Assembly: GCF_024055715.1 (NCBI RefSeq)
Contig: NZ_JAMXMV010000010.1
Location: forward strand, 186,001 to 250,000
Direction of reading: 5' to 3'
DNA: 64,000 nucleotides
Source of the DNA: Actinoallomurus soli
GTDB taxonomy: Bacteria > Actinomycetota > Actinomycetes > Streptosporangiales > Streptosporangiaceae
Shown: positions 1 through 64,000 of the stretch, piece after piece
How the letters are laid out: each line of letters starts with the position of its first letter
Position numbering within the stretch: position 1 is the stretch's first letter
Notes under the pieces: model-generated
Told to the model about the DNA's origin: nothing
The model's database searches: none
Seen by the model: only the letters and a program-made list of their open reading frames with translations
Made by a program: the position numbers and the translations under genes

Positions 1-1209
1 CTCGATCATGATCGCGCTCAGCGAGACCAGCCACAGCCGGTGGACGGTGAGCGGCGCGGGGTTCCGCCACGCCGCCGGAGGATCGGTGAGGTTCGCCGCC
101 AGCCTGCGGGTCAGCCGGTGGTCCGGGCCGAGGGCGCGCTCGCAGTCGGCGAGGATCCGCGCGTACTCGGTGAGGGCCTCGCCGCGCCGCCCGCCCCCGT
201 CGTGGCTCTGGGCGAGTTCGCAGCGCGACTCCAGAGTGTCGGGGTGGTCCGGTCCGAAGAGGCGTTCGCGGCCGGCGAGCACCTGCTCCAGCAGAGGCGC
301 CGACTCATCGAACCGGCCGAGCGCGTTGTACGTCACCGCGACGTTGCGCCGGAAGACGATGAGCTCGGGGTCCCCGGGGTCGAGGACGCGCTCGGCGGTG
401 GCGAGGTTGTGCTCGTACAGCAGGCCCGCCTCCTCGAAGTGCTCGGCGTCGTCGAGCGAGACGGCGAGGGCGTTGCGCGCCGTGAGGGTGTCCGGGTGCT
501 CGGAGCCCGCCGTCCGCACGAGGCTCGCCAGGATCTGCCGGTGTTGCTCGACCGCCTCGGCGGCTCGGCCGGTGTCCTCGAGAGCGGGAATGAGCTCCGC
601 GCGGGCCTCCACGGTGTCCGGATGGTCCGCACCGAGGAGGCGTGCCCGATCGGCGATCAGACGTTCGTACTGCCCGACGGCATCGGCGAGGCGATCCGCG
701 TCGGCGTACGCGCGCGCCAGTTCGTGGCGGGATTCCAGCGTGTCCGGGTGATCGGGGCCGAGCTTGTGCGCCTGCGCGGTGACCATCTGCTCGAGCAGGT
801 CGGCGGAGTCCACGGGGCGACCGGCCCGGCGATAGGCGACGGCGAGATTTCCCATGGTCCGCAGGGCGCTCGGGCCGTCCGCCGGGTAGATCTGCACGAT
901 GGCGAGGACCACCTGTTCGAGCAGGCTCACGGCCTCGTCCAGGTTCCCGAGCGCTTCGTGTGTCACCGCGAGTTGATTGCGCGCCAGCGCGGTGTCGAAG
1001 GCACCTGGGCCCAGCGTCCGCTCGCGGTCGGCGACGAGCCGCTCGTAGAGCGGGAGCGCCTCCTCGAAGCGACCGGCGTCGTAGTACGACGAGGCCAGTC
1101 GATCGCGGCAGGCGAGCGTGTGCGGATGGTCGGGGCCGAGAACACGCTCCGCCCGGGTGAGCTCCTCACGCTGCTCGAGAAGCGTCCCGGTGCTCTCGTC
1201 GCCGGTCAT
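1..1209 (-). CDS. Tetratricopeptide-repeat protein, C-terminus beyond the window
   Basis: The minus-strand frame opens at ATG 1209 and stays open to base 1, giving 403 residues without a stop, so the gene is partial. It carries about eight repeats of roughly 42 residues with the signature L-G-P-D-H-P-D-T-L (kinesin-light-chain type, TPR_10/TPR_12), which form a protein-interaction superhelix. The last visible stretch (R-L-W-L-V-S-L-S-A-I) is hydrophobic. The start overlaps the stop of the upstream luxR gene in an ATGA at 1206-1209, so the two are probably translationally coupled. In actinomycetes such TPR proteins often accompany AfsR/LuxR regulators. A regulatory or scaffold role next to the RiPP cluster is inference; no catalytic domain is visible. 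Confidence 0.8.
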   Translation of the reverse strand, partial: MTGDESTGTLLEQREELTRAERVLGPDHPHTLACRDRLASSYYDAGRFEEALPLYERLVADRERTLGPGAFDTALARNQLAVTHEALGNLDEAVSLLEQVVLAIVQIYPADGPSALRTMGNLAVAYRRAGRPVDSADLLEQMVTAQAHKLGPDHPDTLESRHELARAYADADRLADAVGQYERLIADRARLLGADHPDTVEARAELIPALEDTGRAAEAVEQHRQILASLVRTAGSEHPDTLTARNALAVSLDDAEHFEEAGLLYEHNLATAERVLDPGDPELIVFRRNVAVTYNALGRFDESAPLLEQVLAGRERLFGPDHPDTLESRCELAQSHDGGGRRGEALTEYARILADCERALGPDHRLTRRLAANLTDPPAAWRNPAPLTVHRLWLVSLSAIMIE

Positions 1210-1865
1210 GTGACGTTGCCCTTGCCTTCTCTTCCACCGCTCCGGAACAGAGCCAGTTGGGTGCGACTGGCGCACCCGGTCTTGGCGAATATGTGTGTCA
1301 AATGCTTCTTCACCGTATCGATACTGACGTGCAGTTCGCGGGCGATCTCGCCGTTACTGAGGCCTCCGGCGACGAGATCGGAGATCTGCACCTCTCGCTT
1401 GGTGAGCGATGCGCGATTCTCCCCATGCCGGCAGCGGGTGAGGTGCCGTTGGAGCAACGGCGCCAGCTGACGTGCCAGTTTATTCAGGATGGCCCGCTCC
1501 AGATCTCCCGCGGTGCCTTCTTCGAAGGCCACCACGAGATACTCGGCGCCCGCGGTCCCCGCGTCGATGCGGACGGCGATCACGCCATCCGCACCACGAG
1601 CAGCGGAAACCGGCGGCGGCGAGGGCTTCTCGGCCGAGGCGGGGCGAATCGTCGCCGTGGTCCAGCCGAAGTGCCGTGCCAGCGAGACGAGCAGAGTCCG
1701 CCGGAAGACGTGAATGTCGCCGGCCTCTATCACGTCGTCCAGAACCGCGAAGAGGCGACGGTAATCGGCAGGCCGGAGCGGATCGGCATCGCCCAGCCGG
1801 ACCGGGCCTGCCGCCGATGTCGTGAACATACCCGGAGGATCACGTACCGCAGGCCCTTCCGGCAT
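1206..1865 (-). CDS. LuxR-family transcriptional regulator (cluster regulator 1)
   Basis: 219 residues. The C-terminal part (about 150-215) is a LuxR/NarL helix-turn-helix with L-T-K-R-E at its start and G-L-S-N-G-E-I-A-R-E-L in the scaffold and recognition helices, followed by D-T-V-K-K-H-L. The N-terminal part is a GAF-like sensor of unknown ligand with no response-regulator Asp pocket. It is a paralogue of the LuxR protein at 1979-2809: both have a D-Y-R...F-A-V-L-(D/E)-D segment near residue 35 and almost the same HTH. Three 11-bp direct repeats lie just upstream at 1876-1908, which would suit control by the nearby SARP. It is followed, with a 4-bp overlap, by the TPR gene. A role in controlling the RiPP genes is inferred from position. 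Confidence 0.85.
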   Translation of the reverse strand: MPEGPAVRDPPGMFTTSAAGPVRLGDADPLRPADYRRLFAVLDDVIEAGDIHVFRRTLLVSLARHFGWTTATIRPASAEKPSPPPVSAARGADGVIAVRIDAGTAGAEYLVVAFEEGTAGDLERAILNKLARQLAPLLQRHLTRCRHGENRASLTKREVQISDLVAGGLSNGEIARELHVSIDTVKKHLTHIFAKTGCASRTQLALFRSGGREGKGNVT

Positions 1866-1875
1866 CCGGAAGAAG

Positions 1876-1908
1876 CCTTACATCGGCCTTACATCGGCCT
1901 TATTTCCG
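1876..1908 (-). promoter_or_regulatory. Three 11-bp direct repeats, candidate SARP operator
   Basis: CCTTACATCGG occurs at 1876-1886 and again, perfectly, at 1887-1897; a degenerate copy, CCTTATTTCCG, follows at 1898-1908. SARP regulators are known to bind short direct repeats spaced 11 bp apart, one helical turn. The array lies 11-43 bp upstream of the luxR start at 1865, unusually near the start codon, so it could instead overlap the 5' UTR. Binding by the SARP encoded at 2931-4796 is inference. Confidence 0.5.
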
Positions 1909-1978
1909 AGTCACACCCCCTCAGCCGAGCCTTATGCGGCCGCAGGCCTTCCCGGCGGCCCCGCGGCGACGCGGTGCG

Positions 1979-2809
1979 CTAGCCGCTCATGCTCGTGTGG
2001 CCCAGAAGCATCAGGGCGAGCTGCGTCCGGTTCGTGCAGCCGGTCTTCGCCATCGCATGGGTCAGATGCTTCTTCACGGTGTCGACCGTGATGTGCAGCC
2101 GCCTGGCGATCTGGACATTGCTCAGCCCGTCGGCCACCAGCGCCGCCACCTGCTCTTCACGCTCCGAAAGACCCGTCGGCACCGGGGAGGGGTCGCGCGA
2201 GCGGGAGAAATGCTCGTCCAGCCAGGGCCCGAGATAACGCCGCAGGTGCCCCATCAAGGCCCGGTCATGTTCGCGAAGCGCGCTCTCGTCATCGAAGTAG
2301 ACGCACACGAGCGCCGCCCCGCCCGTCTTGCCGACCATACGGCCGTTCAGGAGATCCGCGATCCGGTGCCGGCGCAGGTAGTGCCCGACGAAGGTCCACT
2401 CGCGCATCGTCGAGCCGGCCCGTACGTCTCGGAGGGAGACATGGCCCGCACGATCGAGCAAGTGGTCGGCCCGGCGCGTCTTGAAAGGGTTCTGCATGTA
2501 CCAGCGGTCGAGATACTCCTCCAGGAAAGGGGTGGAGCGGTTACTGTGAAAATGATCGATGGCGACGTCCCGCCCGGGGAAGCCGCCCATGGTCGCGGGA
2601 ATGTCGACGATCAAAGAGTCGGTCCAGCCCAGACGTGACGCCAGCGACTCCCGGAATTGGTCGAAGAAGTATTCACCCCCGACCGAATCGGCGATGTCTT
2701 CGAGAACGGCGAAGGTATTACGGTAATCCACCGGTTCCAGTGCAGATGCAGTTCCAAGGCGACGCATCAGCCCCCCGAGCCTCGCTTCCACATGATGAAA
2801 GGGCCGCAT
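1979..2809 (-). CDS. LuxR-family transcriptional regulator (cluster regulator 2)
   Basis: 276 residues. The LuxR-type HTH occupies about 205-270 (G-L-S-E-R-E-E-Q-V then G-L-S-N-V-Q-I-A-R-R-L and D-T-V-K-K-H-L-T-H). The N-terminal 190 residues look like a GAF/autoinducer-type sensor and have no phospho-acceptor pocket. HTH and N-terminus resemble the neighbouring LuxR at 1206-1865, suggesting a duplication followed by divergence. A palindrome, TTCCACGAAGGTGGAA, lies 71 bp upstream of the start (2880-2895), and a 14/16 copy of it lies in the promoter region of the biosynthetic operon. This makes one of the two LuxR proteins a good candidate for the regulator that recognises it. The ligand is unknown. 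Confidence 0.85.
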   Translation of the reverse strand: MRPFHHVEARLGGLMRRLGTASALEPVDYRNTFAVLEDIADSVGGEYFFDQFRESLASRLGWTDSLIVDIPATMGGFPGRDVAIDHFHSNRSTPFLEEYLDRWYMQNPFKTRRADHLLDRAGHVSLRDVRAGSTMREWTFVGHYLRRHRIADLLNGRMVGKTGGAALVCVYFDDESALREHDRALMGHLRRYLGPWLDEHFSRSRDPSPVPTGLSEREEQVAALVADGLSNVQIARRLHITVDTVKKHLTHAMAKTGCTNRTQLALMLLGHTSMSG

Positions 2810-2879
2810 CGGAGTCTCTCATGCCACAAGAACTCCCGCTGGTGACGACGAACTTAGTGCATGCGGACGCGGTGCGATA

Positions 2880-2895
2880 TTCCACGAAGGTGGAA
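2880..2895. promoter_or_regulatory. Palindromic operator candidate upstream of luxR 2
   Basis: TTCCACGAAGGTGGAA has 6-bp inverted arms, TTCCAC and GTGGAA, around a GAAG centre, in the gap between the SARP stop and the luxR start. A 14-of-16 match occurs at 4939-4954 upstream of the kinase/lyase operon. The shared site suggests one regulator coordinating both units. Confidence 0.5.
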
Positions 2896-2930
2896 GGTCA
2901 CCTCCGGTGTGCTCCGCCGTGGCCGGCCGG

Positions 2931-4796
2931 TCAGGACTCGGCGGCGTCCGCCGAGTGCAGGTAGTGGTCCAGCACCCGGTGGCAGGCGGCGGATCGTTCG
3001 GCCTCCGTGTCGAACGTCCGGGCCTGTTCCGCGGCGTAGACGCGCAGCAGGTCGTGCATGGCGAATCGGCCGGGAGCGCGCTCGGTGATCAGATGAGCCC
3101 GGAACAGTTCGGCGAGCAGCGCCCGTGCCCGGTCCTGCGGAAGGCCGGCCAGGGCGGCCGCCGCCGGGTGGGCGATGTCCCGCCCGGGATGGAGGCTCAG
3201 CAGCCGGAACAACCGGGCCGCTTCAGGAGTGAGCGTGCGATAGGACCCTGAGAAGACGGCTCTGAGGTCCGCGGTCACCTCCCCGGCGTCCAGCGCGTCA
3301 AGGCCCGCCAAGCCGGCGCGCATCTTCCCGGCGAGCAGTGCCAGGGGGAGATCGGGGCGCATGCTCGCGCGGGCGGCGACGATGCTCAGCGCCAGGGGCA
3401 GTCCCCCGCAGTAGGCGAGCAGGTCGGCGACGGCACCCGGCTCCGCCTGAGTCCGGTGTGGACCCAGCCGGCTGTCGAACAACCGGCTCGCCGCGTCATG
3501 GGGCAGGACGTCCAGGGTCATCGGCCGGGCACCGTGTGCGGTGACCAGTCCGGCGAGTTGGTTCCGGCTGGTCACGATCACGACGGACGAGGGGCTGCCC
3601 GGCAGCAGCGGCGCCACCTGAGCGGTGTCCCGGACGTTGTCCACGATGAGGAGCATGCGCTTGTCCGCGATGAGCGTGCGGTACAGCGCGGCCTGCGCGT
3701 CCAGGCTCTCCGGAACCGCCGTGGTCTCCGTGCCGAGGGCGTCGAGGAAGGTGCGCACCGCCGTCTCCGGCGTCATCGGCGGTTCGGATGGATCGAACCC
3801 GCGCATGTCGACGTACAACTGTCCATCGGGGAAGCGGTCCATGTTCCGGTGCGCCCAGTGGAGGGCCAGCCAGGTCTTACCGACGCCCGCGCCGCCGCCG
3901 ATCGCCGAGACGAGGACCGTCCGGCCCGGTCCGCTCCGGCCGCCCAGTGCGCGATCGAGCGCGGCGAGCTCGTCGGTTCGGCCGATGAACGGCGACGGCG
4001 GCGCGGGCAACTGGCGCGGGACGCGCGTGGCGCCGGAGACCGGCGATGCCGGTGGGTCGAGGCCGGGATCGTTGGTCAGGATCTGCCGATGCATGCGCTG
4101 GAGTGCGGCGCTGGGGTCGACGCCGAGTTCTTCGGCGAGCCGGAGCCGGATTCGCTCGTACTCTTCGAGCGCCTCGGCTTGCCGTCCGCTCCGGTAAAGG
4201 GCGAGGAGGATCAGCCCGGCCAGGCGCTCATTCAGCGGATGCCCCGCCGCCAGCGTCAGCATCTCGGGAATCAGCGCGGCGTGCCGGCCCAGCCGTAGAC
4301 AGATCTCGTAGTAGTCCAGGTGCGTCGCCAGCCGTTCGGCCTGGAGGGCGTGCCGCATCTCCGTCAACCACGGGGAGTCGACGTCGGCGAAGGGTTCGCC
4401 ACGCCACTGCGCCAGGGCGAGACCGTGCAACCGGCCCGCTTCGGCGACGTCGCCGCTGGCCCGGGCCCGCGCCGTCAGGGCGCGGAATCGGTGCAGATCG
4501 ACCGCTTCCTCATTGACTTTGAGGACATATCCGGCGGAAGTGCGTTCGATATCGGCGCCGACGGTGGTCGACAGAGCGATACGCAGCCGGGAGAGGTAGC
4601 TGCGCAATGTTCCCGTGGCCCGCTCCGGCGGGTCCTCACCCCAGACACGCTGCGCGAGTCGAGCCGGCGAAACGGGATGGTTGACGTCGACCAGCAGAGC
4701 GGCCAGCACACTTCGCTGCCGCGAATGGCCGACGTCGATCGGCTGAGCACCCGCGCTGACATACGTCTCCCCCAGTATCCCGAGTTCGATCGGCAT
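2931..4796 (-). CDS. SARP/AfsR-family regulator with BTAD and NB-ARC domains
   Basis: 621 residues. The order is an OmpR-like winged-helix DNA-binding domain (about 10-95), a bacterial transcriptional activation domain (BTAD, about 100-245, with the L-R-L-G-R...A-L-I-P-E and L-Y-R-S-G-R-Q-A-E-A-L segments typical of AfsR/DnrI) and an NB-ARC ATPase. The NB-ARC part shows Walker A G-G-G-A-G-V-G-K-T (Lys307), Walker B L-L-I-V-D-N-V and the G-G-L-P-L-A motif. It stops without the TPR domain found in full AfsR; a separate TPR protein is encoded nearby. It is transcribed divergently from the biosynthetic operon across a 327-bp gap, as expected for a pathway activator. The start at 4796 gives a normal SARP N-terminus. 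Confidence 0.92.
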   Translation of the reverse strand: MPIELGILGETYVSAGAQPIDVGHSRQRSVLAALLVDVNHPVSPARLAQRVWGEDPPERATGTLRSYLSRLRIALSTTVGADIERTSAGYVLKVNEEAVDLHRFRALTARARASGDVAEAGRLHGLALAQWRGEPFADVDSPWLTEMRHALQAERLATHLDYYEICLRLGRHAALIPEMLTLAAGHPLNERLAGLILLALYRSGRQAEALEEYERIRLRLAEELGVDPSAALQRMHRQILTNDPGLDPPASPVSGATRVPRQLPAPPSPFIGRTDELAALDRALGGRSGPGRTVLVSAIGGGAGVGKTWLALHWAHRNMDRFPDGQLYVDMRGFDPSEPPMTPETAVRTFLDALGTETTAVPESLDAQAALYRTLIADKRMLLIVDNVRDTAQVAPLLPGSPSSVVIVTSRNQLAGLVTAHGARPMTLDVLPHDAASRLFDSRLGPHRTQAEPGAVADLLAYCGGLPLALSIVAARASMRPDLPLALLAGKMRAGLAGLDALDAGEVTADLRAVFSGSYRTLTPEAARLFRLLSLHPGRDIAHPAAAALAGLPQDRARALLAELFRAHLITERAPGRFAMHDLLRVYAAEQARTFDTEAERSAACHRVLDHYLHSADAAES

Positions 4797-5123
4797 TCCG
4801 CTCCCCGCCGGTCACGTCTCGTCGGCGATCCGCTGATGAGGCCGGCCGACGAAAAGGCATTCAATCGGGTGAGATATCGAGAGCGCCCCCGATGGCACCA
4901 CCGACTGACAGACAACCATTGACGCCCTGGCGAGGCCATCCCACGAAGGTAGAACTCGGCCGGCTCTCTCCGGCCGCCTCTTACGGGAACGGATCCCGGC
5001 CGGGAAAGGGCGATCAACGCCTCCAAGACACCGCCGAGCAGCCGATTCAACGTTTTCCCATCACCGTCACAACAGCGGCTTGTCAGGGTCGTCCCCGTAA
5101 CCAACCGCTGGAGCGATGCCCGT
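4797..5123. promoter_or_regulatory. Divergent promoter region between the SARP gene and the RiPP operon
   Basis: This 327-bp stretch has no gene. It holds the operator-like site at 4939-4954, an inverted repeat CGGCCGG/CCGGCCG at 4957-4963 and 4970-4976, and a 12-bp palindrome TCCCGGCCGGGA at 4994-5005. I could not assign convincing -35/-10 boxes. Start sites for both directions must lie here unless they are internal to the flanking genes. Confidence 0.55.
4939..4954. promoter_or_regulatory. Second copy of the cluster operator candidate
   Basis: TCCCACGAAGGTAGAA matches the palindrome at 2880-2895 in 14 of 16 positions. It lies about 170 bp upstream of the kinase start at 5124 and about 140 bp upstream of the SARP start at 4796. 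Confidence 0.45.
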
Positions 5124-6335
5124 ATGAAGCCTCTCTTGGCCGGTAACGCCGTTCGCAACGGTGAGACGTCCGTCGAGCCCCTCGCGCAGCCGTCCCCTGA
5201 GCCGCGTGCGGAGCGTCCCGAGCCGGGAACGGCGGCCCCAGGCGCCGCCGGCACGGCGCGGACACCCGATCGCGCGATCGACACCGGCCGGCTGCCAGAG
5301 GTGAACGAGGTGCTCGGCCGGCTCGGTCTCGGCCGGTTGACGCCCGAGAACGCTCGCGCCTTCCCCGGGCGCAACGACAACTGGAGCGGGCGCACCACCT
5401 CGGGAGAGCAGGTCTTCGTCAAGCGGATCGACGGGCAGGCGGAGAGCGCGGCGCGCCGGCTCCATCGCCTCATCGCCTTCGAACGGGGGAATCCCGGCCT
5501 CCCGGCACCGCGGTGCCTCGGCTGGGACGAAGCCGCGCGCCTGGTGGTGTTCGAGCTCATCCCCGACGCCAGGACCGGCAACGACCTGGCGGCCGACGAG
5601 GCGTTCGACGACGCGCTGGCGCATCGCGCCGGGAGGGTCGTCGGCCGGCTGCACAGCGCCTGGTCCGATCCGGAGGACCTCGACGACTCCCCGCCCGACC
5701 TTCCTCCGGTGCCGTGGTTGCACGCCCTTCCGGATGCGGTGTTCACCGCGTCCAGCGCCGCCGCCCTGGAGGTCTGGCGGCTGTTGCAGGGCGATGACGA
5801 GCTGATCGCGGCCCTCACGCGCATGCGCGAGAAGGAGACGGCCGCCGTGAGGACCGCGACCCATTGCGACCTGCGGCTCGACCAGTTCCTGCTGTCCGCG
5901 TCGGAGCTGTACCTCACGGACTGGGAGGAGTTCCGCCTCGCCGATCCCGCGCGGGACATCGGAGGCTTCGCCGGCGAGTGGCTGTACCGCGCCATCACGG
6001 CCATCCCGGAGAGCGCCCGTTCGGACAGTGGATCGGACGCGCCGCTGACCCACCGGCAGATCCTCAGCGCGGGCGCCCGGGAGATCGAGAGAAGACGGCC
6101 GCTGATCGCCGCCTTCTGGTCGGGCCATCGGGCGGAACGCGGCGCCATCGACGCCGGCCTGGCCGAACGCTCGGCCGCGTTCGCCGGCTGGCATCTGCTG
6201 GACCGGGTCCTCTCCCTGGCGGAGCACACTCCCCGGATCCGGGCCGTGGACCGAGCCGCCTTCGGGATCGGCCGGCGGGTGCTGCTCAACGCCGCCGACG
6301 CGGCGACGACCCTGGGGCTGGGTGATCTTTCATGA
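5124..6335 (+). CDS. APH-fold RiPP kinase (class V lanthionine synthetase kinase, LxmK-like)
   Basis: 403 residues with an aminoglycoside-phosphotransferase fold. The nucleotide-binding Lys lies in Q-V-F-V-K-R; the catalytic loop is H-C-D-L-R-L-D-Q (His247, Asp249) and the metal-binding Asp is in L-T-D-W-E-E (Asp266). In class V lanthipeptides and thioamitides a kinase of this type phosphorylates Ser/Thr of the precursor and a HopA1 protein eliminates the phosphate. The next gene is exactly such a HopA1 protein, overlapping by 4 bp. The first 50 residues are Pro/Ala-rich and probably disordered. GGAG sits 10 bases before the start. An antibiotic-resistance kinase is the alternative, but the cluster context argues strongly against it. 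Confidence 0.85.
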   Translation: MKPLLAGNAVRNGETSVEPLAQPSPEPRAERPEPGTAAPGAAGTARTPDRAIDTGRLPEVNEVLGRLGLGRLTPENARAFPGRNDNWSGRTTSGEQVFVKRIDGQAESAARRLHRLIAFERGNPGLPAPRCLGWDEAARLVVFELIPDARTGNDLAADEAFDDALAHRAGRVVGRLHSAWSDPEDLDDSPPDLPPVPWLHALPDAVFTASSAAALEVWRLLQGDDELIAALTRMREKETAAVRTATHCDLRLDQFLLSASELYLTDWEEFRLADPARDIGGFAGEWLYRAITAIPESARSDSGSDAPLTHRQILSAGAREIERRRPLIAAFWSGHRAERGAIDAGLAERSAAFAGWHLLDRVLSLAEHTPRIRAVDRAAFGIGRRVLLNAADAATTLGLGDLS

Positions 6336-7324
6336 CCGGGCTGCTGGCACCCCGCGTCGAGCGCGTCCTGCCGGAGGTCGAGATCGACGCCGGCCGCCAC
6401 CGCGGCTCCGTCTGCGGCCGGGAGATCCACGCCGCCGACGCGGCCGAGTTCCTGGAGGTCCTGGGCCAGGCCCTCTACCTCGCCTGGCACGTCAGGAACC
6501 CGGCGGCGATCGACGACCGCCCGACCACGCGCCGCGATCCCCTCCTGGAGGAACGCCTTCTCTCGGGGATGCCGCATCGGACGACGAGGGCCCCGGCGAT
6601 CCTTCGGGAGATCCGGGCCGATGGCGAACGGCTCGTCGTCGAGCGGGACGGCGTCCGGGTGCTGAGCGCACGCGAGGCCGTACGGCCGGGGCAGCCTCTC
6701 CAGGTCGGCCGGCCGATCGAGCTACGGGTGCCCGCCGCGCGTCCCGCGCTGTCACCGGGATTCTTCCTCGCCGACGGATCGAACGGCCCCCGGCACGGCG
6801 CCTCGATTCTCCGGATCTACGTCCACGTGACCGGCCCGGCGATGGTGCCCGCGCTGTGGACGGCAGCCCTGGAGCTGCTGGAAGGCGCGGACGTCCGCTA
6901 CCGCGCGAAGATCGTCTCGACCTCTCCGATGTTCGCCCGCAGCGACGGCCTGGTCCTCTACCTCGACGCCGGCGCCGCTCAATCGGTCATCACGGATCTC
7001 CTCCGGCTGGCGGGCCGTACGGCCGGCGTCGGGACGACCACCTCCCTCTTCGCCGAGCCGCTCGGCGATGGCGTGGCCATGGCCTGGGAGCCGTCGGACG
7101 CACGGCGGGGTTTCACCTCGCTGAGCCTCGGCGAGCACCGCGCCCGCGTGGTGGCCACCGGTCTGCTGGCGCACGCGACCTCGCCCGACGCGGCCGACCC
7201 GGCCGCCGCGGTGGCGGCGGCCATGCGCGCGGCGAACATCGACCCGCTCACTCCGGCGCGCAACCTCGACTCGCCTCCCTTCCCCCGGGTGACCTCGCGC
7301 GCCGAGACCCCGGTCGGCGGGTGA
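6332..7324 (+). CDS. HopA1-family phospho-Ser/Thr lyase of the RiPP dehydratase
   Basis: 330 residues. The C-terminal half matches the T3SS effector HopA1 family: I-L-R-I-Y-V-H-V near 160, Y-R-A-K-I-V-S then A-R-S-D-G-L-V-L-Y-L near 190-210, and a late S-L-F-A-E-P-L segment. In the thioamitide and class V pathways, HopA1 proteins remove phosphate from phospho-Ser/Thr to give Dha/Dhb. The start codon overlaps the kinase stop (ATGA at 6332-6335), so the two subunits are likely made in step and probably form a complex. The gene is followed by the three precursor genes. Assignment as the lyase is from family knowledge; individual catalytic residues were not assigned. Confidence 0.82.
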   Translation: MTGLLAPRVERVLPEVEIDAGRHRGSVCGREIHAADAAEFLEVLGQALYLAWHVRNPAAIDDRPTTRRDPLLEERLLSGMPHRTTRAPAILREIRADGERLVVERDGVRVLSAREAVRPGQPLQVGRPIELRVPAARPALSPGFFLADGSNGPRHGASILRIYVHVTGPAMVPALWTAALELLEGADVRYRAKIVSTSPMFARSDGLVLYLDAGAAQSVITDLLRLAGRTAGVGTTTSLFAEPLGDGVAMAWEPSDARRGFTSLSLGEHRARVVATGLLAHATSPDAADPAAAVAAAMRAANIDPLTPARNLDSPPFPRVTSRAETPVGG

Positions 7325-7421
7325 GGCGAGGGCGGTCGGCGGCACCGGACCGCCACGCCCGAAGAGCTTCCGGCCGACCCGGCCGGGATGAAGGAACCAG
7401 CACCGCGAAAGGAGGTGTCTC

Positions 7422-7571
7422 ATGAGCCCGACCGACCTGGTCGCAGGTTACGACCTGCACACCGACGCCAACGAGCTCGGTACGGCGGCCGCCACCGAAG
7501 CTCCGGCGACGTTCACCGCGATCACCATCATCTGTGTCTCGGTCACCTACACGATCGACGTCAGCTGCTGA
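7422..7571 (+). CDS. RiPP precursor peptide 1 (C-terminal Cys)
   Basis: 49 residues, preceded by a very strong ribosome site (AAAGGAGGTG at 7408-7417, 4 bases before ATG). The leader has the block D-L-V-A-G-Y-D-L-H-T-D-A at residues 5-16, then E-L-G-T-A-A-A-T-E, almost identical in the two following genes. The core begins near Thr30 with T-F-T-A-I-T and holds several Ser/Thr and two Cys, at 38 and 49. Cys49 is the last residue, as required for AviCys/AviMeCys formation by a LanD decarboxylase, which the cluster encodes. Strongly hydrophobic core (I-I-C-V-S-V-T-Y). Expected product: a lanthipeptide with one lanthionine-type ring and one C-terminal Avi(Me)Cys ring. Confidence 0.88.
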   Translation: MSPTDLVAGYDLHTDANELGTAAATEAPATFTAITIICVSVTYTIDVSC

Positions 7572-7585
7572 CGGTGAATCGCCTT

Positions 7586-7648
7586 GTGCGGGACCGGGGT
7601 GACGCCGGGAGAGGGTCTCCCGCTCCATCGGATCGCCCGGTCCCGCAC
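7586..7648 (+). terminator. Stem-loop after precursor 1 (attenuator or mRNA stabiliser)
   Basis: GTGCGGGACCGGG at 7586-7598 pairs perfectly with CCCGGTCCCGCAC at 7636-7648. Within its loop is a second 7-bp hairpin, CGGGAGA/TCTCCCG (7606-7612 and 7616-7622). It lacks a U-tract. It begins 14 bases after the precursor 1 stop and could reduce readthrough or protect the upstream mRNA. Confidence 0.6.
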
Positions 7649-7651
7649 CTC

Positions 7652-7695
7652 GCTCCGGCGGGCGGGCCGATGCCGCACCATCCGCCCGCCGGAGC
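7652..7695 (+). terminator. Second stem-loop between precursors 1 and 2
   Basis: GCTCCGGCGGGCGG (7652-7665) and CCGCCCGCCGGAGC (7682-7695) form a perfect 14-bp stem with a 16-nt loop, three bases after the first stem-loop. Two consecutive strong hairpins between members of one precursor family point to different expression of precursor 1 and precursors 2/3. Confidence 0.6.
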
Positions 7696-7727
7696 ACCGA
7701 CCCGCCATCGCCTCCACGGAGGACCTC

Positions 7728-7892
7728 ATGACCGCAACCGATCTGGTCGCGGGTTACGACCTGCACACCGACGCCGACGAACTCGGAACGGCGGCCGCCA
7801 CCGAGATGGCCGCCGACACCTTCACCCTCGTCACCTGGCCCTGCTGTCCCTTCCCCTCGTTCACGGCCGCGGGGATCCTGGACGGCCACTGA
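7728..7892 (+). CDS. RiPP precursor peptide 2
   Basis: 54 residues; ACGGAGGA lies just upstream of ATG 7728. The leader block D-L-V-A-G-Y-D-L-H-T-D-A-D-E-L-G-T-A-A-A-T-E matches precursor 1 except for Asp17. The core starts around Thr31 with T-F-T-L-V-T, then W-P-C-C-P-F-P-S-F-T, and ends in D-G-H. Adjacent Cys39-Cys40 and three Pro set it apart from precursor 1. There is no C-terminal Cys, so the LanD enzyme should not act on it. The gene lies between the tandem stem-loops and precursor 3, with only 22 bp to the latter. Confidence 0.86.
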   Translation: MTATDLVAGYDLHTDADELGTAAATEMAADTFTLVTWPCCPFPSFTAAGILDGH

Positions 7893-7914
7893 TCCGAGCC
7901 GCACGGAGGATTAC

Positions 7915-8070
7915 ATGATCGCAACGGACCTGGTCGCGGGTTACGACCTGCACACCGACGCCGACGAACTCGGGAGGGCGGCCGCCGCCGAGATCGCCGC
8001 CGACTCGTTCACCCCCTCCACCTGGTACGTCTTCTGCACCGACTGCTGCGTGGGGCCCTCCGAGGCCTAG
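7915..8070 (+). CDS. RiPP precursor peptide 3
   Basis: 51 residues with GGAGGA 4-10 bases before ATG 7915. The leader repeats the D-L-V-A-G-Y-D-L-H-T-D-A-D-E-L-G block, with Arg21 where the others have Thr. The core begins S-F-T-P-S-T-W and has three Cys (41, 44, 45), ending C-C-V-G-P-S-E-A. Like precursor 2 it keeps the (T/S)-F-T-x-x-T-W start and a paired Cys but lacks a C-terminal Cys. It sits 22 bp after precursor 2 and is followed by a terminator-like hairpin at 8125-8153. The product probably differs in ring topology from precursor 1. Confidence 0.86.
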   Translation: MIATDLVAGYDLHTDADELGRAAAAEIAADSFTPSTWYVFCTDCCVGPSEA

Positions 8071-8124
8071 GAACGCGCAGCCGCCGGACGCACCCGAAGC
8101 AGTGGTGACCTCATCTCCGCCCGG

Positions 8125-8153
8125 CCGGGCCGCGTGCCGGTCACGCGGCCCGG
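8125..8153 (+). terminator. Terminator-like hairpin after the precursor genes
   Basis: CCGGGCCGCGTG (8125-8136) and CACGCGGCCCGG (8142-8153) form a perfect 12-bp stem with a 5-nt loop. It separates the precursors from the tailoring genes. Partial termination here would keep precursor mRNA in excess over enzyme mRNA. There is no U-tract, which is common in actinomycetes. Confidence 0.65.
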
Positions 8154-8195
8154 TCCATCGGAGCTCCGGTGGATTGCTTTGAAGGGATGTCTGCT

Positions 8196-9155
8196 GTGAA
8201 ATACGGAATCCTCCTGCCATTCATGGCGCATCATCCGGAGCAGATCGCGCCGTTCGCCGCCCTCACGCGGGATGCCGGGGCCGACCGTCTCTGGATGGGG
8301 GAATCCCTCCTTCTGGAGAGTCACCAGGCGTTCGCGTACCTGGCGGGGCGGGGGCTGCGTCCGCCCGTCGGGACCAGCGTGTCGCTGATGCCACTGCGGC
8401 ATCCGTACAAGGCCGCGATCGAGATCCGTTCGATCGCGGCTCTGACCGGGCGGCCGGTGGTCGCCGGCTTCGGGCCGGGCGCGGCCCGCCTGGTGGAGGC
8501 GCTCCGGGGCGCTCCCTACGAGAGCCCGCTCACCGCGACGCGGGAGTACATGACGGCGCTGCGCGCCCTGATCGACGGGCGGCGGTCCCGGTTGCCCGGC
8601 ACGTACGTCCAGCTCCACACCGGGCTGCCGCCCCTCGATCATCCGCCGGTCGAACTCGGACTCGGAGTCCTGCGTCCGGCGATGGCGCGCCTGGCGGGTC
8701 AGGTCGCCGACGTCGCGATCACTTGGCTGACGCCGCCGGCCTACCTGCGCGGGGAGCTCATCCCGGCCCTGCGGGAGGGCGCCGAACAGGCGGGACGACA
8801 GGCACCACGCGTCGTCGCGGTCGTCCAGGTCGCGTCGGCCGCCGCCGCGCGCGACCCGCGCGCGCTCGCCGAGGTCGCGACCCGTGCGCACGTCGCGGGG
8901 CCGCACTACGTGGACATGCTCCGCCGCGCCGGGGTCGACCTCCAGGGCATGAGCCCCCTCGACGTGGGCGCCGCACTCATCCACCACGACCTCTTCATCA
9001 CCGGCTCGCCGGAGACGATCGCCGGTGCTCTCGACCGCTACACGGACCTCGGCGTCGACGAGGTCGTCCTCAACACCGCGGGGGTCGCGCTCGCCGAAGG
9101 ACTCGACGTGGCCTGGGACGAGTGCGCGGCGATCCTGAAGGCGGCGCGGTCATGA
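8196..9155 (+). CDS. LLM-class F420-dependent oxidoreductase (putative dehydroamino-acid reductase)
   Basis: About 319 residues in a luciferase-like TIM-barrel fold: K-Y-G-I-L-L-P-F-M at the start, D-R-L-W-M-G-E-S, then G-R-P-V-V-A-G-F-G-P-G-A and a late F-I-T-G-S-P-E-T-I. In the class V lexapeptide pathway an F420H2-dependent reductase of this superfamily (LanJC type) converts Dha to D-Ala, so the same role is likely here. Three in-frame starts exist: GTG 8169, ATG 8187 and GTG 8196. I chose 8196 because GAAGGGA (8181-8187) has good spacing to it and family members begin with the K-Y-G-I strand. The stop overlaps the next start (ATGA). The cofactor (F420 versus FMN) is inferred from the family. 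Confidence 0.82.
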   Translation: MKYGILLPFMAHHPEQIAPFAALTRDAGADRLWMGESLLLESHQAFAYLAGRGLRPPVGTSVSLMPLRHPYKAAIEIRSIAALTGRPVVAGFGPGAARLVEALRGAPYESPLTATREYMTALRALIDGRRSRLPGTYVQLHTGLPPLDHPPVELGLGVLRPAMARLAGQVADVAITWLTPPAYLRGELIPALREGAEQAGRQAPRVVAVVQVASAAAARDPRALAEVATRAHVAGPHYVDMLRRAGVDLQGMSPLDVGAALIHHDLFITGSPETIAGALDRYTDLGVDEVVLNTAGVALAEGLDVAWDECAAILKAARS

Positions 9156-10090
9156 GATCGAAGACGCACGACCACCCGTACCCGGTGATCGCCGCCTACG
9201 GGACCGACCTCATGCGTACCTGCGTCCTCGACCTGGGAGACGCGGGGTTCGCCTGGATCCGGAGCCCGGGGCCGGCCATGGCCACGCCCCTCCCGGCGCC
9301 CCCGGCGAGCGTCCGCGACCTGATCTCGCGGCTGCCCCGGGACGCCGTGCGGCCGGCCCTTCCCGAGCGCGTCCAGGACGGTGTTCGGTATGACGCGCCG
9401 GGTCCGGTGTCGCTGGCGGGTGCCCTCCTCACGGGTGACGACCCGGCGCGCACCGGCGCCGCACCGCTGCTGAGAAGCGTCGGCCGGACGCTCCGGCGCG
9501 TCCACGAGTCGCCCGTGCCGGCCGACGTCGCCGCGCGCCCGCCCCGCGGGCCCGCCCGTCTCGCCGAGCGGCTCTCCGCGAAGGACGAGGTGGGGCGTAC
9601 GGCGCGGCTGCGGACGCTGATCGACGAGGTCCTCGGCGCGGATCGCCTGTGCCGGGTGTCCACCTGGTGCGAAGGACTCATGCGAACGGAAGGCGCGCCG
9701 GTGCTGCTGCACGGCGGCCCGAGCCTCGGCGCCCTGGTTCCCGATCGTTCGGATCCGGGCCGCGGGGCCCTCTTCACCGGTGAGGACGTGACGCCGGGTC
9801 CGTGGACGTTCGACCTCGGCTGGCTGCTCGGCGAGATCCTGGAGCTGGGCGTCGGGCTCCGGGCGGTCCGGCCCGGCACTCCACCCCCCGGCGACCTCGC
9901 CCGGGCGCTCTTCGCCGGCTACGGGCGGTCGCCGGTGCCGTCCGTCGGACGAGCAGCCGCCGTCCGGATCCTCACGCATGCGTACGACTTCGCCGCCTTC
10001 GCGGGATGGCACGAGGAGTCCCTGCGCCGATCGCTGACGCTCGTCGCGGATCTCATCGACTCCGACGGTGCCGCCGCCCTCACCTGGTAA
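9152..10090 (+). CDS. APH-like protein lacking the catalytic Asp (putative pseudokinase of the cluster)
   Basis: 312 residues; the start overlaps the upstream stop. The layout is that of a small phosphotransferase: the middle reads L-L-H-G-G-P-S-L-G-A (His187) where active APH enzymes have H-G-D-x-x-x-x-N, followed by a metal-binding-like W-T-F-D-L-G-W (Asp221). The catalytic-loop Asp is replaced by Gly189 and the Asn by Gly193. The protein may therefore be an inactive scaffold, a leader-binding subunit or an unconventional enzyme rather than a second kinase. The N-terminal 60 residues show no clear glycine-rich loop. Thioamitide clusters also encode more than one phosphotransferase-like protein. 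The family call comes from the motif pattern and gene context. Confidence 0.65.
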   Translation: MRSKTHDHPYPVIAAYGTDLMRTCVLDLGDAGFAWIRSPGPAMATPLPAPPASVRDLISRLPRDAVRPALPERVQDGVRYDAPGPVSLAGALLTGDDPARTGAAPLLRSVGRTLRRVHESPVPADVAARPPRGPARLAERLSAKDEVGRTARLRTLIDEVLGADRLCRVSTWCEGLMRTEGAPVLLHGGPSLGALVPDRSDPGRGALFTGEDVTPGPWTFDLGWLLGEILELGVGLRAVRPGTPPPGDLARALFAGYGRSPVPSVGRAAAVRILTHAYDFAAFAGWHEESLRRSLTLVADLIDSDGAAALTW

Positions 10091-10095
10091 GGCTG

Positions 10096-12759
10096 ATGAC
10101 AACGGACTCGAACGCCTCCGCGCGGGAGACCACCACAAGGCGGATCACGCTGGCGAACGGCCTGCGCGTGCTGCTGCGACCCGACCGCGGCCGGGCGACG
10201 CTCGGCGTCGGCGTGCACTACGGCGTCGGCTTCCGCACCGAGCCGCCCGGGCGAGCCGGCTTCGCGCACCTCTTCGAACATCTGATGTTCCACCGCGGCG
10301 AGGATGCCGAGGTCGCGTCCCATTTCGGGGAGATCGAACGGGCCGGGGGCACGGCCGACGGCTCGACGCATCAGGATTACACGGAATATCACCAGCACGT
10401 GCCACCCGAGGCCCTGGATCTCGTCCTGCGGCTGGAGGCGGACCGGATGCGCGGACCGCGCATCACCGAGACCGTCCTCCGCGGTCAGGTGAACGTCGTG
10501 AAGGAGGAGATCCGCCTGAGGGTCCTCAACCGGCCCTACGGCGGATTCCCCTGGCCGTTGCTCCCCGCCGTCCTGTACCGGACGTTCCCCAACGCCCATG
10601 ACGGCTACGGCTGTTTCGAGGAGCTGGAGAAGGTCACCCCCCAGGAGGCCTCGGACTTCTTCGACGCCTATTACACCCCGGGCAACGCGGTGCTGACCCT
10701 GGCGGGACGGTTCGACCCCGGCCACGCCGCCGATCTCGTCCACCGTCACTTCGGGGATCTCCCACCGCGGGAGGCGGTCCCGGCCGACCCGCTCGACGAG
10801 CCGCCGCCGGAGGCCGCGATCCGGGCGCACCACGAGGCGCGGATTCCGGCGGCGCCGGCCGTGGCGATCGGTTACCGGGCACCGGATCCGGGCCGGCACC
10901 TCGAGCGCTACCTCGCCCACGTCGTCCTCCAGGACCTGCTCACCGGGGGCCCGGTCGCGCGGCTGCGGCGACGGCTCGACGACCAGGGGATGCAGGTCCA
11001 CGCGCTCGATTCCGGCTGCGGCTTCTTCGGGCCCCTCGACGCCCGTCACCCCGACACCCTTCTCCTGACGGCCGTCCACGAGCCGGCCGTCGAGGCGGAC
11101 CGGATCATCGACGCGCTCGACGCGGAACTGCTCGACCTCGCGGCCCGCGGTCCGTCGGACGCGGAGCTCGCCCGCGCGGTCACCGTACGGGCGGCGGGCG
11201 TTCATCGCGACCACGATCCCGTGGCGGCGCAGGCCCGGGCCGTCGGCAGGCTGGAGATCCTCTTCGGCGACGGAACGCTCCTCGATCGGCTGCCGAGGAG
11301 GTTCGGCGAGGTGAGCGCCGAGCAGGTCGCCGCCGCGGCCGAGTCGCTGCGGCGCGCGCCACGGGCGGTGCTCACCCACGGGCCGACACGTCGGGGAACG
11401 CCCTCTCCGGAATCCCCTCGGCCCGGCGGGCGGCACGACGTGCCCCTCTGGCGCGAGGCGGTCGACCGCAGGCTGCCCGGCGGCCTGCGCGTCGTGGCCG
11501 TACCGGACCGCTCGGCTCCGCTGGTCGAGCTCCGGCTTCACCTCCCGAACGAGATCGCCGGCCCCGCCGACGCCGCGCGCGCCGAGCTCCTCTGCCGTAC
11601 GGTCCTCGGTGGCGCCGGTGGACCGGTCGCCCAGGCCACGGAGACGGCCTTCGGCGACAGCGGAGGTGCGTTGCGGGCCCGCCGGGAACGGGAGTGGATC
11701 GTCTTCTCGGGCCACGCCCGCTCGGACCGCCTGACCACGCTGCTCCGGGTGCTGGCGGAGGCGGTGGCGAACCCGAACGGCGATCGATACGGGCGGGTCG
11801 CCGCCGAGCGCGGCCGCGTGGCCGCGCTGGCGGAGGCCGGGCAGACCCTGCCCGGACGAGTCGGCCAGGCCCTCCTCAACAAGCGGTTCTTCGGCGAGCG
11901 GGCACTGCTGCTCACGCCGCCGAGACCCACCGACCTCCGCACGGTCGCGGCCGATGACGTGCTGCGTTACCACCGGTCCGTCATCCGGCCGCAGTCGGCG
12001 ACCCTGGTGCTGGTCGGTGATCTTCCGCCCGACCGCATGCTCGCCGCGGCCGAGACCGCCTTGGCGGCCTGGGCGCCGTCATCCCGGCCGGACACGGCGC
12101 TCCCGGACGGCCGGCCGCCCGCGGAGCCCGGCATCGAGATCGCCGCCGGTCGCGCGGGCGCCGAACAGAGCCACATCGCCCTCCTCGCCGCGGGCGTCGG
12201 CCTCACGGACCCCGGCGGGCCGGCCGGCCGGCTCGCCGACCTCCTGGTCGGCGGCCGTCCCTCGGCACCCTTGGCCACCGCCGTCCGAGAGCGCCGGGGA
12301 CTCGCCTATCACGTGTCGACCGCCGTCGACGTGGTCCTGGGACGGCCCATCGTCCAGATCCAGGCCGCCACCGCAACCGCGACGACCGCCGAGACGCTCC
12401 ACGCCATCCGGGAACTGCTGGAACGGGCGGTCACGCGACCGCCGGCCGCGGGCGAGATCGCCGAAGCGCGCCGGTACGCGGTCGGCGAGCTGTACCGTGC
12501 CTGCGACTCTCAGGCGTCCCTCGCGACGTGGATCTCGCACATGCTCCGGTGCGGCCACGACACCGCCCGCCTCGAACGTCTGCCGGCGTCTCTGGCCGCC
12601 ACGCCGGCCGAAGACGTCATCCACATGATCGGGGAGCTGTTCCGGCCGGAGCGGTTCACCGGGGTCGTCGAGTGCGACCCCGAGGCGTTGGACGGGCGAT
12701 CGGCCGAACTCCGGTCGTCCTGGCCGGGCCGGCGCCCGGAGCCGGGGGCCGGCGAATGA
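10096..12759 (+). CDS. M16-family zinc metallopeptidase, putative leader peptidase
   Basis: 887 residues in two M16 halves. The N-terminal half has the inverted zinc motif H-L-F-E-H (His58, Glu61, His62) and the third ligand Glu138 in V-V-K-E-E-I-R, spaced 76 residues as in the pitrilysin family. The second half (from about 460) lacks H-x-x-E-H and ends with the R-R-G-L-A-Y segment typical of the M16 C-terminal domain, so catalysis lies in the first half. No signal peptide is seen. Its place between precursor-modifying genes points to removal of the leader or of fragments. M16 peptidases have been reported in class V-type clusters. Start at ATG 10096, 5 bases after the previous stop. Confidence 0.85.
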   Translation: MTTDSNASARETTTRRITLANGLRVLLRPDRGRATLGVGVHYGVGFRTEPPGRAGFAHLFEHLMFHRGEDAEVASHFGEIERAGGTADGSTHQDYTEYHQHVPPEALDLVLRLEADRMRGPRITETVLRGQVNVVKEEIRLRVLNRPYGGFPWPLLPAVLYRTFPNAHDGYGCFEELEKVTPQEASDFFDAYYTPGNAVLTLAGRFDPGHAADLVHRHFGDLPPREAVPADPLDEPPPEAAIRAHHEARIPAAPAVAIGYRAPDPGRHLERYLAHVVLQDLLTGGPVARLRRRLDDQGMQVHALDSGCGFFGPLDARHPDTLLLTAVHEPAVEADRIIDALDAELLDLAARGPSDAELARAVTVRAAGVHRDHDPVAAQARAVGRLEILFGDGTLLDRLPRRFGEVSAEQVAAAAESLRRAPRAVLTHGPTRRGTPSPESPRPGGRHDVPLWREAVDRRLPGGLRVVAVPDRSAPLVELRLHLPNEIAGPADAARAELLCRTVLGGAGGPVAQATETAFGDSGGALRARREREWIVFSGHARSDRLTTLLRVLAEAVANPNGDRYGRVAAERGRVAALAEAGQTLPGRVGQALLNKRFFGERALLLTPPRPTDLRTVAADDVLRYHRSVIRPQSATLVLVGDLPPDRMLAAAETALAAWAPSSRPDTALPDGRPPAEPGIEIAAGRAGAEQSHIALLAAGVGLTDPGGPAGRLADLLVGGRPSAPLATAVRERRGLAYHVSTAVDVVLGRPIVQIQAATATATTAETLHAIRELLERAVTRPPAAGEIAEARRYAVGELYRACDSQASLATWISHMLRCGHDTARLERLPASLAATPAEDVIHMIGELFRPERFTGVVECDPEALDGRSAELRSSWPGRRPEPGAGE

Positions 12760-14165
12760 GCGCCGCACCCGGGCGACCGGCGCCGGATCCGGGACCGGGA
12801 CCGCTGAGCGGCGCGGACGCCCAGCGCGCGGCCGAACTCATCCAGATCATCGCGGAGCGCCTCGCCGACCCGGTGGCCGTCGCCGCGGTATCGACCGCGG
12901 ACCGCACGCCCGCACACGGCGGCTGGGCGGCGACGGGGCTCGCCCGCGGCCACTCCGGTGTCGCGTCGTTCTACGGAACCCTCGCCTGGAGCGACTCACG
13001 CTGGGCCGCCACGGCACACGCGCACCTCCGGAGGGCGGTGGACGCGATCTCATCGGAGCCTTCGGCCGGGCTCGCGCTCGGACCGGCCGCGGTGCTGTCG
13101 GCCGTTCAGACCTGCGGTGCGCGCGAGGGTGACTATGCCGGGTTGCGCCGGAACCTGCTCGGCGCGGTCGCGGGCAGGCTGCGGGAACGGCTGAACGCCT
13201 CCGCCGGTGCCCCCGGCACGGCCGGCGTGTCGGGGCGGGAACACGACCTCATCAGCGGCTGCACCGGAGTCGGGCGGCTGCTGCTGGACGCGGTGGACGA
13301 CGGAACCGCCGCCCACCCCGACACGGTCCCGGCCCTCCGGTCGACGCTGCGGCGTCTCGTACGGCTCACCGAGCCGATCGAGGTGAACGGCCGGACCCGA
13401 CCGGGCTGGTGGACGGCGGCGTCGAAGGGGACGCCCTTCCCGGCCGAGGGCGCGAACGACGTCTTCGAGGTCGGCGTGGCGCACGGCGTCGCGGGGCCGC
13501 TGGCCCTGCTCTCCCTCAGCCTGTCCCGCGGCCACACGGTACGCGGACAGGCCGATGCGATCGAGGTCATGGCCGAATGGCTGGTCGCCCAGGCCCGCCG
13601 GGACGCCCACGGGCCGTACTGGCCCGCCCGGACCGGCGCCGAGCAGGAGCCGGGCGAGGGCGGTTCCCGGTCCACGGCGGCGTGGTGCACGGGGACGGCC
13701 GGAGTGGCCGCCGCCCTGCACCTGGCGGGCGTGGCCCTGGACGACGCCGGCCGGCGAAGCCTCGCCGTCGAGGCGTTGCGGGCCGTCATGGAGCGGGCCG
13801 AGGAGGAACGGCGGCTCGTCGGCCCGACCGTGTGCCACGGCCACGCCGGGCTGGTCCAGGCACTGCATCGCGTCGGTACGGCCGCCCGGGACCCGGCCCT
13901 GCTGGCCGGAGCCCGGCGGATGGCCCTCCGCATGATGGACGAGGCGGATGAGGACGCCCCCTTCGTCTTCCGGCACTCGGTCCCGGACATCGAGGACGGC
14001 AGGGTCACGCGCTGGACCGGCGTGGACGCCGCCGGGATGTACGAGGGCGCGGCGGGCTGTGCCGCGGCGCTGCTGACGGTCACCCCCGGCCACCTGCTCG
14101 GACCCGGACGGCGCGGCACCGACGGGGACGTGGCGGCGTGGGACCGGATCCTGCTGCTCTCGTGA
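12756..14165 (+). CDS. LanC-like lanthionine cyclase
   Basis: 469 residues with the alpha-toroid LanC signatures: W-C-T-G-T-A-G-V with zinc ligand Cys311, C-H-G-H-A-G-L with Cys360 and His361, and earlier G-x-x-G helical repeats (H-D-L-I-S-G-C-T-G-V-G, V-A-H-G-V-A-G-P-L-A). In LanC enzymes these residues hold the zinc that activates Cys thiols for addition to Dha/Dhb. With the kinase and HopA1 lyase it completes a three-subunit lanthionine synthetase. The first 35 residues are Pro/Gly-rich. The start overlaps the M16 stop in ATGA (12756-12759). A LanC-like protein with another role is possible but less likely in this setting. Confidence 0.82.
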   Translation: MSAAPGRPAPDPGPGPLSGADAQRAAELIQIIAERLADPVAVAAVSTADRTPAHGGWAATGLARGHSGVASFYGTLAWSDSRWAATAHAHLRRAVDAISSEPSAGLALGPAAVLSAVQTCGAREGDYAGLRRNLLGAVAGRLRERLNASAGAPGTAGVSGREHDLISGCTGVGRLLLDAVDDGTAAHPDTVPALRSTLRRLVRLTEPIEVNGRTRPGWWTAASKGTPFPAEGANDVFEVGVAHGVAGPLALLSLSLSRGHTVRGQADAIEVMAEWLVAQARRDAHGPYWPARTGAEQEPGEGGSRSTAAWCTGTAGVAAALHLAGVALDDAGRRSLAVEALRAVMERAEEERRLVGPTVCHGHAGLVQALHRVGTAARDPALLAGARRMALRMMDEADEDAPFVFRHSVPDIEDGRVTRWTGVDAAGMYEGAAGCAAALLTVTPGHLLGPGRRGTDGDVAAWDRILLLS

Positions 14166-14245
14166 CACGTCACCGGGCCCGGCGGCCGGCGGGACCCCGG
14201 CTCCCACCAGATGATCCCCCGCCCAGGAAGGCGACGAACACCGTC

Positions 14246-14878
14246 ATGGACGACCACGACCAGACCTCTCCCGGCATGCCGGCCCTGGGGCCGCCACCGC
14301 CGTTCACCGCGGACCGCCTGCTGCTCTTCGGCACCGGCTCCCTCGCCGCGGCGCTGCTGCCGTTCTGGATCAACTGGTTCAGGAACTTCTATCCCGAGCC
14401 GGACCTGCGGATCGTCATCACCCGCAGCGCCGAGCGCTTCGTGTCGCGCGGCGCGCTGGCGCCGCTCATCGGCCGTGACGTCCCGCTGGACACCTGGCCC
14501 GAGCACCCGGGCGCCGACGTCCCGCACGTCCGGTACGCCGAGTGGCCGGACGCGATCGTCGTCTACCCGGCGACCATGCACTTCATCGCCCGGTTCGCGC
14601 TGGGATTCACCGACACCCCGATGCTCTCCGCGCTCCAGTGCACGACCGCCGCGATCGCCGTCGCGCCGACCCTGCCGCCCGGGGGCGAGAACAACCCGGT
14701 GACGCAGCGCCATCTGAAGGACCTCGGAGACCGGCCGAACATCGAGGTCGTGCCGCCCGTACCAGGGCGGAGCGCCTCGTCTGGACGCGGCGGGGGAAAC
14801 GCCGCGCCGCCGCTGCCCGCCGTGCTCGACCGGCTGGAGCGGCTCCGTTCGCGTATCCGGGAAGACGGGAGGGCCTGA
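14246..14878 (+). CDS. LanD-like flavoprotein Cys decarboxylase (HFCD family)
   Basis: About 210 residues. The nucleotide-binding start L-L-L-F-G-T-G-S-L-A-A and the central V-Y-P-A-T-M-H-F-I-A-R-F-A-L-G-F-T-D match the HFCD flavoproteins (EpiD, MrsD, CoaC: P-A-T-A-N-T...A-x-G-I-A-D). These oxidatively decarboxylate a C-terminal Cys of RiPP precursors to an enethiol, which cyclises to AviCys or AviMeCys. Precursor 1 of this cluster has a C-terminal Cys; precursors 2 and 3 do not. An upstream GTG at 14162 overlaps the LanC stop and is an alternative start adding 28 Pro/Arg-rich residues. I prefer ATG 14246, which places the flavin fold after a short tail. Confidence 0.82.
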   Translation: MDDHDQTSPGMPALGPPPPFTADRLLLFGTGSLAAALLPFWINWFRNFYPEPDLRIVITRSAERFVSRGALAPLIGRDVPLDTWPEHPGADVPHVRYAEWPDAIVVYPATMHFIARFALGFTDTPMLSALQCTTAAIAVAPTLPPGGENNPVTQRHLKDLGDRPNIEVVPPVPGRSASSGRGGGNAAPPLPAVLDRLERLRSRIREDGRA

Positions 14879-14881
14879 GCC

Positions 14882-16138
14882 GTGCGCGCACCCGACACCC
14901 CATCCCAGGAGACCGGCGAGGGACCAGCGCCGGCCGGCTCCGGTACGGCGGGCTCCGGTACGGCCGGCCGCGGCTACCGGCCGTCCCGGCTGTTCGACTG
15001 GCTCGACCGGATGCGCCATGATCATCCCGTCTGGCACGATCACCGGCGCGACGTCTGGCACGTCTTCTCCCACGCGGAGGCGCTGACCGTCCTCTCGGAC
15101 TGGTCCACCTTCTCCGTCGCGATGATGGACGGCATCCGGACCCCGGACGGCCTGGAGCTGTTCTACAGCGGGAACTTCTCCTGGATGGACCCGCCGCGGC
15201 ACGGGCGGCTCCGCGGCCTGGTGTCACGCGTGTTCACCCCTCGCATGATCGAAGGGCTCGCGCCGCGCGTCGCGGCCGTCGTCGCCGAACTGCTCGACAA
15301 GGCCGACGGCGGGGGCGCCTTCGAGCTCATCGACGATCTGGCGCATCCCCTACCGGTCGTCATCATCGCCGAGATGCTCGGTGTCCCGGCCGAGGACCGG
15401 GTGCTCTTCCGCCGGTGGGCGGACATCCTGCTGGCCGGGGGCCGCACCGCGCCCGGCACCGGAGACGATGATCTTCACTTGGCGGACATGGAGCCCTACC
15501 TGATCGAGCACATCGAACGAAGGAGGGCGGTGCCGGGCCCGGACCTGATCAGCGGCCTGGTCCGGGCGGAGGTCGAAGGGCGCCGGCTCTCGAACGACGA
15601 GATCGTCGGGTTCACGGGCGCACTCCTGATCGCCGGGCACATCACCACGACGGTCACGCTCGGCAACGCCGTGCTGTGCCTCGACGAGAATCCCGGCGTC
15701 GCCGCGGGACTACGCCGGGATCCCGGGCTCATCCCCGCGGCCGTCGAGGAGGTGCTCAGGAGCCGCCCTCCGTTCACCAGCACCGCCCGCCGTACGACCC
15801 GGGAGACCGAGCTCGCCGGGCGGCGGATACCGGCCGGACGTTTCGTCAACGTATGGCTGGCGTCGGCCAACCGCGATGAGCACCTGTTCGACGCACCGGA
15901 TCGTTTCGACGTCCACCGGCCGTCGAACAGGCATCTCGCCTTCGGGCACGGGATCCACTTCTGCCTGGGCGCACCGCTCGCCCGCCTGGAGACCAGAATC
16001 GCGCTCGAGATGCTGCTGAGCCGCTATCGGGAAATCCGCGTCGCCTCCCCTTCTGAGGTCGAACCTCATGACCAGTGGACGATGATCGGGGCCAAGCGGA
16101 TTCCGATGGTGGTCGAACGAACCGCCACGAAAGTGTAA
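14882..16138 (+). CDS. Cytochrome P450, RiPP tailoring oxidase
   Basis: 418 residues with a GTG start preceded by GGGAGG. The heme-binding loop F-G-H-G-I-H-F-C-L-G has Cys361; the I-helix A-G-H-I-T-T-T lies near 251; an E-E-V-L-R-S-R stretch lies after it. The I-helix has His where many P450s have the acidic residue before Thr. It is a soluble bacterial class I type needing external ferredoxin, and no ferredoxin gene is adjacent. It lies 3 bp after the LanD gene and closes the operon. Hydroxylation or crosslinking of the peptide is inference; the substrate cannot be read from sequence. Confidence 0.88.
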   Translation: MRAPDTPSQETGEGPAPAGSGTAGSGTAGRGYRPSRLFDWLDRMRHDHPVWHDHRRDVWHVFSHAEALTVLSDWSTFSVAMMDGIRTPDGLELFYSGNFSWMDPPRHGRLRGLVSRVFTPRMIEGLAPRVAAVVAELLDKADGGGAFELIDDLAHPLPVVIIAEMLGVPAEDRVLFRRWADILLAGGRTAPGTGDDDLHLADMEPYLIEHIERRRAVPGPDLISGLVRAEVEGRRLSNDEIVGFTGALLIAGHITTTVTLGNAVLCLDENPGVAAGLRRDPGLIPAAVEEVLRSRPPFTSTARRTTRETELAGRRIPAGRFVNVWLASANRDEHLFDAPDRFDVHRPSNRHLAFGHGIHFCLGAPLARLETRIALEMLLSRYREIRVASPSEVEPHDQWTMIGAKRIPMVVERTATKV

Positions 16139-16212
16139 TGGCGTGACGCCCACCGACCGTGATTGGCTCACTCGCGGATTCTTCCTCTCTCCGCGAAACC
16201 CAAGGAGCAACC

Positions 16213-16626
16213 ATGAAGCGCACATTCAGCAGGTCCGCATACGCCTGGCGGAGCACGGCCGGGAAGGTCGCGGCGCTCGCGATCGCCGCGACCGGCGCGA
16301 TGGCGCTCGGCCCGGTCACCCTCGCGCAGGCCTCGACATGGGAGGGATGCCCGGACGGCGCGGTCTGCATCTACCCGCAGAATCAGGACAATACCACCAG
16401 TAACCCAGAAGCCGTCTTCTGGAGCTACGGATACCACAACCTCAGCAACGAATACGGGTTGCACCAGATCGCGAATAACCAGACGGGCGGCGCGAGTCTC
16501 GATCTGTGCTATGGCTATAACGGCACGAACTGCACCGTACCCAACGGCCATATCGCCGCTCAGGCGATCGGCGTGAACTACGACTTCACGCCGATCAATT
16601 CCGTTCGCCTCAACCCGTGGCCCTGA
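16213..16626 (+). CDS. Small secreted protein, possible peptidase-inhibitor I36 type
   Basis: 137 residues. AAGGAG at 16202-16207 sets ATG 16213. A Sec signal peptide with a basic N-terminus, a hydrophobic stretch (V-A-A-L-A-I-A-A-T-G-A-M-A-L) and a likely cut after A-Q-A leaves a mature protein of about 95 residues. It begins S-T-W-E-G-C-P-D-G-A-V-C-I-Y-P, the pattern seen in actinomycete I36 inhibitor-like proteins, and has four Cys in all, probably two disulfides. The middle is unusually Asn/Thr-rich and less GC-rich than the neighbours. It lies 74 bp after the P450 and before a strong terminator. A link to the RiPP cluster is unproven. Confidence 0.7.
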   Translation: MKRTFSRSAYAWRSTAGKVAALAIAATGAMALGPVTLAQASTWEGCPDGAVCIYPQNQDNTTSNPEAVFWSYGYHNLSNEYGLHQIANNQTGGASLDLCYGYNGTNCTVPNGHIAAQAIGVNYDFTPINSVRLNPWP

Positions 16627-16650
16627 CCGGCCGATCCAGCTGGCGCGACT

Positions 16651-16686
16651 GCGGAGGGCCCCGGCGGTTTCGCCGGGGCCCTCCGC
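16651..16686 (+). terminator. Strong intrinsic-type terminator
   Basis: GCGGAGGGCCCCGGCG (16651-16666) and CGCCGGGGCCCTCCGC (16671-16686) form a perfect 16-bp stem with a GTTT loop, 25 bases after the secreted-protein stop. It probably ends transcription from the small secreted gene and possibly from the RiPP operon. Confidence 0.85.
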
Positions 16687-16814
16687 GGTTCGAGCTTCTT
16701 CCCGACCACGGGCACCGGTTAAGGTCACGCATCGTTGGAATACCGGACCCCGCGTCGTCCAGGCGAGGCGGTCGCCGGCCCCGTCGGCCGCCCACCGCCA
16801 CATCGGGAGGAAGC

Positions 16815-19724
16815 ATGGACAGGACGCCCGACCGGTCGTTCATCGGCAGACGGCGAGAGTACGAGAGGCTCACCACGGCGCTCGACCAGACCGCCGGGGG
16901 CAGGCCGCAGGTCGTGCTGGTCGGTGGCGAGGCGGGCGTCGGCAAGACCCGGCTGGTCGAGCGGTTCACCGGCGCGGCCGAGGACTCCGGCGCGCTGGTC
17001 CTGTCCGGGGCGTGCGTGGAGTCCGGATTGGAGGGCCTCCCGCTCGCGCCGATCATCACGGCGCTCCGCGGGCTCGTCCGCGGGCTCGGTGTGGACCGGC
17101 TGATCTCGTTGCTGCCCTCCCTGCCTGAGCTCGCTCAGCTGTTCCCCGAGCTGTTGCTGCCGGGCCCCACCGGAGAGACGCCCGCCGGTCAGGCCCGGCT
17201 CTTCCACCAGTTCGCCGTGTTCGTCGAACGGCTCGGGGCCGAGCGGCCCCTGGTGCTCCTCATCGAGGACCTGCACTGGGCGGACCGGTCGACGCGGGCG
17301 CTCCTCGACGTCCTGGCCCGCAGCCTCCGGGGCACCCGCGCTCTCATCGTCGCGACGTATCGCACCGACAACCTCTTCCGGGGCCATCCGCTCCGGCCGT
17401 TCCTGGCCGAACTGAATCGCGTGGAGGGCGTCCAGCGCATCGAACTCGGACGCTTCACCCATGCGGAGACGGCCGAGCTGATGACGAGCGCGCTCGGCAC
17501 CGAGCCGCCACCCGCGCTCGTCGATCGGATCTTCGAGCGCTCCGGCGGGAACGCGTTCTTCGTCGAGGAACTGGTCCGGGTATGGCGCAGCGGGATGTCC
17601 AGCCTGGACGACTCTCTGCGCGACCTTCTGGTCAGCCGGGTCGAGCGCCTCCCCGAACCGGCGCAACGGGTGATCCGGCTCGTCGCGATCGAGCGGTCCC
17701 GGGTGTCCCATCAGGTCGTGGCGGCGGTGGCCGCCATGCCGGACGAGGCCTTGCTCGATGCCCTGCGCTCGGCCATCGACGCGTACGTGCTCGCGGCGGA
17801 CGGCGAGGGGTACGACTTCCGGCACGCTCTCGTACGGGAGGCGGTCTTCGACGAGTTCCTGCCGGGCGAACGCATCCGGCTGCACCGCGCGTACGCCCTC
17901 GCGCTCGAGGGCCGGCCGGAGCTCCTCTCGCCGGAACACCTGCCGAGCAGCCTCGCGTACCACTGGGCGGGAGCGGGTGAGCCGACCCGCGAGCTGCCGG
18001 CCCTGTTGCGGGCCGCGGCCGTCGCCAAGGGACTGAGCGCGCACGTCGAGCAGTACCAGTTGCTCCGGCGCGCGCTGGACCTGTCGGCGCACGTGCCGGA
18101 GGCGGCGGACCGGCACGAACTCGAGTACGAGGCGGCGCACGCGGCGTGGCTCGCCGGCGAACATGAGGAGGGTCTCGTCCTGACGGAGCAGGCCCTGGCC
18201 AATGTCGACCGCGCTCGGCAACCCGAGAGAGCAGCGCTGTTGCTCGCACGCCGTGGCAGGCTCCTGCTCCGCCTCGGTCATGCGGACGCCGTGCCCGCTC
18301 TGGAGGAGGCCGTGCGGCTGGTCCCGACGGGAACGTCCGTCACCCGTGGCACCGTGCTGGAGATCCTGGGCTCCGCGCTGACCACTCGGGGAGACGCCGC
18401 CGCCGGAAGCCGGGTGAGCGGGGAGGCCGTGCGGATCGCTCGCGCCCTGGGAGACGACGAGCTCCAGGTGGCCGCCCTGACGACGCAGGGCACGGCGCTC
18501 GCCTATGACGGCCGCCACGAGGACGCGGTGACCGTGTTCGAGGCGGCGCGGGTGCTCGCCAAGAGCCGCAACGACCTGCCCGGGCTGACACGCGCGTGCG
18601 TCAACCTCTCCGTCCAGCTCTGGGCCGTCGGCCTGTACGCGGAGGCGGTGACCGTCGCCCGTGAGGGGCTGGACGCGGCGCACAAGAGCGGCCTTTCCGC
18701 CACTCTCGGCGCCTTCCTGACCGCGAACCTCGGCATGGCCCTCTTCTCGATGGGGCGCTGGGCCGACGCCGCGGCGGCGATGGAGGCGTCGGAAGAGAAC
18801 CTCAGCGGTGTCTTCGTGGCCTATCTGCACCTGCTGCGCGGTGACCTCGCGCTCGCGCGCGGCGACCTGGCGGCCGCCAAGCGGTACCTCGCGCTGGCCG
18901 CCGGTGAATTCGGCCCGGATTTCGGTCATGAGGACGGTCTCCTGCCGATGGCGCGCCTCGACGCGGAGATCGCTCTGCGGGAGGACCGGATCGATCACGC
19001 CCGGCGGGTGCTGGCGCGGGCCCTCGACGCGGCGCCGGAGCGCGGCCAGCTCGTGGTCCACACGTGGGCGCTGGTCACCACCGGCGCGATGGTCGAGGTA
19101 CGGGCGCGGACGCGGCTGCGCGCGTTCGCGGAGTCTCACGCGGCCGGCGGCCTCACCGAGGTCCTCTCCGCGGTGGCGGCCCGCCTCCCGGCCGACACTC
19201 CGCCATGGCACGCCTACGCGGCGCAGTTCGCCGCCGAGATGGACTCCCTCGAGACGACCAGCCCGGCCTGGCACGATGTCGTCACCGCGTGGGAGAAGGC
19301 GGGCAATCCCCATCTCGCCTGCCACGCGCGCGTACGCGCCGCCGAGGCGGCCATCGCCGTACGCGACAACCGCACCGCGCGGGCGCTGCTCGCGGCCGCC
19401 GCGGAGGAGGCCGGTGACCTCGGCGCCGGATTCCTCCGGGAGGAGATCGACGCGCTGGCCCGGAGCGTACGCCTTCCGACCCCCGATGCCTCCGAGGCGG
19501 CGGAGGAGACCCGGAAGATCGACATGCTCGGGCTCACACCGCGCGAGGCCGAGGTACTCCGGCTGCTGACGGACGGTCACTCCAACCGGGAGATCGGCGC
19601 GAGGCTCTTCATCACGGAGAAGACGGCCAGCGTCCATGTCTCCCGGATCCTCGCCAAGCTCGGCGTCGCCAATCGCGGGGAGGCCGCGGCCATGGCACAC
19701 CGCCTGCGGCTCTTCGGCGGTTGA
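16815..19724 (+). CDS. LAL-family (large ATP-binding LuxR) transcriptional regulator
   Basis: 969 residues starting at ATG 16815 after GGGAGGAAG. An N-terminal AAA/STAND ATPase has Walker A G-G-E-A-G-V-G-K-T (Lys44) and Walker B-like V-L-L-I-E-D-L-H-W-A-D near 150. A long helical, TPR-like middle follows. The C-terminal LuxR HTH (about 905-965) shows L-T-P-R-E-A-E-V-L, S-N-R-E-I-G-A-R-L-F-I and K-T-A-S-V-H-V-S-R-I-L. LAL proteins activate secondary-metabolite or carbon-use genes in response to unknown ligands. It is separated from the RiPP operon by a terminator, so it may or may not belong to it. Confidence 0.9.
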   Translation: MDRTPDRSFIGRRREYERLTTALDQTAGGRPQVVLVGGEAGVGKTRLVERFTGAAEDSGALVLSGACVESGLEGLPLAPIITALRGLVRGLGVDRLISLLPSLPELAQLFPELLLPGPTGETPAGQARLFHQFAVFVERLGAERPLVLLIEDLHWADRSTRALLDVLARSLRGTRALIVATYRTDNLFRGHPLRPFLAELNRVEGVQRIELGRFTHAETAELMTSALGTEPPPALVDRIFERSGGNAFFVEELVRVWRSGMSSLDDSLRDLLVSRVERLPEPAQRVIRLVAIERSRVSHQVVAAVAAMPDEALLDALRSAIDAYVLAADGEGYDFRHALVREAVFDEFLPGERIRLHRAYALALEGRPELLSPEHLPSSLAYHWAGAGEPTRELPALLRAAAVAKGLSAHVEQYQLLRRALDLSAHVPEAADRHELEYEAAHAAWLAGEHEEGLVLTEQALANVDRARQPERAALLLARRGRLLLRLGHADAVPALEEAVRLVPTGTSVTRGTVLEILGSALTTRGDAAAGSRVSGEAVRIARALGDDELQVAALTTQGTALAYDGRHEDAVTVFEAARVLAKSRNDLPGLTRACVNLSVQLWAVGLYAEAVTVAREGLDAAHKSGLSATLGAFLTANLGMALFSMGRWADAAAAMEASEENLSGVFVAYLHLLRGDLALARGDLAAAKRYLALAAGEFGPDFGHEDGLLPMARLDAEIALREDRIDHARRVLARALDAAPERGQLVVHTWALVTTGAMVEVRARTRLRAFAESHAAGGLTEVLSAVAARLPADTPPWHAYAAQFAAEMDSLETTSPAWHDVVTAWEKAGNPHLACHARVRAAEAAIAVRDNRTARALLAAAAEEAGDLGAGFLREEIDALARSVRLPTPDASEAAEETRKIDMLGLTPREAEVLRLLTDGHSNREIGARLFITEKTASVHVSRILAKLGVANRGEAAAMAHRLRLFGG

Positions 19725-19929
19725 ACCGGACGGACGTTCCCTGAGCGCCGCGCCCGGCGTCCGGCCGGGCCCGGGTGAGGAGGCGCTCGATCGTCTGCAA
19801 GCCGCACGCCGCCCGCTCCGGCATGCCCCACGGGCGTGCACCGTGAGCCGCTCGACACTGGAAGATCGTGATCTCCGTCGATCCCGGACCGGGTCGACGT
19901 CCGGACGAGTCCTCGTACGCAGCGGGAGC

Positions 19930-20556
19930 ATGCCCTTGAACGCCGATATCTACGACCTGATCCATCGCCGCCGCGACGTACGCGCCGAGTTCACCGGCGC
20001 GCCCATACCCGAAGAGGTCCTGCACCGCGTCCTGACCGCGGCGCACGCCGCGCCCAGCGTCGGGCTGTCCCAGCCCTGGGACTTCATCCTCGTGCGGGAC
20101 CCGGCCGTCCGGCGCGCCTTCCACGACCACGTTCAGCACGAACGTGCCGAGTTCGCGGCCACGCTCAAGGGCGCCGACGCCGACCGCTTCGCCCGGATCA
20201 AGATCGACGGTGTGCTGGAGAGCAGCCTGTCGGTCGTGGTCACCTACGATCCCGAACGAGGCGGCCCGGCGGTGCTGGGGAGGCACGCCATCGCCGACGC
20301 GGGACTGTACTCGGTCTGCCTGGCCATCCAGAACCTGTGGCTGGCCGCCACCGCCGAGAAACTGGGCGTCGGCTGGGTGTCCTTCTACCGGGAGCCGTAC
20401 CTACGCCGGCTGCTCGGCGTCCCGGCCGGAATCCGTCCGGTCGCCTGGCTGTGCCTGGGCCCGGTCACGCACCTGGAGACCGTGCCGGACCTCGAACGGC
20501 ACGGCTGGCGCCGCCGGCGCCCCCTGGAGACCGTGCTCCACCACGACCACTGGTGA
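19930..20556 (+). CDS. bluB: 5,6-dimethylbenzimidazole synthase BluB
   Basis: About 208 residues of the nitroreductase fold with BluB features: I-H-R-R-R-D-V-R near the start (FMN phosphate contacts), A-A-P-S-V-G-L-S-Q-P-W-D-F, and the C-terminal G-V-G-W-V-S-F-Y-R-E-P-Y segment. BluB uses oxygen to cannibalise FMNH2 and make the lower ligand of vitamin B12. No other cobalamin gene is adjacent and I see no cobalamin riboswitch upstream. ATG 19930 was chosen by homology pattern; its ribosome site is poorly spaced, so an upstream GTG remains possible. A hairpin at 20571-20616 follows. Confidence 0.85.
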   Translation: MPLNADIYDLIHRRRDVRAEFTGAPIPEEVLHRVLTAAHAAPSVGLSQPWDFILVRDPAVRRAFHDHVQHERAEFAATLKGADADRFARIKIDGVLESSLSVVVTYDPERGGPAVLGRHAIADAGLYSVCLAIQNLWLAATAEKLGVGWVSFYREPYLRRLLGVPAGIRPVAWLCLGPVTHLETVPDLERHGWRRRRPLETVLHHDHW

Positions 20557-20570
20557 CCGTGCTCGATCTC

Positions 20571-20616
20571 CGCGATGGCCCCCGACAGGGCTGCGCCCGT
20601 ACGGGGGACCATCGCG
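20571..20616 (+). terminator. Hairpin terminator after bluB
   Basis: CGCGATGGCCCCCG (20571-20584) pairs with CGGGGG-A-CCATCGCG (20602-20616), 14 bp with one bulged A at 20608. It lies 14 bases past the bluB stop and just before the fluoride riboswitch. Confidence 0.75.
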
Positions 20617-20649
20617 TCTCGGGACATAGGGCAGAATGGAAGACGGCAG

Positions 20650-20699
20650 AGGTGATGGGGCTCACCTGAACCGCGGTGCGGCCGCTGACGGTCCCTGGC
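20650..20699 (+). promoter_or_regulatory. Fluoride riboswitch (crcB motif)
   Basis: The layout follows the crcB RNA motif. AGGTG (20650-20654) and CACCT (20663-20667) close a stem around the loop ATGGGGCT. Then comes GAACC, a GCGG/CCGC stem (20673-20676 and 20682-20685) and the conserved TGACGGTCCC. GGGGCT (20657-20662) can pair with GGTCCC (20690-20695), the long-range helix expected of this fold. It lies 43 bases upstream of the crcB start, the standard target: fluoride binding turns on expression of the fluoride channels. I matched it by eye to known motif members; a covariance-model search would confirm it. Confidence 0.85.
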
Positions 20700-20741
20700 T
20701 CGAGGTCAGGGAGGTGGCATGCAGCCGAACGAGAGGATGCC

Positions 20742-21308
20742 GTGACTTCCCCGTCCCCCGACGGCCCGGTCGGCCACCCCCTCGAGGAGCCCGCCGGCCT
20801 GCCCACCGACCCCGATGTCGACCTTCGCGGCGAGGGCGCCCATCCCGAACGCGACGTCTTCGCGCCCAGGCGATCGCCGCGCCGCGACCGGCAGTGGAGC
20901 GTCCTGGCGGTGATCTCGCTCGGCGGCGCGCTCGGCACCGTCACGCGCTACCTCATCTCCGCGGCGATGCCGGTCAAGCCCGGTCACTTCCCCTGGGCCA
21001 CGTTCTCGATCAACCTCACCGGCTGCTTCGCCCTCGGGCTGCTCATGGTGCTCGTCCTCGACGTGTGGCCGCCGAACCGGTACGTCCGTCCCTTCCTCGG
21101 CGTCGGTTTCCTCGGCGGTTACACCACTTTCTCGACCTTCGCCGTAGAGATCAGGAATCTGGCGGGACACGGCGCGTGGACGCTCGCCGACGCGTACGCG
21201 GTCAATAGCCTGGTGGGCGGTCTGGTCGCGGTCTGGTGCGGGATGGCGCTGGCCCGCCTGATCGCCGGGCTGCCCGTACGCCGGAACCGAGGGAGTGAGC
21301 GGGCATGA
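20742..21308 (+). CDS. crcB: Fluoride ion channel CrcB/Fluc, copy 1
   Basis: 188 residues, GTG start 5 bases after GAGAGG. The first 55 residues are hydrophilic and Pro-rich; four membrane helices follow with Fluc hallmarks: [10 protein letters not shown] near 65, N-L-T-G-C-F-A-L-G, and G-G-Y-T-T-F-S-T-F in the pore. An upstream in-frame GTG at 20676 is rejected because it lies inside the riboswitch. Fluc channels are dual-topology dimers that let fluoride leave the cell; actinobacteria often make two different subunits, as here. Co-transcribed with the DUF190 gene and the second crcB (ATGA and GTGA overlaps). Confidence 0.93.
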
Positions 21309-21658
21309 GACTCCACGGCACCGCCTGCCGCGTGACGATCCTCATCGGCGAGACCGACCAGTACCACCACAAGCCGCTCTACGCCGAGATCGTGCACCGC
21401 GCCCGCGAGCGCGGGCTGGCCGGCGCGAGCGTGTTCCGCGGCATCGAGGGATTCGGTGCCTCGTCCCGGATCCACACCAGCCGGATCCTGTCCCTGAGCG
21501 ACGATCTGCCGCTGGCCATCGTGATCGTCGACGCCGAAGACAAGATCGTCGACTTCCTCCTCGAACTCGACGAGCTCATCGACGAGGGCCTGGTCACCCT
21601 CGAGCCGGTCGAGGTCTACCGCTATGTCGGCCGCGACAAGGGAGAGGAGGAGCGGTGA
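21305..21658 (+). CDS. DUF190-domain protein between the crcB genes
   Basis: 117 residues, full length for the DUF190 family, a PII-like ferredoxin-fold protein. Typical segments: [11 protein letters not shown] near the start, [21 protein letters not shown], and L-P-L-A-I-V-I-V-D at 65-73. It overlaps both crcB genes, so all three are one translation-coupled operon under the fluoride riboswitch. DUF190 proteins recur beside crcB in many bacteria; a regulatory or binding role for channel activity is likely but undefined. Confidence 0.9.
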
Positions 21659-22017
21659 CCGTCCTGTTGGTGCTGCTCGGCGGTGCCCTCGGAGCGCCCA
21701 GCCGTTACCTGATCGACCGGTTCGTCCAGCAGCGCGGCAACGGCGTCCTCCCCTGGGGCACCCTCACCGTCAACCTCATCGGCTGCCTGATCCTCGGCCT
21801 GCTCACCGGCGCCGCCCACGACCTGCCGAAGCCGGTCGTCGCCCTGGCCGGCACCGGGTTCTGCGGCGCCCTGACCACCTTCAGCACCTTCGGCTTCGAG
21901 ACCGCCCGTCTCCTGGAGGAGGGCTCGCTCCTGGAGGCCGGCCTCAACGCCTTCGGGAGCTTGGCCCTGGGGCTGCTGGCCGCCACCCTCGGTTATCTCC
22001 TCGGCACCGCCGTCTAG
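21655..22017 (+). CDS. crcB: Fluoride ion channel CrcB/Fluc, copy 2
   Basis: 120 residues, GTG start overlapping the DUF190 stop. This is a standard-length Fluc subunit of four helices: [23 protein letters not shown] and [11 protein letters not shown]. It lacks the long hydrophilic N-terminus of copy 1, suggesting the two form a heterodimer. Expression should follow the riboswitch at 20650. Confidence 0.93.
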
Positions 22018-22052
22018 TCCGGCGGTCGTCCGGGACGGTCCACCCTCAATCG

Positions 22053-22068
22053 ACCCTAACGTTAGGGT
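22053..22068. promoter_or_regulatory. Perfect 16-bp palindrome upstream of prfC
   Basis: ACCCTAACGTTAGGGT is fully symmetric and lies 48 bases before the prfC start. Its left half (ACCCTAACGT) and right half (ACGTTAGGGTAG) resemble the site at 24663-24685, ahead of the PPOX gene. Such symmetric sites in short promoters suit a dimeric repressor or a MerR-type activator; a MerR gene lies at 23850. The regulator is inferred only from proximity. Confidence 0.5.
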
Positions 22069-22115
22069 AGGCGCCCGGTGGGAGAAGACGGGCACGTACG
22101 GGAGGGAACGCCAGG

Positions 22116-23732
22116 GTGACAGCGGTCGAGCAGGAGACCGAACGGGTCACGGACGTCGTGGAGCAGGCCGGCCGGCGCCGTACCTTCGCGGTGATCAGTC
22201 ACCCGGACGCGGGCAAGTCCACGCTGACCGAGGCCCTGGCGCTGCACGCGGCGGCCATCGAGCAGGCCGGCGCGGTCCACGGCAAGGCCGGACGGCGCGG
22301 AGTCGCCTCCGACTGGATGGAGATGGAACGCGACCGCGGCATCTCGATCACCTCCTCGGTGCTGCGGTTCGAGTTCGGCGACACGCTCCTGAACCTCCTG
22401 GACACCCCCGGCCACGCCGACTTCTCCGAGGACACCTACCGGGTGCTGGCCGCCGTCGACGCGGCGATCATGCTGCTGGACTCCGCCAAGGGCCTGGAGG
22501 CACAGACCCTCAAGCTGTTCGACGTGTGCCGCCATCGGGGCATCCCGGTCATCACGTTCGTCAACAAGTGGGACCGGCCCGGCCGCGAGCCCCTTGAACT
22601 GCTGGACGAGGTCGAGCAGCGCATCGGCCTGCAGCCGGCTCCGCTGAACTGGCCGGTCGGTGTCGCCGGTGACTTCCGCGGCCTGATCGACCGCGCCGGC
22701 GGGACGTACACCCGCTACCGCCGTACGCCGGGCGGGGCCAGGCGGGCGATCGAGGAGACCGTGCCGGCCGGGCGGGCGGCGGCCGAGGAGGGCGACGCCT
22801 GGCACACCGCGCAGGAGGAGCTCGCCCTCGTCGCGGAGATCGGCGCCGACCTGGACCTGGAGGCGTACCGGGCGGGGATCTGCACCCCGGTGCTGTTCGG
22901 CGCCGCGCTGCCCAACTTCGGCGTACGGAACCTGCTGGAGGCGATCCGCGCGCTCGCCCCCGCGCCGACGCCCCGGACCGGCGCCGACGGGCGGGAACGC
23001 CCGGTCGACGGGCCCTTCTCCGGACAGGTCTTCAAGGTCCAGGCGGGGATGGACCGGGCGCACCGCGACCGGCTGGCCTTCATCCGCGTCTGCTCCGGCC
23101 GGTTCGAGCGCGGCATGACCCTGATCCACGAGCCGACGGGCCGGCCACTGGCCACGAAGTACGCCCAGACGGTGTTCGGCCGGGACCGCTCCACCGTGGA
23201 CGTCGCCTATCCCGGTGACGTGATCGGCCTGTCGAACGCCGCCGGCCTGACCGTCGGCGACACGCTCTACGTCAAGACCCCCATCGTCTTCCCGCCGATC
23301 CCGGCGTTCGCGCCCGAGCACTTCATGGTCGCCCGGGCCAGGGACAACGGCCGCGCCAAGCAGTTCCGCCGCGGCATCGACCAGCTCGGCTCCGAGGGCG
23401 CGGTCCAGGTGCTGCGCAGCGACGTGCGCGGCGACCAGGCCCCGGTGCTGGCCGCCGTCGGCCCGCTGCAGTTCGAGGTCGTCGCGCATCGCATGGAGCA
23501 GGAGTTCGGCGCGCCGATCGAGCTGAGCCGCCTGGAGTACACCACCGCCCGGGTCACCGACCAGGCGTCGGTGGAGGCCCTCGCCGGCCGGCGGGGCGTC
23601 GAGGTCCTCACCCGGGTCCTGGACGGCTCCCTCCTCGCCGTCTTCAGCGACAAGTGGCGCCTGCGCACCATCGAACGCGAGCACCCCGACATCACGCTCA
23701 CCCCGCTGCTCGCGGCCGGAATCGGCGACTGA
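22116..23732 (+). CDS. prfC: Peptide chain release factor 3
   Basis: 538 residues, GTG start after GGAGGG. A translational GTPase of the RF3 subfamily: G1 S-H-P-D-A-G-K-S-T (24-32), R-G-I-S-I-T-S-S-V in switch I, G3 D-T-P-G-H-A-D-F, G4 N-K-W-D-R, then domain II (from about 300) and the RF3 C-terminal domain with Q-F-E-V-V-A-H-R-M. RF3 uses GTP to recycle RF1/RF2 from the ribosome after termination. Length is normal. A palindrome lies in its short upstream region, and a GC hairpin follows the stop. Confidence 0.95.
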   Translation: MTAVEQETERVTDVVEQAGRRRTFAVISHPDAGKSTLTEALALHAAAIEQAGAVHGKAGRRGVASDWMEMERDRGISITSSVLRFEFGDTLLNLLDTPGHADFSEDTYRVLAAVDAAIMLLDSAKGLEAQTLKLFDVCRHRGIPVITFVNKWDRPGREPLELLDEVEQRIGLQPAPLNWPVGVAGDFRGLIDRAGGTYTRYRRTPGGARRAIEETVPAGRAAAEEGDAWHTAQEELALVAEIGADLDLEAYRAGICTPVLFGAALPNFGVRNLLEAIRALAPAPTPRTGADGRERPVDGPFSGQVFKVQAGMDRAHRDRLAFIRVCSGRFERGMTLIHEPTGRPLATKYAQTVFGRDRSTVDVAYPGDVIGLSNAAGLTVGDTLYVKTPIVFPPIPAFAPEHFMVARARDNGRAKQFRRGIDQLGSEGAVQVLRSDVRGDQAPVLAAVGPLQFEVVAHRMEQEFGAPIELSRLEYTTARVTDQASVEALAGRRGVEVLTRVLDGSLLAVFSDKWRLRTIEREHPDITLTPLLAAGIGD

Positions 23733-23738
23733 GGCACC

Positions 23739-23764
23739 GGCCCGGCGGCCCCCGCGGCCGGGCC
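23739..23764 (+). terminator. GC-rich hairpin after prfC
   Basis: GGCCCGGC (23739-23746) pairs with GCCGGGCC (23757-23764) around a 10-nt loop, 7 bases after the prfC stop. This is a plausible terminator without a U-tract. Confidence 0.6.
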
Positions 23765-23849
23765 GGCCGTAGATCGCGCCGGACGACGGGAAGTGGCAAG
23801 CTTGAGCGATTACGGCAGGCGACGCGGGTGATGACGCTGGAGGACGTGG

Positions 23850-24242
23850 ATGGGCGCAACGCACATGCAGATCGGTGAGGTCGCCGACCGCACCGGGCTG
23901 AGCCTGCGCACCATCCGGCATTACGAGGAGGTCGGCCTGGCCCCGCCCTCCGCGCGCTCCCAGGGCGGATTCCGTCTCTACACTGAGGCGGACGTCACCC
24001 GGCTCATGGTCATCAAGCGGATGAAGCCGCTCGACTTCACGCTCGAGCAGATGCGGGACCTGCTCGGCGTCCTGGACGAACTCCGGACCGACCCGTGCGC
24101 CGAGCGCCGGTCCGAACTGACCGGACGACTGACCGGCTACCGCGACATGGTCCTACTGCGCTGCGAGGAGATCCGCACCCGCCTCGCCGACGCCGAACGC
24201 TTCTCCACCGAACTCACCGACGCGCTGAAATCCGCGTCCTGA
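23850..24242 (+). CDS. MerR-family transcriptional regulator
   Basis: 130 residues; GGAGGA at 23839-23844 fits ATG 23850. The winged HTH reads I-G-E-V-A-D-R-T-G-L-S-L-R-T-I-R-H-Y-E-E-V-G-L, then S-Q-G-G-F-R-L-Y with the usual Arg-Tyr, then a dimerisation helix up to 125. One Cys in T-D-P-C-A-E-R lies at the linker and there is no metal-binding Cys pair, so it is not an obvious metal sensor. Candidate sites are the palindromes at 22053 and 24663. The next gene is convergent. Confidence 0.88.
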   Translation: MGATHMQIGEVADRTGLSLRTIRHYEEVGLAPPSARSQGGFRLYTEADVTRLMVIKRMKPLDFTLEQMRDLLGVLDELRTDPCAERRSELTGRLTGYRDMVLLRCEEIRTRLADAERFSTELTDALKSAS

Positions 24243-24259
24243 GCCGGCGGCCCACCGCC

Positions 24260-24490
24260 TCATGCGGACGGGGCGGCCGGCAGCTTCTCGGTGATCCAGA
24301 TCCAGCTTCCGTTCGGCTCGTTGAGCCGGCGCTGGACCTGCTCGACCTCCCCGAGCGGAACCTCCAGCACCGTCCGCCAGTCCCCGGCGGCGCGCTCCTC
24401 CAGGCGGACATGATGAAGGTCGGCGCACAGTCGTAGCGCCTGGACGGTCCGCAGATCCCCGTCGTTCGTTCGGACGCGGTAGGTGGGCAC
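24260..24490 (-). CDS. Small hypothetical protein
   Basis: 76 residues from GTG 24490, with GGAGG six bases upstream. No recognised family. The sequence begins P-T-Y-R-V-R-T-N-D-G and contains L-C-A-D-L-H-H-V-R-L-E and a D-W-R-T-V-L-E-V-P sheet-like stretch, ending W-I-W-I-T-E-K-L. It looks like a compact beta-rich protein. It lies convergent to the MerR gene with a 17-bp gap. Confidence 0.7.
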   Translation of the reverse strand: MPTYRVRTNDGDLRTVQALRLCADLHHVRLEERAAGDWRTVLEVPLGEVEQVQRRLNEPNGSWIWITEKLPAAPSA

Positions 24491-24902
24491 GATGATCCTC
24501 CGTGATGGGGCGATGGGCGGCAGGCGGCGGCCCCGCACGGCGTGCCGGGCGCAGAGAGGGAGGATGTCCGGCCGGCCGCGATGAGCGGACGCGATGACCA
24601 GGACGGGGCGACCGCTCCCGACCCGGTGACCGGGCAGGGTGACCGCTCTCGACCGGGCTTCACCCTACCGTCACGTAAAGGTAGTGTTGCGGCGGGGGTT
24701 CCCCCTGGCGGAGCGGGTCTGCTACTTCGCTGCGTGCGGCCCGCTTCGCCCCCGTCCCCCGCCGCACCTCCCATCGATGCCGTCCGGCGGTTCCCCGTGG
24801 AACTTCGGGGCACGTCCCGCCCACGCGGCCGGGCCCCGGCGGGGCGGGTTCGGCGGCGGGGATCGGGGAACGTCCCGGGTGGTACGGCTCCGGCTGAGCT
24901 CA
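24491..24902. other. Gene-free stretch with a candidate promoter/operator
   Basis: No convincing gene in 412 bp. TTCACC (24660-24665) and TAGTGT (24683-24688) with a 17-bp spacer could be a plus-strand promoter for the PPOX gene 215 bp downstream. CTACC (24666-24670) and GGTAG (24681-24685) form inverted arms between the boxes, an arrangement seen with MerR-type control. The rest is GC-rich and structured. Confidence 0.5.
24663..24685 (+). promoter_or_regulatory. MerR-type operator candidate upstream of the PPOX gene
   Basis: ACCCTACCGTCACGTAAAGG at 24663-24682, followed by TAG, has inverted arms CTACC/GGTAG inside a possible -35/-10 spacer. ACCCTACCGT matches the start of the 22053 palindrome at 9 of 10 positions. 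Confidence 0.4.
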
Positions 24903-25412
24903 ATGGGACTGATCGATGTGGGTGATCGCATGACGGGTGAGGCGGCCGGCTCGGCCGAGGCGAGGACTGCGGGCCAGGGGCAGGACAGCGGAGCGCCCCC
25001 GCCGGTCTTTCTGGACGAGGGCGAGTGCCTGCGGTTGATCTCGTCGGGCGGTGTCGGGCGGCTGGCCTACGTCGGCCGGTACGGTCCGACGATCCTCCCG
25101 GTCAACTACAAGCTGCACGAGGGCACGATCGTCTTCCGGACCGCCCAGGACAGCCCGACCGATGAGGACCTTCGCACCGGGATCTCGAACGCCGAGTACC
25201 AGGTCGCGTTCGAGATCGATGAGCTGGACCCGGCGGCGCGTGCGGGGTGGAGCGTTCTGATCCAGGGTTCGCTGCACCACGTGGAGTCCGAGGAGGAGCG
25301 CGCGTCGGTGCGTGAGGCGGGCGTCGAGCCGTGGGCGGGCGGTGTCCGGGAGCTCTACCTGCGGATCCGGCCGAGCCGCATCACCGGCCGCCGTGTCGGC
25401 CAGGCCGGCTGA
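24903..25412 (+). CDS. Pyridoxamine 5'-phosphate oxidase-fold protein
   Basis: 169 residues from ATG 24903; ATG 24930 is an alternative start and neither has a strong ribosome site. The split-barrel flavin/F420-binding fold is recognisable from C-L-R-L-I-S-S-G-G-V-G-R-L-A-Y, the T-I-L-P-V-N-Y strand, I-V-F-R-T-A, and the C-terminal L-R-I-R-P-S-R-I-T-G-R-R. These proteins (Pyridox_ox_2 type) bind FMN, heme or F420 and are commonly found among mycobacterial DosR-regulon genes. Most proteins of this kind are not true PNPOx enzymes. Neighbouring DoxX, USP and DevR genes fit a redox/dormancy role. Confidence 0.82.
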   Translation: MGLIDVGDRMTGEAAGSAEARTAGQGQDSGAPPPVFLDEGECLRLISSGGVGRLAYVGRYGPTILPVNYKLHEGTIVFRTAQDSPTDEDLRTGISNAEYQVAFEIDELDPAARAGWSVLIQGSLHHVESEEERASVREAGVEPWAGGVRELYLRIRPSRITGRRVGQAG

Positions 25413-25537
25413 ACGGCCGGCCGGAGGGCTCCAGCGCACCGTTCGTCGTCTCACGTCGTTCCGGAGTCCGCGCCGCGGACGAACGAGGAGAGAGCGCGGG
25501 CCTTCGCCACGCGCTCTTCCCTCGGGGACCGTCACCG

Positions 25538-26098
25538 TCACTTGAGGATGGGAAGGCGGCGGACCAGGCGCGTCCCCGCCCACCAGCGGCCCAGGCCGAT
25601 GGTGTCGCCGGCGCCGACCAGGGCCAGGCCGATCACCAGGAGGGCGTAGATGAGGTGGTCGTCCATGAACACGTTGTTCTGCGGCGGAAGGACGACGCTC
25701 CACATCATGACCAGCATGACCGCGCCCGCCGCGGCCGCGATCCGCATCCCGATGCCCAGCATCAGCGCGGCCCCGATCCCGGCGAGGCCCAGCATGAACA
25801 GCCAGTCGGCCCAGGACACACCCGCGATGCTCTGGTAGAAGCCCTTGAACGGGCCGGCCGCCGAGAACTTCAGGAACCCCAGGGTCGGGTGGCCGCCGTG
25901 GATCCAGGCCTGCTTGGCCGTGGTCTCGTGCCCCAGCCCGAACAGCTTGTCGAGGAAGGCCCAGACGAACACGAAGCCCAGCGAGATGCGGGCCAGGGCC
26001 CACACGTAGCGGGCGGCCGGCCGCTCGGTCACCGGCTCGGCGTGGAACGGACGGGCGTGCGGGCGGTGGGTCGCGGAGCGGCGGTCGGTGACGGCCAT
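25538..26098 (-). CDS. DoxX-family membrane protein
   Basis: 186 residues. ATG 26098 has GAGG eight bases upstream, better than the GTG three codons earlier. After a hydrophilic N-terminus, four membrane helices follow: A-R-I-S-L-G-F-V-F-V-W-A-F, the L-F-M-L-G-L-A-G-I-G-A-A-L segment, A-G-A-V-M-L-V-M-M-W-S, and L-I-Y-A-L-L-V-I-G-L-A-L-V. DoxX-like proteins take part in redox or thiosulfate-linked reactions and in thiol oxidative stress. The D-K-L-F-G-L-G motif in the first loop is typical. Confidence 0.83.
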   Translation of the reverse strand: MAVTDRRSATHRPHARPFHAEPVTERPAARYVWALARISLGFVFVWAFLDKLFGLGHETTAKQAWIHGGHPTLGFLKFSAAGPFKGFYQSIAGVSWADWLFMLGLAGIGAALMLGIGMRIAAAAGAVMLVMMWSVVLPPQNNVFMDDHLIYALLVIGLALVGAGDTIGLGRWWAGTRLVRRLPILK

Positions 26099-26228
26099 CG
26101 TCTTCACCTCATTCAGGCGGTGCCGGAGCTGTTCCGGCTGCCTTTACTCAACCGCGGACCACCCGGCCCGCCGCAGAGGCCAAAGCCGCGCCACCGGCGG
26201 GACCTTCGTCCCCGCCTCCGCAGGTACT

Positions 26229-26681
26229 TCAGGCGCTTCCGTGCTCCGGGGCATCGCCGTGGATCACGACCACGGGGCAGTGCGCGTGATGCACGCACTG
26301 CTGGCTGACCGAGCCGAGCAGCAGCCCGGCGAACCCGCCGTGCCCGCGATTGCCGACGACCAGGAGCTCGGCGTCACGGGAGGCGTTCACGAGCACCTCG
26401 GCCGGGTTGCCCTCCACCACCGTGGATCGGATCGGGACGGAGGGCTGGTCCCCGGCGACGGCCCGCACCGCCTCGGTCAGCTCCTTGGCCGCGTCGCCTT
26501 CCCAGTCCACGTCCGCCGGCGGCACCCACCCGTACGCCGTGGGGAGCTGCCAGCTCGCGATCGCCTCCACGCTCCCACCGGTCACGCGGGCCTGGCGGAT
26601 CGCCCACTCCAAGGCCCGCTTCGACGGCTCAGAACCGTCCACGCCGACCACGATGCGTCCGTTACCTGCTTCATTCGTCAT
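26229..26681 (-). CDS. Universal stress protein (UspA family)
   Basis: 150 residues, one Usp domain. It begins I-V-V-G-V-D-G-S-E-P-S and ends with the ATP-binding loop G-N-R-G-H-G-G-F-A-G-L-L-L-G-S-V-S (G-x2-G-x9-GS pattern), followed by V-H-H-A-H-C-P-V-V-V-I. It begins 2 bp after the DevR-like gene, so both are on one transcript. ATP-binding USPs are core DosR-regulon members in mycobacteria and help growth arrest under low oxygen. Confidence 0.92.
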   Translation of the reverse strand: MTNEAGNGRIVVGVDGSEPSKRALEWAIRQARVTGGSVEAIASWQLPTAYGWVPPADVDWEGDAAKELTEAVRAVAGDQPSVPIRSTVVEGNPAEVLVNASRDAELLVVGNRGHGGFAGLLLGSVSQQCVHHAHCPVVVIHGDAPEHGSA

Positions 26682-26683
26682 GA

Positions 26684-27361
26684 TCAGATGCTATTTCGAG
26701 CGCCTCCCGGCCGGTCATCGGGGCCGTCCGTACGGAGGCGGGTGATGAAGGCCGCCGCCTGTGTGCGGCGGTTCATGCCGAGCTTGGTGAAGATCCCGGA
26801 AACGTAGTTCTTGACGGTCTTCTCCGCCAGGAACAGGCGCTCGCCGATCTGGCGGTTGGTCAGGCCGTCGCCGATGAGGTCGAGGATCCTGCGCTCCTGC
26901 TCGGTGAGGTCCGCGAGCGGGTCCTGGCGGGCAGGGCGGCGCAGGCGTTCCAGCATCTTCGCGGTGCTGCTCGGGTCGAGAAGCGACTGGCCGGACGCCA
27001 CCGTGCGGACCGCGCCCACCAGATCCGAGCCGTGGATCTGCTTGAGCACGTATCCCGAGGCGCCGGCCATGACGGCGTCGAACAGCGCCTCCTCGTCGGA
27101 GAAGGAGGTGAGCATCAGGCAGGCCAGCTCCGGCATGCGCGAGCGCAGCTCCCGGCACACCGTCACGCCGTCACCGTCGGGGAGCCGCACGTCCAGCACC
27201 GCGACGTCCGGCTGGAGGGCCGGCACCCGGGCCAGGGCACGCTCGGCGGTGTCGGCCTCACCCACGACGGTGATGTCGTCCTCGGACTCCAGCAGGGCGG
27301 CGACACCCCGCCGCACGACCTCATGGTCATCGAGGAGGAAGACCTTGATGGGGGTGGTCAT
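26684..27361 (-). CDS. DevR/NarL-type response regulator
   Basis: 225 residues. The receiver domain has the acidic pair L-L-D-D-H-E, the phospho-acceptor in V-A-V-L-D-V-R, switch Thr/Ser in M-L-T-S-F and Lys in Y-V-L-K-Q. The LuxR HTH (about 150-210) contains L-T-E-Q-E-R-R-I-L and L-T-N-R-Q-I-G-E-R-L-F-L then K-T-V-K-N-Y-V-S, close to DevR/DosR. No histidine kinase is adjacent; the GAF-SpoIIE protein nearby is not a kinase. The USP gene follows at once. ATG 27361 is preferred over GTG 27367. I searched by eye for a DosR box near these genes and did not find a good one. Confidence 0.9.
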   Translation of the reverse strand: MTTPIKVFLLDDHEVVRRGVAALLESEDDITVVGEADTAERALARVPALQPDVAVLDVRLPDGDGVTVCRELRSRMPELACLMLTSFSDEEALFDAVMAGASGYVLKQIHGSDLVGAVRTVASGQSLLDPSSTAKMLERLRRPARQDPLADLTEQERRILDLIGDGLTNRQIGERLFLAEKTVKNYVSGIFTKLGMNRRTQAAAFITRLRTDGPDDRPGGARNSI

Positions 27362-27420
27362 GCCCACGACCGTACCGCCGTCGGCCCGCCATGCCGGTCC
27401 AACGACGCGTCCGCCCTCGG

Positions 27421-28653
27421 TCAGCGCAGCGGGAAGCCGAGGTCCCGGCCCGCCTCGCGCAGTTCCTCGCGGGCGTCGGGGTGCGCCACCCGGTCGACGA
27501 TCTGCTGCGCCTGGGACACCGCGTCACGGCCCCAGATCGCGGCGGTGCCCTGCTCGCTGACGATGAAGCTGTGCTGGAAGGAGGTGACCGGTCCGGACAG
27601 CCTCGGGATCACGGTCGAGACGTCCGCCTTCGGATGCCAGGACGGCAGCGCGATGATCGCGTGGCCGCCGGGAGAGTGCATCGCGCCGACCACGAAGTCG
27701 GTCTGCCCGCCGAAGCCCGAGTAGATCACCCCGTGCACCCGCGCCGCGTTGGCCTGCGCGAACAGATCGACCTGCAGGGCCGAGTTGACCGAGACCAGCC
27801 GCGGCTGCCGGGCGATCAGGCCGGGTTCGTTGGTCTTCTCCGTGCGCAGCATCCGTACCCGCTGGTTGCGGTCGAGCCAGTCGTACAGCTCCTGCGACCC
27901 GAACGCGAAGGACGCGGTGATCGGGTGCGCCGACGACAGCGCTCCGGCCTTCTCCAGGCCGAGCACTCCGTCGCTGAACATCTCCGACCAGATGCCCAGT
28001 CCGCGCCGGGTTCGCAGCGACTCCAGCACCGCGTCCGGCACCGCCCCGATGCCCAGTTGCAGCGTCGCCTCCTCCGGCACCAGCGCCGCGACCCGTTCGC
28101 CGATCACCCGTGCCAGCGGACCCCGTTCGCGCCGTACGGGCACCGCCAGCGCGCGGTCGGCCTCGATCGCGTAGTCGATCTCACCGACCGGCAGGGCCGC
28201 GTCGCCGTACGTGTACGGCATCTGCGGGTTGACCTGGGCGACGACCAGCCCGCCACGCGCCCGCGCGGCCTCGATCGCCGCCGGCAGCACGTTCACCTCG
28301 ATGCCCAGGGACAAGGTCCCGTCTATCGGTGGGGAGGTCTGCACGATCACGACGTCGGGCACCAGCACCTCGTTCAGCAGGTGCGGCACCAGCGACAGCC
28401 GGCACGGGAAGTACCGCAGACCGGCGCGCCCGCGCTGTCCCGGCCCGACGAACGGGGTCTCCAGCACGACCCCCTCCCGATCCGGCAGGCCCGCCTGGCC
28501 GTTGAGCACGAACAACCGGTACTCCGCGACCGCCGCATCCAGCACCGCCAGCGCCTGCCAGGGGGTGGCGAAGTTCCCGCCGGCCACCACGCGCGGCCGG
28601 TGCGGCAGTCCCGCCAGCACCGCCGCCAGCCGCGACTCCGAGACCACCCGCAT
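27421..28653 (-). CDS. Acetyl-CoA hydrolase/transferase family protein (CoA-transferase)
   Basis: 410 residues with ATG 28653 after GAGGAG. This is an Ach1/Cat1 or 4-hydroxybutyrate CoA-transferase type fold: N-terminal P-H-L-L-N-E-V-L-V-P-D-V-V-I-V-Q, then L-Q-L-G-I-G-A-V-P-D-A, the active-site Glu in W-S-E-M-F-S-D-G-V, and C-terminal G-G-Q-T-D-F-V-V-G-A. It moves CoA between acetate or other short acyl groups. Next to the DevR/USP genes it may serve fermentation-like metabolism at low oxygen; the substrate cannot be told from sequence. Confidence 0.87.
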   Translation of the reverse strand: MRVVSESRLAAVLAGLPHRPRVVAGGNFATPWQALAVLDAAVAEYRLFVLNGQAGLPDREGVVLETPFVGPGQRGRAGLRYFPCRLSLVPHLLNEVLVPDVVIVQTSPPIDGTLSLGIEVNVLPAAIEAARARGGLVVAQVNPQMPYTYGDAALPVGEIDYAIEADRALAVPVRRERGPLARVIGERVAALVPEEATLQLGIGAVPDAVLESLRTRRGLGIWSEMFSDGVLGLEKAGALSSAHPITASFAFGSQELYDWLDRNQRVRMLRTEKTNEPGLIARQPRLVSVNSALQVDLFAQANAARVHGVIYSGFGGQTDFVVGAMHSPGGHAIIALPSWHPKADVSTVIPRLSGPVTSFQHSFIVSEQGTAAIWGRDAVSQAQQIVDRVAHPDAREELREAGRDLGFPLR

Positions 28654-28776
28654 CAGTCACTCCTCACGCTCGCCCGGACGGCCCGCTCCGCGGGCGCGCG
28701 CCCGGCTCGGTGCCGATCGCTCCAGCAGACACGGCCGGTCGCCCGATGCGCCACGGTCGAAGGTCCCTGCCTCTTC

Positions 28777-28812
28777 CGCGGGCGGCCCTCCGAGCGCGGG
28801 CGGCCCTCCGAG
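28777..28812. repeat. Two perfect 18-bp tandem copies
   Basis: CGCGGGCGGCCCTCCGAG occurs at 28777-28794 and 28795-28812 between the CoA-transferase and phosphatase genes. A short GC-rich duplication, likely slippage. Confidence 0.8.
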
Positions 28813-28835
28813 CGCCGGCGACCCGCCGCGGCGCC

Positions 28836-30062
28836 TCAGGCGGAAGCGCGCCGCACCGCGAGGAGCGCGACGTCGTCCTGCATCTGCTCGCGGCCGACGA
28901 GCGCCGCCATGACCGCCGCGCAGACCGCTTCGGGGCGGTCGGGACGCACGGCGTCGCACAGTCTGCGGATGCCATCGTCGATGGAGGCGTGGCGGCGTTC
29001 GACGAGCCCGTCGGTGTAGAAGCACATCAGGGCGCCCGGTGGAATCTCGATCGTGGACGTGTGGCGCTTCACCGTGACGTCGGCGCCGATCACCAGGCCG
29101 GAGGGGATCTGCGGTTCGAGGGACACGGTCGGCTCCCCCGGCCGGGCGAGGACCGGGGGCAGGTGGCCGGCCGAGGACACCCTGGCGCGTTCCAGACCCG
29201 GATCGCAGATCGCGTACTGGACGGTCGCCATGGCCCCCGGCTCGAAGTGCTGCATCTTGCGGTCGAGTTTGTGCAGGACCTCCGCCGGGTCGTCGGTCTC
29301 GAGGGCGTAGGAGCGCAGCGCGCTGCGCATGCGGCCCATGATGACCGCCGCCTGCAGACCGTGCCCGGCGACGTCTCCCATCACGATGCCCAGCTCCCCG
29401 GAGGGCAGACTGAACACGTCGTACCAGTCGCCGCCCACGCTCGCCCGCCCCGGGCTGTACCGCGCGGCCATCTCGACGCCGTCCAGCTCCGGCAGCGCGG
29501 CCGGGACCAGGCTCCGCTGGAGTTCGCGGGCGGCCGTCTGCTCGGTCTCCGACAACAGCGAACGCGCCGCCAGGGCGACGCGGTCGGCCGCCATCCTCAG
29601 GAACTCGACCTCCTCGCCGGTGAACCGGTGGGCCCGGGTGGTCCCCACGTGCAGGACGCCCAGCAGCACGCCGCCGCTCACCAGCGGAACGCCGAGCAGC
29701 GAGTGCAGTCCCTTGTCCATGAGGAGCGGGTTGACGATGTCCGCCGTACGGACGTCGCTGATGATCACCGGCTCCCGTCGTGCGGCGACGCTCCCGGCGA
29801 AGCCTTTGCCGACCGGCACTCTGACGGCCTGGTAGACCTCCTCCTCGATGCCCTTGGCGGCGGTCGCGACGAGTTGCCGGCCGGAGTGGTCGAGCAGCAG
29901 GACGACCGCGGTGTCGGCCTCGAGGATCTCTCTCACCCGGTCCAGCAGCTCGTCCAGCACGTCGTCGACGCCCATGTGCGCGAGCGCCGCGTCGGTGATC
30001 GCCCGGATGCGGGCGAGCTTGACCTCGGCGGTGTTCGGCGGAGCGTCGGGGCGGGGGACCAT
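28836..30062 (-). CDS. GAF-domain PP2C/SpoIIE serine phosphatase
   Basis: 408 residues. An N-terminal helix is followed by a GAF domain (about 20-175; V-G-K-G-F-A-G-S-V-A and L-L-G-V-P-L-V) and a SpoIIE phosphatase domain (about 195-405). The metal-binding residues show in V-G-G-D-W-Y-D-V, G-D-V-A-G-H-G-L-Q-A and the terminal Q-D-D-V-A-L-L. Such proteins dephosphorylate anti-anti-sigma factors to release stress sigma factors, with the GAF domain sensing a small ligand or redox state. No anti-sigma gene is adjacent. There is no PAS or receiver domain. Confidence 0.9.
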   Translation of the reverse strand: MVPRPDAPPNTAEVKLARIRAITDAALAHMGVDDVLDELLDRVREILEADTAVVLLLDHSGRQLVATAAKGIEEEVYQAVRVPVGKGFAGSVAARREPVIISDVRTADIVNPLLMDKGLHSLLGVPLVSGGVLLGVLHVGTTRAHRFTGEEVEFLRMAADRVALAARSLLSETEQTAARELQRSLVPAALPELDGVEMAARYSPGRASVGGDWYDVFSLPSGELGIVMGDVAGHGLQAAVIMGRMRSALRSYALETDDPAEVLHKLDRKMQHFEPGAMATVQYAICDPGLERARVSSAGHLPPVLARPGEPTVSLEPQIPSGLVIGADVTVKRHTSTIEIPPGALMCFYTDGLVERRHASIDDGIRRLCDAVRPDRPEAVCAAVMAALVGREQMQDDVALLAVRRASA

Positions 30063-30237
30063 GCCCGCCAGAGTAATGCGGGTTGCGACCTGCTTCCCCG
30101 AGTGCCCGCTCGCCGAGCGGGCCTCCTCCGGCGCGCCGCCCGCGCCGGCGGATTCGCCGTGCGCCGGGTTTGGCCGCCCCTGGCCGGGGCACGGCCCGCA
30201 AGGAGGCCGTCGCGGAAGCGACTTTCGAGGTGCCGGA

Positions 30238-30795
30238 ATGAGCCCATCGGACGATCTGTGCAGCGTCCTGACCGAGGACCACCACGAACTCCGGCAGCTC
30301 CTGTGTGAGCTGGATCATCTCACCGCGCCCGAACCGCTGTGGCGTTCGCTGGTCGACCTGCTGATCGCCGAGATGATCCGGCACTCGGTCGCCGAGGAGG
30401 CCTATCTGTATCCGGTGGTCCGCGACCGCCTGCCCGAGGGGCCGCGGTTGCTCGATCCGTTCATGGACGAGCACGAGACCATCGAGGCGCTGGTGAGGCG
30501 GCTGGAAAGGCACGATCTTCCGAGCGCGGAGCTCACCCGCGTCCTGGCGGAGCTGAGAAGGAACATCTGCGCCCACATGCGGTCCGAAGAGCAGAAGCTG
30601 TTCCCGCCGCTCACCGAGCACCTCGGCGCGGACGAGCTCGCCGCCCTCGGCCGGAAGGCGGCCGAGGTGAAGGCGAAGGCATCGGTCCGGCAGCGCTCCT
30701 CCGACCCTCTGTCGCTCACCACGCTCATCGACACCGGAACGGGGCTGGTCGAACGGGTCTACGCCTACGTACGCGGCCGCATGTACCCCATCTGA
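30238..30795 (+). CDS. Hemerythrin HHE-domain protein
   Basis: 185 residues from ATG 30238 (GAGG eight bases upstream). A four-helix HHE domain spans about 12-135, with likely iron ligands in E-D-H-H-E-L, R-H-S-V-A-E-E-A-Y-L-Y, D-E-H-E-T-I-E and A-H-M-R-S-E-E-Q-K-L-F. These proteins bind a di-iron centre and sense or store oxygen or NO. The C-terminal 50 residues are basic then hydrophobic. It is transcribed divergently from the phosphatase gene, with a 175-bp gap, and is convergent with the nuclease gene. Confidence 0.88.
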   Translation: MSPSDDLCSVLTEDHHELRQLLCELDHLTAPEPLWRSLVDLLIAEMIRHSVAEEAYLYPVVRDRLPEGPRLLDPFMDEHETIEALVRRLERHDLPSAELTRVLAELRRNICAHMRSEEQKLFPPLTEHLGADELAALGRKAAEVKAKASVRQRSSDPLSLTTLIDTGTGLVERVYAYVRGRMYPI

Positions 30796-30835
30796 TCCGC
30801 TTCCCCGGCGGCGGTGAGGGGGTCGTGGAACACGG

Positions 30836-30875
30836 CACGGCCGTGACCCGCGCGGAGGCGTGGGTCACGGCCGTG
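30836..30875. terminator. Bidirectional terminator between convergent genes
   Basis: CACGGCCGTGACCC (30836-30849) and GGGTCACGGCCGTG (30862-30875) form a perfect 14-bp stem with a 12-nt loop, between the hemerythrin stop (30795) and the nuclease stop (30910). Confidence 0.8.
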
Positions 30876-30909
30876 AACGGCGATCCGGCTCAGGCCGGGC
30901 GAGCGCCGG

Positions 30910-33342
30910 TCAGCCCTTCGGCCGGAGCCGGACGACCTGCGGGTCGTGGTCGCTGGTCTGGCCGGCGAACTCGGCGTTGATGTGAACGACGTCGTAGTCG
31001 GCGCCGCCGCTCACCCGCGGGCTGGTCAGGATGTGGTCCAGCACCTGTGAGTTGCCGTCGTAGACGTAGCTGTACCGCTCTGGAAGCGGCAGGTCGCCGA
31101 TCAGGTCCTCCAGCACGCCACCGGCGGTGAGCGTCTGCAGGGCCGGGGAGAACTGGTAGTCGTTGAAGTCGCCGACGACCACCACGTTCGCCTTGCGGTC
31201 CGTCTTCAGCAGGTCCTCGACGAACCCGTGGACGACCGCCGCCTGCTGCCTCCGCTGGACCTCCGACGACCGGGTGGGCGGCTGGAACCGGCTGTGCAGG
31301 CTCTGGTCTCCGCCCTTGGAGTTGAAGTGGTCGGCGACCACGATCACCCGGTGCCCGTGGAACTCGAACATGCCGGCCAGCGGCTTGCGGCTGTCGGTCC
31401 AGGCCGCGTTCCCCGGGTCGACGCGCCCGGGCGACACCGACAGCCCGGCCTCGCCGTGGTCGCCGACGACCTGGACCGCGGTGGTCGAGTCGCCGCCGGG
31501 ACGGTCGATGAAGGACACCCGGCCGGCGTTGAACAGGAACGCCACCCGGATGTTGCCGCCCGGCTGGCCGCCGTCGGCGTCGTTGACCGGGTCGATCTCC
31601 CGCCACTGGTACCGGGGGCCGCCCGCCGCGACGATCGCGTCGACGAACTTCCCGAGCGTGACGTCCGCCGCGACCGTGCCGTCGTCGACCGCGCCGCTGT
31701 TGTCCTGGATCTCCTCCAGGGCGACGACGTCGGGCGTCGCCAGGTTGTGCACCACACCCTTGGCCAGCCGGTCGAACTTGGACTGCGCGTCGCTCGGCGC
31801 GAGGTTCTCCACGTTGTACGTCGCGACCGCGAGCTCCTTGTTCTCCTGCTTGCGCGTCACCTCGGGGGTGAGACCGCCGTCGTGCAGGGCGCCCAGGGTC
31901 GTGGCCTGCAGCTCGTATCCGCCGTAGCCGACGTAGTCCAGCGGGCCCTCGGTCGTGCCGGTCAGCGCGTCACCGACGTTCGCCTGCGGGAAGGGGTGCT
32001 CCGCGTCGGGGAGCAGCGAGGTGACCTCCAGCCGCCCGCTGTTCGGGTCGTCGTAGGAGGAGTAGAGGACTCCGCCGTGGGCGCTGCGGTGGTCCGCCGG
32101 TCGCGTGGTGACCCAGAGTTCGTCGTACTCGTTGGCCGGCGCGATCACCGGCGCGTCGTCGACCCGTACGCGCATGCCCTCCAGCGACTCGAACAGGTCG
32201 AGCGCGTACGTGGACGGCTGAAGCGCGAGCGGCTCGATGCTGCCCCCGCCCGCGTCCGGCGTGTACGCCGCGGGGACGGTGTCCGGGCCGAGGGCGAACG
32301 CGGCCGGGAGCGGGTTCCCGGAGGAGAGCACCGTCCACTTCGGCTTGCTCAGCTCGGTGACCGACTGGTTGCCGCCGGCGGCCCCGCCGGGGTAGTACTC
32401 GGAGATCGTGCCGGAGACCAGCACCGAGTCGCCCGGCTTCACCGCCGGCGTGCCGGAGCCGGTGAAGACGAAGAGACCCTCGCTCGTACGGGGGTCGTCG
32501 TCCGGCTGCGGGTCCTGGAACCAGAACCCGCGCGACGAGCCGGTCGCCCGGACTCCGGTGACGGTCCCCGGGACGTTCGTGACAGGCTTCCCGTTGTCCG
32601 GGGAGATCCGCGTCGTGCCCTGGATGTCGTGGATCCGCACGCTGCCCGGCGTCGGCGTATCGGTCGGGGTGGGCGTCGGCGTCGGCGACGGGTCGCCGGA
32701 CCCTCCGCCGCTGTTCGCGGGCGTCGGCGCCGCCGTGGCGAAGTCGGTCCCGTTGTCGTCGGTGTCCGCGAGGCCGGCCCCGCGGTTCACCGAGGTCGTG
32801 TTGCTCGGCGCCGGGGCGGAGGTGCCCTCGCGCACCACGGCGCCGCCGAACCCGACGAGGTCGCGCACGCGCGAGTCGGCCGCGCAGTCCGCGGCGGTCA
32901 GGCAGGTCAGCGCGTCGGAGCCGGTGACCAGGGCGACGGTGCCCGCCGTCGCGGACATGCTGATCGAGCCCGTGGCGTCCGGCGTGGGCAGTGCGACCGT
33001 GCCGCCGCTGCCCTTCGCCTCGGCGACCAGGTAACGCCCGCCGGCGGGGATGCTGCCGGTCAGCCTGGTCACCTGCCACTTCGAGGTCGGGCCGGGCGAG
33101 GCCGACAGGTACTGCACGCTCCACCCGTCCACGGACACCGGCTGGGAGCCGCGGTCGGCCAGTTCGACGAAATCCTGCGTGAGGGTGGCGCCGGAGTTGC
33201 CGCCGCCCCCGTACACCTCGGCGATCAGCGCGTCGGACGAGGGGGCGGCGCCGGCGACCCGGGGGACGACCAGGGCGCCGAGTGCCAGCGTGGCGGCCAC
33301 TGCGCCGAGCGCGCCCGCATGGCGAAGAGGGACAGAAGACAC
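30910..33342 (-). CDS. Secreted ExeM/NucH-type nuclease with lamin-tail domain
   Basis: 810 residues from GTG 33342, which has GAGAGG six bases upstream; an ATG at 33396 would add 18 residues. The signal peptide (L-G-A-V-A-A-T-L-A-L-G-A-L-V-V) ends near V-A-G-A. A lamin-tail domain follows (I-A-E-V-Y-G-G-G-G-N-S-G, to about 150), then a Thr/Pro linker, an OB-like region and an endonuclease/exonuclease/phosphatase domain (from about 500): V-A-T-Y-N-V-E-N-L, D-V-V-A-L-E-E-I-Q, V-V-V-G-D-F-N-D-Y, L-D-H-I-L-T and S-D-H-D-P. ExeM/NucH enzymes degrade extracellular DNA. No C-terminal anchor is seen, so it is probably released. Confidence 0.9.
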   Translation of the reverse strand: MSSVPLRHAGALGAVAATLALGALVVPRVAGAAPSSDALIAEVYGGGGNSGATLTQDFVELADRGSQPVSVDGWSVQYLSASPGPTSKWQVTRLTGSIPAGGRYLVAEAKGSGGTVALPTPDATGSISMSATAGTVALVTGSDALTCLTAADCAADSRVRDLVGFGGAVVREGTSAPAPSNTTSVNRGAGLADTDDNGTDFATAAPTPANSGGGSGDPSPTPTPTPTDTPTPGSVRIHDIQGTTRISPDNGKPVTNVPGTVTGVRATGSSRGFWFQDPQPDDDPRTSEGLFVFTGSGTPAVKPGDSVLVSGTISEYYPGGAAGGNQSVTELSKPKWTVLSSGNPLPAAFALGPDTVPAAYTPDAGGGSIEPLALQPSTYALDLFESLEGMRVRVDDAPVIAPANEYDELWVTTRPADHRSAHGGVLYSSYDDPNSGRLEVTSLLPDAEHPFPQANVGDALTGTTEGPLDYVGYGGYELQATTLGALHDGGLTPEVTRKQENKELAVATYNVENLAPSDAQSKFDRLAKGVVHNLATPDVVALEEIQDNSGAVDDGTVAADVTLGKFVDAIVAAGGPRYQWREIDPVNDADGGQPGGNIRVAFLFNAGRVSFIDRPGGDSTTAVQVVGDHGEAGLSVSPGRVDPGNAAWTDSRKPLAGMFEFHGHRVIVVADHFNSKGGDQSLHSRFQPPTRSSEVQRRQQAAVVHGFVEDLLKTDRKANVVVVGDFNDYQFSPALQTLTAGGVLEDLIGDLPLPERYSYVYDGNSQVLDHILTSPRVSGGADYDVVHINAEFAGQTSDHDPQVVRLRPKG

Positions 33343-33651
33343 CGTGGTCCTCTCGGAAGAGAAAGATCGGACGCGAGGCATCCTCGTGGGGGTCAATTAA
33401 GACAGGCAGGCGACTTGGTCACGTCTGGATTGCGTAATGATGTGCGCTTTGCCTACCTCGGTCGATACGGGGCCGGTGCCGGGCCGTCACGGAGACCGTC
33501 TTGGGACGCTCCGAGGCTGCTCCCTCACCCGCCGCGTCTCCGCCTGCGGTCCTCCTCTCCCTGGGCCCGAGGCCGACCTCTCACCGCGGGGCGGCACAAT
33601 GTTCCGTCGGAGTTCCGTCTGAGCACGTCGGTCGAGGAGAAGGGATCGCAC
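33343..33651. promoter_or_regulatory. Divergent intergenic region
   Basis: 309 bp between the nuclease and zinc-ribbon genes. It is AT-richer near 33395-33440 and must carry both promoters. I see no clear operator or reliable -35/-10 pair. Confidence 0.4.
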
Positions 33652-34794
33652 ATGGACTGCCCCGCGTGCGGGAGCGAGGTGCCCCCAGGCCGGTCCGCCT
33701 GCCCGCGGTGCGGCACGCTGCTCCCGTCGGCGGGAGAGCACCCCGGCCCGGGCCCGCACTCCCCCATGGGAATGCCGGGCGACTCACCGACCGCACCGCC
33801 CAACCCGCGGACCGAGCCCCTCCCGTCGATCTGGGAGCCGAGCGAGGATCGCCCCTGGACCGCACCGCCGGACCCCCGGCCGGCCGCCGGCGCGGACGAC
33901 GGCCCGCCCGATCCCGGCAACGCCACGCAGATCCTGGGCCCTCCGGTCGGCGGGCCGATGGCGGCCGACCCGCCTCCGGCCGGCCGGCACCCAGGTCCTC
34001 CGGTGGGAGGTCCGCCGCCGTCCCAGCCCTCCCCCGCCCCCTGGAACGCTCCGGAGACCGCCCCGGCGCCGTACCTCGGTCCGCCCGTCGGACAGCCCTT
34101 CGGCGGCCCTGCGTACGGCGCCGCGCCGCCCGGCTACCACCCGAACGGCTGGGACCAGGGCGCTCCCCCGGCCGCCGGGCAGCCCGGGGAGCCGCCGGGC
34201 ACCGGCGGTAAGAGGAACAACCGGAAGATTCTGCTGGTCGGCGGGATCGCCGCGGCGGTCGTGGTCGTCGGCGGCCTCGCCTACGCCCTGACGCAGGGTT
34301 CCTCGGGGAGCGGGGGCGGGACGCCCACCTCACAGAAGACGACGGCCGACACCGCCGCGCAGCAGGCCTCCGCCGTGGACCAGGTCCTCAAGACCGGGCA
34401 GACGGCACGCGGGCACCTGCCCGCCCGCCTGCGGACGTGCGACGACGTCTCCGCGGGCGTCGCCGGATTCCAGCGGGTCGTACGGGACCGGCAGCAGGAA
34501 CTGTCCCGGACGAAGGCACTCCACGTCGACCGGCTGCCGAACGGCTCCCGTCTCCGTCAGGCGATGATCATGGCCTATCAGGACTCACTGGAGGCCGACC
34601 AGGCGTACCTCGCGTGGGCGAAGAAGGTCCGGGCACGCGGGTGCGGCGGCAAGGTCGCCCCGCTGACGGCGCCCTACCAGGACGCCATCACCGCCAACGA
34701 CAAGGCCGGTCCCGCCAAGCGCAGGGTGGTCGCCCTGTGGAAGCCCATCGCCTCCGCGCACGGCCTGCCCACCTACGTGTGGAACCGCCTCTGA
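33652..34794 (+). CDS. Zinc-ribbon, proline-rich single-pass membrane protein
   Basis: 380 residues; ATG 33652 follows GAGGAGAAGGG. A zinc ribbon at the N-terminus (C-P-A-C then C-P-R-C, residues 3-23) is followed by a long Pro/Gly-rich region with P-P-V-G-G-P and similar repeats (to about 180), a K-R-N-N-R-K stop-transfer patch, one membrane helix (I-L-L-V-G-G-I-A-A-A-V-V-V-V) and an extracellular helical domain with two Cys. The helical domain does not match a family I know. The layout is common in actinomycete membrane sensors; function unknown. A strong terminator follows. Confidence 0.78.
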   Translation: MDCPACGSEVPPGRSACPRCGTLLPSAGEHPGPGPHSPMGMPGDSPTAPPNPRTEPLPSIWEPSEDRPWTAPPDPRPAAGADDGPPDPGNATQILGPPVGGPMAADPPPAGRHPGPPVGGPPPSQPSPAPWNAPETAPAPYLGPPVGQPFGGPAYGAAPPGYHPNGWDQGAPPAAGQPGEPPGTGGKRNNRKILLVGGIAAAVVVVGGLAYALTQGSSGSGGGTPTSQKTTADTAAQQASAVDQVLKTGQTARGHLPARLRTCDDVSAGVAGFQRVVRDRQQELSRTKALHVDRLPNGSRLRQAMIMAYQDSLEADQAYLAWAKKVRARGCGGKVAPLTAPYQDAITANDKAGPAKRRVVALWKPIASAHGLPTYVWNRL

Positions 34795-34817
34795 CCGATC
34801 CCGCACCGACGTGCGGA

Positions 34818-34852
34818 GTCCCGGGCATCGGGAGCCTCGTGATGCCCGGGAC
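34818..34852. terminator. Bidirectional terminator
   Basis: GTCCCGGGCATC (34818-34829) and GATGCCCGGGAC (34841-34852) form a perfect 12-bp stem with an 11-nt loop between two convergent stops (34794 and 34894). Confidence 0.82.
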
Positions 34853-34893
34853 CCATGATCACGGTGATGGACGACGACCGGCGGCTCGCCGAC

Positions 34894-35910
<1,017 letters not shown>

Positions 35911-36100
35911 CTATAACAAGTCGAGAAGGCTGGATTTCGGATTGACCGAAGATTGCGCGATGTGAATACCCCGCAGCTCGCCGCCCGACGCGCGCATCGG
36001 TTAATGATCGAGCAAGGCTCATTCCCGCGGAAAAGGCGACCGTCACCTTTGGCCCAGGACCGTACGATTCACGGCTTAGGGGACGCGTACCACTTGTTCG

Positions 36101-37837
36101 TCACCGGCGCCGCCAGGCGACCCAGCTCCCAGAATCGGACCAATGAGCCGAGATAGGAACGAAATCCAGGGGAGCGGCGGGCCACGTTCCCCTCGGTGGC
36201 TGCTGAGGGTCCCAGGGCACGATGACCAGCGTCAGTCCCCGGGGCAGCGTCCGGGAGTCGAAGCGGTCGATCGGCTGCAGATGGCTTTGCACCAGAAATG
36301 CCTGAGAGACCCAAATCTGCCAGCGCATATCCCGGTAGTCGATTCCGACGCGGTCCTCAGGGCGGAGGCCGGCGTCGGACAGGCTGCTCGCCTTGAAGAG
36401 GGCGTCCGCCCAGTAGCGGGCGTCCCGCCCGACGACCGCGGCGACCACGGCCAGGTTCACGGCGGTGACGAGGGCGGCCAGAACCGGTCCGGCCCTACGG
36501 CCCTTGGCGAGGACGAGGCCCGGGAGGAGCACCAGGACGGCCGCCGTGACCCACCAGAGCCGCAGGCGGTCCCAACTCCACGTCAGCGCGCTCATCTCGG
36601 GGAAGTCCAGGGACAGGAAGAAGGAGCGGGTGAGGCGGACGCCCGCGTGCAGCCACACCACGAGGGCGCACACCGGCATCAGGACGGCCGCGGCCGCCAC
36701 CGCCTTGGCCGCGGTCACCCGCGTGGCGCGTGCGACGCAGGCGGCCCCGGCCAGGAACAATGCGGGAGCGAGACAGGTCACGTACCGGCCGTAGGCGAAG
36801 TTCGCGACCGTGCCCTCATCCGGTGTCGCGGCCGAGGTCGCCAGCGCGATCCCGGCCAGGGTCGCGAGGGTCAGACCCGCCGTCGCCCGCGTCGGGAGCG
36901 GCGTGCTCCGGCCGAGCACGGCCCGTGCGGCGGCCACCAGGCCGACCCCGGCCAGCCCCCAGGTCGAGACGGTGAGGTACCAGATCTTCCCCACGGCCAG
37001 GCCGAGCGTCCAGCCCCATCCATTCCACGTGGTCAGCCGGTCGACCACCAGCGGCCCCAGCGCCATGGGACCGCCGGGGTAGATCTCCGCGCGGACCCAG
37101 GAGTTCAGCGCCCACCCGGCCACCACGCCGACGGCCAGCACCGCGGCGGACGCCGCGAGGTCGCGCCCGGGGAGCCGGCGGCGCACCAGCAGGACCACCA
37201 GGAGCCCCCCGTGCACGAGGACGACGATCAGGCCGCGGACGTGCGCGCTGCAGCAGTAGGCGGCCAGGGCGCTCGCGGCGATCCCCCATCCCGGCCCCCG
37301 CCGGGCGACCCAGGAGTGGACGCACAGCAGCCAGGTGAGCACCACCAGCGGGAGCACCGCGTCGCTCATCGCGTACTGCCCGTAGTAGACCACCGACGGC
37401 AGGGACGCCGTCACCATCGCCAACGGGAAGGCCCGCCGTCGTGACAGGCCGAGCCGTCGTAGCGCCACGTGGGCGGGCACCAGCAGCGACGCGCCGAGCA
37501 CGGCGTTGATGACCAGGACGATCCGGTAAACGGTCACCGGATCGCCGCTGAGCCAGAACGCCGGGCAGATGAGCAGCGAATAACCGGCTTGATAGAGAAC
37601 GCGCCCGGACAGGTCGCTCGACGCGCCACCGGCCAGCAGCCGTGCCGCCAGCAGATACCCCGACTCGTCCGGAATCAGAATTGGAAATCCATGGAAAGCG
37701 GCCAGAATGATCCGGACCGCCACCTGCGCCAGCCAGCCGCCGCACAGCGCGACCGGCCACCAGCGAATTCGGCGTCCGGCCCGGCTCGCCGGTGAACGCA
37801 CGGATTCCTGCGGTCTCGTCCTCCCGAGCAAGCTCAT
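36101..37837 (-). CDS. Polytopic membrane protein, GT-C glycosyltransferase-like
   Basis: 578 residues from ATG 37837, preceded by GGGGGAGACGGC. It has about a dozen hydrophobic helices. The acidic pair in P-D-E-S-G-Y-L-L-A-A-R-L-L, in the first external loop, fits the D-E motif of GT-C glycosyltransferases that use lipid-linked sugars (GT39/GT87 relatives). The C-terminal 100 residues form an extracytoplasmic domain. Nothing adjacent suggests the acceptor. An acyltransferase or other polytopic enzyme cannot be excluded. Confidence 0.65.
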   Translation of the reverse strand: MSLLGRTRPQESVRSPASRAGRRIRWWPVALCGGWLAQVAVRIILAAFHGFPILIPDESGYLLAARLLAGGASSDLSGRVLYQAGYSLLICPAFWLSGDPVTVYRIVLVINAVLGASLLVPAHVALRRLGLSRRRAFPLAMVTASLPSVVYYGQYAMSDAVLPLVVLTWLLCVHSWVARRGPGWGIAASALAAYCCSAHVRGLIVVLVHGGLLVVLLVRRRLPGRDLAASAAVLAVGVVAGWALNSWVRAEIYPGGPMALGPLVVDRLTTWNGWGWTLGLAVGKIWYLTVSTWGLAGVGLVAAARAVLGRSTPLPTRATAGLTLATLAGIALATSAATPDEGTVANFAYGRYVTCLAPALFLAGAACVARATRVTAAKAVAAAAVLMPVCALVVWLHAGVRLTRSFFLSLDFPEMSALTWSWDRLRLWWVTAAVLVLLPGLVLAKGRRAGPVLAALVTAVNLAVVAAVVGRDARYWADALFKASSLSDAGLRPEDRVGIDYRDMRWQIWVSQAFLVQSHLQPIDRFDSRTLPRGLTLVIVPWDPQQPPRGTWPAAPLDFVPISAHWSDSGSWVAWRRR

Positions 37838-38070
37838 GCCGTCTCCCCCGAAGAACCGGCCCGTCGCATATTCCGCACCCGGCCGGCGAGCCTGCGCCAA
37901 CAGATCACCGACAGAACGTTAAGCGAGCGGCGTCCCGCTCCCGGCGAGGAGACGAGAAAAAGCGCTTCCGCACCACGCAAAGAACCATCGCGTGCAGGAC
38001 GACGAAAACCGGCCGCCCCCACGAGGGAACGGCCGGTGCGCGACGGACGAACGGCGGCAGCGCGCGGTCG

Positions 38071-38259
38071 TCACGGGGTGGCTCTGTCGACGGCCTCCCG
38101 TGCGCCGAGCCTCTCGATGCGCCGCCGCGCGCGCTCGATGTTCTCCGGGGTGGGGTCCCGGCCCTCGGCCATCGCCAGGTCCTCCGGATCGATCGGCGTC
38201 TCGGAGCCCGTACGGAGATTGGGCCGACGGGGCTCGGGTTCCTCGGTGTGCTCGGACAT
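38071..38259 (-). CDS. Small acidic hypothetical protein
   Basis: 62 residues; a good ribosome site (GAGAGGAG) precedes ATG 38259. Charged and probably disordered in its first half (S-E-H-T-E-E-P-E-P-R-R-P), with an R-A-R-R-R-I-E-R-L helix at the end. No family recognised. It lies just downstream of the ChaB gene on the same strand, 27 bp apart, likely co-transcribed. Confidence 0.75.
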   Translation of the reverse strand: MSEHTEEPEPRRPNLRTGSETPIDPEDLAMAEGRDPTPENIERARRRIERLGAREAVDRATP

Positions 38260-38286
38260 CGTCGTCTCCTCTCAACCGTCTCCGTG

Positions 38287-38718
38287 TCAGCTCTTCGAGC
38301 GGGCCTTCGCCGTCTTGCGGTCGTTGGCCTTCTGGAGGGCGTCGACGAGTTCCTTCTTGCTCATGTTCGAGCGGCCGGGGATGTCCATCCTCTTGGCCAG
38401 GTCGTACAGGTGCTCCTTGGACGCGTTCATGTCGACGCCGCCGGCGCTCTTGCGCGACGTGTCACGGCCGCCTTCGGACTGCGGATCGGAGGGCCCCTTG
38501 GCGCCCTTGTCCTTCGGCTCCCAGTGGTCGCCCACCTTCTCGTGCGTGTGCTTCAGCGCACCGTACGCCACCCGGTGGGCCCGCTCGCCCTCGCCGTACT
38601 CCTTGACCGCCGAGTCGTGGGCCTTGGCGAACGTGCGCTGGGCCTTCTCGTCCGAACGCTCGATCGTGCTGGGCAATTCGCTCTTCTTGGCCGTCCCCTT
38701 CTTGGTCGTCTTGGGCAT
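38287..38718 (-). CDS. ChaB-domain protein with Rho-N-like C-terminus
   Basis: 143 residues from ATG 38718 (GGAAGGAG upstream). A Lys-rich start leads to a ChaB fold at about 13-66 (E-L-P-S-T-I then A-Q-R-T-F-A-K-A-H-D-S-A and R-A-H-R-V-A-Y-G-A-L-K), a disordered linker, and a Rho-N/SAP-like helical motif (H-L-Y-D-L-A-K-R-M-D-I-P-G-R-S-N-M-S-K-K-E-L). ChaB proteins were first linked to cation transport, but the function is unclear; the basic ends suggest nucleic-acid binding. Confidence 0.85.
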   Translation of the reverse strand: MPKTTKKGTAKKSELPSTIERSDEKAQRTFAKAHDSAVKEYGEGERAHRVAYGALKHTHEKVGDHWEPKDKGAKGPSDPQSEGGRDTSRKSAGGVDMNASKEHLYDLAKRMDIPGRSNMSKKELVDALQKANDRKTAKARSKS

Positions 38719-38894
38719 TCCTCGCTCCTTCCGCGGTGAAGGTCCGACGCTTTCGGCCATACCCCGAGGGACGCCGTCACACCTGCCGACGAGGGCGTTC
38801 GCGACCACGGCCGGAGGGCGGCCGCATCGCGTTACGCCTCCCGCCTCACGGGTAGGCGCTCAGCCAGGAGATCCAACCCCCCTACGGAGCTCAC

Positions 38895-40523
38895 ATGGCG
38901 GTGAACAGGCGTGCGGCGAGCGCGGTCGCGCGGACCGAGCGTGCGATGGACGAGAGGCTCGGCAGTGCGGCGTTCCTCCGGCGGAACATCCGTAAGGCGT
39001 TTCCCGAGCACTGGTCGTTCCTGCTGGGCGAGATCGCGCTCTACTGCTTCGTCACCCTCATCCTCACCGGGGTGTTCCTCACCCTCTTCTTCAAGCCCTC
39101 GCAGGCGGAGACGGTCTACACCGGGTCCTACGCGTTCCTGCACGGCGAGAAGGTGAGCGAGGCGTACGCCTCCACCGTCCACATCTCCTTCGACGTACGC
39201 GGCGGCCTGCTCGTGCGGCAGATCCACCACTGGGCCGCGATGCTGTTCGTCGCCGCGATCTGCGTCCACCTGATGCGGATCTTCTTCACCGGCGCGTTCC
39301 GCAAGCCACGGGAGATCAACTGGGTGATCGGCACGACGCTGTTCGCGCTCGCCGTCGCCGAGGGCTTCGCGGGCTACTCGCTGCCGGACGACCTGCTGTC
39401 GGGCACCGGCCTGCGCATCATGCAGGGCATCGTGCTGTCGATCCCGCTCGTCGGCACCTACCTGAGCTTCTTCGTCTTCGGCGGGGAGTTCCCCGGCCAC
39501 GACTTCATCCCCCGGCTGTTCACCGTGCACGTCCTGCTCATCCCGGGGATCCTGCTCGCGCTGATCAGCGCGCACCTGATGATCGTCTGGCACCAGAAGC
39601 ACACGCAGTGGCCGGGTGAGCGGCAGACCGAGCAGAACGTCGTCGGCGCCCCGACGTACCCGAAGTTCCTCGCGCACACGATCGCGTTCTTCCTGTACGT
39701 CCTGGGAGCGCTCGCGCTGCTCGGCACGTTCGCGCAGATCAACCCGATCTGGATGTACGGCCCCTACCGGCCCGACGCCGACACCTCGGGCGCCCAGCCG
39801 GACTGGTACGTCGGGTTCCTCGAAGGCGCCCTGCGCATCATGCCCCGGATCGACTGGGACTTCGCGGGGCACTCGATCGCCTGGAACGTCTTCCTGCCCG
39901 CCGCCGTCCTGCCCCTGTGCTTCTTCACGCTCATCGGCCTCTACCCGTTCTTCGAGCGCTGGGTGATCGGCGACTCGCGGCCCCACCACCTGTGCGACCG
40001 GCCGCGGAACGCGCCGACCCGTACGGCCCTCGGCGTCGCGGCGATCACCTGGTACGGCAACCTGTGGGCGGCCGGCGGCAACGACGTCCTCGCGGAGGCG
40101 TTCAAGGTCCCGCTGGAGTACACCACCTGGTTCTTCCGCGTGGGCTTCTTCGTCTTCCCCGTGGTCGCGTTCGCCGTCACCCGGCGGCTGTGCCTGTCCC
40201 TTCAGCGGTCCGACGCCCGCAAGGTCACCGAGGGCGTCGAGAGCGGCACGATCAAGCGCCTGCCGAACGGGGAGTACGTCGAGGCCCACGACCGGCCGGA
40301 GCGCGAGCGGGCCGTGGTCGCGCGGACCGTGCACCCCGACGACCTGGTCGAGGCCCTTCCCGACCACATCATCCCGCTGCCGACGCCCCGCCGGATCATG
40401 GCCCAGGTACGGTCCCGGCTGAACCGGGCCTACACCAAGTACGCCGCCGAGGTGCCGACCCCGGAGGAGCGCCGGGAGCTGGAGGAACGGGACGCCTCGC
40501 CGGCGCGGTCCGTCGCAGGGTGA
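38895..40523 (+). CDS. qcrB: Cytochrome bc complex cytochrome b subunit, orphan copy
   Basis: 542 residues of the actinobacterial QcrB type. Heme-ligand His residues lie in R-Q-I-H-H-W-A-A and in H-V-L-L-I-P...S-A-H-L-M-I-V-W-H; the Qo-site region includes P-D-D-L-L-S-G-T-G-L-R. A C-terminal extension runs past 420. Neither the Rieske (QcrA) nor the cytochrome c (QcrC) gene is adjacent, so this is probably an extra copy used with partners made elsewhere. It converges with ctaD, only 7 bp apart. GGAG lies five bases before ATG 38895. Confidence 0.93.
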   Translation: MAVNRRAASAVARTERAMDERLGSAAFLRRNIRKAFPEHWSFLLGEIALYCFVTLILTGVFLTLFFKPSQAETVYTGSYAFLHGEKVSEAYASTVHISFDVRGGLLVRQIHHWAAMLFVAAICVHLMRIFFTGAFRKPREINWVIGTTLFALAVAEGFAGYSLPDDLLSGTGLRIMQGIVLSIPLVGTYLSFFVFGGEFPGHDFIPRLFTVHVLLIPGILLALISAHLMIVWHQKHTQWPGERQTEQNVVGAPTYPKFLAHTIAFFLYVLGALALLGTFAQINPIWMYGPYRPDADTSGAQPDWYVGFLEGALRIMPRIDWDFAGHSIAWNVFLPAAVLPLCFFTLIGLYPFFERWVIGDSRPHHLCDRPRNAPTRTALGVAAITWYGNLWAAGGNDVLAEAFKVPLEYTTWFFRVGFFVFPVVAFAVTRRLCLSLQRSDARKVTEGVESGTIKRLPNGEYVEAHDRPERERAVVARTVHPDDLVEALPDHIIPLPTPRRIMAQVRSRLNRAYTKYAAEVPTPEERRELEERDASPARSVAG

Positions 40524-40530
40524 ACGCCGC

Positions 40531-42207
40531 CTAGTCCTCGGGGCCCCGCGCCTCGACCGGCCGCGCGCGGCCGAGGCGCGGGTAGTGCAGGTCGATGGCC
40601 GGGCGGGTGGAGCGGATCTTGGCGATGGCGCGGAAGTTGTGCCGGGGCGGGGGGCAGGAGGTCGCCCACTCCAGCGAGCCGCCGAACTCCCAGGGGTCGT
40701 CGACGGTGACGCGCTCCCCCGAGCGGTGGGTGCGGTAGAGGTTCCACAGGAACGCGAGGGTGGAGGCGCCGAGGAGGAACGCGCCGATCGAGGAGATCAT
40801 GTTGAGCGCGGCGAAGCGGTGGGGGTAGTCGGCGTAGCGGCGGGGCATGCCCTCGGCCCCGAGCCAGTGCTGGACGAGGAACGTCGTCTGGAAGCCGACG
40901 AACAGCGTCCAGAAGTGGATTTTGCCCCAGGTCTCGTTGAGCATCTTGCCGGTCATCTTCGGCCACCAGAAGTAGAACCCGGCGAAGGTCGCGAACACCA
41001 CCGTCCCGAACAGCACATAGTGCATGTGCGCGACGACGAAGTAGGAGTCGGTGAGGTGGAAGTCCAGGGCCGGGGAGGCCAGGATGACCCCGGTCAGCCC
41101 GCCGAACAGGAACGTCACCAGGAACCCGACCGAGAACAGCATCGGGGTCTGCATCCGCAGATGCCCCTTCCACATCGTGCCGATCCAGTTGAAGAACTTG
41201 ATGCCGGTCGGGATCGCGATGAGGTACGACATGAAGGAGAAGAACGGCAGGAGCACCTGACCGGTGGCGAACATGTGGTGCGCCCAGACCGTCATCGACA
41301 GGCCGGTGATCGCGATCGTCGCCGCCACCATCCCGATGTAGCCGAAGACCGGTTTGCGGGAGAAGACGGGGATCACCTCGGTGATGATCCCAAAGAACGG
41401 CAACGCGACGATGTAGACCTCCGGATGGCCGAAGAACCAGAACAGGTGCTGCCACAGGAGCGGCCCGCCGTGCGCCGGATCGTAGATGTGCGCTCCGAGC
41501 TTGCGGTCGGCCTCCAGCGCGAACAGGGCGGCGGTCAGGACGGGGAAGGCCATCAGGACCAGGATGCTGGTGAACAGGCTGTTCCAGGTGAAGATCGGCA
41601 TCCGGAACATCGTCATGCCCGGCGCCCGCATGCAGATGATCGTGGTGATCAGGTTGACGCTGGTCAGGATCGTGCCCATGCCCGACAGGATCAGCCCCAT
41701 CGCCCACAGGTCACCGCCGGCGCCCGGAGACCGCACGGAGTCGGACAGCGGCGTGTAGGCGAACCACCCGAACGACGCCGCGCCCCCGGGCGCCAGGAAG
41801 CCGCCCAGCACCATCAGCCCGCCGAACAGGAAGAAGTAGTAGCTGAGCGCGTTGAGGCGGGGGAAGGCGACGTCGGGCGCGCCGATCTGCAACGGCACCA
41901 GGACGTTGGCGAACCCCGCGAAGGTGGGCGTGGCGAACAGCAGCAGCATCACCGTGCCGTGGATCGTGAACAGTTGGTCGTACATCTGCTCGTTCATGAC
42001 CTGCAGGCCCGGCTGAAGCAGCTCCGCCCGCATCATCATCGCCATCAGCCCGCCGGCCAGGAAGAACGCGAACGACGTCGCCAGGTACAGGTAGCCGACG
42101 ACCTTGTGGTCCGTCGTCCCCAGGACCTCCCCGATGCGGCTGCCCAGCGAATGCTCCGCCAGCACCTCGCTGGTGGGAGTCCGTACCCGATCCTCGACCG
42201 TCGCCAT
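40531..42207 (-). CDS. ctaD: Cytochrome c oxidase subunit I
   Basis: 558 residues, 12 predicted helices. Heme a and CuB ligands are present: H-G-T-V-M-L-L (low-spin heme), F-F-G-H-P-E-V-Y-I (His-Tyr crosslink), the A-H-H-M-F pair and [10 protein letters not shown]. It is the catalytic subunit reducing oxygen at the end of respiration. Subunits II and III are not adjacent, so it too is an orphan. It follows the formate dehydrogenase genes on the same strand, 85 bp after the gamma subunit stop, and converges on qcrB. Confidence 0.95.
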
Positions 42208-42292
42208 GCGTACCCTCCGCCCACCCGCGACCGACCGGCCCTCCGGGGCCGTACCAGCCTGCTATCCACTCAAAGGGAGCCCAAACAGCCGG

Positions 42293-43300
42293 TCAACCGG
42301 CGGCCTCGAGACGCTGACGCTGCGGGACGACCGTGTACTTGGGGTCCTCCGCCGACTGCGTTCCGGCGTGGAAGACGCCGAACCGCGTGCAGGCCGAGGC
42401 GGCCAGGAGCGCGGCTCCGCTGAGGACCGCCGTCGTACGGCGGCGTCCGCCGAGGGCCGCGCCGGCCGCGCCGAGCACGGACAGCGCCTCGGCGGCCCGC
42501 ATCAGCCGTCCGGCCCTGCCCTGCCGGTACGTTTCGCCGACCAGCCCGAGCCGGCGTTCCATCACCTTGGCGGCGGCGGTCTCCAGCGCGACGCCGAGGA
42601 CGGCGGCGCTGCGCGCGGGGGCGTTCTCCCGCGCCGGGGAGGTGATCAGCGCCATGCCCGACGCGGCGGCGGCCGCGGAGCCGACGAAGACGAAGGGCAG
42701 CTCCCGGTAGCCGCCGTGCCAGGCGGGCACGGCGGTGTCGGCGGCGAGCACGGCGGTGTAGGCGGCCACCGCCGGGCCGAGGGCCGCCGCTCCGGCGGTC
42801 GCCGCGCGGCCCAGGCGTGGGAGGAACCCGGTGACGTCCAGGACCGCCGCCGCGCCGGCCGCCGGGCCGTACGCCGCCAGCAGCCACGAGCCGACGCTCA
42901 TCGGCGAGGTCGGCTTGAGGACGCGCAGCATGTTGGCGAACCGCTCCGGCCTGCCGAGGTCGTGGACCAGGGCGGCGGCCGAGCCGGTGATCGCCACGAG
43001 GGAGGAGATCTTCAGCGCCCGCGCGGTGCTGCGGCGGCCGGTGAGCTGGGCGCCGGCGGCGAGCACCGACCCGGCGCCCGCGAGGCCGCCGAGGAAGAAG
43101 TACCCGGCGATGTCGAGCGGCTCCCAGGTCGGGGGGTTCAGGACGGGCTTGCCGTAGTAGGAGGTGAACTTCGCCTCCGGCACCATGGCCCGCTCGCCCC
43201 GCCGGCCCTTACGGCGGCGGGGCATGCCCTTGCCGACCAGGGCCTCGCGGTCCGGGCGCTCGCCGCGGATCCCGTCCTTCGTGACGTCCGACTCGCTCAT
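42293..43300 (-). CDS. NrfD-family membrane subunit of formate dehydrogenase
   Basis: 335 residues from ATG 43300, which overlaps the beta-subunit stop (ATGA). About 40 hydrophilic residues precede helices of the NrfD/PsrC type: P-L-D-I-A-G-Y-F-F-L-G-G-L-A-G-A, then V-H-D-L-G-R-P-E-R-F-A-N-M-L-R-V, where Asp and Arg near the quinone site are usual, then A-V-P-A-W-H-G-G-Y-R-E-L-P. It binds quinone and passes electrons from the iron-sulfur subunit to the membrane without heme b. Confidence 0.88.
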   Translation of the reverse strand: MSESDVTKDGIRGERPDREALVGKGMPRRRKGRRGERAMVPEAKFTSYYGKPVLNPPTWEPLDIAGYFFLGGLAGAGSVLAAGAQLTGRRSTARALKISSLVAITGSAAALVHDLGRPERFANMLRVLKPTSPMSVGSWLLAAYGPAAGAAAVLDVTGFLPRLGRAATAGAAALGPAVAAYTAVLAADTAVPAWHGGYRELPFVFVGSAAAAASGMALITSPARENAPARSAAVLGVALETAAAKVMERRLGLVGETYRQGRAGRLMRAAEALSVLGAAGAALGGRRRTTAVLSGAALLAASACTRFGVFHAGTQSAEDPKYTVVPQRQRLEAAG

Positions 43301-44250
43301 CGCTTCCCTTCCGGCCGACCGTGGGCGGCGAACACGGCGGCCAGCCCGCCGAGCAGGGTCAGTGCGGCGACGCCGGCGTGCCGCCACATCGAGGGCAGGT
43401 CGCGGGTGGTGACGACCGGGTCCGGCGGCAGCCCGTACACCTCGGGTTCGTCGAGGAGGAGGAAGAACGCGCCGTCGCCGCCGACCCCGTCATCCGGGTC
43501 ACGGCCGTACAGGCGCGCGTCGGTGACCCCGATCTCGTGCAGCTGCCGCACACGCTCGTCGGCGCGGGCCCGCAGCTCGTCGAGCGGGCCGAACTGGATC
43601 GACTGGGTCGGGCAGGCCTTGGCGCAGGCCGGCTCCTGGCCCGCGCCGAGCCGGTCGTAGCACATCGTGCACTTCCAGACCCGGCCGTCCTCCTTCCGCT
43701 GGTCGATCACTCCGTAGGGGCAGGCGGGCACGCAGTAGCCGCAGCCGTTGCAGACGTCCTCCTGGACGACAACGGTGCCGAACTCGGTGCGGAACAGCGC
43801 GCCGGTCGGGCAGACGTCGAGGCAGGCGGCGTGCGTGCAGTGCTTGCACACGTCCGAGGCCATGAGCCAGCGCAGGTCCGTGGCGTCGCCGTCCTCGTGC
43901 GCGAGGCCGTCTTCGCGCGCGACGCCGGCCTCCTGCGCGACGCCGTCCTCGTGCGCTACGCCGGCCTCGGCGTTCCCGAGGGGCTTGCGCTGTTCGATGA
44001 AGGCGACGTGCCGCCACGTGGAGGCGCCCAGGCCCTGGGTGTTGTCGTAGGACATGCCGGTGAGCTCGAGGCCGTCCTCGGGGATGGCGTTCCACTCCTT
44101 GCAGGCGACCTCGCACGCCTTGCAGCCGATGCACACCGAGGTGTCGGTGAAGAACCCGACGCGCGGCGGGTGGTCGCGGTGGCCGGCGTCCCCGGCCGGG
44201 TCGGGCTCGTTCCCGGCCAGCAGGTTGCGTCCGATGAGGGACTCGGTCAT
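43297..44250 (-). CDS. Formate dehydrogenase beta (4Fe-4S) subunit with a repeat insert
   Basis: 317 residues from ATG 44250. It carries four ferredoxin-type Cys clusters: C-I-G-C-K-A-C-E-V-A-C, C-K-H-C-T-H-A-A-C, C-N-G-C-G-Y-C-V-P-A-C and C-T-M-C-Y-D-R. A single C-terminal membrane helix follows. Between the first and second clusters is a hexapeptide repeat (G-V-A-H-E-D, G-V-A-Q-E-A, G-V-A-R-E-D, G-L-A-H-E-D), not usual for the family. It overlaps both the alpha and gamma genes by 4 bp, so the three subunits are translation-coupled. Confidence 0.92.
   Translation of the reverse strand: MTESLIGRNLLAGNEPDPAGDAGHRDHPPRVGFFTDTSVCIGCKACEVACKEWNAIPEDGLELTGMSYDNTQGLGASTWRHVAFIEQRKPLGNAEAGVAHEDGVAQEAGVAREDGLAHEDGDATDLRWLMASDVCKHCTHAACLDVCPTGALFRTEFGTVVVQEDVCNGCGYCVPACPYGVIDQRKEDGRVWKCTMCYDRLGAGQEPACAKACPTQSIQFGPLDELRARADERVRQLHEIGVTDARLYGRDPDDGVGGDGAFFLLLDEPEVYGLPPDPVVTTRDLPSMWRHAGVAALTLLGGLAAVFAAHGRPEGKR
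43891..43962 (-). repeat. Four 18-bp tandem repeats inside the FDH beta gene
   Basis: Four in-frame units of 18 bp, similar but not identical, each encoding G-(V/L)-A-x-E-(D/A). They lengthen a surface loop between iron-sulfur clusters. Confidence 0.8.
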
Positions 44251-47200
44251 CCGCGGACCTCCATTCCGGTCTCCTCCGTGATGCCGGCGCGGCGGTGGTA
44301 CTCGGCGAGCAGGCGCGGCACGGCGGGGCCGCGCGGGCGGCGGCCCGGTCTGATGTCGGCGCTGAGCGCCTTCACCTCCTGGATGTGGGCGTTCGGGTCG
44401 AGGGCGACGGCCGACAGGTCGTTGGCGGAGTCGCCGGTCGTGTAGCCGTTCGACCCCCAGTGGTACGGCAGCCCGATCTGGTGCACCGTGCGGCCGCCGA
44501 CGGTGAGGGGCGTCATCCGCTCGGTCACCAGGACGCGCGCCTCGACGACGCCGCGCGCGGTGACCAGGTGCGCCCAGCCGCCGTGCTCCAGGCTGCGTTC
44601 GGCGGCGAGCTCCGGCGACACCTCGCAGAAGAACGCGGGCTGCAGCTCCGCCAGGTACGGCGACCAGCGGGTCATGCCGCCCGCGGTGAAGTGCTCGGTG
44701 AGCCGGTAGGTCGTGACGACGTACGGGAAGACCTCCGCGCCCTTCTCGCCGGGGCCGGGGTGGAAGCGGTTCTCCGGCCGGGAGAAGACCTGCCGGACCG
44801 GGTTGCGCTGCTGCCCCTCGTACAGCGGATTGCGCACCGGCGAGTCCTGCGGCTCGTAGTGCGTGGGCAGCGGGCCGTCGGTCAGGCCGGCGGGCGCGTA
44901 CAGCCAGGCCTTGCCGTCGGCCTGCATGATGAACGGGTCGACGCCGCTGATCGCCTCGACGCCGGTCGCACCCTCGGGCGGACGGTAGGACGGCGGCCGG
45001 TCCGCGACGTAGTCGGGGATGTCGTGGCCGGTCCAGCGGCCCTGCTCGGCGTCCCACCACACGAGCGCCTTGCGCTCGCTCCACGGCTTGCCCTCGGGGT
45101 CGGCGGAGCAGCGGTTGTAGAGGATGCGCCGGTTGGCGGGCCAGGCCCAGCCCCACTCCAGGGCCATCCAGTCCTGCTCGGTGTACGGCTTGCGCCGGGC
45201 CGCCTGGTTGACGCCGTCGGCGTGGACGCCGCAGTAGATCCAGCAGCCGCAGGACGTCGACCCGTCGTCGCGGAGCTGGTCGTACCCGTCGAGCGGGCGG
45301 CCGCCGACGTGGCTGCCGCTGATCTCGGCGAGGATCGCCTCGGCGTTCGGCTCGGCGATGGTGCCCTCGGTCGGGTAGTCCCAGGCCAGGTCGAGAAGCG
45401 GCCGGTCCATGGGGTCGGCGGAGCCCGCCAGCCGCTCCTTGATGCGCCGGCCCAGGTGGTACATGAACCACAGGTCGCTGCGGGCGTCGCCGTCGGGCTC
45501 CTTGGCCGCGAAGTGCCACTGCAGCATCCGGTTCGTGTTCGTGAACGACCCGGCCTTCTCGGTGTGCGCGGCGGCGGGGAAGAAGAACACCTCGGTGGCG
45601 ATGTCCTCGGTCCGCAGCTCGCCGGTCTCGATCTCCGGGCCGTCCTTCCACCAGGTGGCCGACTCGATGAGGGAGAAGTCGCGGACGACGAGCCAGTCCA
45701 GGTTCGCCATGCCCAGGCGCTGCATCCGGCCGTTGGCCGAGCCGACCGCCGGGTTCTCCCCCAGGAGGAAGTAGCCCTTGCACGTGCCGTCGAGCTGGGC
45801 CTGCACCGTCTCGTACGTGCTGTGCGAGCCGGTCAGCCGCGGCAGGTGGCCGAAGCAGTAGTCGTTGTCGGCCGTCGCCGCCTCGCCGAAGTACGCCTTG
45901 AGCAGGCTGACGGCGTAGGCGCGCATGTTCGACCAGTAGCCCTTGTCGGTGCGGACCGCCTCGACGAAGGTGTCCAGGTCCTCGTGCTCGTGGGCGTGCG
46001 GCATGGGGATGTAGCCGGGCAGCAGGTTGTACAGGGTCGGGATGTCGCTGGAGCCCTGGATGGACGCGTGCCCGCGCAGCGCCTGGATGCCGCCGCCCGG
46101 CCGGCCCATGTTGCCGAGGAGGAGCTGCAGGATGGACGCGGCGCGGATGAACTGCGCGCCCATCGTGTGCTGCGTCCAGCCGACCGCGTAGACGAACTCG
46201 CTCGTACGGTCGCGGCCGGAGTTCTCCACCAGGGTCCGGCACACGCGCAGGAACGTCTCGCGCGGGATGCCGCAGGTCTCCTCCACCATCTCCGGGGTGT
46301 AGCGGGCGAAGTGCCGCTTGAGGATCTGGTAGACGCAGCGCGGATGCGTCAGCGTCGGGTCCCGCCGCGCCTCACCGGAGATCGCCGGGCCGCCGGAGCC
46401 GTGCGACTCCGACCGGCCGGAGGCGGCGACGCTCTGACCGTTCCCGGTGCGCTCCTCGTACAGCGAGTCGCGCTCGCCGGAGGCGGCCTGCACCTCGGTG
46501 CCCTCGTACTGCCACGTCGTGACGTCGTAGTGGCGGGTGTCCTCGTGCAGCCCGGAGAACACGCCGTCGAGGTCCTCGGTGTCCTCGAACTCCTCGCTCA
46601 CGATGGCCGCGGCGTTGGTGTACTCCAGGACGAACTCCCGGAAGTCGGCCTCGTTGCTCAGGACATAGTTGATCATCCCGCCGAGGAACGCGATGTCGCT
46701 GCCGGCGCGGATGGGCACGTGCAGGTCGGCCAGCGCGCTCGTGCGCGTGAAGCGCGGGTCCACGTGGATGACCGTCGCGCCGCGCGCCTTGGCCTCCATC
46801 ACCCACTGGAAGCCGACGGGATGGCACTCGGCGAAGTTGGAGCCCTCGATGATGATGCAGTCGGCGTTCTGCAGGTCCTGCAGGAAGGTCGTCGCCCCGC
46901 CCCGGCCGAACGTCGTGCCGAGCCCGGCCACCGTGGAGCTGTGACAGACCCGCGCCTGGTTCTCGACCTGGATGATGCCCAGCGCCGTGAACAGCTTCTT
47001 GATGAGGTAGTTCTCCTCATTGTCGAGCGTCGCGCCGCCGAGGCTGGCGATCCCGAGGGTCCGGTTGACGCGCTTGCCGTCGGCCTCCCACTCCCACGTC
47101 CGGCGCCGGGTCTCCAGGATCCGGTCGACGACCATGTCCATGGCGGTGTCCAGGTCGAGCCGCTCCCAGTCGGTGCCGTGCGGCCGCCGGTACAGGACCT

Positions 47201-47510
47201 CGTAGCGCCGGGCGTCGCCGGTGGTCAGCTGCAGCGACGCCGAGCCCTTCGGGCACAGCCGGCCCCGGCTGACCGGCGAGTCGGGGTCGCCCTCGATCTG
47301 CACGACCTTGTCGTCCTTCACGTAGACGTTCTGGGCGCAGCCGACCGCGCAGTACGGGCAGACGGACTTGACGACCTTGTCCGCGGTCTCGGTTCGCGGA
47401 CGCAGCCCCCGGGTGGTGGCGGACATCGCGGCGGCGCCGCGGCTGAGCCGGTCGCCGTCGGTGAACTGCCGGTAGACCGGCCACTCCTTGATCCAGGTGC
47501 GCACGCCCAT
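44247..47510 (-). CDS. Formate dehydrogenase alpha subunit, Cys type
   Basis: About 1087 residues, FdnG/FdoG type. The N-terminal 4Fe-4S site is V-C-P-Y-C-A-V-G-C with a later C-P-K-G, and the active site is A-R-V-C-H-S-S-T-V with Cys189 where Escherichia coli FdnG has selenocysteine. Molybdopterin (bis-MGD) segments such as G-S-N-F-A-E-C-H-P-V and the C-terminal G-L-P-Y-H-W-G follow. It oxidises formate to CO2 and feeds the quinone pool through the beta and NrfD subunits. I see no clear twin-Arg signal at the chosen start, so the enzyme may face the cytoplasm. ATG 47510 was chosen; the open frame extends 24 codons further. Confidence 0.92.
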   Translation of the reverse strand: MGVRTWIKEWPVYRQFTDGDRLSRGAAAMSATTRGLRPRTETADKVVKSVCPYCAVGCAQNVYVKDDKVVQIEGDPDSPVSRGRLCPKGSASLQLTTGDARRYEVLYRRPHGTDWERLDLDTAMDMVVDRILETRRRTWEWEADGKRVNRTLGIASLGGATLDNEENYLIKKLFTALGIIQVENQARVCHSSTVAGLGTTFGRGGATTFLQDLQNADCIIIEGSNFAECHPVGFQWVMEAKARGATVIHVDPRFTRTSALADLHVPIRAGSDIAFLGGMINYVLSNEADFREFVLEYTNAAAIVSEEFEDTEDLDGVFSGLHEDTRHYDVTTWQYEGTEVQAASGERDSLYEERTGNGQSVAASGRSESHGSGGPAISGEARRDPTLTHPRCVYQILKRHFARYTPEMVEETCGIPRETFLRVCRTLVENSGRDRTSEFVYAVGWTQHTMGAQFIRAASILQLLLGNMGRPGGGIQALRGHASIQGSSDIPTLYNLLPGYIPMPHAHEHEDLDTFVEAVRTDKGYWSNMRAYAVSLLKAYFGEAATADNDYCFGHLPRLTGSHSTYETVQAQLDGTCKGYFLLGENPAVGSANGRMQRLGMANLDWLVVRDFSLIESATWWKDGPEIETGELRTEDIATEVFFFPAAAHTEKAGSFTNTNRMLQWHFAAKEPDGDARSDLWFMYHLGRRIKERLAGSADPMDRPLLDLAWDYPTEGTIAEPNAEAILAEISGSHVGGRPLDGYDQLRDDGSTSCGCWIYCGVHADGVNQAARRKPYTEQDWMALEWGWAWPANRRILYNRCSADPEGKPWSERKALVWWDAEQGRWTGHDIPDYVADRPPSYRPPEGATGVEAISGVDPFIMQADGKAWLYAPAGLTDGPLPTHYEPQDSPVRNPLYEGQQRNPVRQVFSRPENRFHPGPGEKGAEVFPYVVTTYRLTEHFTAGGMTRWSPYLAELQPAFFCEVSPELAAERSLEHGGWAHLVTARGVVEARVLVTERMTPLTVGGRTVHQIGLPYHWGSNGYTTGDSANDLSAVALDPNAHIQEVKALSADIRPGRRPRGPAVPRLLAEYHRRAGITEETGMEVRG

Positions 47511-47736
47511 CCGCCTCTTGGCCTCCCTTTCGGTCGCCGGTCTACCCACGCCTCGCTTCCCGTGGAGACTCTCCTTACACACCGCACTGATCCCTTTACG
47601 GACTTTTGACCTGCGCTTCGATGAATCGGCCGGAACCGGGTGTCATGCCCCTCACCTGGGCGATCTCCGCATCCGGACGGCCGCTCGGGGTAGGCCCTCA
47701 GCGGAGGTACGGGTCGTCGGGACGGAGGAGAGACGG

Positions 47737-48270
47737 GTGCGGTGGGTACGCCGGGTCGACGAGCGCGTGATGAGGGCGGTGACCTCCGCCGGCTGCGCGG
47801 CACTGGACGAGGTCATGCCGCGGGCCTCGCGCGTCGCCGACCAGCTTCTCGTGTGGTGGCTGATCGCGGGCACCCTGCGGGCCGGTGGCGGCCGGCGGTC
47901 ACGGCGCGCCGCCGTGCGCGCGGCGCTGGCGATGTCCGTCGCGGGAACGCTCGCCAACGGCGTACGGATCTACGTGTTCCACCGGGAGCGGCCTCCCGAG
48001 ACGCTGAGCCGGCGGCGGCCGGGCCGGGTCCCCGACTCGCCGGGATTCCCGTCGGGTCACAGCGCGGGCGCGGCGGCCTTCGCGACGACGCTGGCGTGCG
48101 AGGCGCCGTGGCGGGTGAGCGTTCCGGTCGCGGCGCTGGCCTCGCTGGTCGCCTACTCCCGCGTCTACACCGGCGCGCACTACCCCGGGGACGTGGCTGC
48201 CGGCGCCGCCACGGGCGTCGCGGTGGCCCTGGCCGTCCACGGCCTCTTTCCCGCGGAGGAACAAAGGTGA
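47737..48270 (+). CDS. PAP2-family phosphatase
   Basis: 177 residues from GTG 47737, with GGAGGAG six bases before it; the frame is open from 47488 but that would overlap the formate dehydrogenase start. Catalytic motifs: K/R-x6-RP-like R-E-R-P-P-E, S-G-H in F-P-S-G-H-S-A-G, and S-R-V-Y-T-G-A-H-Y-P-G-D. Three to five membrane helices. Acts on lipid phosphates or undecaprenyl diphosphate outside the membrane. Overlaps the next gene. Confidence 0.88.
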   Translation: MRWVRRVDERVMRAVTSAGCAALDEVMPRASRVADQLLVWWLIAGTLRAGGGRRSRRAAVRAALAMSVAGTLANGVRIYVFHRERPPETLSRRRPGRVPDSPGFPSGHSAGAAAFATTLACEAPWRVSVPVAALASLVAYSRVYTGAHYPGDVAAGAATGVAVALAVHGLFPAEEQR

Positions 48271-48641
48271 TCGAGATGACAGAGCCAAAGATGATCGACC
48301 GGAACGGCTGGGCCGGTTTCTTCGACCAGCTGAGCGCGGACCACCAGGGGGACATCACCGCCATCGAACTGTTCGACACGGACTTCGGCGACCAGTACGA
48401 AACCGAGCGCCTGCCGTTCACCTACGCCTCGTACGACCGGAAGGACGATGTGATCGTCATCGGGGTCGGCGGCAACTCGGCGCGGTCCCCGGTCCTGCTC
48501 CGCCGCATGATCCACCGCCCCGTCGAGGTCGACGCGGCCGTGCCGGCGCCCGGACGCTCCGACATCCGGATCGTCGCCGAGGACGGAACGACGACCATGG
48601 TCCACCTGCGGCCCGGCGCCGCGCTGCCCGAACCCCGCTGA
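48267..48641 (+). CDS. DUF5335-like small protein
   Basis: 124 residues from GTG 48267, overlapping the PAP2 stop; ATG 48276 is the alternative. It shows the layout I associate with DUF5335: W-A-G-F-F-D-Q-L-S near the start, I-T-A-I-E-L-F-D, L-P-F-T-Y-A-S-Y, then D-V-I-V-I-G-V-G and a final I-R-I-V-A-E-D-G. No known function. Probably cytoplasmic. Confidence 0.72.
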   Translation: MIEMTEPKMIDRNGWAGFFDQLSADHQGDITAIELFDTDFGDQYETERLPFTYASYDRKDDVIVIGVGGNSARSPVLLRRMIHRPVEVDAAVPAPGRSDIRIVAEDGTTTMVHLRPGAALPEPR

Positions 48642-48730
48642 GCCGTCGTCCGGCGAGTGCACGGGCGGTCGGAGGCTCTTGAACGGCCGATCGCCGTGTG
48701 ATGGCCGCCCGGCGCGGTGAGAATGGGCGC

Positions 48731-50113
48731 ATGGGCAGGGTCGCGTACGGCGCCGCACTGATCGTCCTCACCGCCGCGACGGCGTGCGGCTCCGGTGGGG
48801 GGTCCCGGGCGGACAGCACCGCACCGGCGCCCGCCGGGACCGCCCCGGCGCCCGTGCGCCCGGCGGTCTCCTGGCCGACGTACCACGGCGCGAACGACCG
48901 GGCGGGGTTCGCCGCCGGGTTCCCCGCGCCGCGCACGCTCGGCGACGCGTGGACGGCGGGCCTCGACGGGGCGGTGTACGGACAGCCGATCGTCGTGGGC
49001 GGCACCGCGTACGTCGGGACGGAGAACGACACCGTCTACGCGCTGGACCTCGCGACGGGGCGGCAGGTCTGGCGGCGGCGCCTCGGCACGCCCGTGCCCC
49101 GGTCGGCGCTCCCGTGCGGCAACATCGACCCGCTCGGGATCACGGGGACCCCGGCGTACGACCCGGGCACCCGCACGGTGTTCGTCGCCGCCGAGACGAC
49201 CGGCGGGCGGCACGCCCTCGTCGGCCTGAACGCCGCGGACGGACGGGTGCGCCTCAGGCGCGACCTCGACGTCGTGCCCGGCCGGGACCGTACGTCCGAG
49301 CAGCAGCGCGGGGCCCTGGCGGTCGCCGGCGGCCGGGTGTACGTCCCGTTCGGCGGGCTCGACGGCGACTGCGGGAACTACGTCGGCTACGTCGCCGCCG
49401 CGCGCGCCGACGGCGGCGGGGACGTCGCGTCCTACGCGGTCCCGACGCGCCGGATGGGCGGCATGTGGGCGCCGTCCGGCCCGGCCGTCGGCGCGTCCGG
49501 CGACGTCTACGTGGCCGTCGGGAACGGCGCGAGCCTGGGCGGCGCGTACGACGGCAGCGATTCGGTGCTGCGGCTGTCGGCCGACCTGTCCCGCCGCCTG
49601 TCGTACTTCGCGCCGAAGAACTGGGGCTCGGAGAACAGCGCGGACCAGGACCTCGGCTCGACCGGCCCCCTCCTGCTGCCCGGCGACCGGGTGATGATCG
49701 CCGGGAAGACCGGCGACGTCTACCTCCTCGACGGCCACGATCTCGGCGGCGTCGGCGGCCAGCGCGCCTCCCTGCACGGCTGCGTCTCCTTCGGCGGCAT
49801 GGCGCGGGACGGCTCCTCGGTCTTCCTGCCCTGCGAGGAGGGCCTGCAGCGCGTGGACGTCACCGGCGGCGACGCTCTGCGCCGGGCCTGGCGGGCGCCG
49901 GGCAACGTCAAGGGCTCACCCGTGGTCGGCGGCGGCGCGGTGTGGACCCTCGACACCGACGCCGGCGTCCTGCACGCCCTGGCCGAGTCCGACGGGCGTT
50001 CGCTGGCCTCGCACCGGATCGGAGAGGTCAGCCGGTTCGCCTCGCCGACCCTCGCCGGGTCGCTGGTCCTCGTCCCCACGATGCGCGGCGTCACCGCCGT
50101 CAGCGTGCGCTGA
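48731..50113 (+). CDS. PQQ-like beta-propeller lipoprotein
   Basis: 460 residues from ATG 48731. A lipoprotein signal (A-L-I-V-L-T-A-A-T-A-C) has its lipobox Cys near residue 19, followed by a Ser/Ala/Pro linker and a propeller of W-D-like blades: D-T-V-Y-A-L-D-L-A-T-G-R-Q-V-W, D-V-Y-L-L-D-G, L-H-A-L-A-E-S-D-G. Blades of this kind bind PQQ in dehydrogenases or act as scaffolds (BamB). Only the fold is clear; the active-site Cys pair and Asp/Glu of PQQ alcohol dehydrogenases were not found. Confidence 0.82.
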   Translation: MGRVAYGAALIVLTAATACGSGGGSRADSTAPAPAGTAPAPVRPAVSWPTYHGANDRAGFAAGFPAPRTLGDAWTAGLDGAVYGQPIVVGGTAYVGTENDTVYALDLATGRQVWRRRLGTPVPRSALPCGNIDPLGITGTPAYDPGTRTVFVAAETTGGRHALVGLNAADGRVRLRRDLDVVPGRDRTSEQQRGALAVAGGRVYVPFGGLDGDCGNYVGYVAAARADGGGDVASYAVPTRRMGGMWAPSGPAVGASGDVYVAVGNGASLGGAYDGSDSVLRLSADLSRRLSYFAPKNWGSENSADQDLGSTGPLLLPGDRVMIAGKTGDVYLLDGHDLGGVGGQRASLHGCVSFGGMARDGSSVFLPCEEGLQRVDVTGGDALRRAWRAPGNVKGSPVVGGGAVWTLDTDAGVLHALAESDGRSLASHRIGEVSRFASPTLAGSLVLVPTMRGVTAVSVR

Positions 50114-50140
50114 CGGAGCCTGCGGGCGCCGGCGGCGTGG

Positions 50141-50530
50141 TCAGCCGCGGCCGGGCCCCCGGCCGAGCAGCCGCTCGATCTCCCGGCGGTCCCGCTTGGT
50201 GGGCCGTCCGGCACCGCGTTCGCGGCGCGCGATCGGGAGCAGCGCCTCGCGCGGGGGCGGCGGCGGGCTGTGGTCGGTGTAGCACTCGACGGCGACGGGC
50301 GCGCCGACGCGTTTGCGTACGACGCGGCGCACGACGACGACGCGTTCGCGCCCGGCCAGGCGCACCCGCACCTGATCTCCGGGTTTCACGGCGGCGGCGG
50401 GCTTGACGCGCTCGTCGTTGACCCGGACGTGGCCGGCCCGGCAGGCGGCCGTGGCCAGCGAGCGGGTCTTGACGAGCCGCACCGACCAGATCCACACATC
50501 GACCCGTACGGTCTCCTGATCCGCCGCCAT
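50141..50530 (-). CDS. S4-domain RNA-binding protein (Hsp15-like)
   Basis: 129 residues from ATG 50530. An S4 domain covers about 8-70 (V-D-V-W-I-W-S-V-R-L-V-K-T-R-S-L-A, C-R-A-G-H-V-R-V-N-D, V-K-P-G-D-Q-V-R-V). The tail ends with G-R-P-T-K-R-D-R-R-E-I-E. Hsp15 binds the 50S subunit carrying a stalled nascent chain. It converges with the propeller gene. Confidence 0.9.
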   Translation of the reverse strand: MAADQETVRVDVWIWSVRLVKTRSLATAACRAGHVRVNDERVKPAAAVKPGDQVRVRLAGRERVVVVRRVVRKRVGAPVAVECYTDHSPPPPPREALLPIARRERGAGRPTKRDRREIERLLGRGPGRG

Positions 50531-50630
50531 GGAAGGAACCTTAGTCCAGCCCGTGCCGTAACCGACGTTTCGGCGGCGCATGAATCGGGCAAAGTGCTTC
50601 GCTCCGCGGCAGCCGGGTACTGAAGCGATC

Positions 50631-51758
50631 ATGCGCACCGCCATCTTGGACGTCGGGTCCAATGCCGCCCATCTCAAGGTCGTCGACCTCGTCCCGGGCT
50701 GCCCCGTACGGACCGTCGTCTCCGTCAAGAAGCCGACACGGCTGGGCGGGGCGATCCCGGCCGATGGCCGGCTCGGGCGGGCGGAGGCCGACCGGGTGGT
50801 GGCGTCGGTGGCCGCGGCCGCCGACGCGGCGGCGCGGATCGGCGCCGCCGAGCTTCTCCCCTTCGTGACGTCCGCGATCCGCGACGCGCCCAACCGGGAG
50901 GAGGTCCTCGCCCGGGTCGCCGAGGAGACGGGCGTGGAGCTGGGGTTCCTGACCGGCCCCGACGAGGCGCGCCTGACCTTCCTGGCCGTGCGCGCCTGGT
51001 ACGGCTGGTCCGTCGGGCCGATCCTGCTGGCCGACATCGGCGGCGGCTCGATGGAGATCGCCACCGGGGACGGGGCCGAGGCGGACGCGGCGCTGTCGAT
51101 GCCGCTCGGCGCGGGCCGGCTCACGCGGGAGCTGCTGTCCGGCGACCCGCCGGACCGGCGGCAGCTCGAACGGCTCCGCGCCCACGTCGCGGAGCGGCTG
51201 GCCGCGTACGGCGTCGACCGGCTGACCGACGGGTCCTCCGGCCACCACGCGGTCGCGACGTCGAAGATCTTCACCCAGCTCGCCAAGCTCTGCGGGGAGC
51301 GCGGGCCGGACGGCCGCCGGGCGCTCGAGCGCCGGGCCCTGCGACGGCGGATCGCCGGCCTGGCGGCGCGGACCACCGAGGAGCGCGCGCGGCTCAAGGG
51401 GGTCTCGCGCGCCCGCGCCCGCCACATCCTGGCCGGCGCCGTCGTCGCCGACGAGATCATGGCCGCCCTGGGGGTGCGCCGCCTGGAGATCTGTCCCTGG
51501 GCACTGCGGGAGGGCATCGCGCTGCGCAGACTGTGGCGGCTGGAGGCGGAGGCCGGCCGGGCGAACGAGATCGAGCACCTCATGCGCCCGCTGCGCGCGG
51601 ACGGGATCGACGCGGACGTCGAACCGGGGAAGGACGAGGGCCCCGCCGGAACGTCGCCCGGCGGGGCCCTCGATGTGTGTACCGGTGTGCGGGTCGCCTC
51701 TCGGCGAAAGGCACAACGCGGCTCCAGCCGAACGGTAGTCCGCGAAGGCGATAGGTGA
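50631..51758 (+). CDS. Ppx/GppA exopolyphosphatase-family protein
   Basis: 375 residues from ATG 50631 at the conserved start I-L-D-V-G-S-N-A. Other motifs: T-S-A-I-R-D-A-P-N-R, G-P-D-E-A-R-L, and the ATPase-like A-D-I-G-G-G-S-M-E. The family hydrolyses polyphosphate or pppGpp. The last 40 residues are not family-like and are read through a strong hairpin (51635-51672), so the original stop may have been lost and the tail be new. Confidence 0.9.
   Translation: MRTAILDVGSNAAHLKVVDLVPGCPVRTVVSVKKPTRLGGAIPADGRLGRAEADRVVASVAAAADAAARIGAAELLPFVTSAIRDAPNREEVLARVAEETGVELGFLTGPDEARLTFLAVRAWYGWSVGPILLADIGGGSMEIATGDGAEADAALSMPLGAGRLTRELLSGDPPDRRQLERLRAHVAERLAAYGVDRLTDGSSGHHAVATSKIFTQLAKLCGERGPDGRRALERRALRRRIAGLAARTTEERARLKGVSRARARHILAGAVVADEIMAALGVRRLEICPWALREGIALRRLWRLEAEAGRANEIEHLMRPLRADGIDADVEPGKDEGPAGTSPGGALDVCTGVRVASRRKAQRGSSRTVVREGDR
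51635..51672 (+). terminator. Terminator-like hairpin inside the 3' end of the Ppx gene
   Basis: CGAGGGCCCCGCC (51635-51647) and GGCGGGGCCCTCG (51660-51672) form a perfect 13-bp stem with a 12-nt loop, about 85 bases before the annotated stop codon. Confidence 0.7.
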
Positions 51759-51880
51759 GGCCCGGGGACACCAGGCACACCGGCCACGTGAGATGTAACA
51801 GGACCCGGTGAGCCGTTGTTCCCACCTGCGCCACCGAAATTCGCGGCATCCGGGTCGGCACGTGACGCGGCGATCATTGC

Positions 51881-52972
51881 ATGAAGCAGCAATCTTCGGG
51901 CAAAGCGCTCTTCATGGGTGATCTGCCATCGTTGGTGTTGCTCGTCCTGTTCCTGCTCAGTGCCGGAGTCATCTGGTACGCCGGGATACGGCTGTCCGAC
52001 ACGACCGACGTCCTGTCCGAACGCCTGCACCTGGGCAGCGCGCTCGGCGGCCTGATCCTCCTGGCGGTCGCGACCAACCTGCCGGAGGCGGCGATCACCG
52101 TGAGCGCCGCGCTGTCCCACCACCTCGACGTCGCGGTCGGCAACATCCTCGGCGGCATCGCGGCGCAGACCGTCGTCCTGGTCGTCCTGGACGTCGCCGA
52201 CGCCGGCGCGCCGCTGACGTACGTCGCGGCGAGCCTCAGCCTCGTCCTGGAAGGCGCGCTCGTGGTCGCGGTGCTGGCGGTGGTCGTCATGGGCACCCAG
52301 CTGCCCGGCGACCTCCACTTCGCCCGGCTCGACCCCGCCTCCGTCCTGATCGCCGTCGTCTGGGTGGCCGGTCTGCTGCTGCTCAGGCGGGCCGGCCGGG
52401 GCCTGCCGTGGCACGAGGGCGGTGACGCCCCCGACACCCAGCCCGAGCGGAAGGGCCACTCGAAGACGAAGAAGGAGGCGCAGGCCACCTCCTCGGGGAT
52501 CGGAACCCGGCACGCCGCGCTGATCTTCGGCCTCGCCGCGATCGCCACCCTGGTCGCGGGCGTGGTCATCGAGCGCAGCGGCGAGGAGTTCTTCGGCCGG
52601 CTGGGCATGAGCGGCGTCGCCTTCGGCGCCACCGTGCTCGCGGCCGCCACCTCGCTCCCGGAGATCAGCACCGGGCTGACCTCCGTCCGGATGGGCGACC
52701 ACCAGCTGGCGATCAGCGACATCTTCGGCGGGAACGCCTTCCTGCCGGTGCTGTTCCTCGTCGCGTCGCTGATCTCCGGCCGGCCGGTGCTGCCCGACGC
52801 GCACCGGTCGGACATCTACCTCACCGCGCTCGGCTCCCTGCTCACGCTGGTCTACATGGCGGGGCTGATCTTCCGGCCCCGGCGCGACCGGCTCCGCATG
52901 GGCGTGGACAGCCGTACGGTGCTCGCGCTGTACGCCCTGGGCGTCGCCGGCCTGCTGGCCATCGGCGGCTGA
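51881..52972 (+). CDS. Sodium/calcium exchanger family (CaCA) transporter
   Basis: 363 residues, two inverted halves of membrane helices. Each half has the alpha-repeat with its acidic residue: A-V-A-T-N-L-P-E-A-A then G-N-I-L-G-G in the first; A-A-A-T-S-L-P-E-I-S then S-D-I-F-G-G-N in the second. A cytoplasmic loop of about 40 Lys/Glu-rich residues divides them. CaCA proteins exchange Na+ or H+ for Ca2+; the specific ions are not clear from sequence. Confidence 0.87.
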   Translation: MKQQSSGKALFMGDLPSLVLLVLFLLSAGVIWYAGIRLSDTTDVLSERLHLGSALGGLILLAVATNLPEAAITVSAALSHHLDVAVGNILGGIAAQTVVLVVLDVADAGAPLTYVAASLSLVLEGALVVAVLAVVVMGTQLPGDLHFARLDPASVLIAVVWVAGLLLLRRAGRGLPWHEGGDAPDTQPERKGHSKTKKEAQATSSGIGTRHAALIFGLAAIATLVAGVVIERSGEEFFGRLGMSGVAFGATVLAAATSLPEISTGLTSVRMGDHQLAISDIFGGNAFLPVLFLVASLISGRPVLPDAHRSDIYLTALGSLLTLVYMAGLIFRPRRDRLRMGVDSRTVLALYALGVAGLLAIGG

Positions 52973-53025
52973 ACCGGGTGGCCGTGCCGCGTTCTCCCAG
53001 GTCGTTCCGGGGTAGCCCTGCCCGC

Positions 53026-54618
53026 ATGACGGGGATTCGGAATCTAGGAGAGATCGCCGGCACGCGGCTCGGCATCGACGCGCTGCGGCCCGCGCAGGAG
53101 GAGGCGGTCAAGGAGCTGGTCCAGGGCCGCGACTGCCTCGTGGTCATGCCGAGCGGCGCGGGAAAGTCGGCGATCTACCAGCTGGCGGCCGTCGCCCTCG
53201 GCGGACCGGCGGTCGTCGTGTCGCCCCTGCTGTCCCTGCAGCGGGACCAGGCGCAGGGGCTGCGGGAGCAGGGACTCACCGCGATCAGCGTCAACGCGAC
53301 CGTCGGTGAGAAACGCCGCGACCAGGCGTACGCCCTGCTCCGCGAGGGGGCGACGGGCTTCGTCTTCCTCGCGCCGGAGCAGCTCGCCCGGCCCGACGTG
53401 CGCGCCGTGCTGGCCGAGGCCCCGCCCGCCCTCATCGCGATCGACGAGGCGCACTGCGTCTCCGCCTGGGGCCACGACTTCCGCCCGGACTACCTCCGCA
53501 TCGGCGGCATCGTCGAGGGGCTGCCGCACCGGCCCGTGGTCGCCGCTCTGACCGCGACGGCGGCGCCCCCCGTGCGGGAGGAGATCGCCGAGCGGCTGCG
53601 GCTGCGCGACCCGGCACGGATCATCCGCGGCTTCGACCGGCCCGAGATCCGCCTGTCGGTGACGATGTTCCACGACGCCGACGAGAAGGCGGCCGCCGTC
53701 GTCGACCTGGCCCGCCGACTGCCCGGCTCCGGCATCGTGTACGCCGCGACCCGCCGGGAGACCGAGGAGTACGCCGAGCGGCTCGGGGTCCGGGCGTACC
53801 ACGCCGGGCTGCGCAAGACCGAGCGGGCCGAGACCCAGCAGGCGTTCATGGACGGCGAGACGATCGTCGCGACCAGCGCCTTCGGGATGGGCATCGACCG
53901 GCCCGACGTGCGCTTCGTCGTCCACGCCTCGGTGCCGGGGTCGCTGGACGAGTACTACCAGGAGATCGGCCGGGCCGGCCGGGACGGCGACCCCGCGGAG
54001 GCGATCTGCCTCTACCGACCGGAGGACCTCGGACTGCGCCACTTCTTCGCCGGGGGCCTGCCCGACGAGGAGCTGCTGGCCCGCGTCGCCGCGGCGGTCG
54101 ACGGGCCGGTCTCCCGGCGCGACCTGGCCCGCCGCGTGGACCTGTCGGACCGGCGCGTCACCGCGCTGCTCAACCTGCTGGAGACGGCCGGCGCGCTGCG
54201 GCTGCGGCGGCGCGTCGAGCCGCTCCCCGACGCGCCGCCGCCGGCAGAGGCCGCCGCCCTCGCCCGCGAGATCGCCGAGAAGCACCGTACGGTGGAACGC
54301 TCCCGCGTCGAGATGATGCGCCGGTACGCCGAGCTGACCGACTGCCGCCGCCGCTTCCTGCTGCGCTACTTCGGCGAGGTGGTCGAGGATCCGTGCGGGA
54401 ACTGCGACAACTGCGCGTCGGGGAGCTCCACCCCCGCCGACTCCGAACGCCCGGCGTTCGCGCCCGGTGCCCGGGTCGAGCACCAGGATTGGGGACGCGG
54501 CACCGTTCTCGGCGCCAAGGAGGGCCGTCTCACCGTGGTGTTCGACGAGGTCGGCTACAAGGAGCTGCTGGCCGGGACGGTGCTGGAGGAGGGCCTGCTC
54601 GCTCCGCTGAGCGGCTGA
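53026..54618 (+). CDS. recQ: RecQ-family ATP-dependent DNA helicase
   Basis: 530 residues from ATG 53026; a GTG at 52978 would add 16. Motifs: Walker A M-P-S-G-A-G-K-S, Walker B I-D-E-A-H, then the RecQ loop W-G-H-D-F-R-P-D-Y, motif V-VI A-T-S-A-F-G-M-G-I-D and Q-E-I-G-R-A-G-R-D-G. The zinc site C-R-R-R-F then C-G-N-C-D-N-C follows (about 435-455). Instead of a full RQC/HRDC tail, the end (about 470-530) is an SH3/CarD-like segment with V-E-H-Q-D-W-G-R-G-T-V-L. Unwinds 3'-tailed DNA in repair. Confidence 0.92.
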   Translation: MTGIRNLGEIAGTRLGIDALRPAQEEAVKELVQGRDCLVVMPSGAGKSAIYQLAAVALGGPAVVVSPLLSLQRDQAQGLREQGLTAISVNATVGEKRRDQAYALLREGATGFVFLAPEQLARPDVRAVLAEAPPALIAIDEAHCVSAWGHDFRPDYLRIGGIVEGLPHRPVVAALTATAAPPVREEIAERLRLRDPARIIRGFDRPEIRLSVTMFHDADEKAAAVVDLARRLPGSGIVYAATRRETEEYAERLGVRAYHAGLRKTERAETQQAFMDGETIVATSAFGMGIDRPDVRFVVHASVPGSLDEYYQEIGRAGRDGDPAEAICLYRPEDLGLRHFFAGGLPDEELLARVAAAVDGPVSRRDLARRVDLSDRRVTALLNLLETAGALRLRRRVEPLPDAPPPAEAAALAREIAEKHRTVERSRVEMMRRYAELTDCRRRFLLRYFGEVVEDPCGNCDNCASGSSTPADSERPAFAPGARVEHQDWGRGTVLGAKEGRLTVVFDEVGYKELLAGTVLEEGLLAPLSG

Positions 54619-54655
54619 CCGGAGTGGCGGCCGGGGCGCTGGGTAGGGGCGGCGC

Positions 54656-55480
54656 ATGAGCCGACCAGAAGCACCCGTGTCCATGACCGAATACCCGCGC
54701 ATCGCCGTCATCACCGGCGCCGACTCCGGCATCGGCAAGGCGACCGCGGTCGTGCTGGCCGAGCGCGGCTACGACGTCGGGATCACCTTCCACTCCGACG
54801 AGGACGGCGCGAAGGGCACGGCCGAGGAGGTCCGTGGCCTCGGCCGGAACTGCGCCGTGCGCCGCCACGACCTCACCGACCCGGTCGTCGCCGCGCGGGT
54901 GGTGGACGAACTGGCCGACGAGCTCGGCGGCGTCGGGGTGCTGGTGAACAACGCCGGGACCGGCAGCAGCCGCCCCGTCCTGGAGATGGACTACGACGAG
55001 TGGCGCTCCGTCGTCTCGGTGGACCTCGACGGGGCGTTCCTGTGCTCGCAGCGCGCCGCCCGCTGGATGATCGACCAGGGCGGCGGCGGACGGATCGTCA
55101 ACGTCACGAGCGTCCACGAGGAGTATCCGCGCGTGGGCTCCGGCCCGTACTGCGCCGCCAAGGGCGGGCTGAAGATGCTGACCCGTGTCCTGGCGCTGGA
55201 GCTGTCGGCGTACGGGATCACCGCGAACACGATCGCGCCGGGTGAGATCGCCACACCGATGACCGGCCAGGCGGACCAGCCGCCCGAGCCCGGCAGCCGG
55301 CCCGGCTACCCGCTCGGCCGGCCGGGTCACGCGCGGGAGGTCGCCGCCGCGATCGCGTTCCTCGCCGACCCCTCGGCCTCGTACGTCACGGGGGCGTCGT
55401 TGTTCGTCGACGGCGCGCTGGGGCTGATGGGACCGCAGGCGGCGGGGGCCCTGCAGTCCGCGGACTGGCGCGAGGGCTGA
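54656..55480 (+). CDS. Short-chain dehydrogenase/reductase
   Basis: 274 residues, classical SDR fold. NAD(P) motif T-G-A-D-S-G-I-G, N-N-A-G, catalytic Ser in N-V-T-S-V-H and Y-C-A-A-K, then I-A-P-G-E-I-A-T-P. Glucose 1-dehydrogenase/3-ketoacyl reductase-like. Starts at ATG 54656 or ATG 54683. The substrate is undetermined and no pathway genes are adjacent. Confidence 0.9.
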   Translation: MSRPEAPVSMTEYPRIAVITGADSGIGKATAVVLAERGYDVGITFHSDEDGAKGTAEEVRGLGRNCAVRRHDLTDPVVAARVVDELADELGGVGVLVNNAGTGSSRPVLEMDYDEWRSVVSVDLDGAFLCSQRAARWMIDQGGGGRIVNVTSVHEEYPRVGSGPYCAAKGGLKMLTRVLALELSAYGITANTIAPGEIATPMTGQADQPPEPGSRPGYPLGRPGHAREVAAAIAFLADPSASYVTGASLFVDGALGLMGPQAAGALQSADWREG

Positions 55481-55523
55481 GCGGGCCGGCGCCACCGGTG
55501 AACGCGCCGGCCCCGCCGGGAAC

Positions 55524-55580
55524 GGCGATCCCGCCGGTGAACCGCGATCCCGCCGGTGAACCGCGATCCCGCCGGTGAAC
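55524..55580. repeat. Three 19-bp tandem repeats
   Basis: The unit CGCGATCCCGCCGGTGAAC occurs at 55543-55561 and 55562-55580, and once with a G first at 55524-55542. It lies between two convergent genes and partly overlaps the terminator hairpin. Confidence 0.9.
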
Positions 55581-55605
55581 GGCGGCCGCGCCGCTCACCG
55601 GCGGG
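55568..55605. terminator. Hairpin between convergent genes
   Basis: CCCGCCGGTGA (55568-55578) pairs with TCACCGGCGGG (55595-55605), 11 bp, with a 16-nt loop that has its own GGCG/CGCC pairing. It lies just outside the MBL-gene stop at 55615. Confidence 0.7.
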
Positions 55606-55614
55606 GCTCCTTGG

Positions 55615-56430
55615 TCAGAGCTCGATGACCGTTCCGCGCTGCACGACCTGGACCCGGTCCTGGAGGCCGCGCCGGCGGATCTCCCCGTCGAAGTCCGACA
55701 GCGGGGACTTCATCACCGTGTAGTCGTTGTGGTGGATCGGGACGACGCGGGCGGCGTTCACCAGTTCCACCCAGTCCGCGCCCTGCCTGCCGTCCATGGT
55801 GACCAGCAGCGTGTCGAGGATCTTCGTGCCGCCGAGGTGCACCACGCCGACGTCGATGTCCGGGTAGCGGCGCGGGATCTCAGCGAGGTCGTCGTACATC
55901 AGGGTGTCGCCGCTGATGTACATCCGGAGGTCGACCCGCCCGCCCCGCGACCCGAACTCCAGGATGCTGCCCATCACCGGCGGGAGCATCAGCTGGAACG
56001 GCCCCGGCGCGTGCCGCCCGGGGGCCGAGGTGATCCGCACGACCCGGTCGCCCTTGACGAACTCGTGCTCGTCCCAGGTGCGCAGGCCGTAGGAGTTCCC
56101 GAAGCCCTGCGGCTTCAGCCGCCGTGCCGCGTGGGTCGTGGTGACGATCGGCAGCTCCTTGTCGAGGTTCCGCCGCGCCACCCGGTCCCAGTGATCGCCG
56201 TGCAGGTGGGACAGGACGATGCCGTCCAGCGGCGGCAGGCGGTCCACGGAGATCGCCGGATCCAGGAGCCGCGTGGTCATGATGCCCCAGCCGAGGTGGA
56301 CCTTCTGGCCCCGGCGGATGAAATTGGGGTCGGTCAGCAGGGTGAACCCGCCGTACCGGATCACGGTGGTGGCGTTCCCGACGAAGAACAGCCCCCCGGA
56401 CTTCGGAATCAGGTCCTCTTCGGTCATCAC
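55615..56430 (-). CDS. MBL-fold metallo-hydrolase
   Basis: 271 residues. Metal-binding H-L-H-G-D-H-W-D near 75-82, later G-D-T-L-M-Y and V-P-I-H-H-N-D-Y. It resembles UlaG/NAPE-PLD-like L-ascorbate or phospholipid hydrolases. Two adjacent Met codons open the gene. The upstream gene on the same strand is a truncated dehydrogenase remnant. Confidence 0.88.
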   Translation of the reverse strand: MMTEEDLIPKSGGLFFVGNATTVIRYGGFTLLTDPNFIRRGQKVHLGWGIMTTRLLDPAISVDRLPPLDGIVLSHLHGDHWDRVARRNLDKELPIVTTTHAARRLKPQGFGNSYGLRTWDEHEFVKGDRVVRITSAPGRHAPGPFQLMLPPVMGSILEFGSRGGRVDLRMYISGDTLMYDDLAEIPRRYPDIDVGVVHLGGTKILDTLLVTMDGRQGADWVELVNAARVVPIHHNDYTVMKSPLSDFDGEIRRRGLQDRVQVVQRGTVIEL

Positions 56431-56463
56431 GGTCCCCCGGTCGGGGGCGGGGGCCCTCCGGGG

Positions 56464-56967
56464 TCAGTCCCCCGGCCGGAACACCGCCCGTACGCAGCCG
56501 TCCTTCTTGTGCTTGAACAGGTCGTACCCCTCCGGACCTTGATCGAGCGGCATGACGTGCGTGGCCAGGTGAGCGGTGGTGATCTCGCCCTTCGCCATCC
56601 GGTCCAGCAGCAGGGGGATGTAGCGCTGGCCGTGCTGCTGGGCGCCGCGCACCGTCAGCCCCGTGTTCATCATCGCTCCCAACGGGAACTTGTCGACCGC
56701 GCCGCCGAAGACGCCCAGGACGAAGACCGATCCGCCCTTGCGGCAGGCGTAGATCGCCTCGCGGACCGCGGCCGGCCGGTGCGTCTGCAGCCGGAGCTGC
56801 TGCTTGCCCTGGTCGTAGAGGTGCTGCGCGCCCGTGTCGTGCGCCTCCATGCCGACCGCCTCGATGCACACGTCGGGGCCGCGCCCGCCGGTGCGGGCGC
56901 GTAGTTCGGCGCCGACGTCGGTGGCCGTGTAGTCGATCGTCTCGACCCACCCGTGATGGGCTCCCAC
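56464..56967 (-). pseudogene. C-terminal remnant of a zinc-dependent alcohol/formaldehyde dehydrogenase
   Basis: 167 residues that match only the last part of a family of about 390 (glutathione-independent formaldehyde dehydrogenase type): G-G-R-G-P-D-V-C-I-E-A-V-G-M-E-A-H, C-R-K-G-G-S-V-F-V-L-G-V-F-G-G and P-L-D-Q-G-P-E-G-Y. The catalytic GroES-like zinc domain and most of the Rossmann fold are missing; sequence before residue 1 has no similarity to them. The frame is intact to its stop. A recent N-terminal deletion fits best. Confidence 0.8.
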
Positions 56968-57044
56968 CGCAGGTAAAAGCCGCGAACCGGCCGTGAGGTC
57001 CCCGTTTCACCGGGTAGTGGTCTGCGGCACGGAAGGAAGGCACC

Positions 57045-57458
57045 ATGCGCAGCATCGAGAAGTTGAGCGAACTGACGGAGCTGGTGAACGGCCGGCAGGA
57101 CCTGTACCTGCGGCACTCCGGCGGCCCCGAGTCGGACGCCGACGGGACCAGCCGTGACTACGAGAGCGGACTGGAACTGCCGGGCCTGTCGGTCGTCCCC
57201 TTGCAGGCACCCCAGTGGTGGAGCCGGCCGCTGGAGGACTGGATCGCCCGCCAGATCCGCAAGTACGCGCACCTGGCCGAGAAGGGGGACGACCGCCATG
57301 CCTGGGTCCTGTCCGGCGAGCCCTGCGACTTCGGCCCGGACCACGAGCCTCTCATCGCCGACTTCGAGCCCGTCGCCGCCCTGAGCGATGACCTGTTGAA
57401 GGAGGCCGAGGAGCGCTACCACGAGCGCTTCGAGGTGGGCCGCGACTCGCTCCAGTGA
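57045..57458 (+). CDS. DUF6098-like hypothetical protein
   Basis: 137 residues; GGAAGGAAGG lies just before ATG 57045. Conserved-looking segments: L-Y-L-R-H-S-G-G-P, Y-E-S-G-L-E-L-P-G-L, W-W-S-R-P-L-E-D-W-I-A-R-Q. No membrane helix or signal. I associate this pattern with DUF6098; function unknown. The gene upstream on the other strand is the dehydrogenase remnant. Confidence 0.75.
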   Translation: MRSIEKLSELTELVNGRQDLYLRHSGGPESDADGTSRDYESGLELPGLSVVPLQAPQWWSRPLEDWIARQIRKYAHLAEKGDDRHAWVLSGEPCDFGPDHEPLIADFEPVAALSDDLLKEAEERYHERFEVGRDSLQ

Positions 57459-57513
57459 GTCCCCGGACCCGCGTGGGTAGGGCCTACCTCATCGAGAAAG
57501 GGGGGCCTTGACG

Positions 57514-57702
57514 ATGGCTCAGGACTTCATCGAAGTGCAGAAGTATCTGTCCGGCATCGACTACCCGGCGTCCAAGGAGCAGCTCCTGGAGCACGCCGAG
57601 AAGAAGGGCGCACCGAAGGAGGTCTTGGACGACCTGAAAAAGATCCCGGAGGAGGAGTACGACGGCCCCAACCGCGTCAGCAAGGCGGTCTCAAAGACCT
57701 GA
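57514..57702 (+). CDS. DUF2795-domain protein
   Basis: 62 residues from ATG 57514, with AAAGGGGGG well placed upstream; a TTG two codons earlier is possible. The DUF2795 pattern is clear: V-Q-K-Y-L-S-G-I-D-Y-P-A-S-K-E-Q-L-L, A-P-K-E-V-L-D-D-L, I-P-E-E-E-Y-D-G-P. Helical, nucleic-acid-binding-like; abundant in actinomycetes but of unknown role. Confidence 0.88.
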   Translation: MAQDFIEVQKYLSGIDYPASKEQLLEHAEKKGAPKEVLDDLKKIPEEEYDGPNRVSKAVSKT

Positions 57703-58063
57703 CCGCCCGTCCGCACGTCACCGGCCGCCGTATGGTCCCGCACGGCGGCCGTGAACGCGAAGTGACCAGGCGGCGCGCGTACTCCTCGCGAACGGCGGCC
57801 ACCTGAGGTACGGCGGCGGCCTCGACGCACTGCCCACGCTCGGCCGAGTGCCTCGCCTCCCGAGCCGTCTACACGGAGAAGAATTCGTCTCCTCTGTGTA
57901 GACACCTCAGAACGCGACGGCACCACCCGACAGAACAATCGCCGTGCACGTCGTCACCTTCGGTGACCTGCTCAGTGGTGGGATCCGGTGTCGACCGAGC
58001 GGCAGGAAGAAACGCGCGTGCGTCGCGGCTGTTCCGGCGGCCATGAAGTCGATGGCGGAGGCG
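57703..58063. other. Gene-free stretch
   Basis: 361 bp between the DUF2795 and MFS genes, which are convergent. Apart from the imperfect hairpin at 57867-57903 I see no gene, repeat or RNA. Confidence 0.6.
57867..57903. terminator. Imperfect palindrome, probable terminator
   Basis: GTCTACAC (57867-57874) pairs with GTGTAGAC (57896-57903); an inner GGAG/CTCC pair extends the stem. It surrounds an EcoRI-like GAATTC and lies between convergent genes. Confidence 0.55.
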
Positions 58064-59269
58064 TCATGGCCGGGTGTGTAGCGTTCGGTTTCGGGCGTGC
58101 CGGTCATCGTGCGATCGCCCCTTGGCGCGCGCGTCGATCTTTCCTGAGCAGATGGCCAGTGCGAGCCCTGCTGCGGCCAATACCGCGCCGATGGCGTTGG
58201 GACTGGTGTAGCCGAACCCGGCGCTGATCACCGTACCGCCGAGGAACGCGCCGAGCGCGTTGGCGATGTTGAACGCCGACAGGTTCAGGGCGGAGGCGAG
58301 GGTGGGGGCGCCTGCGGCCGTGTCCAGGATGCGCATCTGCAGCGCCGGGACGGTCGCGAAGCCGAACAGTCCGAGCATGAACAGGGTGCAGGCCGCGAGG
58401 GCCTTGCTGTGCGCCGTCACCACGAACAGGCTCAGCACGACGGTCAGTCCGGCCAGGAACACGTACAGGCTGGGCATGAGCCGTCGTCCGGCGTAGCGGC
58501 CCGACAGCAGGTTGCCGGTGGCCATGCCCAGACCGAAGATGACGAGTAGCACCGTCATGCTGGAAGCGCTGAACCCCGCGACGTCGGTCATCATCGGCGC
58601 CACGTAGGTGAAAGAGGCGAAGACACCACCGAAACCCGCCGTCGTCACCGCCATCGCGAGCCAGACCTGCGGCCGCCGCAGCGTCGCCAATTCCGAACGC
58701 AGCCCGGCCTCGCCCTCGGACCGCAGCCGGCGTGGGACCAGCGCGGCGATACCGACTCCCGACAGCGCGCCCAACGCCGCGATCGCCCAGAACGTGGCCC
58801 GCCAGCCTGCCGCCTGCCCCAGCCATGTCACCACCGGCACCCCGGCCACGTTCGCCATGGTGAACCCGCCGAACATGATCGACATCGCGGTTCCACGTCG
58901 TTCCGGCGGCACGATCTGCACCGCGACCACTGACCCGACCCCGAACAGCGCCCCCTGCGGCACGCCCGCGACCACCCTGGCCACCAGCAGCAGGCCATAG
59001 CCGGAGGCGACCGCGGACAAGACGCTGCCCGCCACCAGCAGCGCCGCGACGACCAGCAGGGTCGCACGGCGAGTCAAACGGGCCGAGGCCGCGGTGAGCA
59101 GCGGCGCACCGACGATCACCCCGGCGGCGTATCCGGTGATCAAGCCCCCCGCGGCCGGAATCGACACCCCGACCCCTTGGGCGACCTGCGGCAACAGTCC
59201 CATGATGGCGAACTCCGAAGTCCCCACACCGAACGCCGTGACGGCCAAAGCCAACAAAGCCAACGGCAT
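58064..59269 (-). CDS. MFS transporter, DHA1 AraJ/Cmx-like
   Basis: 401 residues, 12 predicted helices. DHA1 features: G-T-S-E-F-A-I-M-G-L-L-P in helix 1, the G-x-x-x-D/R-x-x-R-R-like loop after helix 2 (A-S-A-R-L-T-R-R), and V-A-G-V-P-Q-G-A-L-F-G-V-G-S. Likely a drug or sugar efflux pump. Divergent from the GlxA-type regulator, 104 bp away, which probably controls it. Confidence 0.88.
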   Translation of the reverse strand: MPLALLALAVTAFGVGTSEFAIMGLLPQVAQGVGVSIPAAGGLITGYAAGVIVGAPLLTAASARLTRRATLLVVAALLVAGSVLSAVASGYGLLLVARVVAGVPQGALFGVGSVVAVQIVPPERRGTAMSIMFGGFTMANVAGVPVVTWLGQAAGWRATFWAIAALGALSGVGIAALVPRRLRSEGEAGLRSELATLRRPQVWLAMAVTTAGFGGVFASFTYVAPMMTDVAGFSASSMTVLLVIFGLGMATGNLLSGRYAGRRLMPSLYVFLAGLTVVLSLFVVTAHSKALAACTLFMLGLFGFATVPALQMRILDTAAGAPTLASALNLSAFNIANALGAFLGGTVISAGFGYTSPNAIGAVLAAAGLALAICSGKIDARAKGRSHDDRHARNRTLHTRP

Positions 59270-59373
59270 GACGCCGCACTCCTCACGTCGCGGAAAAGAT
59301 CGCCTTCCAGCCTGGTCGGCGGTCCGCCCGAGCCGTGAGCGGCAGAAACGGCAACGTGAGATAGATTTCCGCC

Positions 59374-60360
59374 ATGCTGCGTGTGGGAGTACTGGTCACC
59401 GAGCACACCCGCGTATTCGACTACGCCGTGGCCACCGAGGTCTGGGGACTCGACCGCACCGCCCGCGGCGTCCCCCCGTTCGAACTGCGCACCTGCTCCC
59501 CGCAGGGCGCCACGGTGCCCATGCAGCCGGGCGCGACCTGCGTTCCCGATCTCGGTCTGGACGGCTTGGAAGCGTGCGACCTGGTCGTCGTACCCGGCGT
59601 TCAGTACCCCACACGGCCCGTCCACTCGCATGTGCTCGCCGCGCTCCGCGCCGCCCACGCACGCGGCGCCACCGTCGCGTCCCTGTGTTCGGGCGCGTTC
59701 CTGCTGGCGGCGGCCGGTCTGCTGAAAGGCCGCCGGGCGACCGCGCACTGGCTCGACGCCGAGGGACTCGCATGCCGCTACCCCGATGTGACCGTGGACC
59801 CCAATGTCCTGTTCGTCGGGGACGGCGCCGTGTGGACCTCTGCGGGCGTGGCCGCGGGCATCGATCTGTGCCTGCACCTGGTCCGCCGCGATCACGGCGC
59901 CGCCGCCGCGGCCGAGATCGCCCGCACCATGGTCACCGCGCCGTTCCGGCCCGGCGGGCAGGCACAGTTCATCACCCGTCCCGTTCCCACCGGCGCCGGC
60001 CAGGCCGACCGCCTGTCGGAGCTGCGCGAACGAGTCCTGAACGACCTGGCCCACCCATGGACGGTCACGGAGATGGCGAGCCTGGCCCGCATGTCCGAGC
60101 GCAGCTTCGCCCGCCACTTCGTCGAGACGACCGGCGACACCCCTCTGCAATGGCTCCTGACCCAGCGCGTCCTGGCCGCCCAACACCTCCTCGAGATCAG
60201 CGACCTGCCCATCACCGCCATAGCCGGTCGCTGCGGTTTCGGCACCCCCCTCACCATGCGCCACCACTTCACCCGCCACGTCGGCCTGCCACCCCGCGAC
60301 TACCGCCGGGCCTTCGGCACCACCACTGATCACGCCGGCGCCTCCGGCCCGCAAGTCTGA
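59374..60360 (+). CDS. GlxA-family AraC-type transcriptional regulator
   Basis: 328 residues: a DJ-1/PfpI-like domain (1-190; the nucleophile elbow reads S-L-C-S-G-A-F-L-L-A) and an AraC double HTH (about 215-315; M-S-E-R-S-F-A-R-H-F and I-A-G-R-C-G-F-G-T-P). Such proteins sense small molecules with an inactive amidase domain. The MFS gene, divergent, is the probable target. Confidence 0.92.
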   Translation: MLRVGVLVTEHTRVFDYAVATEVWGLDRTARGVPPFELRTCSPQGATVPMQPGATCVPDLGLDGLEACDLVVVPGVQYPTRPVHSHVLAALRAAHARGATVASLCSGAFLLAAAGLLKGRRATAHWLDAEGLACRYPDVTVDPNVLFVGDGAVWTSAGVAAGIDLCLHLVRRDHGAAAAAEIARTMVTAPFRPGGQAQFITRPVPTGAGQADRLSELRERVLNDLAHPWTVTEMASLARMSERSFARHFVETTGDTPLQWLLTQRVLAAQHLLEISDLPITAIAGRCGFGTPLTMRHHFTRHVGLPPRDYRRAFGTTTDHAGASGPQV

Positions 60361-60370
60361 ACGGGGCCGG

Positions 60371-60583
60371 TCAGTCGTCCTGTTGGGCGCGGCGTTCGGC
60401 GCCGGTCTCCTCGGCGTAGCCGACGTCCTGGCCCTGTACCCGGCCGACGAACGTCTCGTTCGGTGTCGTCCCGGTGGTGGTGCCCTGGTCCGGTTGTTCC
60501 GGGTCGGGCTCGCCGCCGACGTCGCGGCTGTTCGCCACGCCCTCGTCGAGCGGCACGTCCCGTTCCGGCTTCTTGGCGCCCAT
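60371..60583 (-). CDS. Small acidic hypothetical protein
   Basis: 70 residues, ATG 60583 after AAGGGAG. Rich in Asp, Glu, Gly and Thr, with no hydrophobic core, so probably disordered (P-D-P-E-Q-P-D-Q-G-T-T-T). No family recognised. Just downstream of the next membrane protein gene on the same strand. Confidence 0.72.
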   Translation of the reverse strand: MGAKKPERDVPLDEGVANSRDVGGEPDPEQPDQGTTTGTTPNETFVGRVQGQDVGYAEETGAERRAQQDD

Positions 60584-60600
60584 TCGCCTGCTCCCTTCGG

Positions 60601-61053
60601 TCAGCGGTTCGCGCGGAGGCCCCGGTAGGTGGCGGCCGTGACGATCCCGTACGCCAGGTGCGGCACGACGTCCGAGATCCACCCGGCGGCCCCCCAGGTA
60701 CGCGGGTCGGTCAGCCCCAGCGCCACGGCCGGTCCCTCGCTCGCCACGGACGCCGCCGCCCCGAGGGCCAGCGCGTCGGGCAGGGTCCTCCCGCGCGAGC
60801 GGATCAGGCCGTACGCGACGCCGACCCCGATGCCCACGCCGAATCCGAGCAGCGCGCCGAGGGCCTGGCGGCGGTTCTCCGCGGTCTCGTCCTCCCCGAG
60901 CGACACTCCGGCGCGCTCGGTGGTCTTCTCCACCACCTGTTCCGGGACCTGGCTGCCGGAACGTCCGCGCAGGGCCATGTCGGCGTACGTGACCGCGTTG
61001 AGCGCCGCCGTACCCGCCGCGCCCGCCAACGCCCCGGAGAGCAGACCGTTCAC
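60601..61053 (-). CDS. Hypothetical membrane protein
   Basis: About 150 residues from GTG 61053. It has Gly/Ala-rich hydrophobic segments: L-S-G-A-L-A-G-A-A-G-T-A-A-L, L-G-F-G-V-G-I-G-V-G-V-A-Y-G, A-L-G-A-A-A-S-V-A. The first half holds a charged stretch with E-N-R-R. No enzyme motif. Divergent from topoisomerase IB and 17 bp upstream of the small acidic gene. Confidence 0.72.
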   Translation of the reverse strand: MNGLLSGALAGAAGTAALNAVTYADMALRGRSGSQVPEQVVEKTTERAGVSLGEDETAENRRQALGALLGFGVGIGVGVAYGLIRSRGRTLPDALALGAAASVASEGPAVALGLTDPRTWGAAGWISDVVPHLAYGIVTAATYRGLRANR

Positions 61054-61168
61054 GATGCGTCCCCCTGACTCTCCTCCGCTGCCGTCCGTGAAGAAGGCCC
61101 TTTCCCGGGACGAGGCAGATAATCCCGTCTGCCCGAATGCTTGCCCCCTGCGGGGGTAGACGGGGTGC

Positions 61169-62203
61169 GTGACAACGACCGACGTGGAACTCTCGCGCAG
61201 CGATCTGGGGTGCGCGGGCATCCGGCGGATCCGCTGCGGGCGGGGCTTCCGCTACGTCGACCCCGACGGCAAGCCGGTGCGCGACCCAGAGACCCTCGCC
61301 CGGGTCAAGGCCCTGGTGATCCCTCCCGCCTGGGAGAACGTCTGGATCTGCCCCCATGCCGACGGCCACATCCAGGCGGTGGGCACCGACACGGCGGGGC
61401 GGCGCCAGTACCGCTACCACGACCTGTGGCGCGAGCAGCGGGACCGGGAGAAGCACGACCGGATGCTGGAGTTCGGCCGGGCACTGCCCCGCGTGCGCGA
61501 ACGGGTCGAGCGCGGCCTCACGGAGAAGGGACTGACCCGGGACCGCGTGCTCGCGGCCGCCGTCCGCCTCATCGACCTGGGGTTCTTCCGGCCGGGCGGC
61601 GAGGAGTACGCGGCGGAGAACGGCACGTACGGCCTCGCGACGATCCGCAAGGAGCACGTGACCCTGACCGGCGGGCAGATCATCTTCGACTACATCGCCA
61701 AGGGGTCGAAGCAGCGTGAGCAGGCCGTCGCCGACGACGGCGTCTGCGCCGTCGTCCGCAGCCTGAAACGACGCCGGAGCGGAGGGGAGGAGCTCCTCGC
61801 CTACCGCAGCGGGCCGCGCTGGCACGACGTCACGTCCACCGACATCAACGATCACCTGCGGGAGCTGTCCGGCGGGGAGTTCTCCGCCAAGGACTTCCGC
61901 ACGTGGCACGCCACCGTCCTGGCCGCCGTCGGCCTCGCGGTGTCCGAGCCCGCGGCCGCGGCGGACGGCACCCGGAAGCGCGCCGTCGCCCGTGTCGTCC
62001 GCGAGGTCGCCGACTATCTCGGCAACACTCCCGCCGTCGCCCGGGCCTCCTACATCGACCCCAGGATCATCGAGCTGTACGAGCGCGGCGTCACCATCGC
62101 CCCGATCCTCGGACGGCTCGGCGAGAACCGCGACTTCGGCGACCTCGCCACCCGCGGCCCCGCCGAACGGGCCGTCCTTGAACTGCTGACCGAGCACGGC
62201 TGA
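61169..62203 (+). CDS. DNA topoisomerase IB
   Basis: 344 residues from GTG 61169, typical of bacterial poxvirus-like type IB enzymes. Segments: Y-R-Y-H-D-L-W-R near 75, N-G-T-Y-G-L-A-T-I-R-K-E-H, I-A-K-G-S-K-Q, F-R-T-W-H-A-T, and the tyrosine in A-S-Y-I-D-P-R-I. The enzyme relaxes supercoils through a 3'-phosphotyrosyl bond. Convergent with the LysR gene, 3 bp apart. Confidence 0.92.
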   Translation: MTTTDVELSRSDLGCAGIRRIRCGRGFRYVDPDGKPVRDPETLARVKALVIPPAWENVWICPHADGHIQAVGTDTAGRRQYRYHDLWREQRDREKHDRMLEFGRALPRVRERVERGLTEKGLTRDRVLAAAVRLIDLGFFRPGGEEYAAENGTYGLATIRKEHVTLTGGQIIFDYIAKGSKQREQAVADDGVCAVVRSLKRRRSGGEELLAYRSGPRWHDVTSTDINDHLRELSGGEFSAKDFRTWHATVLAAVGLAVSEPAAAADGTRKRAVARVVREVADYLGNTPAVARASYIDPRIIELYERGVTIAPILGRLGENRDFGDLATRGPAERAVLELLTEHG

Positions 62204-62206
62204 TCA

Positions 62207-63151
62207 TCAGGCGAGGGCCGCGCGGTCGGGCTCGGGGATCCACACACGATCGTCGCCGGGGTCGGGGACGGGCGGAACGGGCAGCGCGGCGAGCAGGCCG
62301 CGCAGCCGGGGATCGCGGTTCTCCCGGCGCCAGGTGACGGACCACACGTGCATCACCACCGGCTCGATGATCGGGATCCGCCGCATGCGCAGGTCGTCGG
62401 GCAGGTCGGTGCCCGCCTCGCTGAGCATGACGGCCTTTCTCTCCCCGCGCATCTGCTCCCCGTACCCGCGGACGCCGATCGCCGGCTCATTGAAGCGCAC
62501 CGGCACCTGGAGTTCGTCGCGGAGCCGGAGCAGATAGCCGCGCCATTCCTCGGCGCCGCCGGCGTCCGGCATCGCGATGCCCGCCGCCCGCAGGTCGGCC
62601 AGCCGTAGCACCGGGCGGCCGGCGAGCGGGTGATCCGCATCGACGAACGCGTGCAGGGGTTCGAGGTGCACGGGCCGGTGGTCGAGATCGGTGGGCCAGG
62701 GCCGGCCGAGATCGTGCACGCGACCGAACGCCGCGTCCAGTTCCCCGCTCCGCACCGCCGACAGCGCCGTCGCCAGTCCCTGGCGCATCGTCGGCTCCAC
62801 CCGCAGGCCCGGCAGGCGGCCGACCGTCTCCCGCAGGATCCGCAGCGGCGTGAAGCGCTCAGCGAACACCTCGACGCGCAGCGGCCCGGTCGGCTCACGG
62901 ACGGAGGCGACGGCGGCGTCGTACGCGGCGACGGCGTCCCGGGCGAGCGGCAGGAACCGCCGGCCGGCCGGCGTGAGGGCGACCCGGCGCGTGGTGCGGT
63001 CGAACAGCGGCACTGCCAGGGCGTTCTCCAACCGGCGGACGCGTTTGGACAGCGCCTGCTGCGTGAGGAACAGCCGGGCGGCCGCCCTGCCGAAGTGCAG
63101 TTCATCGGCGACGGCGACGAAGGCCCGCATCCCCTGCAGATCGGGTTCCAC
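62207..63151 (-). CDS. LysR-family transcriptional regulator
   Basis: 314 residues from GTG 63151. N-terminal winged HTH: F-V-A-V-A-D-E-L-H-F-G-R-A-A-A-R-L-F-L-T-Q-Q-A-L-S-K-R-V. An LTTR effector domain fills the rest. Divergent from clpP, 89 bp away, so it may control clpP and the hydrolase gene. Ligand unknown. Confidence 0.9.
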   Translation of the reverse strand: MEPDLQGMRAFVAVADELHFGRAAARLFLTQQALSKRVRRLENALAVPLFDRTTRRVALTPAGRRFLPLARDAVAAYDAAVASVREPTGPLRVEVFAERFTPLRILRETVGRLPGLRVEPTMRQGLATALSAVRSGELDAAFGRVHDLGRPWPTDLDHRPVHLEPLHAFVDADHPLAGRPVLRLADLRAAGIAMPDAGGAEEWRGYLLRLRDELQVPVRFNEPAIGVRGYGEQMRGERKAVMLSEAGTDLPDDLRMRRIPIIEPVVMHVWSVTWRRENRDPRLRGLLAALPVPPVPDPGDDRVWIPEPDRAALA

Positions 63152-63240
63152 GCGAGAGAGCCTCGATCGACGACCGCCGGTTGTCAAACGGCCGCAGAAG
63201 TTGTTGGACGCCGCGTCTGAGCCGCCGTTTTCCTGACGCC

Positions 63241-63861
63241 ATGACCGTCTACCCGGAGATACTCCTCGAACCGACCCTTCGCACCGCCGAGGCTCCCGCG
63301 CCACCCGCGACCGAGCAGGTCTTCCAGCGGCTGCTGCGCGAACGCATCATCGTGCTCGGGCAGGAGGTCGACGACGAGATCGCGAACCGGATCTGCGCCG
63401 AGATGCTGCTGCTGTCGGCCGAGGACCGGCACCGCGACATCCACCTCTACATCAACTCGCCCGGCGGCTCGGTGACCGCCGGTATGGCGATCTACGACAT
63501 CATGCAGTTCATCCCCAACGACGTGGCCACCCTGTCGATGGGCTTCACCGCCTCGATGGGGCAGTTCCTGCTCTGCGCCGGAACCGCGGGCAAGCGGTAC
63601 GCCCTGCCGCACACCAGCATCCTCATGCACCAGCCGTCCGGCGGGATCCGCGGCGTGGCCGCCGACATCCGGATCCAGGCCGAGCACATGCGCGCGGTCA
63701 AACGCCTCATGTTCGAGCGCATCGCCCAGCACACCGGACAGCCCGTCGAGCGGATCGAGGCCGACGCCGACCGCGACCGCTACTTCACCGCCGAGGAGGC
63801 CCGCGCGTACGGCTTCGTCGACCACGTGGTGCACTCCGCGGACCAGGTGCTCCCCCGATGA
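63241..63861 (+). CDS. clpP: ATP-dependent Clp protease proteolytic subunit
   Basis: 206 residues. Catalytic Ser105 in T-A-S-M-G-Q-F and His130 in I-L-M-H-Q-P-S-G-G; the third residue is an Asp in the A-D-A-D-R-D segment. N-I-N-S-P-G-G-like Y-I-N-S-P-G-G-S-V-T forms the oxyanion region. Not next to clpX or a partner clpP, so this is probably an accessory copy. The stop overlaps the next start. Confidence 0.95.
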   Translation: MTVYPEILLEPTLRTAEAPAPPATEQVFQRLLRERIIVLGQEVDDEIANRICAEMLLLSAEDRHRDIHLYINSPGGSVTAGMAIYDIMQFIPNDVATLSMGFTASMGQFLLCAGTAGKRYALPHTSILMHQPSGGIRGVAADIRIQAEHMRAVKRLMFERIAQHTGQPVERIEADADRDRYFTAEEARAYGFVDHVVHSADQVLPR

Positions 63862-64000
63862 CCGAGCGGAGCTCCATGACCGGCACGCCGCCCGTGGTGA
63901 CGAGGCCCGTCCCGTACCGTCACGGCTCCGCCGCCCTGGAGGGGTTGCTCATCACGAGCGAGGCGGTCCCGGCTCCGGCACCCACGGTCCTGATCTGTCA
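63858..64000 (+). CDS. Dienelactone hydrolase-like protein, 5' end only
   Basis: 47 codons before the window edge, starting at ATG 63858 in an ATGA overlap with clpP. The sequence R-P-V-P-Y-R-H-G-S-A-A-L-E-G-L-L-I-T...T-V-L-I-C resembles the first beta strands of dienelactone hydrolase-family proteins. Too short to be certain. Confidence 0.55.
   Translation, partial: MTERSSMTGTPPVVTRPVPYRHGSAALEGLLITSEAVPAPAPTVLIC

What the first reader, a model, noticed from the sequence alone, without database searches (positions are those of the whole stretch)
5124..16138. Class V-type lanthipeptide cluster with three precursors and a split kinase/HopA1 lyase/LanC synthetase
APH-fold kinase, HopA1 lyase and LanC-like cyclase are separate genes around three precursor genes with one leader, together with an F420-type reductase, M16 peptidase, LanD and P450. 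The kinase-lyase pair is established in thioamitides and class V lanthipeptides; the combination with a recognisable LanC and this D-L-V-A-G-Y-D-L-H-T-D leader looks unusual and may define a new subgroup.
Basis: partly seen in the sequence, partly recalled or inferred. Interest (0 to 1): 0.88.

Follow-up and report, generated by a model that had tools for sequence, protein, structure and literature searches.

The report
Lanthipeptide cluster with two cyclase types
An actinobacterial gene cluster for ring-bearing peptides of a known class has picked up an extra ring-closing enzyme, and its three precursor peptides lack the short motif that relatives use to close the same ring without one, which suggests that the enzyme replaced the motif.

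Summary
In detail: 5124-16138 is an intact class V lanthipeptide operon.

The leader is not new (NCBIfam LxmA_leader), but has His at -17, where 116 of 123 distinct precursors have Tyr.

Unusual is the full class Va set (LanK, LanY, LanX, LanD, LanJ, M16) with an intact stand-alone LanC. Class Va is published as having no LanC, class Vb as having LanC but no AviCys. Of 100 distinct LxmK clusters examined, 66 have LanX and LanD; only this one also has a stand-alone LanC. That LanC groups with LanCs from outside class V, so it looks independently recruited.

Of 80 distinct class Va precursors with a non-terminal Cys, 79 carry the self-cyclising motif (S/T)(S/T)xxC; here 0 of 3 do, and in LanC-bearing class Vb-like clusters 0 of 16. 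Best reading: LanD/LanX close the C-terminal AviMeCys ring of A1 and the recruited LanC closes the other rings. It is one cluster, and no product was measured. New variant of a known kind.

The parts
5124..6335 (+). LanK (LxmK-type Ser/Thr kinase of the peptide)
   Evidence: NF038156 464.5 bits, cut-off 315; LxmK structure 9dk1 E 8e-85; catalytic-loop HCDLRLDQ and TDWEE present; no Pfam family at E up to 1
6332..7324 (+). LanY (HopA1-like phospho-Ser/Thr lyase)
   Evidence: PF17914 129.8 bits; Arg, Lys, Arg, Tyr that I take, by eye and without checking numbers, for CaoY R187/K219/R229/Y236 are kept in the alignment
7422..7571 (+). precursor A1, core TFTAITIICVSVTYTIDVSC, C-terminal Cys with Thr at -5 (core start inferred from the Ala-Pro-Ala end)
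   Evidence: NF038146 34.3 bits; Ser/Thr at -5 in 84 of 86 Cys-terminal precursors, A1 included
7728..7892 (+). precursor A2, core with CC, no terminal Cys
   Evidence: NF038146 28.4 bits, cut-off 25; coordinates
7915..8070 (+). precursor A3, core with C and CC, no terminal Cys
   Evidence: NF038146 37.5 bits
8187..9155 (+). LanJ (F420-type LLM reductase, predicted Dha/Dhb to D-Ala/D-Abu)
   Evidence: PF00296 109.5 bits; a J homologue in 61 of the 66 LxmK clusters with LanX and LanD
9152..10090 (+).
   Evidence: 35% to RosX, 18% to own LanK; E231, H276, D279 invariant in the 20 rows (the Glu in 20 of 21 rows); model pLDDT 92.6, best PDB fold match TvaE 8jsu, TM 0.62
10096..12759 (+). fused double M16 peptidase (leader removal, inferred)
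   Evidence: PF00675 and PF05193, two stretches each; HLFEH motif
12756..14165 (+). stand-alone LanC
   Evidence: PF05147 132.3 bits; D164, H243, C311, C360, H361 invariant in 24 of 24 aligned LanCs; 4-bp overlap with M16
14246..14878 (+). LanD (Cys decarboxylase flavoprotein)
   Evidence: PF02441 48.8 bits; NF033753 CypD 98.6 bits, below its cut-off of 215
14882..16138 (+). cytochrome P450, tailoring (substrate unknown)
   Evidence: PF00067 104 bits; best relative in 44 genomes searched 49%
2931..4796 (-). SARP-type regulator (BTAD plus NB-ARC), possible cluster regulator
   Evidence: PF03704, PF00931
16815..19724 (+). large LuxR-type regulator with AAA domain, possible cluster boundary
   Evidence: PF13191, PF00196 (scanned from 16809)

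Best explanation
It is a class V lanthipeptide operon that combines the AviCys machinery of class Va with a LanC cyclase recruited from outside class V. LanK phosphorylates and LanY eliminates Ser/Thr in all three cores, guided by one LxmA-type leader. LanD decarboxylates the C-terminal Cys of A1 and LanX joins it to the Thr five residues upstream (Thr15-Cys20) as AviMeCys. The remaining Cys of A1 and the Cys of A2 and A3, which lack the motif that lets relatives close their ring unaided, are closed by LanC. LanJ reduces leftover dehydro residues to D-amino acids, M16 removes the leader, and the P450 adds a further, unknown change. Shown by sequence: gene identities, intact active-site residues, gene overlaps, the motif difference, the different lineage of this LanC. 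Inferred: every reaction, the assignment of substrates, and that the LanC was gained rather than lost elsewhere.
For: LanX: RosX E220/H269/D272 kept, LanK's HCDLRLDQ reads HGGPSLG, 35% to RosX, TvaE is the top fold match. Class Va context: of 100 distinct LxmK clusters (window included) 66 have LanX and LanD. LanC keeps D164, H243, C311, C360, H361 and overlaps M16 by 4 bp. No other of the 66 has a stand-alone LanC; in the listed PF05147 matches of 38 LxmK genomes the other LanC matches near an LxmK lie in frames of 850-1090 aa (four of them Pfam-checked as LanM or LanKC type); 20 further HopA1 loci add none. Motif (S/T)(S/T)xxC: 79 of 80 distinct class Va precursors with a non-terminal Cys, 42 of 43 when alike cores are merged, 0 of 3 here, 0 of 16 in LanC-bearing class Vb-like loci; 12.4 of 83 expected in shuffled class Va cores, at most 25 in 500 trials. 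Xie 2025 shows that such a motif closes without an enzyme. A1 end fits AviMeCys: 84 of 86. LanC lineage: sister to L102 (97/92), apart from the two class Vb-like LanCs placed.
Against: One cluster only: the link of this LanC to motif loss rests on a single case with three related cores. Three random cores of this make-up would lack the motif about 60% of the time (product of the shuffle rates), and shuffled class Vb-like cores carry it in only 2.8 of 16 on average with a minimum of 0, so absence by itself is weak. Eleven class Va precursors end without Cys in clusters without any stand-alone LanC, so A2/A3 need not imply LanC. A2/A3 lack the Ala-Pro-Ala end, and all three leaders have His at -17, so they may be poor substrates. 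L142 (K, Y, LanC without X or D) could have been a second test, but no precursor was found in it. None of the 12 flanking ORFs scanned is a peptide exporter. No product data.
Confidence: 0.6

Rival explanations
1. Ordinary class Va cluster; LanC is a passenger that does not act on these peptides, and the lanthionine rings form spontaneously with help from LanK-LanY.
For: 65 other LxmK clusters with LanX and LanD have no stand-alone LanC in the stretch examined; the Lan ring of rosin forms without an enzyme.
Against: LanC keeps its active-site residues and overlaps the gene before it; the cores lack the self-cyclising motif kept by 79 of 80 relatives.
Confidence: 0.2
2. Division of labour only: A1 is a pure class Va substrate (LanD/LanX), A2 and A3 are the only LanC substrates, so one leader feeds two separate pathways.
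For: Only A1 ends in Cys with Thr at -5; A2 and A3 have clustered Cys and no terminal Cys.
Against: A1 also has a non-terminal Cys9 without the (S/T)(S/T)xxC motif, so it too may need LanC.
Confidence: 0.3
3. A class Vb cluster (LanK, LanY, LanC) carrying leftover AviCys genes.
For: K, Y and C present together; L142 (Longimycelium) has LxmK-type K, Y and LanC without X or D.
Against: The kinases, the leaders (seen in seven loci) and the LanCs (two placed) of the class Vb-like clusters here are of other lineages; LanX and LanD are intact and A1 fits AviMeCys. L142's own LanC falls unresolved among the LanCs outside class V.
Confidence: 0.08
4. A decaying or incomplete cluster: A2/A3 are drifting copies and export genes are missing.
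For: No peptide exporter among the 12 flanking ORFs scanned; A2 scores only just above the leader cut-off.
Against: All frames open, overlaps and ribosome sites intact, catalytic residues intact.
Confidence: 0.1

Closest known systems
Rosin (ros) cluster, Microbispora rosea ATCC 12950, class Va (PMC12291118; locus L128, same stretch as L035)
   Same: three precursors, LanK, LanY, LanD, LanX, LanJ, M16 peptidases; LxmA-type leader; LanX 35% identical with the same Glu/His/Asp
   Different: the published ros gene list has no LanC and no P450, two M16 genes and three ABC transporter genes; the ros precursors seen here carry (S/T)(S/T)xxC
Lexapeptide (lxm) and cacaoidin (cao; Streptomyces cacaoi locus L183), class Va
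   Same: K, Y, X, D, J set; the LxmK and LxmA_leader models take their names from lexapeptide (names)
   Different: class Va is stated to have no LanC; cacaoidin has an N-terminal dimethyl group and a putative methyltransferase (abstract listing), none among the eight cluster enzymes scanned here
Class Vb lanthipeptides (SmoA/SmoC; Pei 2022 not held; summarised in PMC12328550 section 7)
   Same: LanK, LanY and a LanC together
   Different: class Vb has no AviCys; the class Vb-like clusters seen here have long unrelated leaders (seven loci) and a distant LanC (two placed)
   Same: its stand-alone LanC is the nearest relative found (46-47%)
   Different: stands next to a RamC_N/kinase/LanC synthetase, B12 radical SAM and PhyH genes, not LanK/LanY

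Membership tests
class V lanthipeptide | stand-alone LanK (LxmK) | tested here: met
   NF038156 464.5 bits, cut-off 315
class V lanthipeptide | stand-alone HopA1-like LanY | tested here: met
   PF17914 129.8 bits, cut-off 22.7
class V lanthipeptide | (methyl)lanthionine in the product | not testable with these tools
   needs mass spectrometry or NMR
class Va | LanD Cys decarboxylase | tested here: met
   PF02441 48.8 bits; under the CypD equivalog cut-off, 98.6 against 215
class Va | LanX kinase-fold cyclase with Glu/His/Asp and without the kinase catalytic residues | tested here: met
class Va | precursor with C-terminal Cys and Ser/Thr at -5 | tested here: met
   A1 yes; A2 and A3 no
class Va | no LanC in the cluster (as stated in PMC12291118) | tested here: not met
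   LanC 12756-14165
class Vb | LanC present with LanK and LanY | tested here: met
class Vb | no AviCys enzymes | tested here: not met
   LanD and LanX present and open
class Vb | leader and LanC of the class Vb-like lineage seen in this order | tested here: not met
   LxmA leader; LanC apart from L210 and L218
thioamitide | thioamide-forming YcaO/TfuA genes (recalled) | tested here: not met
   no such family among the eight cluster enzymes scanned

The most novel reading that the evidence does not exclude
A hybrid class V pathway in which one leader sends three unlike cores to two unrelated cyclases, a zinc LanC and a zinc-free kinase-fold LanX, and in which a LanC captured from another lanthipeptide class has freed the cores from the self-cyclising (S/T)(S/T)xxC motif that otherwise constrains class Va sequence. 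More broadly: in class V, having a LanC and having the self-cyclising motif may be alternatives.
Probability: 0.5. Interest if true: 0.68.

Novelty: new variant of a known kind. Interest (0 to 1): 0.56.

Why it matters
The 2025 division of class V into Va (LanX, no LanC) and Vb (LanC, no AviCys) would not be exclusive. The cluster offers a natural test of an open question: when does a lanthipeptide need a cyclase and when does its sequence close the ring by itself? The motif is near-invariant in LanC-free relatives and absent both here and in the class Vb-like loci seen, which makes a clear prediction. LanC and LanX in one operon might also allow both ring types to be built on new cores.

Tried and rejected
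Rejected: 'new leader' (all three hit NF038146). Rejected: LanC inherited from the class Vb-like lineage (tree; of the 11 class Vb-like loci only L210 and L218 passed my score and length filter, on long branches, and L142 was unresolved). Rejected: P450 as a shared class V enzyme; a 576-bit profile match in L060 looked close, but that profile was built from the phmmer hits, this one among them, and a direct search of 44 genomes, G056 included, listed nothing for it at E 1e-80. Not supported: precursors without terminal Cys being peculiar to LanC clusters (11 in class Va clusters without a stand-alone LanC). Led nowhere: the first genome-contig scan with LanC confirmed no relative, its patterns being poor; plasmids gave LanC at most 35% in the ten rows listed and LanX in 5 records; the ORFs of Amycolatopsis L149, near in the kinase tree, were listed but not resolved. 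Mended on recount: searches counted some precursors twice because of differing trim points (130 and 91 listed; 82 of 83 with the motif); the deduplicated counts are used. Limits: genes in relatives were found with profiles built here; loci reach about 10-14 kb from LxmK and some end at contig ends; 47 of 127 LxmK relatives were not kept; PF05147 and other long listings were capped; leaders were not found in some loci. Precursors are related, so counts are not independent trials.
Full report
What is there. The window lies in a 9.4 Mb, 60-contig genome. Its operon runs LanK, LanY, A1, A2, A3, LanJ, LanX, M16, LanC, LanD, P450 on the + strand. K/Y, J/X and M16/LanC overlap by 4 bp, X and M16 are 5 bp apart, D and P450 3 bp; LanC and LanD are 80 bp apart. 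A SARP-type and two LuxR-type regulators lie to the left and a large LuxR regulator to the right; none of the 12 flanking ORFs scanned by Pfam is a peptide exporter, though not every ORF was scanned. None of the 7 other genomes of the genus in the survey has an LxmK above the curated cut-off, so the cluster is sporadic.

Family assignment. LanK passes the LxmK model at 464.5 bits (cut-off 315) and matches the solved LxmK (9dk1, E 8e-85), although Pfam gave it no family at E up to 1. LanY passes HopA1. All three precursors pass the curated LxmA leader model, so the leader is a known one. Among 123 distinct precursors found around LxmK genes, the residue at -17 is Tyr in 116, Trp in 3, Cys in 1 and His in 3, the 3 being those of this window. 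Liang 2022 (PMC9486802; sections 6 and 7 and passages read) calls Tyr-17 fully conserved in this leader type.

The missed gene. 9152-10090 has a weak APH match (30.5 bits). In an alignment of 21 such proteins from LxmK loci it is 35% identical to RosX of the rosin cluster and 18% to its own LanK. RosX Glu220, His269 and Asp272, which Xie 2025 found essential (PMC12291118; parts 1-3 of 6 and passages read), correspond to E231, H276 and D279 here; all are invariant in the 20 rows, the Glu in 20 of 21 rows. LanK's HCDLRLDQ loop reads HGGPSLG here. The AlphaFold2 model (pLDDT 92.6) has TvaE, the thioviridamide homologue of LanX, as its first match in the PDB library (E 2.8e-9, TM 0.62; ordinary APH-fold kinases follow). 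It is a LanX, a kinase-fold AviCys cyclase.

Why the combination is unusual. Xie 2025 divides class V into Va (LanK, LanY, LanD, LanX; no LanC identified) and Vb (LanC, no AviCys). I searched 345 genomes of the order with the LxmK model: 36, the window's own included, have one above cut-off. I took 40 other loci from this search (38 above, 2 below cut-off) and the best 80 of 127 named loci. After merging near-identical kinases 100 distinct clusters remain, the window included. LanX and LanD are both present in 66. Only the window also has a stand-alone LanC. One other of the 66 (L049) has a 1087-aa LanM beside it and a second LanC match at its edge that lies in a 962-aa frame; one LanX cluster (L055) has a LanKC-type protein. 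HopA1 occurs in 29 of 394 genomes of a class-wide sample; 20 further loci from 19 of these add no case, the other 10 genomes having been looked at above or.

Where the LanC comes from. Class Vb-like clusters occur in the order: four with K, Y and C, seven with K and a LanY of 771-978 aa; the LanC part of the long LanY was confirmed for four of the seven (three, one). None of the eleven has X or D. The seven have long unrelated leaders. The window LanC is 46-47% identical to one next to a LanKC-type synthetase (L102), and the pair (97/92) sits among LanCs that mostly neighbour ORFs of LanB size; only L103 was checked, and its neighbour is a LanB fragment. The two class Vb-like LanCs that could be placed lie apart on long branches; L142 is unresolved among the others. 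A FastTree of the kinases, with long-branch warnings, keeps the window among the LxmK rows and seven class Vb-like and thioamitide-like kinases apart. LanC was therefore most likely gained by a class Va cluster. D164, H243, C311, C360 and H361 are kept (24 of 24 rows; that these are catalytic residues and zinc ligands is recalled).

A reason for the gain. [quoted passage not shown] Among 87 distinct precursors from LanX-and-LanD clusters other than the window, 80 have a non-terminal Cys and 79 of these carry (S/T)(S/T)xxC; the exception is L132; merged at about 70% likeness, 42 of 43 groups carry it. Shuffled cores give 12.4 of 83 on average, at most 25 in 500 trials. In the window 0 of 3 carry it. 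In the LanC-bearing class Vb-like loci, whose LanC is of another lineage, 0 of 16 distinct precursors carry it (shuffled mean 2.8, minimum 0). Absence alone is not improbable (about 60% for three such cores); the point is that relatives without LanC hardly ever do without the motif. The precursors are related and the window is one event.

Predicted chemistry. A1 (TFTAITIICVSVTYTIDVSC) ends in Cys20 with Thr15 five residues before; 84 of 86 Cys-terminal precursors have Thr or Ser there (array loci left out). It is the only candidate of the three for LanD and LanX. A2 and A3 have clustered Cys and no terminal Cys, and lack the Ala-Pro-Ala end of the leader. I propose that LanC closes Cys9 of A1 and the rings of A2 and A3. 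All reactions are inference.

Literature. The listings, searches of an open-licence library, show no title or abstract start that reports a class V cluster with LanC plus LanX/LanD; apart from the papers named here I read none of them (of Cheng 2024, PMC11162475, passages). Pei 2022, which reports class V clusters with LanC (over 240, recalled), is not held; a review section was read instead (PMC12328550). Such a hybrid could be in its list.

Verdict. Observation confirmed and enlarged; interpretation partly supported; a new variant of a known kind, with a sharp experimental test. The recount changed counts, not odds.

Noticed in passing
Dehydration and F420 reduction could give alternating D/L peptides, like a ribosomal gramicidin. 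G211 and G043 have a LanM within about 5 kb by Pfam, G042 a LanC match in an 881-aa frame. One paper search listed nothing like it.
   Followed up: partly
L206-L212: Class Vb-like clusters with a LanY of 771-978 aa (LanC part confirmed in four of seven) and precursors of about 100 residues with long leaders and cores ending in CSxxCC.
   Followed up: partly
L190, L192, L193 (Allokutzneria, Solihabitans): LanK-LanY-LanX without detected LanD; precursors of L190 and L193 end in TTTLIFSC plus a short tail, that of L192 in GCGNAND. A LanX without a Cys decarboxylase would lack its enethiol substrate.
   Followed up: no
L102 (G044): Stand-alone LanC beside a LanKC-type synthetase, B12 radical SAM, PhyH and GNAT genes, with a multi-Cys small ORF; nearest relative found of the window LanC.
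   Followed up: partly
window 16213-16617: Small exported-looking protein right after the P450, no Pfam match at E 0.001.
   Followed up: no
L049 and L055: LanX clusters directly beside a LanM (L049) or a LanKC-type synthetase (L055).
   Followed up: no
window 5124-6335: A strong LxmK by NCBIfam gets no Pfam match at E up to 1, while the pseudo-kinase LanX does match PF01636; Pfam alone would point to the wrong gene as the kinase.
   Followed up: no
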